Positions 1 to 32,164 of a stretch of 32,164 nucleotides of DNA are shown piece after piece. The stretch lies in NCBI GenBank assembly GCA_018648685.1, contig JABGQT010000093.1:1-32164 (forward strand), written 5' to 3'. This DNA is from Anaerolineae bacterium (GTDB lineage Bacteria; Chloroflexota; Anaerolineae; Anaerolineales; Villigracilaceae). The notes beneath the pieces are model-generated. The model was given only the letters and a program-made list of their open reading frames with translations. It searched no databases and had not been told where the DNA came from. Position 1 is the stretch's first letter. The number at the start of each line of letters is the position of its first letter. Both the position numbers and the translations under genes were made by a program.

Positions 1-1801
1 CATCCACGCTGGCGAGCCTTATCTTATCCAGAGAGCCGAAATGTTGCAAGAGGGATTTTCTCTTTGCAGGCCCGATGCCGGGGATCACATCTAAAGCCGA
101 GGTCATGCCGATCTTATTCCGTTGTTTTCGATGGGCCGTGATCGCAAAACGATGTGCTTCATCTCGAATTCGCTGGATAAGATAAAAACCCTGTGAGTGA
201 CGCGGCAATAAAATACTTTGCGGATTATTCGGGAAGAAAATCTCCTCTTCGCGTTTTGCCAATCCCACAACGGGGACTTTACCCATCAGATCGAATTTTT
301 CAAGTACCTCGACAGCACGACTTAGCTGCCCTTTGCCACCATCTACAATCAGTAAGTCTGGCAAAAAGGAAAAGGACGCATCGCTCGCCTTTTTAGGCTT
401 GCTCGTTTCAACCTGAGCAGCTTCCCAGCGTTTAAATCTGCGCGTTAACGCCTCCTCCATACTGGCAAAATCATCCGGTCCCGTCACGCTACGAATGTTA
501 AAACGCCGATAGAGTTTCTTGTCTGGCACACCTTGCGTAAAAACGACCATGCTCCCGACGGTTGCCACGCCCTGAGTATTGGAAATATCATAGCACTCAA
601 TTCTGTTGGGCGGATCCTTGAGTTTAAAGGCTTCTTGTAATTCAGCAATAGATTGTTCCTGTTTATGGGTATCTGCCTGCCATTGCGCGCGGAGAGATTT
701 TAATGTTTCAGAGGCGTTTTCGGTTGCCATCTGGACAAGATGACGAGATTGTCCACGCCGCGGAACACGCATTTCTACTTTGCGTCCGCCGCGTTTGGTA
801 TTTAGCCACTGCTTGATGATATGTGCTTCTTCGATCTCTTTTGGCAGCAAAACTTCAGATGGGACGTTTGCAGCCTCTGTGTAGAATTGCTTAACGAATT
901 GCGCCATTACTTCTTCGTCTGCGCTGTCTTCTGTGCCTTCGAGCATGAAATACTCTCGTCCGATCATTTTGCCCGCACGAATAAAGAATATCTGCACACA
1001 GGCATCGCCATCTTCGCGCGCCATCGCGATCACATCTGAATCGATTTGTTTTTTTGTGATCACTTTTTGCTTTTCTACTACTTTTTCTATGGCGTTAATT
1101 TGGTCACGAAGCGAAGCGGCCTTTTCATAGCGCATTTCTTCTGATGCTTTTGCCATCTCTTGCTGCATCCGTTTGACGATGGGAGTAGTGCGTCCATCGA
1201 GAAATTGCATCAGATCGGTGATCATTTGGCGGTATTCCGCTTTACTGGCGGCACCCACACAGGGGGCGCTACACAAGTTGATATCCATGTAGAGACACGC
1301 GCGTTTGTCCATCCCAGTGATCTCGCGGTTACAAGTCAAATAAGGGAAAATGCGACGCAGTAAATCCAATGTTTGATGAACTGCCCAAACGGATGTGTAG
1401 GGGCCAAAATAACGCGCACCATCATTTTTACGGAGTTGTCTGGTGACGGTTACTTTGGGGAAATCATCTTGCCAATGAACCTTGATATAAGGGTAGCGTT
1501 TATCGTCTTTCAGGCGCACGTTGAAATGTGGACGGTGACGCTTGATCAGATTCATCTCCAAAATGAGCGCTTCCAGCTCCGAACCGACGACGATCCATTC
1601 GATATCGACGATCTCTTGTACGAGCCGCCGTGTTTTGCGATCATGCCCTGCGCTGGCATGGAAATAGGAGCGCACGCGGTTCTTGAGATTGACCGCCTTG
1701 CCAATATAAATGATTTTCCCCTCGGCGTTTTTCATGATATAGCAACCAGGCTTATCAGGGAGTGTGGCGAGGGTGTTTTTGATGTATTCAGAGACTTGCA
1801 T
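1..1801 (-). CDS. uvrC: UvrABC excinuclease subunit C (3' end outside window)
   Basis: UvrC makes the dual incisions in nucleotide excision repair with UvrA and UvrB. Reading the minus strand from ATG at 1801 gives 600 uninterrupted codons that leave the window at base 1. The N-terminus is a GIY-YIG nuclease domain (PGCYIMKNAEGKIIYIGKA, with GCY replacing the usual first GIY). Near codons 155-180 lie four Cys (TCNRE, ACLYMDINLCSAPC) matching the UvrC cysteine cluster. The last visible codons read DVIPGIGPAKRKSLLQHFGS, the first half of the C-terminal helix-hairpin-helix. Only the final few residues are missing. The upstream flank carries a -10-like hexamer 7 bases from the ATG and no ribosome-binding site. 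Identification is by recognised motifs and is secure. Confidence 0.96.
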   Translation of the reverse strand, partial: MQVSEYIKNTLATLPDKPGCYIMKNAEGKIIYIGKAVNLKNRVRSYFHASAGHDRKTRRLVQEIVDIEWIVVGSELEALILEMNLIKRHRPHFNVRLKDDKRYPYIKVHWQDDFPKVTVTRQLRKNDGARYFGPYTSVWAVHQTLDLLRRIFPYLTCNREITGMDKRACLYMDINLCSAPCVGAASKAEYRQMITDLMQFLDGRTTPIVKRMQQEMAKASEEMRYEKAASLRDQINAIEKVVEKQKVITKKQIDSDVIAMAREDGDACVQIFFIRAGKMIGREYFMLEGTEDSADEEVMAQFVKQFYTEAANVPSEVLLPKEIEEAHIIKQWLNTKRGGRKVEMRVPRRGQSRHLVQMATENASETLKSLRAQWQADTHKQEQSIAELQEAFKLKDPPNRIECYDISNTQGVATVGSMVVFTQGVPDKKLYRRFNIRSVTGPDDFASMEEALTRRFKRWEAAQVETSKPKKASDASFSFLPDLLIVDGGKGQLSRAVEVLEKFDLMGKVPVVGLAKREEEIFFPNNPQSILLPRHSQGFYLIQRIRDEAHRFAITAHRKQRNKIGMTSALDVIPGIGPAKRKSLLQHFGSLDKIRLASVD

Positions 1802-1808
1802 AAGGACT

Positions 1809-1814
1809 ATTTTA
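1809..1814 (-). promoter_or_regulatory. Putative -10 box of uvrC (leaderless)
   Basis: On the minus strand TAAAAT ends 7 bases before the uvrC ATG, so transcription would begin at or next to the start codon. No purine-rich ribosome-binding site precedes the ATG. No clear -35 is visible, so the call rests on spacing and on the same arrangement at cinA and the metG leader. Confidence 0.45.
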
Positions 1815-1869
1815 CCTTAGCTTAAGGCTTTCTTTCTTATAGGAAAAGAAAGAATGAAAGCATTTGAGC

Positions 1870-1897
1870 TTGACATTATGCCATGCTCCCCTACAAT
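1870..1897 (+). promoter_or_regulatory. Sigma-70-type promoter of the Yip1-like gene
   Basis: A consensus -35 TTGACA (1870-1875) and a near-consensus -10 TACAAT (1892-1897) are separated by 16 bases. The predicted start falls near 1904, about 30 bases before the ATG at 1937, and an AAGGAGAG ribosome-binding site lies in between. This is the best-formed promoter in the window. Confidence 0.75.
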
Positions 1898-1936
1898 AAA
1901 GAGCATAGATATCTAAATTATTAAGGAGAGTAAATT

Positions 1937-2695
1937 ATGTCTGAAATACCAGAATTTCTTGACCAAAATGACCCCAGCCTCGAGAGCGGCGGTGAAATGA
2001 CCATATTTGAAACTTGGATTGCTGCCGTGACAAAGCCGAATGTTGGCACCTTTGCAGATATTGCCGCGCAACCCGGCGCAACAACAGGAAAAGCCTTCTT
2101 GTGGGTTTTTGTTGCTGCGCTGATAAGTGGTTTTGCCAATTTGCTGGCTCAATCTTTTAGTGTCGGTAGCCAAATGGGCGGTCTTCAAGACCTTTTGCCG
2201 CCAGAAATAGCGCGTGAAATACCAATGAGCGTACCCTCTTCCATTGGATTTGGGACCGTTATTTGCGGCGCACCCGTATTTGCAATTATGGGTGTTATTG
2301 GCTTTGCAATTTCTGTTGCTCTTATCCAATGGGTGGCCAAACTATTTGGTGGCGCAGGTTCTTTTGATAAATTAGCTTATACCTTTTCAGCGATATTTGT
2401 CCCTGTTTCGGTAGTATCAGCCCTGTTATCACTATTAGGCGCAATTCCCTTTGTTGGTGTGTGTTTTGGCGTATTGTCATTTGCTGTTTCGATATATATG
2501 ATTGTCCTTCAAGTCTTTGCAGTTCAAGCTGTCAACGGTCTTGATACGGGAAAAGCTGTTGGCTCGGTGCTTCTACCGGGGCTTGTATTCTTCCTCTTCA
2601 TTTGTTGCTGTGTTGCGATTGTTGTAGGTGGTCTGACTGCAATGGGACCTGCTATTGGCGATATTTTCAACGAGCTCAATCAGGGGCTATACTAG
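1937..2695 (+). CDS. Yip1-family integral membrane protein
   Basis: A 252-residue polytopic protein. A hydrophilic N-terminus of about 45 residues contains the Yip1-like ETWIAAVTKPN segment. About five hydrophobic segments follow: around residues 54-72 (AFLWVFVAALISGFANLLA), 105-135 (FGTVICGAPVFAIMGVIGFAISVALIQW), 150-190, 190-205 and 222-245. The sequence ends in a short polar tail. Proteins with a Yip1 domain are common in bacteria, but their role there is not established, so no function is assigned. The start is fixed by AAGGAGAG seven bases before the ATG. The gene is a single transcription unit with its own consensus promoter and a strong terminator right after the stop. Confidence 0.75.
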   Translation: MSEIPEFLDQNDPSLESGGEMTIFETWIAAVTKPNVGTFADIAAQPGATTGKAFLWVFVAALISGFANLLAQSFSVGSQMGGLQDLLPPEIAREIPMSVPSSIGFGTVICGAPVFAIMGVIGFAISVALIQWVAKLFGGAGSFDKLAYTFSAIFVPVSVVSALLSLLGAIPFVGVCFGVLSFAVSIYMIVLQVFAVQAVNGLDTGKAVGSVLLPGLVFFLFICCCVAIVVGGLTAMGPAIGDIFNELNQGLY

Positions 2696-2714
2696 AAATA
2701 AAATGGAGTATAGC

Positions 2715-2750
2715 AACCCTGCGAAATTATTTTCGCAGGGTTCTTTTTTT
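2715..2750 (+). terminator. Intrinsic terminator after the Yip1-like gene
   Basis: A perfect 12-bp stem (AACCCTGCGAAA / TTTCGCAGGGTT) with a TTAT loop is followed by C and seven T. It begins 20 bases after the stop codon. The T-run is directly followed by the cinA promoter region. Confidence 0.92.
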
Positions 2751-2759
2751 GCCCGCCAT

Positions 2760-2768
2760 TGGTATAAT
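2760..2768 (+). promoter_or_regulatory. Extended -10 promoter of cinA (leaderless)
   Basis: TGGTATAAT is a perfect TGn extended -10 with the consensus TATAAT (2763-2768). The ATG at 2776 is exactly 7 bases further, so the transcript should start at the initiation codon. No Shine-Dalgarno sequence is present, which agrees with a leaderless mRNA. Confidence 0.65.
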
Positions 2769-2775
2769 ACCCGCC

Positions 2776-3276
2776 ATGAAATTACAATCTCTTGAACTTA
2801 AAATTGCAGAAAAGCTCATTGAACATGGGCAAAAAGTTGTCTTTGCAGAATCTTGTACTGGTGGATTGATCGGACATCGCATTACCAATCTCCCCGGCTC
2901 TTCCAAATATTATTTAGGCAGTATCACAGCCTATGCTTACGAAGCAAAAGTACATTGGCTCGATGTCTCATGGGATACCCTCAAAGCGCACGGTGCTGTT
3001 AGCCGTGAAGTCGTTCTCGAAATGGCACAGGGCGTGCGAAAAGCACTCAAAGCCGATATAGGATTAAGCGTCAGCGGGATCGCCGGTCCCGGCGGCGGGT
3101 TGCCCGATAAACCCGTCGGCACGATCTGGATTGGGCTTGCCACCGCTGAAGGAAATTGGTCACGCCATTTCTGCTGGGACGGCAACCGCCTTCAGAATAA
3201 AAACTATTCGGCTGATGCCGTTTTACAGATGTTGTTGGATTATTTGCAAGGCGAGCGTGATCTAGACCGAGAATGA
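2776..3276 (+). CDS. pncC: CinA C-terminal-type nicotinamide-nucleotide amidohydrolase
   Basis: A 166-residue stand-alone CinA C-domain (PncC family), which deamidates nicotinamide mononucleotide to nicotinate mononucleotide in pyridine nucleotide salvage. Visible family signatures are the catalytic-serine motif AESCTGGLIGHRIT near residues 29-42, the SITAYAYEAK segment, and SGIAGPGGGLPDKPVGTIWIGL near residues 98-119. The N-terminal MoCF-like domain of full CinA proteins is absent, which is usual for this class. The ATG at 2776 was chosen because the -10 box at 2763-2768 lies upstream of it and the homology begins right there. The same frame extends further upstream but would run through the preceding terminator. 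Confidence 0.9.
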   Translation: MKLQSLELKIAEKLIEHGQKVVFAESCTGGLIGHRITNLPGSSKYYLGSITAYAYEAKVHWLDVSWDTLKAHGAVSREVVLEMAQGVRKALKADIGLSVSGIAGPGGGLPDKPVGTIWIGLATAEGNWSRHFCWDGNRLQNKNYSADAVLQMLLDYLQGERDLDRE

Positions 3277-3354
3277 CCCAGTAATCCTTTTCCAAATAGA
3301 CTCCAAGTTAGCATGGCACTTAGCGTGGAAACTGATATTGAGTTAAAAAATCTT

Positions 3355-3437
3355 AACGCGAATTGCACGAATTTGGCGAATGCCGCGAAAAAACCTTAAA
3401 AATTCGTGTTTTTCGCTTTTTTCGCGCTTTTCGCGTT
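3355..3437. repeat. Nested inverted-repeat element in the 3277-3772 gap
   Basis: The 496-base gap between cinA and the vWA gene shows no credible gene. This part holds three inverted repeats: AACGCGAA (3355-3362) with TTCGCGTT (3430-3437), CACGAATTT (3366-3374) with AAATTCGTG (3400-3408), and CGCGAAAAAA (3384-3393) with TTTTTTCGCG (3417-3426). The first two nest. The third crosses the second, so not all can form together. The composition (CGCGAA/TTCGCG words) differs from the surrounding genes and suggests a dispersed repeat, not a terminator. Confidence 0.5.
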
Positions 3438-3573
3438 GAAAAGGTGATAGTCTAAAGTAGGTGTCAACCATTTCAAGACTCAAAATACTTTTACCACGTT
3501 TACTACCGTGATACCGACTCCAAAGGTCTTCAAGATTTTTGGCGTTTTCTTTTAAAACACATAGGTGCCCTTT

Positions 3574-3625
3574 CCCCCTAAATTACACGTTTTGGAATTT
3601 TGGGGGATGCCCGAAGGGCAGGGGG
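3574..3625. repeat. G/C-run palindromic element
   Basis: CCCCCTAAATT (3574-3584) faces AATTTTGGGGG (3596-3606) with one mismatch. It is followed directly by a second hairpin, TGCCC-GAA-GGGCA (3608-3620), and another GGGGG (3621-3625). The layout looks like a dispersed intergenic palindromic repeat. It lies about 150 bases before the vWA gene and has no T-run typical of a terminator. Confidence 0.5.
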
Positions 3626-3696
3626 CAAAATCTCAGAATCATTTAAGGGGAACTTCTCTCCTCCTCTTTGCGTCATAAGAGCAATACTCACTCTAA

Positions 3697-3749
3697 GCAT
3701 CCCGCTTTTGGATGCGACGCATAAGCATTCAGAGGTTTTTCCTGAATGC
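3697..3749 (+). promoter_or_regulatory. Two consecutive hairpins in the vWA gene leader
   Basis: GCATCC (3697-3702) pairs with GGATGC (3710-3715). GCATTCAG (3725-3732) pairs with CTGAATGC (3742-3749). Each hairpin ends in ATGCGAC. The second ends about 12 bases before the AGGAGGAG ribosome-binding site of the gene at 3773. They could be 5' UTR structures affecting stability or translation. No known riboswitch class is recognised. Confidence 0.4.
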
Positions 3750-3772
3750 GACACTTTCTCTAGGAGGAGAAA

Positions 3773-5410
3773 ATGAAAACCAAAAGGATCGCTTTTACTA
3801 CGCTCTTAATCGCCGCTTTTTTGCTCGGTGCTTGTGGAAGTGCTGCCCCCACTGCAGAAGAAGCCCCTGCCGAAGAAAGACCTGCGGAAGAATCAGCTTC
3901 TGAGGAGTACGCCGCTCCTATGGAAGAACCCGCCGCAGAAGAAGCCCCTATTACCGAATATAGTTCAGGAGAAGCTGCTCCGAGTAGCGCACCAAGTTAT
4001 TCTGACAGCAACCAACCGAAAAGCGAGCGCGATGACGAACCCACCGATATGTTTTTCGAGGGCTATGGTACAAATCCGATTATCGACACCGAAGATGACC
4101 ATCTTTCCACATTCGCTCTCGATGTCGATACTGGCTCTTACACCATCATGCGCAACTATCTCAACGACGGAAATCTGCCCCCAGAAGATTCTGTACGCGT
4201 TGAAGAATATATCAATTATTTCGAGCAGGATTATCCGCAGCCATCTGCCCGCCAGGCTTTTAGCATCAACCTCGATGGCGCACCCTCGCCTTTTACCCAA
4301 ACCGAACGCTACGAAATGATGCGCGTAGGCATTCAGGGCTACAATGTGGATCATTTTGACCGCAAAGATGTATCCTTGACCTTCGTCATTGATGTTTCAG
4401 GCTCAATGGATATGGATAACAGATTGGGATTGGTCAAACGTTCGCTCGAAATGCTCGTGGAGCAATTACGGAGGGGAGATCAGGTCAGTATTGTTGTTTA
4501 TGGATCGAACGCTCGTGTCGTTCTTGACCCTACGCCTGCTACTGATAAAGGAGAAATTCTCTCGGCAATTTATGCTTTGCGCTCCGAAGGCTCAACAAAC
4601 GCAGAAGCCGGTCTTAAGTTGGGATACAAAACCGCGATGCGTGCCTACGAAGCGGATAGCATTAACCGTGTCATTCTACTCTCAGATGGTGTTGCCAATG
4701 TTGGCAAAGTCGAAGCAAATGCCATTCTCGCAGAAGTGCAAGGCTACGTGGATGAGGGCATCACCCTCGCTACTTTCGGCTTCGGGATGGATAATTACAA
4801 CGATACGCTCATGGAGCAATTTGCAGATAATGGCGATGGCTTTTATGCCTATATCGATGATACAGGTGAAGCCAAAAGACTTTTCGTGGATGATCTGACC
4901 AGCACTCTCCAGACAATTGCGATGGATGCAAAAGTCCAGGTTGATTTTAACCCTGACGTGGTCTCACGTTATCGCTTGGTTGGCTACGAAAATCGCGATA
5001 TCGCGGATGATGATTTCCGTGACAACAGCGTAGACGCGGGTGAGATCGGCGCAGGCCATTCTGTGACCGCTTTATACGAAATAAAGCTTTATAGAGAAGC
5101 CTACGGCCGTGTGGCGACCGTTCACATGCGCTGGGAAGACCCCGATACCCGCCAGGTCGTAGAAATAGAAAAAGATATTTACACAGAAGATTTTGCCTAC
5201 GATTTTCGCGAAGCTGACCCCTATTTCCAACGCGCGGTCGTAGTTGCGGAGTACGCCGAAGTCCTCGGCGATAGCTACTGGGCAGAAGACAGCGACCTCG
5301 ACGATGTCTACGATGAAGCCCGCCGTCTCGAAGATTATTTTGATAGGGAAGACGCGATGGAAGAGTTCGTAGATTTAGTCAAACAGGCACGCAGAGAAAT
5401 GCGCTGGTAA
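3773..5410 (+). CDS. YfbK-like von Willebrand factor A lipoprotein
   Basis: A 545-residue secreted lipoprotein. The signal peptide ends in the lipobox LLGAC with Cys21. An acidic low-complexity Ala/Glu/Pro linker follows to about residue 85. A region of about 110 residues (TDMFFEGYGTNP...SVRVEEYINYF) matches the segment that precedes vWA in YfbK-type proteins. The vWA domain begins near residue 203 and has a complete MIDAS: DVSGSM at about 206-211, a Thr in EGSTNAEAG near 276 and an Asp in LLSDGVAN near 304. The C-terminal 150 residues resemble the DUF3520-type domain of the same family. It should bind a divalent cation on the cell surface and take part in protein interaction; the partner is unknown. 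AGGAGGAG precedes the ATG. The gene stands alone, with a bidirectional terminator behind it. Confidence 0.88.
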   Translation: MKTKRIAFTTLLIAAFLLGACGSAAPTAEEAPAEERPAEESASEEYAAPMEEPAAEEAPITEYSSGEAAPSSAPSYSDSNQPKSERDDEPTDMFFEGYGTNPIIDTEDDHLSTFALDVDTGSYTIMRNYLNDGNLPPEDSVRVEEYINYFEQDYPQPSARQAFSINLDGAPSPFTQTERYEMMRVGIQGYNVDHFDRKDVSLTFVIDVSGSMDMDNRLGLVKRSLEMLVEQLRRGDQVSIVVYGSNARVVLDPTPATDKGEILSAIYALRSEGSTNAEAGLKLGYKTAMRAYEADSINRVILLSDGVANVGKVEANAILAEVQGYVDEGITLATFGFGMDNYNDTLMEQFADNGDGFYAYIDDTGEAKRLFVDDLTSTLQTIAMDAKVQVDFNPDVVSRYRLVGYENRDIADDDFRDNSVDAGEIGAGHSVTALYEIKLYREAYGRVATVHMRWEDPDTRQVVEIEKDIYTEDFAYDFREADPYFQRAVVVAEYAEVLGDSYWAEDSDLDDVYDEARRLEDYFDREDAMEEFVDLVKQARREMRW

Positions 5411-5438
5411 TTCTCGGAAAGTAGAACGGAGCTCAAAT

Positions 5439-5471
5439 AAAAAAGCGACCAATTATTTTGGTCGCTTTTTT
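5439..5471. terminator. Bidirectional terminator between convergent genes
   Basis: AAAAAAGCGACC (5439-5450) and GGTCGCTTTTTT (5460-5471) form a 12-bp stem with a 9-base loop. It has T-runs in both orientations. It serves the vWA gene (plus) and the TPR gene (minus), whose stop codon overlaps its right edge. Confidence 0.9.
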
Positions 5472-7050
5472 ATAACAAGAGTGGCAAACGCAGTGTCCTA
5501 AATACGACAGGGGCTTTCAACCAATCTTCTGATCCGATATTTTCCAAAATGTCTATAGCTTTTTCCCGTAAGGCATCATCTTGTTTTGCTTCAGCGAGTG
5601 TGAGAAGTGCGCCAGCTTCATTGAGTGGACGTGAGTGTTTTCTCGCCATTTCAAGGGCTTCTTCTGCATAGCGAATTCTATCTTCTGTATTATCTGTTGT
5701 TTCGCTTATAGCACGTAGCGTTAGTATTTTAAGCGAGGGTATATTTATTTTATTCGCATGTGTTAAAGCGCTCTTTGCATATTTAATGGCATCCTCTTGA
5801 AAGCCTAACCCCTCGAGTGCCCATGCAACTTTGGCTCTAACAACCCCTATTGCTATCTCTAATCTCTTTCCTTCAACACTTCTTAGGCTGCGTTTTAGAC
5901 GCTGATAGGCTTCTTCAAAATCGCCCAGAAAAAGTTGCACATTGGCTATATTGCTGTTGGCTCGTTCTGTCTCGGTATGATTATTGGTTAGGATGCTAAG
6001 ACTTAGATGTTGCTCTATGAGTGCTGTTGCCCGAGATAATTTGCCCCGGCTCAAGCTTACAACGCCCAGATCACCAGTTTGGATCGTTTGCCATTGTCGG
6101 GCGTTGACTTCTTCGGCCATTCTGATGCTTTTTTCCAGGATTTCTTCTGCTTTTTTATATTTTGCTGCACTCCAATAGACTAGCCCCATATCTCCCATCG
6201 AATCGATTTGAGAAGTTTGATCTCCCCAAAGCTGGAAGATTCTCCTTGCCTGAATATAGTGAGCAATCGATTTCTCATATTCACTTTTTGCCCAATAATT
6301 AGCCCCAAGACGACTATGAACTTGTGCCATTTTTAGGTCTTTCTTATCAAAAAGCTTTTCTGATAATTGATATGCATGCTGTGAGCTTTCCAATGCTTTT
6401 TCTATATGTCCGTGGCGCTGTAAAATATCGCTTTTTTTAAGAGAGAATTCGATATCAAGCTTTTGAGCAACATTTGGGGAAAGATGTTCCTTTTTTTCAG
6501 AGAGCGATTTTTCTAATTTTTCCAAAGCATTTAGCGGGTTTTGAATATGCCCTAAATATCTCTGTATTGTAAAAAGAAGCATTTCTGATTGAAATTCTAT
6601 TTTAAATTTATGGTGTATACGCGCTATTTTTAAGATTTTTTGTGCAACAGCCAAAGCTTCCTCCCCCTTTCCTGTAGAGAGCAGCATCTCGGCTTGTTTG
6701 AGTTCTAACCAAATTTGATCGTCAATCTGATTTGCTTTTTGGGCAATGGTTGTCGTTTTGTTAAGAACGTGCATCCACTCTGTCCATTTTCCCCACCAGA
6801 TGGGGAGCGGATGCAACGCGCGGACGAGGTTGATCAGTCTAAGATGTGTGGCGAGGTCTGGGTGCAGTAAGCCTTGCTCAAAAACCCTTAGCATACTTTC
6901 AAAATGATAAGAAAGAGTCTCTTTTTTGGCTTTATTCTTCTCAATGCGAATAATTAGGCGGTCAATTTGCTTTGGCAAAATATCTGCATAGGATGAGCGC
7001 CATTGAGCATTTTCTTTAGCCCAAGACGAAGAAGTGGCTGTATTTATCAT
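5470..7050 (-). CDS. Tetratricopeptide-repeat protein, partner of the STAND ATPase
   Basis: A 526-residue, largely helical, soluble protein with no signal peptide or membrane segment. TPR-like units are clearest from about residue 240 to 480, for example LGANYWAKSEYEKSIAHYIQ, GLVYWSAAKYKKAEEILEKS, LGVVSLSRGKLSRATALIEQ and IANVQLFLGDFEEAYQRLKR. No catalytic domain is recognised. The start codon overlaps the stop of the upstream NB-ARC gene (ATGA), so the two are translationally coupled. STAND proteins often carry C-terminal TPRs as the ligand-sensing superhelix. Here that part seems to be a separate polypeptide, which is an inference from position and overlap. Confidence 0.85.
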   Translation of the reverse strand: MINTATSSSWAKENAQWRSSYADILPKQIDRLIIRIEKNKAKKETLSYHFESMLRVFEQGLLHPDLATHLRLINLVRALHPLPIWWGKWTEWMHVLNKTTTIAQKANQIDDQIWLELKQAEMLLSTGKGEEALAVAQKILKIARIHHKFKIEFQSEMLLFTIQRYLGHIQNPLNALEKLEKSLSEKKEHLSPNVAQKLDIEFSLKKSDILQRHGHIEKALESSQHAYQLSEKLFDKKDLKMAQVHSRLGANYWAKSEYEKSIAHYIQARRIFQLWGDQTSQIDSMGDMGLVYWSAAKYKKAEEILEKSIRMAEEVNARQWQTIQTGDLGVVSLSRGKLSRATALIEQHLSLSILTNNHTETERANSNIANVQLFLGDFEEAYQRLKRSLRSVEGKRLEIAIGVVRAKVAWALEGLGFQEDAIKYAKSALTHANKINIPSLKILTLRAISETTDNTEDRIRYAEEALEMARKHSRPLNEAGALLTLAEAKQDDALREKAIDILENIGSEDWLKAPVVFRTLRLPLLL

Positions 7051-8543
7051 ACTTCCTTATCTTCCCACCCTCGCAAAATATCCGATTCTAAGAAGGTTGT
7101 CGTTAAGCGATGAATGCGATAGAGCGGTCTTTCAATGGAACCAGCAAACTCAACAAGAGAAAGCCTTTTAAGTTGCTGTAGCCCTTTTGCAAATTCTTCT
7201 TCGTTTAGCCCGTTCAAATCGCAAATCCAGTCGCGGTCTTCACCATCGGGAGAGATGTTGTGCATCGAGATCAGGAGATTTTTGCCTATATCATCAAGCA
7301 AGAGCCATGCTTGTCTGTAAATATAGATATACATATTTTGGGCACTTTCTTTGCCTTCACGTAATAGTTGGATGATCTCTTTCGCCGGGATATCGCCAAA
7401 TTGCGCGGTAGCAAGTTTTAGGGCAAGAGGGATTCCGCCTGTGATCTGATAAAGGTCAGAGATGATTTCGTCCGACAGTGTTAATGAAAGTCCACAGCGG
7501 TCTAATTCTCCCATCACTAGTGCGCGGCTATTTTCAAGAGATAGCTCTGGCGTACGGAGTGTGTATAGATCGGAGTAGTGATGCAGGCTTTTTCGGCTTG
7601 TAAAAAACAACTTGGAGGGTTTTGTGAGTTTGAGCAATTCAGGGACGAGTATATCTACGTCTTCGAGTGTTTCAAGGTTGTCGATAACGATAAAAAGACT
7701 TTTATCGCGGGTTAGTGTCTTCAGCCCCTCTAATTTATCTTGCGTAGATAAACCTGCCAGATGATTTTGCCCAAGCTGCTGAGCGAGGCGGGCGACCACG
7801 TCATCGAGCGTATTTACAAAATTATTTATTGATGTTATTTCTCCAGAGGGTGACAGTTCCACTTGACGAGCGCTGATCCATGCGTAGCCATCAAAACATC
7901 CGTTTTTATAAACTTCTTCTGAGAGATATTTTGCAATAAGGGTTTTTCCAATACCACCAATACCCTCAATGCTAATGGCATAATGAGAATTTTCTTCTTT
8001 TACCCATCCAATTATTTTTGCGAGAACTTTTTCTATACCAACAGCTTGATTCTCTGCAAGGTTAGGAAAATGGCTTTTAAATTTCTTCTTAGAAAAAAAG
8101 GATATTTCCTTTTCGGAGGCTCTTTTTAGCTGAACGCTGAGTAATTCGAAGCCTTTTAGTAAATAGCGTCGCAGTGTGCGCTCAGAAACGCCGATATTTT
8201 TAGCCAATTCTTTTACTGTGTGTCTTTGAAGGGCAAAATAGCGAAAATAGATCAAGCTGAAATATTGTGCATTGGATGGTGCAGACTGGAAGAGTTTTCT
8301 TAACTCATGAAGTGCCCGCTCCTGATTTTGGCTTGATACCGCTTGAGAAAGAAGGTCGGGCAGATTTTTCTGGATGCGTTGATAGAGCATTTCTCGAAGA
8401 GATAGTTGTTGCTGCTCAAAGGTTTTTAATTCAATGGGTGAAAAATCCAGAGTAGCTAAATCTTCTGCACTAAAATCCCCTTTTTGCCACTTTTTGAGCA
8501 GGGTTTCAAGAAATTTTGGAGTGACCTTTTCTAAAATTATCAT
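7047..8543 (-). CDS. HTH - NB-ARC STAND-class ATPase
   Basis: A 498-residue protein if started at ATG 8543. Residues 105-130 (HTVKELAKNIGVSERTLRRYLLKG) read as a helix-turn-helix. An NB-ARC module follows: P-loop GIGGIGKT (194-201), Walker B LFIVIDNLE (283-291), KLFFTSR (311-317, the RNBS-B/sensor-1-like strand) and the GLPL-like GGIPLALKLA (369-378). A winged-helix-like tail follows. STAND ATPases act as ADP/ATP switches that oligomerise on ligand binding. With an HTH, a MalT-like transcription regulator is the simplest role; an immune function is possible, but no effector domain is visible. The frame extends upstream to a TTG at 8609, which would place the paired repeats at 8559-8577 inside the gene. 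The ATG was preferred. Confidence 0.82.
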   Translation of the reverse strand: MIILEKVTPKFLETLLKKWQKGDFSAEDLATLDFSPIELKTFEQQQLSLREMLYQRIQKNLPDLLSQAVSSQNQERALHELRKLFQSAPSNAQYFSLIYFRYFALQRHTVKELAKNIGVSERTLRRYLLKGFELLSVQLKRASEKEISFFSKKKFKSHFPNLAENQAVGIEKVLAKIIGWVKEENSHYAISIEGIGGIGKTLIAKYLSEEVYKNGCFDGYAWISARQVELSPSGEITSINNFVNTLDDVVARLAQQLGQNHLAGLSTQDKLEGLKTLTRDKSLFIVIDNLETLEDVDILVPELLKLTKPSKLFFTSRKSLHHYSDLYTLRTPELSLENSRALVMGELDRCGLSLTLSDEIISDLYQITGGIPLALKLATAQFGDIPAKEIIQLLREGKESAQNMYIYIYRQAWLLLDDIGKNLLISMHNISPDGEDRDWICDLNGLNEEEFAKGLQQLKRLSLVEFAGSIERPLYRIHRLTTTFLESDILRGWEDKEV

Positions 8544-8558
8544 CTGTTTTATGGAGCG

Positions 8559-8577
8559 TGTCCGATTTTTGTCCGAT
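8559..8577. promoter_or_regulatory. Tandem direct repeat upstream of the STAND gene, possible operator
   Basis: TGTCCGAT occurs at 8559-8566 and again at 8570-8577, an 11-base period that puts both on one helix face. The pair ends 16 bases before the chosen ATG (8543) of the HTH-NB-ARC gene. It could be its own operator. The function is inferred only from geometry. Confidence 0.4.
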
Positions 8578-8681
8578 ATGTGGCGGAAAATATTATGTGA
8601 AAAATGCAACTTTCTCTATACTATGTACAGTTTGGGGTGCATAAGGGGGAACGAAGCAATTATATCGCAGTAGTAAGGGAC

Positions 8682-8731
8682 TACTAAAGAAAAAAGCTAC
8701 TTTTTAGTAGCTTTTTTTCTTGTCTTTAGTA
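8682..8731 (-). terminator. Terminator after metG
   Basis: Inner arms AAAAAGCTAC (8691-8700) and GTAGCTTTTT (8707-8716) sit within outer arms TACTAAAGA (8682-8690) and TCTTTAGTA (8723-8731). Together they make a long, slightly bulged hairpin flanked by A- and T-runs. It lies 22 bases past the metG stop and separates metG from the STAND gene. Confidence 0.82.
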
Positions 8732-8752
8732 ATTAAGAAATTTCGGAAAAAA

Positions 8753-10531
8753 TCACCCCAATCTTCCTCTCTCTTCTTCAACGATTTCCTTATCCAATTT
8801 TTTGAACAGCGGTTCTGGTTTGTTAAACGCCGCGCCAGGTTTTAGCTCGCTTACTTTCCATTGCTCACCTTCCACACCCTTATAGCGTAGAGCGGTATGC
8901 GTGCCGAGGTTATCTTCGATAGTTTCAACAAATTGCTCGCCAAAGAGCGGGTTTTCGTAGCCAAAGGTTTCATTCAGCTTTTCGCTGGTGAAGGGTAAAA
9001 ATGGCGCAAAAATGGTTTTGAGCGAGTCAATTGCTTTTAGGGCAGTGTAGACCGATTTTGCAGCCTCTTCTCGGTCTACTTTGAGTTCTTTCCAGGGGGC
9101 GGAGGTGTCAAGATATTTGTTTACCTCGGTTGCCAGTCGCATTGCTTCGTTCAGCGCCGAGCGAATTTTGACGGCTTCGAGCAGATCGCCGACTGAATTA
9201 AATCCGGCTTCGATGGTGGCAAGTAATTCTACATCTGAGGGACGAAGGGTAGCGGTATCTACTTCAGGAATATGCCCTTCCCAATGTTTATAGCAGAAGG
9301 AAAGCACGCGATTGGCGAGATTGCCCCAATTGGCAACCAGTTCGTTATTGTTGTGCGCGACGAAAAATTCCCAATCCCAATCTGAATCTTTGGTTTCGGG
9401 CATATTGACGGTTAGGTAATAACGGAGCGCATCTGGGTCGTAACGTGTGAGAGCATCGCGTCCCCAAACTGCCCAATTGCGACTACCGCTGATCTTCTGT
9501 CCTTCGAGATTCATAAATTGATTGGCGGGCACATCGTGGGGGAGGGTGAGGAGCTTTTCTTCTCCCGTAAAAATCTTCATAAACTCTGTGCCTGCGCCCA
9601 TCAATTCAGCGGGCCACAACGCGGTGTGGAAAAAGATGTTGTCCTTACCAATAAAATGGAGCTGACGCGCATCGGGATTTGTCCACCAGTCTTGCCAGGC
9701 ATCGGGCGTGCCGTTGACTTGCGCCATTTCGATGGGCGAGGAGAGATAGCCGATGACCGCCTCGAACCAGACATAGAGACATTTGCCATCCCAGCCTTCA
9801 ACGGGGACGGGGATACCCCAATCCAGATCGCGGGTGATGGGACGCGGGAGCAGCCCCTCGGCTTCGATCTTCCCGAGAGATTCACCCAAAACAGTATCAC
9901 GCATATGCGCGGAACGCTCGCGCAAGAAACTTGCTACCTTCGGTTCAAGTTTGGAGAGGTCGAGATAAAAATGCTCTGTTTCACGCAACTCAAGCGAATC
10001 GCCGCTTTTTGCTTTGGGATTCTTCAATTTAGCTGGCTCTAGCACATTGCCGCAACTGTCGCATTGATCAGAGCGCGCGCCATCTTCGCCGCAAATATAG
10101 CAGGTGCCTTCAACGTAGCGGTCAGGCAAAAAGCGGCTTGCTTCGGGCGAGTACCACTGCATCGATTTTTTCGCGTAAAGATGACCGTTTTCTTTCAATG
10201 CAAGGAAAATGCTCTGCGAGACCTTGAAATGATTCTCTGTATGCGTGGTCGTGAACATATCGTAGCTAATGCCCATTTGCTGGAAAAGCTCCAGAAAACC
10301 CTCGTGAAAGCGTTTATAGACCTTTTCTGGCGTGCTGCCTTCATCTTCTGCGCGTAAGGTGACGGGCGTGCCGTGCGAATCCGTTCCGCTGACCATGGCC
10401 ACATTTCGTCCTTTTAGACGATGATAACGAGCAATAATATCTCCCGATAAATGTGAGCCGGTGATATTCCCAACATGGATTTCAGCGTTGGCGTAGGGCC
10501 AGGCGATAGCAACAAGAATATTTTCTGTCAT
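8753..10531 (-). CDS. metG: Methionyl-tRNA synthetase
   Basis: A 592-residue class I aminoacyl-tRNA synthetase that charges initiator and elongator tRNA-Met. The HIGH motif appears as HVGN (residues 19-22) after AWPYANAEI. A Zn knuckle is seen in CYICGEDGARSDQCDSCGN near 143-160. The KMSKS loop appears as KISGS near 345, followed by RNWAVWGRDALTRYDPDALR, which resembles the actinobacterial/mycobacterial type (KFSSS) more than the E. coli type. The C-terminal anticodon-binding domain is helical and there is no EMAP/Trbp111 extension. Translation starts at ATG 10531 behind an ACGGAG ribosome-binding site. The 172-base leader holds a Met-codon peptide and a terminator, so expression is probably controlled by attenuation. 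Confidence 0.96.
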   Translation of the reverse strand: MTENILVAIAWPYANAEIHVGNITGSHLSGDIIARYHRLKGRNVAMVSGTDSHGTPVTLRAEDEGSTPEKVYKRFHEGFLELFQQMGISYDMFTTTHTENHFKVSQSIFLALKENGHLYAKKSMQWYSPEASRFLPDRYVEGTCYICGEDGARSDQCDSCGNVLEPAKLKNPKAKSGDSLELRETEHFYLDLSKLEPKVASFLRERSAHMRDTVLGESLGKIEAEGLLPRPITRDLDWGIPVPVEGWDGKCLYVWFEAVIGYLSSPIEMAQVNGTPDAWQDWWTNPDARQLHFIGKDNIFFHTALWPAELMGAGTEFMKIFTGEEKLLTLPHDVPANQFMNLEGQKISGSRNWAVWGRDALTRYDPDALRYYLTVNMPETKDSDWDWEFFVAHNNNELVANWGNLANRVLSFCYKHWEGHIPEVDTATLRPSDVELLATIEAGFNSVGDLLEAVKIRSALNEAMRLATEVNKYLDTSAPWKELKVDREEAAKSVYTALKAIDSLKTIFAPFLPFTSEKLNETFGYENPLFGEQFVETIEDNLGTHTALRYKGVEGEQWKVSELKPGAAFNKPEPLFKKLDKEIVEEERGRLG

Positions 10532-10556
10532 AATTTTCTCCGTTCAATAATTTCAA

Positions 10557-10589
10557 TAAAAAAGGGCTGCCCATATTGCGGACAGCCCT
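10557..10589 (-). terminator. Intrinsic terminator in the metG leader
   Basis: On the minus strand the 5' arm AGGGCUGUCC (10589-10580) pairs with GGGCAGCCCU (10572-10563) through ten positions, one of them U-G. The loop has 7 bases and a U-run with an A interruption follows. It sits about 30 bases before the metG ATG, so it must be read through for metG to be expressed. Confidence 0.85.
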
Positions 10590-10664
10590 CAAGAGTGTGT
10601 TTGCGTAAAATTAGCGCGCAACCTCCGTCACCGTCCGTATGGGACAGGGCATAGTCATAGGCAT
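10590..10664 (-). promoter_or_regulatory. Predicted attenuator control region of metG
   Basis: Region 1, CUGUCC (10647-10642), follows the third Met codon directly. Region 2, GGACGG (10636-10631), can pair with all six bases of region 1 across a 5-base loop. An identical CUGUCC forms region 3, inside the 5' arm of the terminator (10585-10580), and region 2 can equally pair with that. A ribosome stalled at a Met codon would cover region 1, free region 2 to capture region 3, and block the terminator. The pairings were read directly from the sequence; the mechanism is inferred from the trp/his/phe attenuation model. Confidence 0.6.
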
Positions 10665-10703
10665 ATTGCCTCGTGATTTTGTCGTGAAAAAGTTTGCGTT
10701 CAT
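10611..10703 (-). CDS. metG leader peptide (Met-rich)
   Basis: A 30-codon frame from ATG 10703 to TAA 10611-10613. Its C-terminal 17 residues are MPMTMPCPIRTVTEVAR, with three Met codons in five. Two starts are possible. ATG 10703 lies exactly 7 bases after a TAAACT -10 box (leaderless). ATG 10664, the first Met of the cluster, has GAGG 4 bases upstream. Both use the same frame and stop. The stop is 21 bases before the terminator hairpin. The proposed role is a regulatory peptide whose translation senses Met-tRNA charging, not a functional product. No homology is claimed. Confidence 0.55.
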   Translation of the reverse strand: MNANFFTTKSRGNMPMTMPCPIRTVTEVAR

Positions 10704-10710
10704 AAGTATT

Positions 10711-10739
10711 AGTTTACTATGGGCTAGGTTTTGGGGCAA
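10711..10739 (-). promoter_or_regulatory. Promoter of the metG leader transcript
   Basis: On the minus strand the -35 TTGCCC (10739-10734) and -10 TAAACT (10716-10711) are separated by 17 bases. The predicted start is at 10703-10704, at the first ATG of the leader frame. The promoter lies just beyond the stop codon of the receiver-domain gene, so metG is not simply read from that gene. Confidence 0.6.
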
Positions 10740-10741
10740 GT

Positions 10742-11491
10742 TTAATCACTCAATAACTTCAATAACTCAGAAGGAGATGATGTGATCGCTGTTGCGCCCA
10801 CGGTATGTGCCTTCATCTTCATCTTTTCGTCTACTTTATCGGTGTAGATGTAAATCGGGACATCTTCATCCAGCTCGCGAATTAGACTTGATAGCTCAAA
10901 TCCGGCATGGCAATTAGGTGTTTCTTTGCCCTCTTGCCGACAAGTATCTGAGATTACGCAGTCGAAAGTGCCTAATTTGAAATGTTTCAGAGCATCTTCG
11001 GTGCTCAGTGCGGTTGAGACTTTAACTTCAGATTCTTTTAGAGAATCGATAATGAAGGCGTTGTTTTTGGGATGATCGTCTACCCACAGAATATCAGAAA
11101 TATTGTCGTCGATATCCAGCGGTATATTCTTAGCCTCAGGTTTGCTTGCCGCTTTAGGAAGATCTTCTGCTCTTCGAATTTCTACCCTTTTCTCCTCGAA
11201 GGTGGTATTTTCTGTTGTTGGTATGTTGCTTTCTGTTTCTGTACCTTTGGGGTCGATTTGACGTTGCAGTTCATTAACGCGTGTTTGCAAATCCTTAATC
11301 ATAACGCCTTGTTGCTTGCTGAACTCGTCCATGCTGAGTTCCATCTCACCAATCTTGACGGTGAATTTACGTCCACGGGCAGAAATGATGAGTGCTTCGA
11401 CGCTTTTGCGGAAAGCGAAGACAATAACGATAACGATCAGGGGCCACAAAATTGTGGCGATGCTGCTGATGATAGCTGAGATTCCTTCCAT
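10742..11491 (-). CDS. Membrane-anchored receiver-domain protein
   Basis: A 249-residue protein in three parts. A single N-terminal membrane segment covers residues 9-27 (SSIATILWPLIVIVIVFAF). A short coiled-coil-like stretch runs from about 50 to 80, followed by a charged linker to 125. A CheY-like receiver occupies about 131-249: acidic pair D138/D139 (LWVDDHP), phospho-acceptor candidate D182 (FDCVISDT) and T217 (IYIYTD). The conserved Lys before Pro is replaced by Ser239 (ITSSPSE). It has no output domain. A membrane-bound receiver without a DNA-binding domain suggests a scaffold or phosphate sink, and the missing Lys may impair the usual switch. No histidine kinase is adjacent. AGGAGG precedes the ATG. 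Confidence 0.75.
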   Translation of the reverse strand: MEGISAIISSIATILWPLIVIVIVFAFRKSVEALIISARGRKFTVKIGEMELSMDEFSKQQGVMIKDLQTRVNELQRQIDPKGTETESNIPTTENTTFEEKRVEIRRAEDLPKAASKPEAKNIPLDIDDNISDILWVDDHPKNNAFIIDSLKESEVKVSTALSTEDALKHFKLGTFDCVISDTCRQEGKETPNCHAGFELSSLIRELDEDVPIYIYTDKVDEKMKMKAHTVGATAITSSPSELLKLLSD

Positions 11492-11587
11492 ATTATCCTC
11501 CTAAGGGGTTTGTTGTTTGCAGAAAAAATTACGACAGGCAGATGTTGATATAAGGGTAGCAAGTTGAATTTAGGTGTGAAGCGGTTC

Positions 11588-12115
11588 TTAATCCAATAAA
11601 TCTTTTAGCCCAGCAAAGGGGGAGTGTTCTTCCTCAACCACATTTTCTTCTTCGGGAAGGTCTTTGTGCCCACAATCACCACGATTTAAGTTCGCACCGC
11701 AGGCTTGGCAAAGACCCTGACAGTCTGCTTTGCAGATCGGGTTGATGGGGATGTCTAGCAATGCTTCGTCTGCTATAGCTTCTCCCAGATCAATTTGTGC
11801 ATTGGCGGGCAAAACAAGTTCATCTTCGTTGGCTTCCTGGCCTTCAAAAACATAGAGTTCAGTGATTTTCCATGTGAGAAAATAGGTGTAATCTTCCAAA
11901 CAACGAACACAGTTGAGAGTTAAATTCCCTTCAAAATCCCCTTGTATGAGCAATCCTTCTTGTGTGCGGGTGGCATTAACAAGACCTTCAAGATTGTGCA
12001 GGGAGAAATCTTCTCTGAACTGAATTTTATCGTGCTTAAAGGGATATTCACGGCTGTAGCCTGGCGATTGATGCAGGAAAGAGCCAAGTTTGAGGATAAA
12101 AGGGTTTTTAAACAT
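11588..12115 (-). CDS. DUF177 (YceD) family protein
   Basis: A 175-residue acidic cytosolic protein. Family signatures are NLTLNCVRCLEDY near residue 65-78 and a C-terminal Cys cluster, ICKADCQGLCQACGANLNRGDCG near 127-150, followed by an Asp/Glu-rich tail ending FAGLKDLLD. DUF177/YceD proteins are usually next to rpmF and are linked to 23S rRNA metabolism in plants and bacteria. No rpmF is present here; the next minus-strand gene is the receiver protein across a 96-base gap. The start ATG overlaps the last 8 bases of the polyprenyl synthase gene, so the two are probably coupled. Confidence 0.85.
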   Translation of the reverse strand: MFKNPFILKLGSFLHQSPGYSREYPFKHDKIQFREDFSLHNLEGLVNATRTQEGLLIQGDFEGNLTLNCVRCLEDYTYFLTWKITELYVFEGQEANEDELVLPANAQIDLGEAIADEALLDIPINPICKADCQGLCQACGANLNRGDCGHKDLPEEENVVEEEHSPFAGLKDLLD

Positions 12116-13094
12116 TGCGATTTGTTACGTATTGGGCGAGACTCTCAAGGGCAAGACGCTCTTCGCTTTGGGGTTGCCCATTAAGCGATTGCAAGGCGCG
12201 GGAGGCATATTCTTTTGCCTCGTTTAACGCAAGTTGAATTGCATTGCTTTGGCGGATGTTTTCTACCAAGATAGCCATTTCTTTTTCGTTGTGATAATGT
12301 CCATTAAGCAGGGATTTTACCTGCTTGTCATTAGGATATTGCTCTATATAATAGAGTGCGGGCAGAGTGATAAGCCCTTGCAAAAGATCGCTCCCGACTG
12401 GTTTGCCTACAGCAGCTTGGTCACCAGTGAAATCAAGAATATCGTCCACGATTTGAAAGGCGGTGCCAAGTTCCCGTCCGAAAATACGTGCTTTTTCGAT
12501 AATTTCTGTATCTACGGGGCTAATAATGGCGGCACCATGTGTAGAAAGCTCAAAAAGAGAGCCGGTTTTGGCATAAATTCGTTCGTAATAATTTTCCCTG
12601 CTTGCCAAGCCACGCGCGTCGAACATTTGCGTTAACTCGCCGTTGACCATGATCGCGAGTGTTTCGGCAAATTCTTCCATCACGGTGAGAGAGCCGGTTT
12701 CAGCAGCTAGTTTTGCAGCACGGGCAAAGACAAAATCGCCAGTGAGCACTGTTGCAGCAGGAGTCCAGTTGGCGTTTAGCGTGTCGTTTCCACGCCGCAT
12801 TAGCGAACCATCAATTAAATCGTCATGGACAAGAGTAGCGGTATGGAGCATTTCAATAGCAGCGGCGAGCGTTACCAGTTTTTCAGGATCTGCGCCGAGC
12901 ATATTGCCTGTTAATAAAACCAACTTCGGACGAACGCGTTTGCCGCCTGCCGCGAGCAAATTATCCAGGGCTACGCGTAAATCGGGGTGTCGTTCATTCG
13001 CTTGGGCACGCATTCGTGCCTCTACTTTTTCTATATTTGCTTTAACCAAAGGTTTCGTGCTCAAAATATCACCAATTAAATAAGCGAGTGGCAT
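12108..13094 (-). CDS. Polyprenyl diphosphate synthase
   Basis: A 328-residue trans-isoprenyl diphosphate synthase (IspA/IspB/HepT family) that condenses isopentenyl diphosphate with an allylic primer. The first Asp-rich motif is HDDLIDGSLMRRG near residues 87-99 and the second is FQIVDDILDFTGD near 214-226. GGKRVRPKL near 49-57 is the family's IPP-binding region. The length and ordinary DDxxD motif suggest a long-chain quinone-precursor synthase, but the product length cannot be read. The frame continues upstream to a TTG at 13148 deep inside tatD. ATG 13094 was preferred, giving a 26-base overlap with tatD. No clear ribosome-binding site supports either start, so coupling to tatD is likely. 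Confidence 0.9.
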   Translation of the reverse strand: MPLAYLIGDILSTKPLVKANIEKVEARMRAQANERHPDLRVALDNLLAAGGKRVRPKLVLLTGNMLGADPEKLVTLAAAIEMLHTATLVHDDLIDGSLMRRGNDTLNANWTPAATVLTGDFVFARAAKLAAETGSLTVMEEFAETLAIMVNGELTQMFDARGLASRENYYERIYAKTGSLFELSTHGAAIISPVDTEIIEKARIFGRELGTAFQIVDDILDFTGDQAAVGKPVGSDLLQGLITLPALYYIEQYPNDKQVKSLLNGHYHNEKEMAILVENIRQSNAIQLALNEAKEYASRALQSLNGQPQSEERLALESLAQYVTNRNV

Positions 13095-13908
13095 TTGCAG
13101 TGGTAATTTCTGCAATTTCTCGCGTGCTTTTGCCGTGTATTTCGGCAATTTTTTCTGCTACAAAACGCACATAAGCGGGTTCATTCCGCTTTCCGCGCTT
13201 GGGCTGCGGGCTAAGAAAAGGTGCGTCTGTTTCGATAAGCAAGCTCTCTAACGGGAGAGATGCGATCATTTCTCTCCGCTGGGACATCTTCTTGAAAGTG
13301 ATCGGGCCTGTCACGCCGATCATAAAACCGAGCGCGATGGCTTTTTTCGCTATCTCACCTGTGCCTGAGAAAGAATGTAGCACACCCAGGCATTTTGCAA
13401 GCGGATGCGCTCCTAACCTTAGGCTTGATACCCATTTCTCGAGCATCTCGAGTAGATCGGTAGCGCAATCACCTTCGGGCGCATCGTTTTTTTCGCGCAA
13501 GTGTAGCACAATTGGCAGATTAAGTTCCTCTGCAAGAGAAAGTTGCTCTTGCAATATCTCTTTTTGTACACTGTGCGGTGCGCGATCCCAATAATAATCG
13601 AGACCGATCTCGCCAATAGCTACCACCTTTGTCCCCTCTCTCTTTGGGAGAGGGGGGCGAGCCATCCTGCGAAGTTCATCTTTCGTACGCTCTGTCCACG
13701 TGAGCGCATCCGTGGGGTGGATGCCAACAGCCGCAAAAACGATAGGGTTAGACTCTGCCAATTTAACGGAAGCAAGACTCGTTTCAAGCGTGGTTCCGGG
13801 GACGAGGATACGTGTTAATCCTGCTTCTTTAGCGCGCGAGATAACATCATCTCGGTCTTCGTTAAATCTATCCCAATAAAGATGGGCGTGGGTGTCTGTA
13901 AGGTTCAA
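13069..13908 (-). CDS. tatD: TatD-family metal-dependent DNase
   Basis: A 279-residue TIM-barrel hydrolase. The metal motif DTHAHL is at residues 5-10. Others are AVGIHPTDA near 59, AIGEIGLDYYWD near 98-109, HLREKNDAPE near 138, HSFSGT near 178-183 and IETDAPFLSP near 226-235. TatD proteins are Mg-dependent 3'-5' exonucleases acting in DNA repair and quality control. The start must be TTG (13908): an in-frame TAA lies two codons upstream and the metal motif begins at residue 5. The protein is about 20 residues longer than typical. One extra stretch (ARPPLPKREGTK near 83-94) is encoded by a palindromic repeat. It lies 16 bases after pgm and overlaps the polyprenyl synthase gene. Confidence 0.92.
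   Translation of the reverse strand: MNLTDTHAHLYWDRFNEDRDDVISRAKEAGLTRILVPGTTLETSLASVKLAESNPIVFAAVGIHPTDALTWTERTKDELRRMARPPLPKREGTKVVAIGEIGLDYYWDRAPHSVQKEILQEQLSLAEELNLPIVLHLREKNDAPEGDCATDLLEMLEKWVSSLRLGAHPLAKCLGVLHSFSGTGEIAKKAIALGFMIGVTGPITFKKMSQRREMIASLPLESLLIETDAPFLSPQPKRGKRNEPAYVRFVAEKIAEIHGKSTREIAEITTANATRLFNW
13633..13655. repeat. Palindromic repeat inside tatD
   Basis: CCCCTCTC (13633-13640) and GAGAGGGG (13648-13655) flank a 7-base loop. The element encodes the PPLPKREG stretch of TatD, which does not look like conserved family sequence. A similar CCCTCT/AGAGGG core occurs in the 27239-27277 palindrome. This suggests in-frame insertion of a dispersed repeat. Confidence 0.5.
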
Positions 13909-13924
13909 AATTTAAGGTTGCAAG

Positions 13925-15349
13925 TTATTTAATGCCTGCAATTTTTAGACCATCTTGCAAAATGGCTTCAACCTTGTCTGCGTGCATGGTTTCGCAATAA
14001 ACGCGGATGATTGGCTCGGTGCCACTGAAACGGATCAGCAGCCAGCCGCCGTCTTCAAGACGGAATTGGTATCCGTCTACAGTAACGAGTTCTGTCACTT
14101 TCAAACCGCCGATGGTTTCGGGATTGGCTGAAAGAATATGGTCGATCTTCTCTTGTTTATCACCTTCAAAAGGCGTGTCAATGCGATTGTAGAAATGTTC
14201 GCCGCCAACTTTTTCAAAAAGGTCTGCGAGGAGTTCTGTGGGTTTCTTGCCGGTACGCACGAGGAGATCTAGCATGTAAAGACCAGCTAGAATACCATCG
14301 CGTTCGGGGACATTGCCACGGAAAGCGTATCCGCCAGATTCTTCGCCGCCAATGAGCGCATCGGTTTCAGTGAATTTCGGGGCAATATATTTGAAGCCTA
14401 CGCCGGTTTCATGAACGGGAACATCATAAACCTTGCCCAATTTATTAAGCATGGTGGTAGTGGAGAGCGTTTTTACAATATCGCCGCGTTCACCGCGTAC
14501 TTCGAGGAGATAGTAAGCAAGCAAACCATAGGCACGGAGTTGGTCAATAAATTCGCCGTTCTCGTTGCCAAAGCCGACACGGTCGGCATCGCCATCGTTG
14601 ACGAGGAAAATATCGGCGTTATGATCTTTGGCAGCTTGCAAGCCGACATCCACATTTGGTGGAATTGGCTCAGGGCGTTTCATTTCAGGGAAGGATGGGT
14701 TGCGTTCATTGTGAATTTCGATTACTTTTGTTGCGCCGCCACTAAGCAATTTGCTAAACCAGCCCGCGCCGTTGCCCCACATCGCATCTACGAGAATGGT
14801 TAATCCCGCATCTTTGATCGGCTGTACATCGATCAACTCTTCAAGATGGGCAATATAATCAATGGTTGAGTCGAAGAGAACGATAGAGCCATCAGCTTTA
14901 GCATCATCAACATCTTTTATTTTTACATTGTCTATAGAATCAGGGATCAATGCTTCGATTTTTGCTAAGCCCTCAGGATCAATTGCGCCACCGTTTTCGT
15001 CGCGGACTTTGAATCCGTTGTCAGTGGGAGGGTTGTGAGAAGCTGTTACATTCACCGCGCCCACAGCATTTTTGGCGACAACAGAATAAGAGATAACGGG
15101 GGTGGGGGAAGCATCATCGGTCAAGTAAACTTTCAACCCATTTCCAGCCAAAACCTCGGCAACTGCTTCTGCAAAATGTTCTGAGCGGAAGCGTTTATCG
15201 TATCCAACGACGACCCATTTGCCGATATTCCCTTTTTCGATCAGGTAAGATGCGAACCCCTGCGAACAGCGACGTACGTTTTCAAAGGTATAGTCTTCGG
15301 CAACGTGCCCACGCCAGCCGTCAGTTCCAAACTTGATTTGATAAGGCAT
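13925..15349 (-). CDS. Phosphohexomutase (phosphoglucomutase/phosphomannomutase family)
   Basis: A 474-residue alpha-D-phosphohexomutase interconverting hexose 1- and 6-phosphates, which feeds nucleotide-sugar and envelope polysaccharide synthesis. All four domain signatures are present: FGTDGWRG at 7-14, the phosphoserine loop [11 protein letters not shown] near 101-111, the Mg loop DGDADRVGF near 253-261, the sugar-specificity loop [10 protein letters not shown] near 335-344 and the phosphate-binding loop [12 protein letters not shown] near 444-455. The GEESGG form does not decide between glucose and mannose. It is the first gene of the pgm-tatD-polyprenyl synthase-DUF177 run. Its promoter faces mnmA across 124 bases. 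No strong ribosome-binding site is visible beyond AGGAAAAA. Confidence 0.93.
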
Positions 15350-15369
15350 ATTTTTTTCCTGTATTTTTG

Positions 15370-15391
15370 TTTCGTGACGAAAAGTATTATA
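15370..15391 (-). promoter_or_regulatory. -10 box and palindrome upstream of the phosphohexomutase gene
   Basis: On the minus strand a consensus TATAAT (15391-15386) is followed by the 13-base palindrome TTTCGTGACGAAA (15370-15382). The palindrome straddles the predicted transcription start. It could be an operator. No matching second copy was noticed in the window. Confidence 0.45.
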
Positions 15392-15412
15392 ACAGGTGCA
15401 TACCGATGCGGG

Positions 15413-15418
15413 TATAAT
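15413..15418 (+). promoter_or_regulatory. -10 box of mnmA
   Basis: TATAAT 55 bases before the mnmA ATG. A matching -35 is not clear. It lies 21 bases from the opposing -10 of the phosphohexomutase gene, so the two divergent promoters overlap. Confidence 0.45.
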
Positions 15419-15473
15419 TTTAACCAGAGATAAATGAAAATAAATTCATATATTCAACATTATTGGTATACCT

Positions 15474-16550
15474 ATGTCTAAGATCGTAGTAGCTATGTCT
15501 GGAGGGGTAGATTCATCCGTCGCAGCGGCGTTGCTCAAGGAGCAGGGCCATGAGGTGATAGGGATGATGCTTCGTCTTTGGTCGCAACCCGGCAAAGAGA
15601 GTGAGAATGCTTGCTGCACCCTCGAGTCTGTCTCATTGGCAGAACAGGTCGCGCGGCGATTTGACATCCCTTTTCACACGGTTGATGCAAAACAGCCCTT
15701 CCGTGATGTGGTCGTTGATTATTTCCTGTCAAGTTATCAGCAAGGCGAAACGCCAAATCCTTGCCTGATGTGTAACCGCCATATTCGCTGGGGTGTTTTG
15801 CGCGAGCATGCCCTTACGCTTGGCGCAGATTTCATTGCTTCTGGGCACTATGTGCGTCTAAATCGGAAAGATGATGGTGAAGTTCAGCTTTTACGTGGCG
15901 TAGATCGCGGCAAAGACCAAGCTTATGTTTTACATGTGCTGGATCAGATTCAGTTACGCCAATCCCTTTTCCCCGTTGGCGGATACCCAAAATCGGAGAT
16001 TCGCGAACTCGCCCGTAAATTTAACTTGCCAGTTGCAGAAAAATCAGATAGCCAAGACTTATGTTTTCTCTCTGGTGGCGACTATAGAGATTTTCTGCGC
16101 AAATATGCCCCGCAGACAACCGTACAGGGAGAAATCGTCACGAGTGAAGGCAAGGTTTTAGGTAAACACAAAGGCTTGGCTTTTTACACTATTGGTCAAC
16201 GTAAGGGATTGGGCATCGCCGCCCCAAATCCGCTATATGTTTTGAAGAAAGATGTTGCATCAAATCGGCTTATCGTTGGGGCGGCAGAAGAATTGGGAAG
16301 CAGCGAAATGCTTATCGGCAAAATTAATTGGATCAGCGGAAAAACGCCCGAGTATCCTTTTCGTGCCGAGGTCAAGATCCGTTATGCGGCAAGAGAGGCA
16401 TGGGCAGAAATAACGCCCATCAACACCGCCCAAGCTGAAATCAAGTTCGATGCGCCGCAGCGCGATATCACACCCGGGCAAGCAGCCGTTTTTTATGATG
16501 GGGTAATTTGTCTCGGCGGCGGAATGATTCAACCATCAACTGGAGAATAA
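15474..16550 (+). CDS. mnmA: tRNA-specific 2-thiouridylase
   Basis: A 358-residue PP-loop ATPase that adds sulfur to U34 of tRNA-Lys, -Glu and -Gln. The PP-loop is SGGVDSS at residues 9-15. The catalytic Cys pair is seen in PNPCLMCNRHIRWG near 96-109 and SDSQDLCFLSGGDYRDFL near 189-206. FYTIGQRKGLGI near 233-244 and the C-terminal PGQAAVFYDG complete the family pattern. The length is standard. The start at ATG 15474 has only a weak ribosome-binding site and lies about 55 bases from a TATAAT box. A small membrane-protein gene follows after 2 bases. Confidence 0.96.
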   Translation: MSKIVVAMSGGVDSSVAAALLKEQGHEVIGMMLRLWSQPGKESENACCTLESVSLAEQVARRFDIPFHTVDAKQPFRDVVVDYFLSSYQQGETPNPCLMCNRHIRWGVLREHALTLGADFIASGHYVRLNRKDDGEVQLLRGVDRGKDQAYVLHVLDQIQLRQSLFPVGGYPKSEIRELARKFNLPVAEKSDSQDLCFLSGGDYRDFLRKYAPQTTVQGEIVTSEGKVLGKHKGLAFYTIGQRKGLGIAAPNPLYVLKKDVASNRLIVGAAEELGSSEMLIGKINWISGKTPEYPFRAEVKIRYAAREAWAEITPINTAQAEIKFDAPQRDITPGQAAVFYDGVICLGGGMIQPSTGE

Positions 16551-16552
16551 AA

Positions 16553-16813
16553 ATGAGCCTTCCATCCCTTTTTCTTGCATTTTTAGTTGCTTCTTTGCTG
16601 GGCGCGCTTTATCATCTTTGGCGCGGCGGTGGACCAAAACACATCCTTTTTTACCTTGTTTTGGCATGGCTTGGTTTTTTCGCTGGGCACTTTTTAGCTT
16701 CATGGAAAAGTTGGTATATCTATCCTATAGGCGCGCTTAATTTGGGATTCGCCATTTTAGGTGCGCTGATTTTCCTTTTCGTGGGGGATTGGTTGGGGAA
16801 AATAGAAGACTAA
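16553..16813 (+). CDS. Small membrane protein downstream of mnmA
   Basis: An 86-residue protein with three predicted membrane segments: about residues 4-22, 30-48 (HILFYLVLAWLGFFAGHFL) and 55-80. A short charged end (GKIED) follows. No family is recognised. It starts 2 bases after the mnmA stop with TGGAGAA upstream, so it is co-transcribed and probably coupled. A strong terminator follows 3 bases after the stop. The co-transcription does not by itself imply a role in tRNA thiolation. Confidence 0.7.
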   Translation: MSLPSLFLAFLVASLLGALYHLWRGGGPKHILFYLVLAWLGFFAGHFLASWKSWYIYPIGALNLGFAILGALIFLFVGDWLGKIED

Positions 16814-16816
16814 CGC

Positions 16817-16853
16817 AAGAAGCTGCTCCTTTCAAAAGAGCAGCTTCTTTTTT
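16817..16853. terminator. Bidirectional terminator
   Basis: AAGAAGCTGCTC (16817-16828) and GAGCAGCTTCTT (16838-16849) form a perfect 12-bp stem with T-rich flanks. It lies between the mnmA unit and the convergent lipoprotein gene, whose stop is 3 bases beyond. Confidence 0.9.
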
Positions 16854-16856
16854 GAA

Positions 16857-17753
16857 TTAAGGATTGATGACCACGGCCTGGCTGTGAAGATAGATGCTGC
16901 CTTCAAATTTTTCATCTGCCTGACGGATGACCAAACGTGCTTCAACTTGCTCGTCCACATCATACTCGATAGTAGTCTCGAACTCTTCCCTGCTCCCCGC
17001 CGCTAATGAAAGGGTGCGCGTCCCCAATGTTTTTCCCTCATCGTTGAGTAAATCTAAAACTACAGGATTGTCATTATAGGCTTGCATCTCGCCGATGATC
17101 GGCAATGTTCCGCCAAATATCTCTGTTTTAGATGTGGGGTAAAAGAAAGCCGCACGAGCATAAGGCGACATACCCGGGTTGAGATCATTACTCCCAACAG
17201 ATAGCAGCAAAAGGTGAACACTTTCCGTTTCCAGAGGGCGATCAAGATCATCTTTGGTGCTGATCTGTAACCGTCCCAGTTCAGCGGCAGCGCGTGTTTC
17301 AAAAGGGATTTCGATGCTGACGTAGGCTCCTTCGGCAAGAACGCTTTCTCTTCGCAATATTTCGCGAGCCAATAAACGGCCATCCTCGCCTAATAATTCC
17401 ACTTGAATGAGTCCATTTGCCCCGGGGCGGATATAGCTTTTTAGCACGATCGGTGAAACGACTTTAGACAATGTTCCCGGCGAAAGAACCTGGATGGCGG
17501 GGCGTGGTGCTTCAGGCAATGCTGTAGAAACACTGGTTGGCGCAGTTGTTGGAGGGAGAGTGGGCGTATTTGTTGGGGCAACAGTTGCTATTGGTAAAAG
17601 GGGAGCAGGCGTGGAGCTTGGGAGCGCAGCCATCGTTTCAGCAACGACCGTGTAGACATGATTTTCGGGAAGCGGCGTTGATGGGGAGACGCCCGCACGG
17701 TTACATCCAGTTAAAAAAAGGAGAGCGAGGAGCAAGGAGATTGTTTTTTTCAT
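16857..17753 (-). CDS. Putative lipoprotein with Thr/Pro linker
   Basis: A 298-residue exported lipoprotein. The signal peptide MKKTISLLLALLFLTGC has lipobox LTGC with Cys17. A Thr/Pro-rich, presumably extended linker (repeats of the ATVAPTNTPTLPPTTAPT type) spans about residues 45-85. A beta-rich region follows from 87 (IQVLSPGTLSKVVSPIVLKSYIRPGANG). Its opening resembles immunoglobulin-like domains of the Gmad2 kind: a PGTLSKVVSPI segment, then paired strands. No catalytic motif is seen. The function is unknown. It is an extracytoplasmic, membrane-tethered protein. Confidence 0.75.
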   Translation of the reverse strand: MKKTISLLLALLFLTGCNRAGVSPSTPLPENHVYTVVAETMAALPSSTPAPLLPIATVAPTNTPTLPPTTAPTSVSTALPEAPRPAIQVLSPGTLSKVVSPIVLKSYIRPGANGLIQVELLGEDGRLLAREILRRESVLAEGAYVSIEIPFETRAAAELGRLQISTKDDLDRPLETESVHLLLLSVGSNDLNPGMSPYARAAFFYPTSKTEIFGGTLPIIGEMQAYNDNPVVLDLLNDEGKTLGTRTLSLAAGSREEFETTIEYDVDEQVEARLVIRQADEKFEGSIYLHSQAVVINP

Positions 17754-17763
17754 TAAAAGGAAA

Positions 17764-17806
17764 GCGTATTTCGCATTGTGTATTTTTTACGCAATACGAA
17801 ATACGC
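17764..17806. repeat. Intergenic hairpin between lipoprotein and M32 peptidase genes
   Basis: GCGTATTTCG (17764-17773) and CGAAATACGC (17797-17806) form a perfect 10-bp outer stem. Inside, ATTGTGTA and TACGCAAT continue the pairing with one G-U-type position and a T-rich loop. The element nearly fills the 62-base gap and looks like a small dispersed palindrome. It may also act as a weak terminator for the M32 gene. Confidence 0.55.
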
Positions 17807-17815
17807 AGTAGTTTC

Positions 17816-19318
17816 TTAAAGCCCGTAAATTTCGCTATATTTATTTTCAAGATAGCGCAGATAAGGCTCTGGCGTGATCTTGGAACCTGTCACTTTTTGA
17901 ACGAGTTCCTGCGGTTCATATTTGCGTCCATAAATGTGGATATTGTCGCGCAGCCAACCGAGCAATGTGTCAAATTTCCCTTGACGGATCTGCTCGTCGA
18001 GATCAGAAATATCTTTGTTAAGTTTTTCCCAAAGTTGTACGGAAATCAGGTTACCAAGGGCATAAGTGGAGAAGTAGCCCAATCCGCCAAATGACCAGTG
18101 GATGTCTTGAAGTACGCCTTCTGCATCGTTGGAGGGGGTGATACCGAGATATTCTTCGAATTTTGTATTCCAAAGTTCGGGCAGGTCTTTTACTGCAACA
18201 CTACCTTCGATCATGGCGATTTCCAACTCAAGGCGGAGCATAATGTGCATATTATAGGTTGCTTCATCGGCTTCTACGCGGATAAGGGATGGCTCAACTT
18301 TGTTGATGCCTTTGTAGAAATTGGGCAAGTTCACGTTACCCAACTGTGCGGGGAAACTTTCTTGCAAGCGAGGGTAAAAGTGTTCCCAGAAGGGCATTGA
18401 CCTGCCGACAAGATTTTCCCACAGCCGAGATTGCGATTCATGTACGCCGAGCGATGCGCCGCCGTTGAGCGGAGTGCGTTCGTATTCTTGATTAACGCCC
18501 ATTTCGTAAAGACCGTGTCCGGCTTCGTGCATCGTGCCAAAGAGCGCAGAAGGGAAGAAGTCTTCCATAAAACGGGTGGTGATGCGAACATCGTTGACAC
18601 CAAAGGAAGTGGTAAAAGGATGCACCGATTTATCTTGTCTGCCGCGCTTCCAGTCAAAGCCAAATTTAGTGGCGACTTCTACGCCAAAATCCCATTGTTG
18701 CTTTTCGGGATAATTGACGTGCATAAAGCTGTCATCCACTTGTTTGGCATCGGCGATGGCTTTGAGCAATTCAACTTGTTTAGCACGCATGGTGCCGAAA
18801 ATTTCCTGTACTTCAGCGGTTTTCATGCCCGGTTCAAATTCATCGAGCAAAGTGTCGTAGAGGTGATCTGCCGGCGGGAAGAAAGAGACATATTCTTTGC
18901 GCATCTCGACGATTTCTTCCAAATCTGCTTGGAAAATGGAGAAATCAGAAGCCTCGCGTGCCTTTGCCCAGGATTCATGCCCGCGTGCGGTTAATTTCGC
19001 GAATTTGGCTACATATTCTGAAGGGACTTTTGTTGCCTGGTCATAATCTTTTGTGGCAACTTTCAGATAACGCGCTTCATCCGAATCGGGGTCGGCATCG
19101 GCGAACTCAGCTTTTAGGTCGTTGAGCAAATTGCCAATTTCTTCAGAAGTGAATTTCTGGTGAGTCAAACTGCCCAGCGTGGCAAGTTGGTGTCCGCGTG
19201 CTTCTGCGCCGCCGGAGGGCATATAAGTTTGTTGATCCCAGCCTAAGACGGCTTGAGCGGCGTTTAAATCGGCAACTTCTGCGATAAGAGCTTTGAGCTT
19301 GGTGAATTTTTCAGACAT
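17816..19318 (-). CDS. M32-family metallocarboxypeptidase
   Basis: A 500-residue cytoplasmic carboxypeptidase of the Taq/Pfu type, which removes C-terminal residues from peptides with a broad preference. The zinc site HEAGH lies near residues 263-267 in LFGTMHEAGHGLYEMGV. Downstream GVHESQSRLWENLVGRS near 288-304 holds the third metal ligand Glu and the family HES motif. GIRKV-like INKVEPSLIRVEADEATYN near 337-355 is also characteristic (I/V-R-x-E-A-D-E). The length is typical. An AGGAGAAG ribosome-binding site precedes ATG 19318. There is no signal peptide. Confidence 0.95.
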   Translation of the reverse strand: MSEKFTKLKALIAEVADLNAAQAVLGWDQQTYMPSGGAEARGHQLATLGSLTHQKFTSEEIGNLLNDLKAEFADADPDSDEARYLKVATKDYDQATKVPSEYVAKFAKLTARGHESWAKAREASDFSIFQADLEEIVEMRKEYVSFFPPADHLYDTLLDEFEPGMKTAEVQEIFGTMRAKQVELLKAIADAKQVDDSFMHVNYPEKQQWDFGVEVATKFGFDWKRGRQDKSVHPFTTSFGVNDVRITTRFMEDFFPSALFGTMHEAGHGLYEMGVNQEYERTPLNGGASLGVHESQSRLWENLVGRSMPFWEHFYPRLQESFPAQLGNVNLPNFYKGINKVEPSLIRVEADEATYNMHIMLRLELEIAMIEGSVAVKDLPELWNTKFEEYLGITPSNDAEGVLQDIHWSFGGLGYFSTYALGNLISVQLWEKLNKDISDLDEQIRQGKFDTLLGWLRDNIHIYGRKYEPQELVQKVTGSKITPEPYLRYLENKYSEIYGL

Positions 19319-19338
19319 TTAGAACTTCTCCTGTGAAC

Positions 19339-20421
19339 TTAATACAATCCAATTGTAGGGGTAGTTTCTGGTGTTGGCGGTTCATGCGTTGGTGGAACTG
19401 CCGTCGGCGGTACATAAACAGGGCAACTGCCTGCTTCATCTCCTGTAAGTGTGAAACCGACAGACATCCTACAGGTATTGTCCACTTCAAAAAGGGCTTT
19501 GAGCGGATAGTATTTCGATAATCCCGGCAAAGGCGAGCCTGCCTCTGCGTGGGTGAAGTGGTCATTATAATCGTAGAAAGCAGGATTGAAAACGCCCTGA
19601 TCTGTCCACGCGCCCCACATGAAAGTGTTGTCGTTGGCGATCAGTGAATGTTTAAAAGCTATTTGGATGAAATTTGGATTATGAGGGGATACCCGTGCCC
19701 AAGCAATATCCGGGTCTGGATTATTTCCCTGGTCGAAGAAGAGTAGGTCGTATCCGTTCCCCTTTTGGGGTGGGTCGGAGCTAACGGAAAAATCGTTCCC
19801 GACATCATTATTTGTGTCCTGCCAAACGCGCACGCCAACGGTCGACCAGGTAGCTTGTGGTTGCGACGCGAGAATCAGCCAGTCGCCGCGCCCGTCTACG
19901 TCCAGATCGAATTCGGCACCGTAATTCCCAAGCATCCCGCCGCTTTGGCGTACATTTGATGTTTCAATTTCTAAGTAGACCCACGTCGCACCGCGATCGA
20001 GTCGTGCGTATTTGATATCGAGATCGGGGTAATAAATATCCATCGTGATGGCGTTGAAGGGACGTTCGTAGAGATTTTTGTCAAAATTCTCCCCTCCATT
20101 TGCCGCACGCTGTGGGGCTGTGCTGGATGAATCTCTGTCCGTTATCCAGTTTTCGTAGAAACTTGGGGGTTCACCAGGTGTTGTGAGATGCACAATTGCC
20201 GGGGTCGCTGTGGCGGCATCCGCTGCGGGGACCAGGGTGGCGTTGGGCTGGGGTTGAGCAAGTGCGAGTGCGGTTTGTGTCTCCGCGACAGCGATCCGTA
20301 TTTCAGCCTCGTGAAGTTGCGTCGCGTTCATATCTGGCGGCGCAGATGTTGTCATCCCAGGCATGGAGCAAGCAAGAATGAGAAAAAGCAGGGCTAAGAG
20401 GGCGGGGAGTTTGGTTTTCAT
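19339..20421 (-). CDS. Putative lipoprotein
   Basis: A 360-residue exported lipoprotein. Signal peptide MKTKLPALLALLFLILAC, lipobox ILAC with Cys18. An Ala/Thr/Pro-rich linker runs to about residue 85. A beta-rich folded region follows, with repeated Asp/Asn/Gly motifs (GAEFDLDVDGRGDWL, WQDTNNDVGNDF, FFDQGNNPDPDIAW) that could bind calcium. A Pro/Thr tail (PPTAVPPTHEPPTPETTPT) ends the protein. No enzyme family is recognised. The DVDGRGDW and DTNNDVGND stretches resemble those seen in surface proteins that describe 'bindings by Asp loops', but this is only suggestive. AAAAAGGA precedes the ATG. Confidence 0.75.
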   Translation of the reverse strand: MKTKLPALLALLFLILACSMPGMTTSAPPDMNATQLHEAEIRIAVAETQTALALAQPQPNATLVPAADAATATPAIVHLTTPGEPPSFYENWITDRDSSSTAPQRAANGGENFDKNLYERPFNAITMDIYYPDLDIKYARLDRGATWVYLEIETSNVRQSGGMLGNYGAEFDLDVDGRGDWLILASQPQATWSTVGVRVWQDTNNDVGNDFSVSSDPPQKGNGYDLLFFDQGNNPDPDIAWARVSPHNPNFIQIAFKHSLIANDNTFMWGAWTDQGVFNPAFYDYNDHFTHAEAGSPLPGLSKYYPLKALFEVDNTCRMSVGFTLTGDEAGSCPVYVPPTAVPPTHEPPTPETTPTIGLY

Positions 20422-20446
20422 TAGAAATCCTTTTTCTAGGGGATAT

Positions 20447-20968
20447 CTACTTTATTATAGAAAAACGCTCTTCATCTTCAACTAGCCCATGCCTCCCAAA
20501 ACTGATTTTGTAGAGGAGGAAATCGACTAAATTGCCTGATAAATTCCCCATGCGAATCATTTGCAAAACAAGCTGAATGGCATCTGCTTTCTCTTGCCCG
20601 TAATTTTCTACAAGGTTTTGCCAAATTTGGGGATCGGCTTGGGCGTTATTTTCTGCCCAATGCTGCGCGTAAGCTAGTGCCTGATATTCGTCTGGCGGCG
20701 TATCTTTAGGGATACGCCCTTCGAGTATTTCTGCCAATTCGGCTTCTGAGATGCCGCTTTTGAGCGATTCTTTGAGATGAAAATCGCGGCAATATCGACA
20801 GCCGTTCACTTCGGTTACCACCATCATAAGGCGTTCGCGGAACTCGTCAGAGATCATCTCTCGCATAGTTTTGCGGATAAATTTTCTTTGGCTGAAGATA
20901 TAGCCAAAATCGCCAAAAAGTTCTTTGGGGTTACGATAGTATCGGCGTGTAAATTGAGTTTTATTCAT
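20447..20968 (-). CDS. Carboxymuconolactone decarboxylase/AhpD-like protein
   Basis: A 173-residue all-helical protein of the CMD/AhpD superfamily. The redox-active signature ExxxCxxCxxxH is complete (E53, C57, C60, H64 in TEVNGCRYCRDFH). It indicates an AhpD-like peroxidase or disulfide reductase instead of a true decarboxylase. The partner is unknown; a glutaredoxin gene lies 1.5 kb away. It is minus strand and 25 bases upstream of the lipoprotein gene. A TAAAAT -10-like box lies about 50 bases before the ATG. Confidence 0.85.
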   Translation of the reverse strand: MNKTQFTRRYYRNPKELFGDFGYIFSQRKFIRKTMREMISDEFRERLMMVVTEVNGCRYCRDFHLKESLKSGISEAELAEILEGRIPKDTPPDEYQALAYAQHWAENNAQADPQIWQNLVENYGQEKADAIQLVLQMIRMGNLSGNLVDFLLYKISFGRHGLVEDEERFSIIK

Positions 20969-21114
20969 TATTTGAAAACCTGTGTAGTGGATGATGTTGT
21001 TCTGTTCTGCAGTATTTTACCGCAGCTTAATGACATGCGGAGCTTGGGTGATGAGAATATCATGCTAACTAATTATTTCGATAATAAGCAGTTTTGTGCC
21101 CTGCCTCATCCTAA

Positions 21115-21136
21115 CCTTTCCCCTTAGGGTGAAGGG
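21115..21136. repeat. Imperfect palindrome, remnant of a dispersed repeat
   Basis: CCTTTCCCC, TTA and GGGTGAAGG form an imperfect inverted repeat in the 262-base gap between the CMD gene and the first acyltransferase. It is related in style to the elements at 13633-13655 and 27239-27277. The evidence is weak. Confidence 0.3.
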
Positions 21137-21230
21137 TAAATTAAAGAGGGGGCTTTTTATGAAAAAATCAAGGCGAAAAGCTCTCTTTGTGATAAAGTTT
21201 TTGAGTAACCTACCTACTAAAGGACTCCCT

Positions 21231-21830
21231 ATGAATTTTATATCAGTCGCTTTCTACTATATTTGGCAGCGAGCCGCAAAATACACCTTGCAATTATTTG
21301 GCTGGAACTTGGTTGCCGAATTGCCTCCTGTACAAAAATATCTCCTGATTGGCGCACATCACACATCTAATTGGGACTTTCCTCTCGCCTTGCTGATGAT
21401 GGCTGGGCTAGGGCTTCGGCTACGCTGGATCGGTAAAGACGCGCTCTTTAAAGGACCGCAAGGATGGGTTATGCGCGGCCTTGGCGGAATTCCTGTTGAG
21501 CGCGGGGCGCGGAAAAACTTTGTTTCTCAGATCATTGATCTATACAAGGAACGTAAAAATATGGTCATTACAATTGCACCAGAAGGTACGCGACGTTCTT
21601 TGGATCACTGGAAAACAGGCTTCTATCATATTGCAGAAGGTGCGAAAATTCCTGTTGCGATGGGATTTATTGACTATTCACAGAAAGAACTTGGCGTGGG
21701 TGGATATTTTTACCCTACCGGAGATAAAGAAGCAGATTTGGGCGTTTTGCAAAACTTCTATGCAAGCGTTGTTGGTAAATATCCACAAGAGCAGGGAGAG
21801 ATTCGCTTCTTGTCGTCAAAGAAAAAATAA
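21231..21830 (+). CDS. PlsC-like acyltransferase, copy 1
   Basis: A 199-residue lysophospholipid/glycerolphosphate acyltransferase-family protein. The catalytic HX4D motif is HTSNWD near residues 42-47 (in LIGAHHTSNWDFPL). The phosphate-binding motif is APEGTR near 117-122. GGIPVERGARKNF near 84-96 is the family's block II region. It has no long membrane helix. The frame extends upstream through ATG 21160 and TTG-like codons to 21096, but alignment with copy 2 and an AAAGGA site favour ATG 21231. Copy 2 follows after 15 bases. The acyl acceptor is unknown. Confidence 0.88.
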   Translation: MNFISVAFYYIWQRAAKYTLQLFGWNLVAELPPVQKYLLIGAHHTSNWDFPLALLMMAGLGLRLRWIGKDALFKGPQGWVMRGLGGIPVERGARKNFVSQIIDLYKERKNMVITIAPEGTRRSLDHWKTGFYHIAEGAKIPVAMGFIDYSQKELGVGGYFYPTGDKEADLGVLQNFYASVVGKYPQEQGEIRFLSSKKK

Positions 21831-21845
21831 AAGGAGAGTAGCTTT

Positions 21846-22421
21846 ATGCCTAAAAAGAAGCCGTGGTGGCAAAGATTCTCTCGTTTTCTTTTACGCCTGA
21901 TTGGTTGGGGTTTGGTCGAAGAGCTTCCCCCTTCAGAAAAATATATTCTTGTTGGCGCACATCACACCTCTAATTGGGATTGGGCGATCGGTTTCTTGAT
22001 GATGGCTAGTTTAGGGTTAAAGCCGCGTTGGGTGGGCAAAGATTCTCTTTTTCGTGGTATCGCAGGCCCTATTATGCGTTGTCTAGGTGGAATCTCTGTT
22101 GTGCGTGGCGCCAAGAAGAATTTCGTTGGTCAAATAGTCGATGTATATAATGATAGCAAAGCTTTAGTAATTGCTCTTGCACCAGAAGGTACACGAAAAC
22201 ACGTCGATCATTGGAAAACAGGCTTCTATCATATTGCGAAAGGCGCGAAGGTTTCAATAGCAATGGCTTTTCTTGACTATTCAAAGAAAGTCTGTGGTAT
22301 TGGCGGGCATTTTCTCCCTTCTGAAAACCTGAAATCCGATATGCAGATCCTGAAAGAATTTTACGAAGATGTTGTTGGGAAATTCCCAGAAAATCAAGGT
22401 ATTGTTCGTCTTGAAGCCTAA
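21846..22421 (+). CDS. PlsC-like acyltransferase, copy 2
   Basis: A 191-residue paralogue of the gene before it, aligned over nearly its whole length. HTSNWD is near residue 39-44 (LVGAHHTSNWDWAI). GGISVVRGAKKNF, APEGTR and the shared DHWKTGFYHIA...GAK block are all kept, so both copies should be active. Blocks of identical DNA (for example 25 bases around 22215-22239 matching 21615-21639) point to recent duplication or gene conversion. AAGGAGAG precedes the ATG. A strong bidirectional terminator follows directly. Confidence 0.9.
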   Translation: MPKKKPWWQRFSRFLLRLIGWGLVEELPPSEKYILVGAHHTSNWDWAIGFLMMASLGLKPRWVGKDSLFRGIAGPIMRCLGGISVVRGAKKNFVGQIVDVYNDSKALVIALAPEGTRKHVDHWKTGFYHIAKGAKVSIAMAFLDYSKKVCGIGGHFLPSENLKSDMQILKEFYEDVVGKFPENQGIVRLEA

Positions 22422-22459
22422 AAAACGAAATCCCCGCATTTTCGCGGGGATTTCGTTTT
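22422..22459. terminator. Bidirectional terminator after the acyltransferases
   Basis: AAAACGAAATCCCCGC and GCGGGGATTTCGTTTT form a perfect 16-bp stem with a 6-base loop. T-runs lie on both strands. It separates the tandem acyltransferases from the convergent glutaredoxin unit. Confidence 0.92.
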
Positions 22460-22718
22460 AGCCAAGTTTTGCGCGTAATTCTGCTGTCGAAGGTTCTATC
22501 AATTTATCGCCATCGGGGAAAATAATGGTTGGTACAACGCGTGCACCATCGTTAACTTGCATCACAAAGTCGCGCCCCTTTTCATCCGCTTCAATGTCAA
22601 CGTCAATATAGTCGATCTTTTTCTTATTCAAAAATTTTTTTGCACGTGTGCAGTCCGAGCACCAGGTTGTGCTATACATTACGATGGTTGAAGGTTCTTT
22701 TATATATAGATCAGACAT
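22458..22718 (-). CDS. Glutaredoxin/mycoredoxin-like thiol-disulfide protein
   Basis: An 86-residue thioredoxin-fold protein. The redox motif is CSDC (C20-C23, in TTWCSDCTRAKKFL). The cis-Pro is P63 (ARVVPTIIF), and DGxxLxEPS near 69-77 closes the fold. The CxxC spacing and length fit the glutaredoxin/NrdH-like or mycoredoxin group; the Ser-Asp pair differs from CPYC and CVQC. It overlaps the end of the NAD(P)HX epimerase gene by 8 bases with AGGAGAAG in that gene's last codons, so the two are coupled. Confidence 0.88.
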   Translation of the reverse strand: MSDLYIKEPSTIVMYSTTWCSDCTRAKKFLNKKKIDYIDVDIEADEKGRDFVMQVNDGARVVPTIIFPDGDKLIEPSTAELRAKLG

Positions 22719-23448
22719 TTTCTTCTCCTGAATTCGAAATTTTTATAATTGTATCCTGAAAAAAGAGTGGTTCAACGACCAAGCCAAGATTCTTATATAA
22801 TTCTGGCGGAACGCTGATATCTGCCAGATAAAGATCACCCACTACTTCTTTTGCAGATTTAGTAATAAGCCCCACCTTTGGGAGGGCTAAAGTCAGCGTG
22901 TTTCGCGCGTGGATACAAGGCTTGCCCGGTGTCCCCGAACTTGTATCTAGTCCTGAAGGTGCGTCCAGTGACAAAATCGGCTTGCCTGAAGCGTTGGCTT
23001 TTTCAATAAATTTTGCCACGCCTGCGCGGGGGTTGCCCTTTAAACCGTACCCGATCATCGCATCGATAATCAAATTGGCATCGACCAAGTTGAAATCAGG
23101 TTCGTTCCCTAATCCCATTTTTGCGAGAATCTCCCATTGTTGTGCAGGAATCTCTTTAAGCGGTCTATCTCCCACACGTATCAAATGCACATCTGCGCCA
23201 CGGTTATGAAGGTGACGAGCAGCGACCATCCCGCCGCCGCCGTTATTTCCGGCTCCGCAAAGAATGGCTACGCTTTTTCCTGTGCCTCTTTCTTTTAGCA
23301 TTCGCAACGCCATCTCTGCCAGGTTTCTGCCAGCATTTTCCATCATGCGTAAAAGGCTGATGCCGTAAACTTCGATCATCAGACGATCAACTTCGATCAT
23401 TTGGGCGGTAGTGAGAGCAGGGAATTTCATGTTTTTTTGCATAATCAT
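22711..23448 (-). CDS. nnrE: NAD(P)H-hydrate epimerase (YjeF N-terminal domain)
   Basis: A 245-residue enzyme that epimerises hydrated NAD(P)HX so that the dehydratase can repair it. Signatures are TAQMIEVDRLMIEVYGIS near the N-terminus, AILCGAGNNGGGGMVAARHL (NAD-binding loop), IIDAMIGYGLKG and SLDAPSGLDTSSG. Only the YjeF_N part is present. The C-terminal ADP-dependent dehydratase domain of bacterial Nnr fusions is missing and must be encoded elsewhere. The frame runs up to an ATG at 23532, adding 28 Lys-rich residues unlike the family. ATG 23448 is preferred and 23430 is also possible. Confidence 0.85.
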   Translation of the reverse strand: MIMQKNMKFPALTTAQMIEVDRLMIEVYGISLLRMMENAGRNLAEMALRMLKERGTGKSVAILCGAGNNGGGGMVAARHLHNRGADVHLIRVGDRPLKEIPAQQWEILAKMGLGNEPDFNLVDANLIIDAMIGYGLKGNPRAGVAKFIEKANASGKPILSLDAPSGLDTSSGTPGKPCIHARNTLTLALPKVGLITKSAKEVVGDLYLADISVPPELYKNLGLVVEPLFFQDTIIKISNSGEENV

Positions 23449-23643
23449 AGGTTTTGACAACTTCTTCTTCAAAAATCTTACCTTTGGGGGAGGGAATATT
23501 TCAATACATGTCTTGCTATTTTTTTTTAACATAGTATCATTTAATTGGATGTGTTTAGGGAGTGTTTTGTAAATGAGCTATGACGACTGATATATTTTCG
23601 TTCTATTTGCGGGTGTGGCATTTTTGTGCGATACCTGTTTTTA

Positions 23644-23673
23644 TTTACACGTTTACGCGAAACAAGGTAGAAT
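23644..23673 (+). promoter_or_regulatory. Promoter of the polysaccharide locus
   Basis: -35 TTTACA (23644-23649) and -10 TAGAAT (23668-23673) are separated by 18 bases. They lie about 43 bases before the ATG at 23716, which has a perfect AGGAGG. Confidence 0.55.
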
Positions 23674-23715
23674 AAGTCTTATTTGTTTTTGTTATGCAGA
23701 CAGGAGGTTTATATA

Positions 23716-24855
23716 ATGGAAATTAATCTATATTTGCAAACTTTAAAACGAGGGTGGTGGATCGTTGTCCTAACAATGCTTATTGCTTTGAATGGTGCAT
23801 TGCTCTTTTCATATTTAACGCCACCTATTTACGAGGCTACGGCTCGTTTTGTAGTTAGCCCTAATGCTGAGGTATACGATAGCTCTTGGGATGTAGTTTC
23901 GAGCCTTGATACTTTGGATCGTCGCTCAATCATCAATACTTACAAAGAGCTTTTGGCAAGCTCTTCCGTTTATGGGAATAATGTTGAAATTCAAAAAATG
24001 GGTCTTGATGCAATTGAGGGGAATTATGTTATTACTACCGTGGTTATTCCCGACACAAATATTCTAAAGCTTACAGTTACCGGGCCAGACCCAGAGATTG
24101 CTTTGACAATTACAGAAGCTATTGGTGTGCAAGCTTTGGAATATGTTAATGAACTATACCCTGTTTATCATTTTACGATTTTCAATGAAGCTGTACTTCA
24201 GCCAGAGCCAATTTATCCGCTCCCTCTGCAAAATGCAGGTCTTGCTTTGCTTATAGGCGGCATTGTTGGGTTGAGTTTGGCATTTGCTCGTGAACAGATG
24301 GCAACGACTTTTGAAAAATTGCGAGAGCGCTCCATTATTGATAGTGTGTCTTCTGCCTATACACGTGAGTTTTTTGTGCGTCGTGTGCGCGAGGAAATTG
24401 CACAGGATACAAAGTCTATGCTTTCTTTAGTCTTTATTAATCTTCGAGGGTTGGAAGATGTCTCTGGCGCCTTGCCTCAGGTAATTTATGATCGAGTTTT
24501 GCGTTCTATTACGAAAATTCTTATTCGAGAGTTGCGAGGGCGCGATATTGTTGCGCGTTGGAATGGGAGCCAGTTAGCTATTCTTCTTCCCTCTACGCCA
24601 GGCATCGCGGTCGAAAATACTTTTAGGCGAATACAAGGTTATTTGGGTGAACCAATTCCGGTTAATGAATCTGGTGATATGGTGGTTAATCCTGACCCCT
24701 GTATTGGTATTGTTGAGCGAAATCAGTTTGAAAACAGCGAAGGCGTGATAGAGAGAGCAGAAATGGCAATGGAAAAAGCCTCTGCATTCAAAACAGCTGC
24801 TGTAGTTTTCCTGTCTAGCCCCTTTGTTGTGGAAGGCAGTGAAGAATTAGCGTGA
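23716..24855 (+). CDS. Wzz-like co-polymerase fused to a degenerate GGDEF domain
   Basis: A 379-residue protein. A Wzz/chain-length-determinant domain has membrane helices at about residues 12-32 and 178-200. The Pro-rich PEPIYPLPLQNAGL before the second helix is typical of the family. A cytoplasmic GGDEF-fold domain spans about 210-370, seen in YTREFFVRRVREEIAQ and SLVFINLRGLEDV. The active motif reads NGSQL (283-287) instead of GGDEF, so cyclase activity is unlikely. The inhibitory-site motif RxxD is kept (RGRD, 274-277) exactly five residues before it, as in true cyclases. By analogy with PelD this predicts a c-di-GMP receptor. No Tyr-kinase domain is attached. AGGAGG precedes ATG 23716. 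BcsB follows 25 bases on. Confidence 0.85.
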   Translation: MEINLYLQTLKRGWWIVVLTMLIALNGALLFSYLTPPIYEATARFVVSPNAEVYDSSWDVVSSLDTLDRRSIINTYKELLASSSVYGNNVEIQKMGLDAIEGNYVITTVVIPDTNILKLTVTGPDPEIALTITEAIGVQALEYVNELYPVYHFTIFNEAVLQPEPIYPLPLQNAGLALLIGGIVGLSLAFAREQMATTFEKLRERSIIDSVSSAYTREFFVRRVREEIAQDTKSMLSLVFINLRGLEDVSGALPQVIYDRVLRSITKILIRELRGRDIVARWNGSQLAILLPSTPGIAVENTFRRIQGYLGEPIPVNESGDMVVNPDPCIGIVERNQFENSEGVIERAEMAMEKASAFKTAAVVFLSSPFVVEGSEELA

Positions 24856-24880
24856 AATTATTCTTAGAAAGGAGTAGGCA

Positions 24881-27175
24881 ATGATGAAAAAAATACCAGT
24901 GGTTTTTATAATGGCGGCAATCCTTTTGCTTAGTTCAATAGGTAGTTCTGTTGCGGTTCAGGCACAAGTTTCGCAGGCAGAAAAAAGCACCATGACATTT
25001 GATGAACTGGGTTATATTGAAAAATTGTTGATGGGTCCTTTTGATGTTACGACTATGTATTTTAGCCTTCCCGTTACGTGGGATCTAGTAGAAGGAGGTA
25101 CGATTTCTTTAACTTACACTCATTTTTTGAGTGGAGGTGGCGAAGCTCCTCATCTTGATAATAACCCAAATTGGATTGGCGGTAGTTTACTGGTTTTTTA
25201 TAACGGTCAACTGGTAGATACGATCCTTCTGGATGGTGTAGGGCAAAAGACCAAAGTAATTGCAATAGATGAAGATGCTTATCGCACAAACTCTGACGAT
25301 GGTCGTTCTGATATTCGTTTATTCCTTGATGCAAGCACAACTTGTGATTATGAGGTTGTCCAGTCTTCTGTCATTGTTCACGGTGCTTCTTTTGTTGATT
25401 TTGCCTATGATTTGGTGCGACCTCCGGTAGATTTATCTCTCTTCCCTCGTCCTATTTACCAGCCTAGTTCCTTTTCTCCGAATAAAGCGACGATAGTAAT
25501 TCCGGATTCTCCAACCGATGCCGAGTTGGAAGCTGCTTTGTCAGTTAGCGCAGGAATAGGCTCTGTTTCAGAGGGGAATTTATCATTAACTGTAATTCAG
25601 GCTAAAGACCTTACAGAGACGATCCAACGAGAAAATCATATAATCTTTGTTGGTTTGGCACAAAAATTTCCGCAACTTTCGGGCATTACCTTGCCAGCCA
25701 AGATCACATCACAAGGGGTGGATGTGGCCTTTGCTGAAGAAGATGATGGTTTTGTTCAGGTTGCTCAATCGCCTTGGGACCAAGGCCACGTTATCTACGT
25801 AGTAAGTGGAAACACAGAACCGGCTCTCGTAAAGGCAGCACAGGCGTTTAGCACGGGCAAACTGATTGTGAGCGGGCGTAAAGACCTTTCGATCATTGCT
25901 GCAACATCTCCGGTTGTAGAGCATGAAGTCGTCAACGAAGATTTCACCCTTGGAGATTTAGGCTATGAGTCTTTTACGCTCGGCGGCTTTGAAGGGAACT
26001 ATGCAGATTTCAGTTTTTATGTCTCAGCAGATCAGGTTTTGGCAGAAGATGCCTATATAGAACTGCTTACTTCACATTCAGGGTTGTTAGATGCTGAGCG
26101 GGCTGGTATGACTGTTTTGCTGAATGATGAGATTGTCGGAGGGATTGGCTTCCTGGGAGAAGGGAATGAAATTTCTTCTGAGAAGCTTGAGATTTTGCCT
26201 AAAGTATTGCGTCGTGGGAAAAATAACCTGGTTATGTTCTCTGATTTGTTTCCCTTCGATAATTGTTTTGCCCCCGAGATAACAAGTACCTGGGTTAATG
26301 TGAGTGAAGATTCAACTTTTCATTTACCTATTTCTTCAACCTCATATCAAATTGGCAATCGCCTGGATTTGAACAATTACCCTAATATATTTTTAGAGGG
26401 TGAGACTCTTGAAGATTTGGCAGTTATCGTAGCAAAAGATGACTTTGTTTCCTGGGAGAGTGCTTTTCAAATAGTAAACGAGCTTGGAGCCATCTCCTCT
26501 CTTTCTATGGCGAACCTGAAAGTTGCTTATGCTGATGAAGTCCCCGAAGAAATACTTACTGAGAAGAACTTGCTAGTTCTCGGAAAAGCAAGTACATTGC
26601 CGATTATCTCTGATTTGAATAGCTTTTTGCCCGCACCATTTACTGAAGGTAGCGACGAAGCCGTACAACCAACCTTCTTGGTTAACTATCGGGTTTTGCC
26701 CGAAACAAGTGTGGGCTATCTGCAACTTTTGCCTTCGCCGTGGAATGCAGATAAAGTAATCTTGACAGTGATGGGAAACGTTGATGCAGGCATTCCTTTG
26801 GCAGCAGATGCTTTGTCAACAGATAATTTGCGTTCTCAATTGCTTGGTAATTTCTCGATTCTGTATGGTACGCAGGTTTTAGCGACAGATACGCGTTTGG
26901 GTCCAAGCAAAGAAGGATTGGTTGCTGAATTGCCTGCTGAAGCTATCACTGTTTCAGATGCCGAAGCACCCTCTGCTGAGGAAAGTGCAGCGAGCGAAGA
27001 TGTTAATTCAAGAACAGAAGTGGAGGGCACGCCAAAGTGGATTGTCCCGGTCTTTGTTTTCTCCTCACTTATTATCATCCTCCTGCTAGTATTTGTACTT
27101 CGACGTGAATCTGCAACTCGAATAGGAGATGAGAAGGAAGCTGAAGAAGACAGGCAGGAAGAGTTGCCAGAGTAG
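24881..27175 (+). CDS. BcsB-like cellulose synthase subunit / polysaccharide-guiding protein
   Basis: A 764-residue extracytoplasmic protein. It has a signal peptide (about 1-28) and a C-terminal membrane anchor near 719-741 (WIVPVFVFSSLIIILLLVFVL), followed by a charged acidic cytoplasmic tail. Two repeats (FDELGYIEKLLMGPFDVTTMYFSLPVTWDLVEGG near 40-73 and LGDLGYESFTLGGFEGNYADFSFYVSADQVLAEDA near 357-391) each lead into a long domain. This matches the alternating carbohydrate-binding and flavodoxin-like arrangement of BcsB, including its size. BcsB normally accompanies BcsA and guides the nascent glucan. No BcsA with a PilZ domain lies nearby, so the partner is probably the GT2 at 27529. AAAGGAG precedes the ATG. 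Confidence 0.85.
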   Translation: MMKKIPVVFIMAAILLLSSIGSSVAVQAQVSQAEKSTMTFDELGYIEKLLMGPFDVTTMYFSLPVTWDLVEGGTISLTYTHFLSGGGEAPHLDNNPNWIGGSLLVFYNGQLVDTILLDGVGQKTKVIAIDEDAYRTNSDDGRSDIRLFLDASTTCDYEVVQSSVIVHGASFVDFAYDLVRPPVDLSLFPRPIYQPSSFSPNKATIVIPDSPTDAELEAALSVSAGIGSVSEGNLSLTVIQAKDLTETIQRENHIIFVGLAQKFPQLSGITLPAKITSQGVDVAFAEEDDGFVQVAQSPWDQGHVIYVVSGNTEPALVKAAQAFSTGKLIVSGRKDLSIIAATSPVVEHEVVNEDFTLGDLGYESFTLGGFEGNYADFSFYVSADQVLAEDAYIELLTSHSGLLDAERAGMTVLLNDEIVGGIGFLGEGNEISSEKLEILPKVLRRGKNNLVMFSDLFPFDNCFAPEITSTWVNVSEDSTFHLPISSTSYQIGNRLDLNNYPNIFLEGETLEDLAVIVAKDDFVSWESAFQIVNELGAISSLSMANLKVAYADEVPEEILTEKNLLVLGKASTLPIISDLNSFLPAPFTEGSDEAVQPTFLVNYRVLPETSVGYLQLLPSPWNADKVILTVMGNVDAGIPLAADALSTDNLRSQLLGNFSILYGTQVLATDTRLGPSKEGLVAELPAEAITVSDAEAPSAEESAASEDVNSRTEVEGTPKWIVPVFVFSSLIIILLLVFVLRRESATRIGDEKEAEEDRQEELPE

Positions 27176-27238
27176 AAAAAAATAGGTAGCGCTTCAGTTC
27201 AAGAGATGTTATTACACTCTTGGGCATTTGCGCGAACG

Positions 27239-27277
27239 ATGCGTAGCACTCCCTCTATGAGAGGGAGTGCTACGCAT
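27239..27277. repeat. Perfect 18-bp palindrome in the 27176-27528 gap
   Basis: The 353-base gap between BcsB-like and GT2 genes has no credible gene. This element has arms of 18 bases (GCGTAGCACTCCCTCT plus AT outside) around a 3-base loop ATG. No T-run follows, so it is not a typical terminator. It shares a CCCTCT/AGAGGG core with the tatD repeat. Confidence 0.6.
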
Positions 27278-27312
27278 GTAATTTGTCCTTTTCTTTCAGA
27301 TATAGAAATAAT

Positions 27313-27350
27313 GAATGCTCTGCTAATGGCAGGGCATTCTCTTAATTTTT
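27313..27350 (+). terminator. Intrinsic terminator after the BcsB-like gene
   Basis: GAATGCTCTGC (27313-27323) pairs with GCAGGGCATTC (27329-27339) through one G-U pair, with a 5-base loop. A T-rich tract (TCTTAATTTTTT) follows. It probably ends the Wzz-GGDEF/BcsB transcript, so the GT2 gene would need its own promoter. Confidence 0.65.
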
Positions 27351-27528
27351 TGGAATTGGGAAGACAGAATTGTACGAGATATAAATGATTTGTCCATAAG
27401 GCGAAAAGCACTTCTGCTCTAGCTCGGATATGAAGTTTCGTGTATATTTATTTTTACCCCTTGATAATTTGTAGAGCGCTAGTTTTTAGAGAAAAAGGGT
27501 ATACCATTGTCTATAGCGGGAGGCGTTT

Positions 27529-28722
27529 ATGCTAGCTTTACTCTTTTGGTTTGCGGTTATTTTTGTTCTTTATGCTTATGCCGGGTATCCGGCGCTGATT
27601 GTTTTTCTAGCAAAACTTAAAGGAGAAGAAAACTTTTCTCCTGATTTTTTGCCAGAAGTTACTTTGCTGATCCCTGCATATAACGAAGAGGATTTCATTG
27701 CTAAAAAGCTCGAAAACTCTCTAACATTGAATTATCCAACTGAGAAGCTCCAGATTTTGGTTGCAGCAGATGGTTCTTCAGACAGGACGCCAGATATTGT
27801 GCGCGAATTTTTGGATCGAGGCGTGGAGTTGGCATATATCCCGGAGCGGGGAGGGAAGATGGCTGCTATCAATCGGGCGATCCAAAGTGCAAGAGGGGAG
27901 ATCGTCGTTTTTTCGGATGCAAATAATATCTATGAAGCTCAATCTATTCGTGTTTTAACGGCACCATTTTCGGATGTAGAAGTTGGCTCAACAACCGGAG
28001 CCAAGTTAATTATCCAGGATGGGAGACGTTTGAGCGCAGCAGAGGGGCTGTACTGGCATTACGAGTCCCGTATCAAATTTTCTGAGAGTATTGTCGGATC
28101 CTGCACAAGCGCAGTTGGTGAAATGCTCGCTGTACGACGAGCGCTTTTTCTTTCGCCGCCGAAAAATATCGTCAACGACGACCATTATATTGTGCTCGAT
28201 TTGATGAGACGTGGTTATAGAAATGTTTATACGCCCGATGCGCGTTCATTTGAGTATACCTCTCTTTCTGCTGCTGACGAGGTTGTGCGCCGTGCGCGAA
28301 TGAATGCTGGTTTATTTCAGACCATTTCATTGTCTCGAAAACTGCTCCCCTGGAAGCGCCCTCTTTGGCTTTGGCAGCTTTTTTCGCATAAATACTCACG
28401 TGCTTTTGTTCCAATGGCGATGGCATTGGCTTTTTTGAGCAATCTTTTAGCAGTCATTTTCCCTGTGCAAGGCAGCGAAAACCTGTTCTGGGCATTGGCT
28501 GCACCTTATGCACAGATTTTCTTTGGGACGCAACTTATTTTCTACGCTCTGGCGTGGATCGGACGCATTTTCAAAACGGGCGGGGCTATTGGTAAATTAC
28601 TTTATTTGCCCACCTTTCTTGTTAATTCTAATTTGGCAGTCCTTTCGGGTTTATATGACTTTATAAAAGGCGAAGAATCGCATATTTGGCAGCGCGTGCG
28701 ACGCGGTGGAGCAGAAAATTGA
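27529..28722 (+). CDS. Family 2 glycosyltransferase, processive (CESA-like) type
   Basis: A 397-residue membrane-bound GT2. It has one N-terminal membrane helix (about 3-28) and about three C-terminal helices (residues 290-370). The GT-A domain shows VTLLIPAYNEE (44-54), AADGSSD (79-85), FSDANN (D130), GEML (198-201) and NDDHYI (216-221, in place of TED). RRARM (254-258) replaces QxxRW, with Met for Trp. Size and layout resemble PgaC/IcaA-like synthases, but the acceptor and polymer cannot be inferred. There is no PilZ domain. GGAGG precedes ATG 27529. The stop overlaps the start of the deacetylase by 1 base. Confidence 0.85.
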   Translation: MLALLFWFAVIFVLYAYAGYPALIVFLAKLKGEENFSPDFLPEVTLLIPAYNEEDFIAKKLENSLTLNYPTEKLQILVAADGSSDRTPDIVREFLDRGVELAYIPERGGKMAAINRAIQSARGEIVVFSDANNIYEAQSIRVLTAPFSDVEVGSTTGAKLIIQDGRRLSAAEGLYWHYESRIKFSESIVGSCTSAVGEMLAVRRALFLSPPKNIVNDDHYIVLDLMRRGYRNVYTPDARSFEYTSLSAADEVVRRARMNAGLFQTISLSRKLLPWKRPLWLWQLFSHKYSRAFVPMAMALAFLSNLLAVIFPVQGSENLFWALAAPYAQIFFGTQLIFYALAWIGRIFKTGGAIGKLLYLPTFLVNSNLAVLSGLYDFIKGEESHIWQRVRRGGAEN

Positions 28723-29747
28723 TGAGCGTGCCACGCCGAAAATCAGATATGCCTTTGGAAATACTGCATCGTATTGGTCTTTTTCGTGTTTTCCAGTTGC
28801 TAAATTCGCGTAGTTTGACGGTCTTGAATTACCACCGTATTGCCGACCCCGAAAAGGACGGTTTCGATACCTTTAGGCCTAATATCAGTGCCACGCCAGA
28901 GAATTTTGCCCACCAAATGGATTATATGCGCCAAAATTTCAATGTTATTTCCGAGGCAGAACTTCTTGCATGGTTGCGTGGCGAGCAAGGTCTGCCGCCC
29001 CGCGCGGCGATGATCACCTTCGATGATGGCTATCAGGATAATTGGGCAAATGCCTACCCCATCTTAAGAGCACGCAATTTGCCTGCCATTATTTTTCTCA
29101 CGACCAACTATATTGAGAAAAACACACCTTTTTATTGGGATACCCTCGCATACGTTTTTCGGCATACAAAGAAAGACCATGCTGATCTCCCCTTGATTGG
29201 TGAACAAAGTTGGCAAAATGATCATGAAATGGAGCAAGTTATGCTCATGTGGGCAGAGGCTGCGAAATTATTGCCAGAATCTGAAAAAGAGAAAGCCTTG
29301 CAAAGAATCCCCGAAATTCTCGATGTTCTCATCCCCGAGAATGCTTTTCAAGGTTTGCACCTTAGTTGGGATCAAGTGCGCGAGATGGCGCAAAATGGCA
29401 TTGAAATGGGTTCGCACACCATCTCCCATCCTATTCTGACACGCATTTCTATAGAGCAGGTTAAAGAAGAGCTGGTGGAGTCGAAAAAGCGAATTGAAGC
29501 TGAGATTGGGATGCCCGTAAAAAGTTTTGCCTACCCTAACGGAGGTGTAGCCGATTTCACACCCCGGATAAGCGGCTTGCTTCGCGAAAGTGGATATCAC
29601 CTGGCTTTTTCGTTGATACCTGGCCCCACCTCCTTTGCTACCGTTAAAGAAAACCCCTATGCCATCCGACGCATCTTCCTGCTCCACGCCGATAGTTTTT
29701 CGCGCTTTGTCGGCAAGATGACAGGGTTAGCACGCTTCTTTGCCTAA
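28722..29747 (+). CDS. NodB-type polysaccharide deacetylase
   Basis: A 341-residue carbohydrate esterase 4 family enzyme, which removes N- or O-acetyl groups from glycans. Motif 1 is TFDDGYQDN with D101/D102, and motif 2 is SHTISHP with H232 and H236, the metal triad. FAYPNG is a later family motif. No signal peptide or membrane helix is obvious, so the site of action is uncertain. The ATG (28722) shares its A with the stop of the GT2 gene (TGATG), so the two are translationally coupled. The GT2/deacetylase pairing recalls PgaC/PgaB and IcaA/IcaB. A TTG at 28686 extends the same frame but lies within the GT2 gene, so it was not used. Confidence 0.85.
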   Translation: MSVPRRKSDMPLEILHRIGLFRVFQLLNSRSLTVLNYHRIADPEKDGFDTFRPNISATPENFAHQMDYMRQNFNVISEAELLAWLRGEQGLPPRAAMITFDDGYQDNWANAYPILRARNLPAIIFLTTNYIEKNTPFYWDTLAYVFRHTKKDHADLPLIGEQSWQNDHEMEQVMLMWAEAAKLLPESEKEKALQRIPEILDVLIPENAFQGLHLSWDQVREMAQNGIEMGSHTISHPILTRISIEQVKEELVESKKRIEAEIGMPVKSFAYPNGGVADFTPRISGLLRESGYHLAFSLIPGPTSFATVKENPYAIRRIFLLHADSFSRFVGKMTGLARFFA

Positions 29748-29765
29748 AAACTGGAGGAACTACCA

Positions 29766-31193
29766 ATGTCTCAAGAAAAAAAACGCTGGATTATTCCAAT
29801 AGGATTACTTCTCTTTAGTATTTTCTTGTGGATAACCTGGCTTGTTGCTAATCCTACTGCGATTATGCTGTGGTATACCTCCTCCGCTTTTGGGGCTGAT
29901 GGTATGCTTGCAGGGATGCCAGTGCAGAAATTCTTTTTAGAAATGCATCAAGTTTTGCAGATTCTTGCGATAATTAGTATTGTTGTTAGCTTGCTAACAA
30001 TTCTGGCAACGAAATATCGTCCAGATTACCAGCTTCTTACGACGGTTTTTGCTGTTGCTACGATATTTTACGCTTTTAGCGCAATCCCGTGGATCAAAGA
30101 ACAATCAGGGGCACCACATTACGTTTATTTGGCTGATGCTTTTGCGCATGGGCGACTTGCTCTTGAGAGCGAACCGGTAGGTTCAGCCGATAATGATTGG
30201 ACATTCTACAACGGCGAATGGACGGTGTCTTTCCCACCAACACCGGCGATTTTGATGGTGCCTTTTGTAGCTATTTGGGGGAAAAACTTTAACGACGTTA
30301 TATTCACTCTTCTACTTGCTGCGTTCAATGTCGCGCTAATTTACCAACTCTTTGGAAAAATCTATTTTCAGGAAGAAAAAACTTTGCCAGAGCCTGCTCG
30401 TTTGCTACTAGCGATTGCTTTTGGCGTTGGCACTGCTCATTGGTGGCTTGCGATAAGTGGAAATGTTTGGTACACAGCTCATATTGTTGCAACAACTTTT
30501 CTTCTGGCTGCATTATTTGAAACCTTTGGTAAAAGGCGTTTATGGATAATAATGCTTTTTGTTGGTTTCGCAGCACTGGCACGTCCCCCCATTGTTTTTT
30601 CTTTACCCGTTTTCCTGTGGTTCTTGCGTAAAGAATATACATGGAAAAAAATGATTGTTGAAATGTTGCCACTTGCTTTTCTGGCTTTGTCCATGGCGAT
30701 ATACAATTTCCTTCGCTATGACAATCCTCTTGAAATAGGCTATCATTATATGCAAATAGAAGGGGTACTCGCAGAAAACCTTGTTAAATATGGCTCCTTT
30801 AATTTGGTGTATTTGAAAACAAATCTATATCATGCTTTTCTTAATGCACCTCTTTGGCAAACTTATTTCCCCTATATGTTTGTAGATGGCTTGGGCTTGA
30901 GCATTTTTATTTCTACTCCTTTGGTACTCTATGCTTTCTTTGCCCCCTGGCGAGAAAAAAACACTCAGATGATGGGTGTGGCAGCTCTTTTGGTAGCTCT
31001 CCCTGATTTGCTATATTACAATACAGGATATTTCCAAGTCAGTTATCGTTATGCACTCGACTTTCTCCCTTTTCTTTTTGTGCTTATCGCATTATCTTGG
31101 CGTGGGCGTACTCCTCGTCTTGGTGTATTGCTGACAGGTCTGTCTGTTCTGATGGGGTTTTTTACATGGCTAAGTCTCACCTCTTATCTATGA
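29766..31193 (+). CDS. Polytopic GT-C-like membrane glycosyltransferase, uncharacterised
   Basis: A 475-residue integral membrane protein with about ten hydrophobic segments, starting at residues 10-28 (IPIGLLLFSIFLWITWLVA). A long luminal/extracellular loop after the third segment carries YLADAFAHGRLALESEP. The pattern (membrane helices, an early extracytoplasmic loop with His/Asp, and an Arg-Pro turn such as ALARPPIVF near 280) fits GT-C enzymes of the PMT/ArnT superfamily. No family-defining DxD is obvious. A GGAGGAAC ribosome-binding site precedes ATG 29766, 18 bases after the deacetylase. Probably an undecaprenyl- or polyprenyl-phosphate-sugar-dependent transferase, but this is inference. 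Confidence 0.65.
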   Translation: MSQEKKRWIIPIGLLLFSIFLWITWLVANPTAIMLWYTSSAFGADGMLAGMPVQKFFLEMHQVLQILAIISIVVSLLTILATKYRPDYQLLTTVFAVATIFYAFSAIPWIKEQSGAPHYVYLADAFAHGRLALESEPVGSADNDWTFYNGEWTVSFPPTPAILMVPFVAIWGKNFNDVIFTLLLAAFNVALIYQLFGKIYFQEEKTLPEPARLLLAIAFGVGTAHWWLAISGNVWYTAHIVATTFLLAALFETFGKRRLWIIMLFVGFAALARPPIVFSLPVFLWFLRKEYTWKKMIVEMLPLAFLALSMAIYNFLRYDNPLEIGYHYMQIEGVLAENLVKYGSFNLVYLKTNLYHAFLNAPLWQTYFPYMFVDGLGLSIFISTPLVLYAFFAPWREKNTQMMGVAALLVALPDLLYYNTGYFQVSYRYALDFLPFLFVLIALSWRGRTPRLGVLLTGLSVLMGFFTWLSLTSYL

Positions 31194-31293
31194 GGTTTTT
31201 CTGCAAAGAGATTTATTATAAGTAGAAGAAGGACCTAAAAAGTAGCCTCTTTTTAATCCGCAGTTTTTATTCAAGAGAAATTCAGAGAGAAAT

Positions 31294-32127
31294 ATGTCTA
31301 ATACAGAAAAAACAATCGTTAGGAAACAAATGCGAAATGATCTTATTCTTATTGTTGGGGTTGCTCTCATTTTAAGATTATTTCTCTTGCTAAATAATTT
31401 ATCTCTCCCTATCAAGTATTATGTTGACCCAGATGCCTATGATTACGAGATTGCTGCTCATAACCTCCTTCAAGGGCATGGTTTTTCCGGTGATCTTGAA
31501 CCACCGTATTCACCCGATGTTTTTCGCACGCCAACTTATCCCATCTTTATTTCAGGCATCTATGCTATCAGCGGAAACTCGGAAGCGGTTGTTATTTTTA
31601 TACAATTGATCTTTGGTAGTGTAATTGCCGGGCTGCTCTATTCTTTACTGCTTTTTTTAGGATTCTCTCGTCAAAAAGGGATAATCGCTGGGCTTTTATT
31701 TGCTGCAGACCCACTCACTATTTTAAATGCAAATTTATTGATGAGCGAAACACTCTTTTCTTTTTTGATTGTTGCGGCTCTTTTTGTTCTTTTTGCTTAT
31801 TGGCATTCTGAAAGAATGCGCTGGCTCTTACTCGCTTCGTTCCTCTTTGGCATTGCCGCTTTGGCGCGTCCGATTGGGCAGTTTTTGCCTTTAGTTCTAT
31901 TACCTCTTTTTCTTTTAGCTGCAAAAACAGGCACAGCCTGGAAAGCATTTTGGAGATGGGGTGTATTATTTTTGCTGAGTTCTATTTTAATCTATTCTTG
32001 GGCTTATCGGAATTATCAAGTTGCCGAAAACTTTACTCTTTCAATTGTTGGTGATTATAACTTGGCATATTATCGTGGGCGCGCTGTACTTGAAGAAGCA
32101 GAAGGACTTAATTGCGTAAAACGGTGA
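31294..32127 (+). pseudogene. PMT_2/ArnT-like glycosyltransferase, C-terminally truncated
   Basis: A 277-codon frame of a polytopic GT-C (PMT_2/GT39) protein. YYVDPDAYDYEIAAHNLLQGHGFS near residues 42-65 has the typical acidic pair of the first loop, followed by about eight membrane segments with TNL-like MSETLF and LARPIGQFLP. The family is normally near 450-550 residues. The match continues to YYRGRAVLEEAEGL, then the frame reads six residues of unrelated sequence (NCVKR) and stops. The last 55 bases of the window look unlike the gene. Likely an insertion, rearrangement or contig-end artefact. AGAGAG precedes the ATG. Confidence 0.65.
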
Positions 32128-32164
32128 AAACGCACACCTTAAACGGTTGATGTCGCACAGTCAG

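Follow-up and report, generated by a model that had tools for sequence, protein, structure and literature searches.

A putative ribosome-mediated attenuator with clustered Met codons and a predicted leaderless leader ORF upstream of metG in Anaerolineae

The methionyl-tRNA synthetase gene metG of the analyzed window (the complete 32,164-nucleotide stretch of Anaerolineae DNA) is preceded by a short Met-rich leader ORF, RNA segments able to form alternative helices and an intrinsic terminator. We consider it very likely that metG is controlled by ribosome-mediated transcription attenuation, sensing the charging of elongator tRNA-Met. The parts of the switch, their conservation, their spacing and their covariation were demonstrated, while translation of the leader, ribosome stalling, termination and the response to methionine are inferred, without expression, transcript-end or ribosome data. 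The features of the locus, all on the minus strand, are as follows.

10742-11491 (-), response-regulator-like ORF, the upstream neighbour, outside the switch; only weak two-component hits
10734-10739 (-), -35 element TTGCCC, 17 nt from the -10 element; TTGACA, TTGCCA or TTGCCC at the same place in relatives
10711-10716 (-), predicted -10 element TAAACT, ending 7 nt before the leader ATG
10611-10703 (-), leader ORF, MNANFFTTKSRGNMPMTMPCPIRTVTEVAR followed by a stop codon, 30 aa; read directly from the minus strand, the Met-rich ORF being kept in relatives
10650-10664 (-), putative regulatory Met codons (Met-Pro-Met-Thr-Met), ATG at 10664, 10658 and 10652, identified by Met enrichment
10642-10647 (-), region 1, CUGUCC (DNA CTGTCC), able to pair with region 2, from sequence
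10630-10637 (-), region 2, CGGACGGU (DNA CGGACGGT), 5' strand of the antiterminator, from pairing, folding and covariation
10579-10586 (-), region 3, GCUGUCCG, common to the terminator 5' arm and the antiterminator, from pairing, folding and covariation
10558-10588 (-), intrinsic terminator, GGGCUGUCC-gcaauau-GGGCAGCCC-UUUUUU (DNA of the 5' arm, GGGCTGTCC), from folding; matched by covariance model R1
8753-10531 (-), metG, methionyl-tRNA synthetase (TIGR00398), the presumed regulated gene

According to the proposed mechanism, transcription would start at or beside the leader AUG, as inferred from the promoter spacing, and a ribosome would load onto the leaderless mRNA close behind RNA polymerase. 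With plentiful Met-tRNA the ribosome would pass the Met codons and reach the stop codon, and either its presence there or pairing with region 1 would keep region 2 occupied. Region 3 could then pair with region 4 and transcription would stop before metG. When Met-tRNA is scarce, the ribosome would stall at the Met codons and cover region 1, leaving region 2, about 15 nt downstream, free to capture region 3 before region 4 exists. Formation of the 2:3 helix would then allow the polymerase to continue into metG.

The leader ORF of the window extends from an ATG at 10703-10701 to a TAA at 10613-10611, and the metG product scored 476 bits against TIGR00398 (cut-off 336). The original prediction, made from this DNA alone, had described three Met codons within five in the leader frame, and these are present. 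CUGUCC, said to follow the third of them directly, was found at 10647-10642, but two bases further on. A subsequent segment able to pair with it was located at 10637-10630 (region 2), and the postulated recurrence of CUGUCC in the terminator 5' arm was also confirmed. Region 2, which starts 15 nt past the A of the last Met codon, can pair with region 1 or, over 8 bp, with GCTGTCCG at 10586-10579. The antiterminator formed in the latter case is large, closed by the 2:3 helix, and encloses a hairpin around the leader stop codon. Compared with 200 shuffles, the whole 5' leader of metG had a better fold than 195 (z -2.1).

The metG start (10531) follows the T-run after only 26 nt, which places the terminator within the metG 5' leader. 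This short distance also weighs against the idea that the terminator merely ends the upstream gene, that metG has a promoter of its own and that the Met-rich ORF is incidental. The gap between terminator and metG reaches 50-200 nt in many relatives, which would leave space for another promoter; however, the leader ORF is separated from the upstream gene by a strong promoter, and a Met cluster would arise by chance at a rate of about 0.5% or lower. We give this explanation almost no credence. The sequence upstream of the locus in genomes G007 and G008 differs from that in the window, where the response-regulator-like neighbour lies.

Clustering of Met codons was compared with chance expectation in two ways. 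At least three Met within eight codons occurred in 91% of 114 leaders of the family and in 0.5% of dinucleotide shuffles. Met was the sole amino acid strongly enriched over these shuffles; Lys was only slightly in excess (18% versus 7%), in keeping with recurrent lysines at the N-terminus and in the WKAR motif. The 1468 control windows, taken from the surroundings of pheS, metK and trpS in the same lineages, included 339 with a terminator, and a Met cluster of the same density ahead of a terminator was seen in three.

Upstream regions of metG (n = 204) were assembled from orthologs in the family, order and class, and scanned for an ORF carrying a Met-codon cluster and an intrinsic terminator 20-160 nt downstream of it. 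Close relatives of the window genome include Candidatus Desulfolinea nitratireducens. A Met leader with a terminator was identified in 114 of the 120 family genomes with enough sequence, representing 24 of the 25 genera, and the stricter combination of at least three Met in eight codons plus a terminator in 104 of the 120. The family sample is skewed, with 44 genomes coming from one genus. Outside the family, the arrangement was present in 13 of the order's 22 other genomes and in 15 of 58 that belong to other families of the class Anaerolineae. It was essentially absent from 30 metG upstream regions of other Chloroflexota classes, in which L366 was the only candidate, a weak one, and L359 had a Met cluster lying far upstream of metG without a terminator; on these regions a phylum-wide element was rejected. 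The L366 locus (genome G478) carries a possible Met leader, NMMHMTDPAWRAT followed by a stop codon, and a strong terminator, about 30-110 nt upstream of metG. The class provides a class-wide case of predicted attenuation in Chloroflexota in which the codons persist while the terminator sequences change by lineage: types with GGCUGUCC, UGCUGGC or GACCGCCAGC all occur downstream of a Met cluster.

The loss of the Met codons or of the pairings in close relatives had been named in advance as grounds for refutation. Both proved to be conserved although the leader peptides diverge beyond the Met codons (MMPMAMPCP, MVPMTMAMRMEMSCCAKWKAR, MMMSRARAQFSAR and MVISMMRMMMDMRHRVRERA). This divergence bears on the possibility that the leader peptide itself stalls the ribosome, by nascent-peptide arrest or Cu(I)-type metal binding, with the RNA switch unchanged. 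Met-x-Met patterns resemble copper-binding Met motifs, and the leader peptide is Met-rich. Yet the residues around Met vary widely (MMPMAMP, MTMAMRMEM, SMMRMMMDM, MMMSRARA), only the number and place of the Met codons are kept, and the target is the methionine enzyme itself. Peptide-dependent stalling is accordingly considered improbable, and the preferred reading remains stalling at Met codons for want of charged tRNA.

Several genomes depart from the common pattern. Few internal Met codons are present in some close relatives (two in G002, G003 and G008; one in G005, locus L402), and the Met leader is missing from several family genomes, e.g. G061, G096 and G102. In genome G011 (L021) the terminator is kept about 250 nt upstream of metG without a Met cluster; its region 2 (GGACAGC) immediately follows an AUG and might sense initiation rather than elongation. 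Tandem AGTCTAAAGTCT repeats were observed between the metG leader and metG at L402 (G005:C136:1-900), G005 being a very close relative.

To locate antiterminators, the stretch from the last Met codon to the terminator was searched for complements of the terminator 5' arm. Region 2 begins 14-18 nt past the first base of that codon in 66 of 114 family leaders, which is the peak of the distribution. A ribosome usually reaches about 12-13 nt beyond the codon in its A site, so region 2 mostly lies just outside a ribosome with the last Met codon in that site. Single antiterminators beat 95% of shuffles in only 54 of the 114 leaders. Folding was also predicted for the nascent RNA with the ribosome footprint removed. 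When the ribosome occupied the last Met codon before region 4 had been transcribed, the mean probability of upstream pairing for the G/C bases of the terminator 5' arm was 0.71, exceeding 0.5 in 103 of 114 leaders; with the ribosome at the stop codon the mean was 0.19, and 13 of 114 leaders exceeded 0.5.

Covariation was examined at seven positions flanking the 2:3 core. Pairing was seen for 71% of own partners; it fell to 56% when partners were swapped, with 61% as the highest value in 500 swaps, and to 34-46% for slid registers. In these flanks 103 double substitutions were counted, against a maximum of 71 in the swaps; the counts carry no correction for phylogeny. Several of the covarying positions are terminator-loop bases in many genomes, without any other obvious role, and the terminator itself gives no account of their covariation. 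By computation, not by experiment, the requirement for an antiterminator that sequesters the terminator 5' arm and is mutually exclusive with the terminator is met. The clusters in 24 of 25 genera, the covariation of the 2:3 helix and the spacing suited to a stalled ribosome support the attenuation originally predicted.

In several genomes, leaders ending in WKA rather than WKAR before the stop codon (i.e. without ...CACGUU) also lack AACG in the terminator arm. Peptide-level conservation was rejected as the cause of the constant WKAR-stop ending, because K is replaced by R, I or M and the flanking codons vary in some genomes while the RNA pairing is kept.

The way in which region 2 is occupied at high methionine seems to differ between lineages. 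A clear 1:2 hairpin is largely confined to the genus of the window, where relatives show matching changes (CUGUCC:GGACGG, CUGUCC:GGACAG, CUGCUC:GGGCAG); in G003 and G008 both sides are changed (CUGCUC:GGGCAG) and pairing is kept. The 1:2 hairpin of the original prediction is not a general feature. In the largest genus (g9 in our numbering), region 2 (UGGAAAGC...) adjoins and ends at the leader stop codon, so that a terminating ribosome there would mask it. This genus has a long antiterminator, in which 5'-AAGUGGAAAGCACGUU-3' pairs with 5'-AACGGGCUGUCCAUUU-3' with two mismatches. In the subgroup with leaders ending in QFSAR-stop, the antiterminator comprises only 5-7 bp (GCCAG:CUGGC) and lies within extra hairpins that blur the order of events. 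Leaders of this type (L015, L017, L019, L048 and L165) contain a GCAGUUC...GAACUGC hairpin whose loop, GCCAG, is complementary to CUGGC of the terminator arm, an architecture that possibly represents a pseudoknot-like antiterminator.

A feature absent from the original prediction is the predicted lack of a 5' untranslated region in the leader mRNA. The leader reading frame is conserved and its start codon lies at or beside the predicted transcription start, which speaks only indirectly for translation. In 111 of 142 cases the distance from the end of the best promoter's -10 element to the start codon of the leader is 6-7 nt, and its usual companion in relatives is a -35 element, TTGACA or TTGCCA, at 17 nt. 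A Shine-Dalgarno-like motif before the leader was detected in only 4 of 142. Given this spacing and the rarity of Shine-Dalgarno motifs, the mRNA is predicted to start at or beside the AUG and to be leaderless.

This start matters for a Met switch because initiation itself requires fMet-tRNA; starvation for methionine should also cut initiator fMet-tRNA and so oppose translation of the leader. Methionine hence poses a special problem, being the amino acid that also begins the leader peptide, and how the leader is initiated while ribosomes stall for Met-tRNA is a testable question. One may ask whether the switch reads initiation alone, the start of a ribosome with fMet-tRNA on the 5' AUG deciding which helix forms. 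The leaderless architecture is compatible with this, as is G011, whose terminator and region 2 directly after an AUG occur without a Met cluster. Internal Met clusters are, however, kept in nearly all other genomes, and region 2 is placed 14-18 nt after the last internal Met codon and not at the start codon. We regard control by initiation alone as a poor candidate and retain elongation at internal Met codons as the signal. It is conceivable, if somewhat doubtful, that leaderless Met-codon attenuators form a widespread lineage-specific class in which elongation (internal Met codons) and initiation (fMet-tRNA at the 5' AUG) are both sensed. If true, this would give metG a two-input response that is impossible for attenuators responding to other amino acids.

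Attenuators with a leader peptide have been described that use codons for Trp, His, Leu, Ile/Val, Thr or Phe, and others using Cys codons have been predicted. The classical attenuators of E. coli (trp, his, leu, ilv, thr, pheA and pheST) resemble the metG system in having a leader with cognate codons, alternative antiterminator and terminator helices and the geometry of a stalled ribosome. The metG system differs from them in its Met codons, its target, its predicted leaderless start and its occurrence in Chloroflexota, as well as in using several unrelated helix sequences in the same role. The leaderless trpL of Corynebacterium glutamicum begins right at its transcript's 5' end, as predicted for the metG leader, but contains Trp codons and precedes a biosynthetic operon instead of metG. 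The T-box (RF00230) is also a sensor of tRNA charging that controls synthetase genes by termination; unlike the proposed attenuator it binds tRNA directly, and it had no match at the tested metG loci.

Closer in target are trpS and leuS of Streptomyces (PMC1262725) and hisS/hisZ of bacilli (PMC2965389), in which a synthetase gene is under a leader with its own codons upstream of a terminator, but these concern other amino acids and other phyla. In Actinobacteria, attenuators were predicted for trp, trpS, leuS and ilvB, and no RNA structure was seen for methionine operons (PMC1262725). The histidine leader described in bacilli serves hisS paralogs, and metG is not mentioned (PMC2965389). PMC4833913 cites a survey from 2010 that deals with attenuators of amino acid and aminoacyl-tRNA operons. 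We found no published Met-codon leader peptide or metG attenuator; Lopatovskaya et al. 2010 (Mol Biol 44:128) was outside our coverage and might hold a related prediction. The features that can be tested in sequence support the metG leader as a putative ribosome-mediated attenuator that would be new in its amino acid, its target and its leaderless start.

Rfam models matched nothing in the window and nothing at the 14 metG loci tested, while the same search does find T-box and SAM riboswitch at other genes; both were rejected as an explanation for metG. T-boxes were detected upstream of pheS in G000, the window's genome (L278, 2636-2911, minus strand), and upstream of trpS in G005 (L323, 2642-2938, minus strand), and, in the same genomes, a SAM riboswitch upstream of metK (L301, 1281-1387, plus strand; also L300 and L299). 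Closely related genomes thus employ, by prediction, three RNA strategies: T-box (pheS), SAM riboswitch (metK) and Met-codon attenuator (metG). Upstream of pheS, a comparable terminator (CTCCCGTCC...GGACGGGAG) recurs in nearly every relative examined.

Covariance model R1, built for the metG element, had the metG leader as its top match in most family genomes. Seventeen further matches were examined. One of them, L402, is the metG leader of G005, split off on a broken contig, and the others are not Met leaders; on these matches, an element common to other genes was rejected. Four of the 17 carry leader peptides with many Leu, Ile and Val residues, and three of these (L395, G000:C209 at about 9200-9420; L399; L408) are followed by a terminator and lie upstream of an ilvD-like gene (dihydroxy-acid dehydratase). 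Classical attenuation probably serves branched-chain synthesis in this lineage too. The fourth, L403, combines such a leader with a terminator, the downstream gene not being seen. An example of these branched-chain leader peptides is MFSSQLSLISITLISLILLIGIKEILHVWAKARV, followed by a stop codon.
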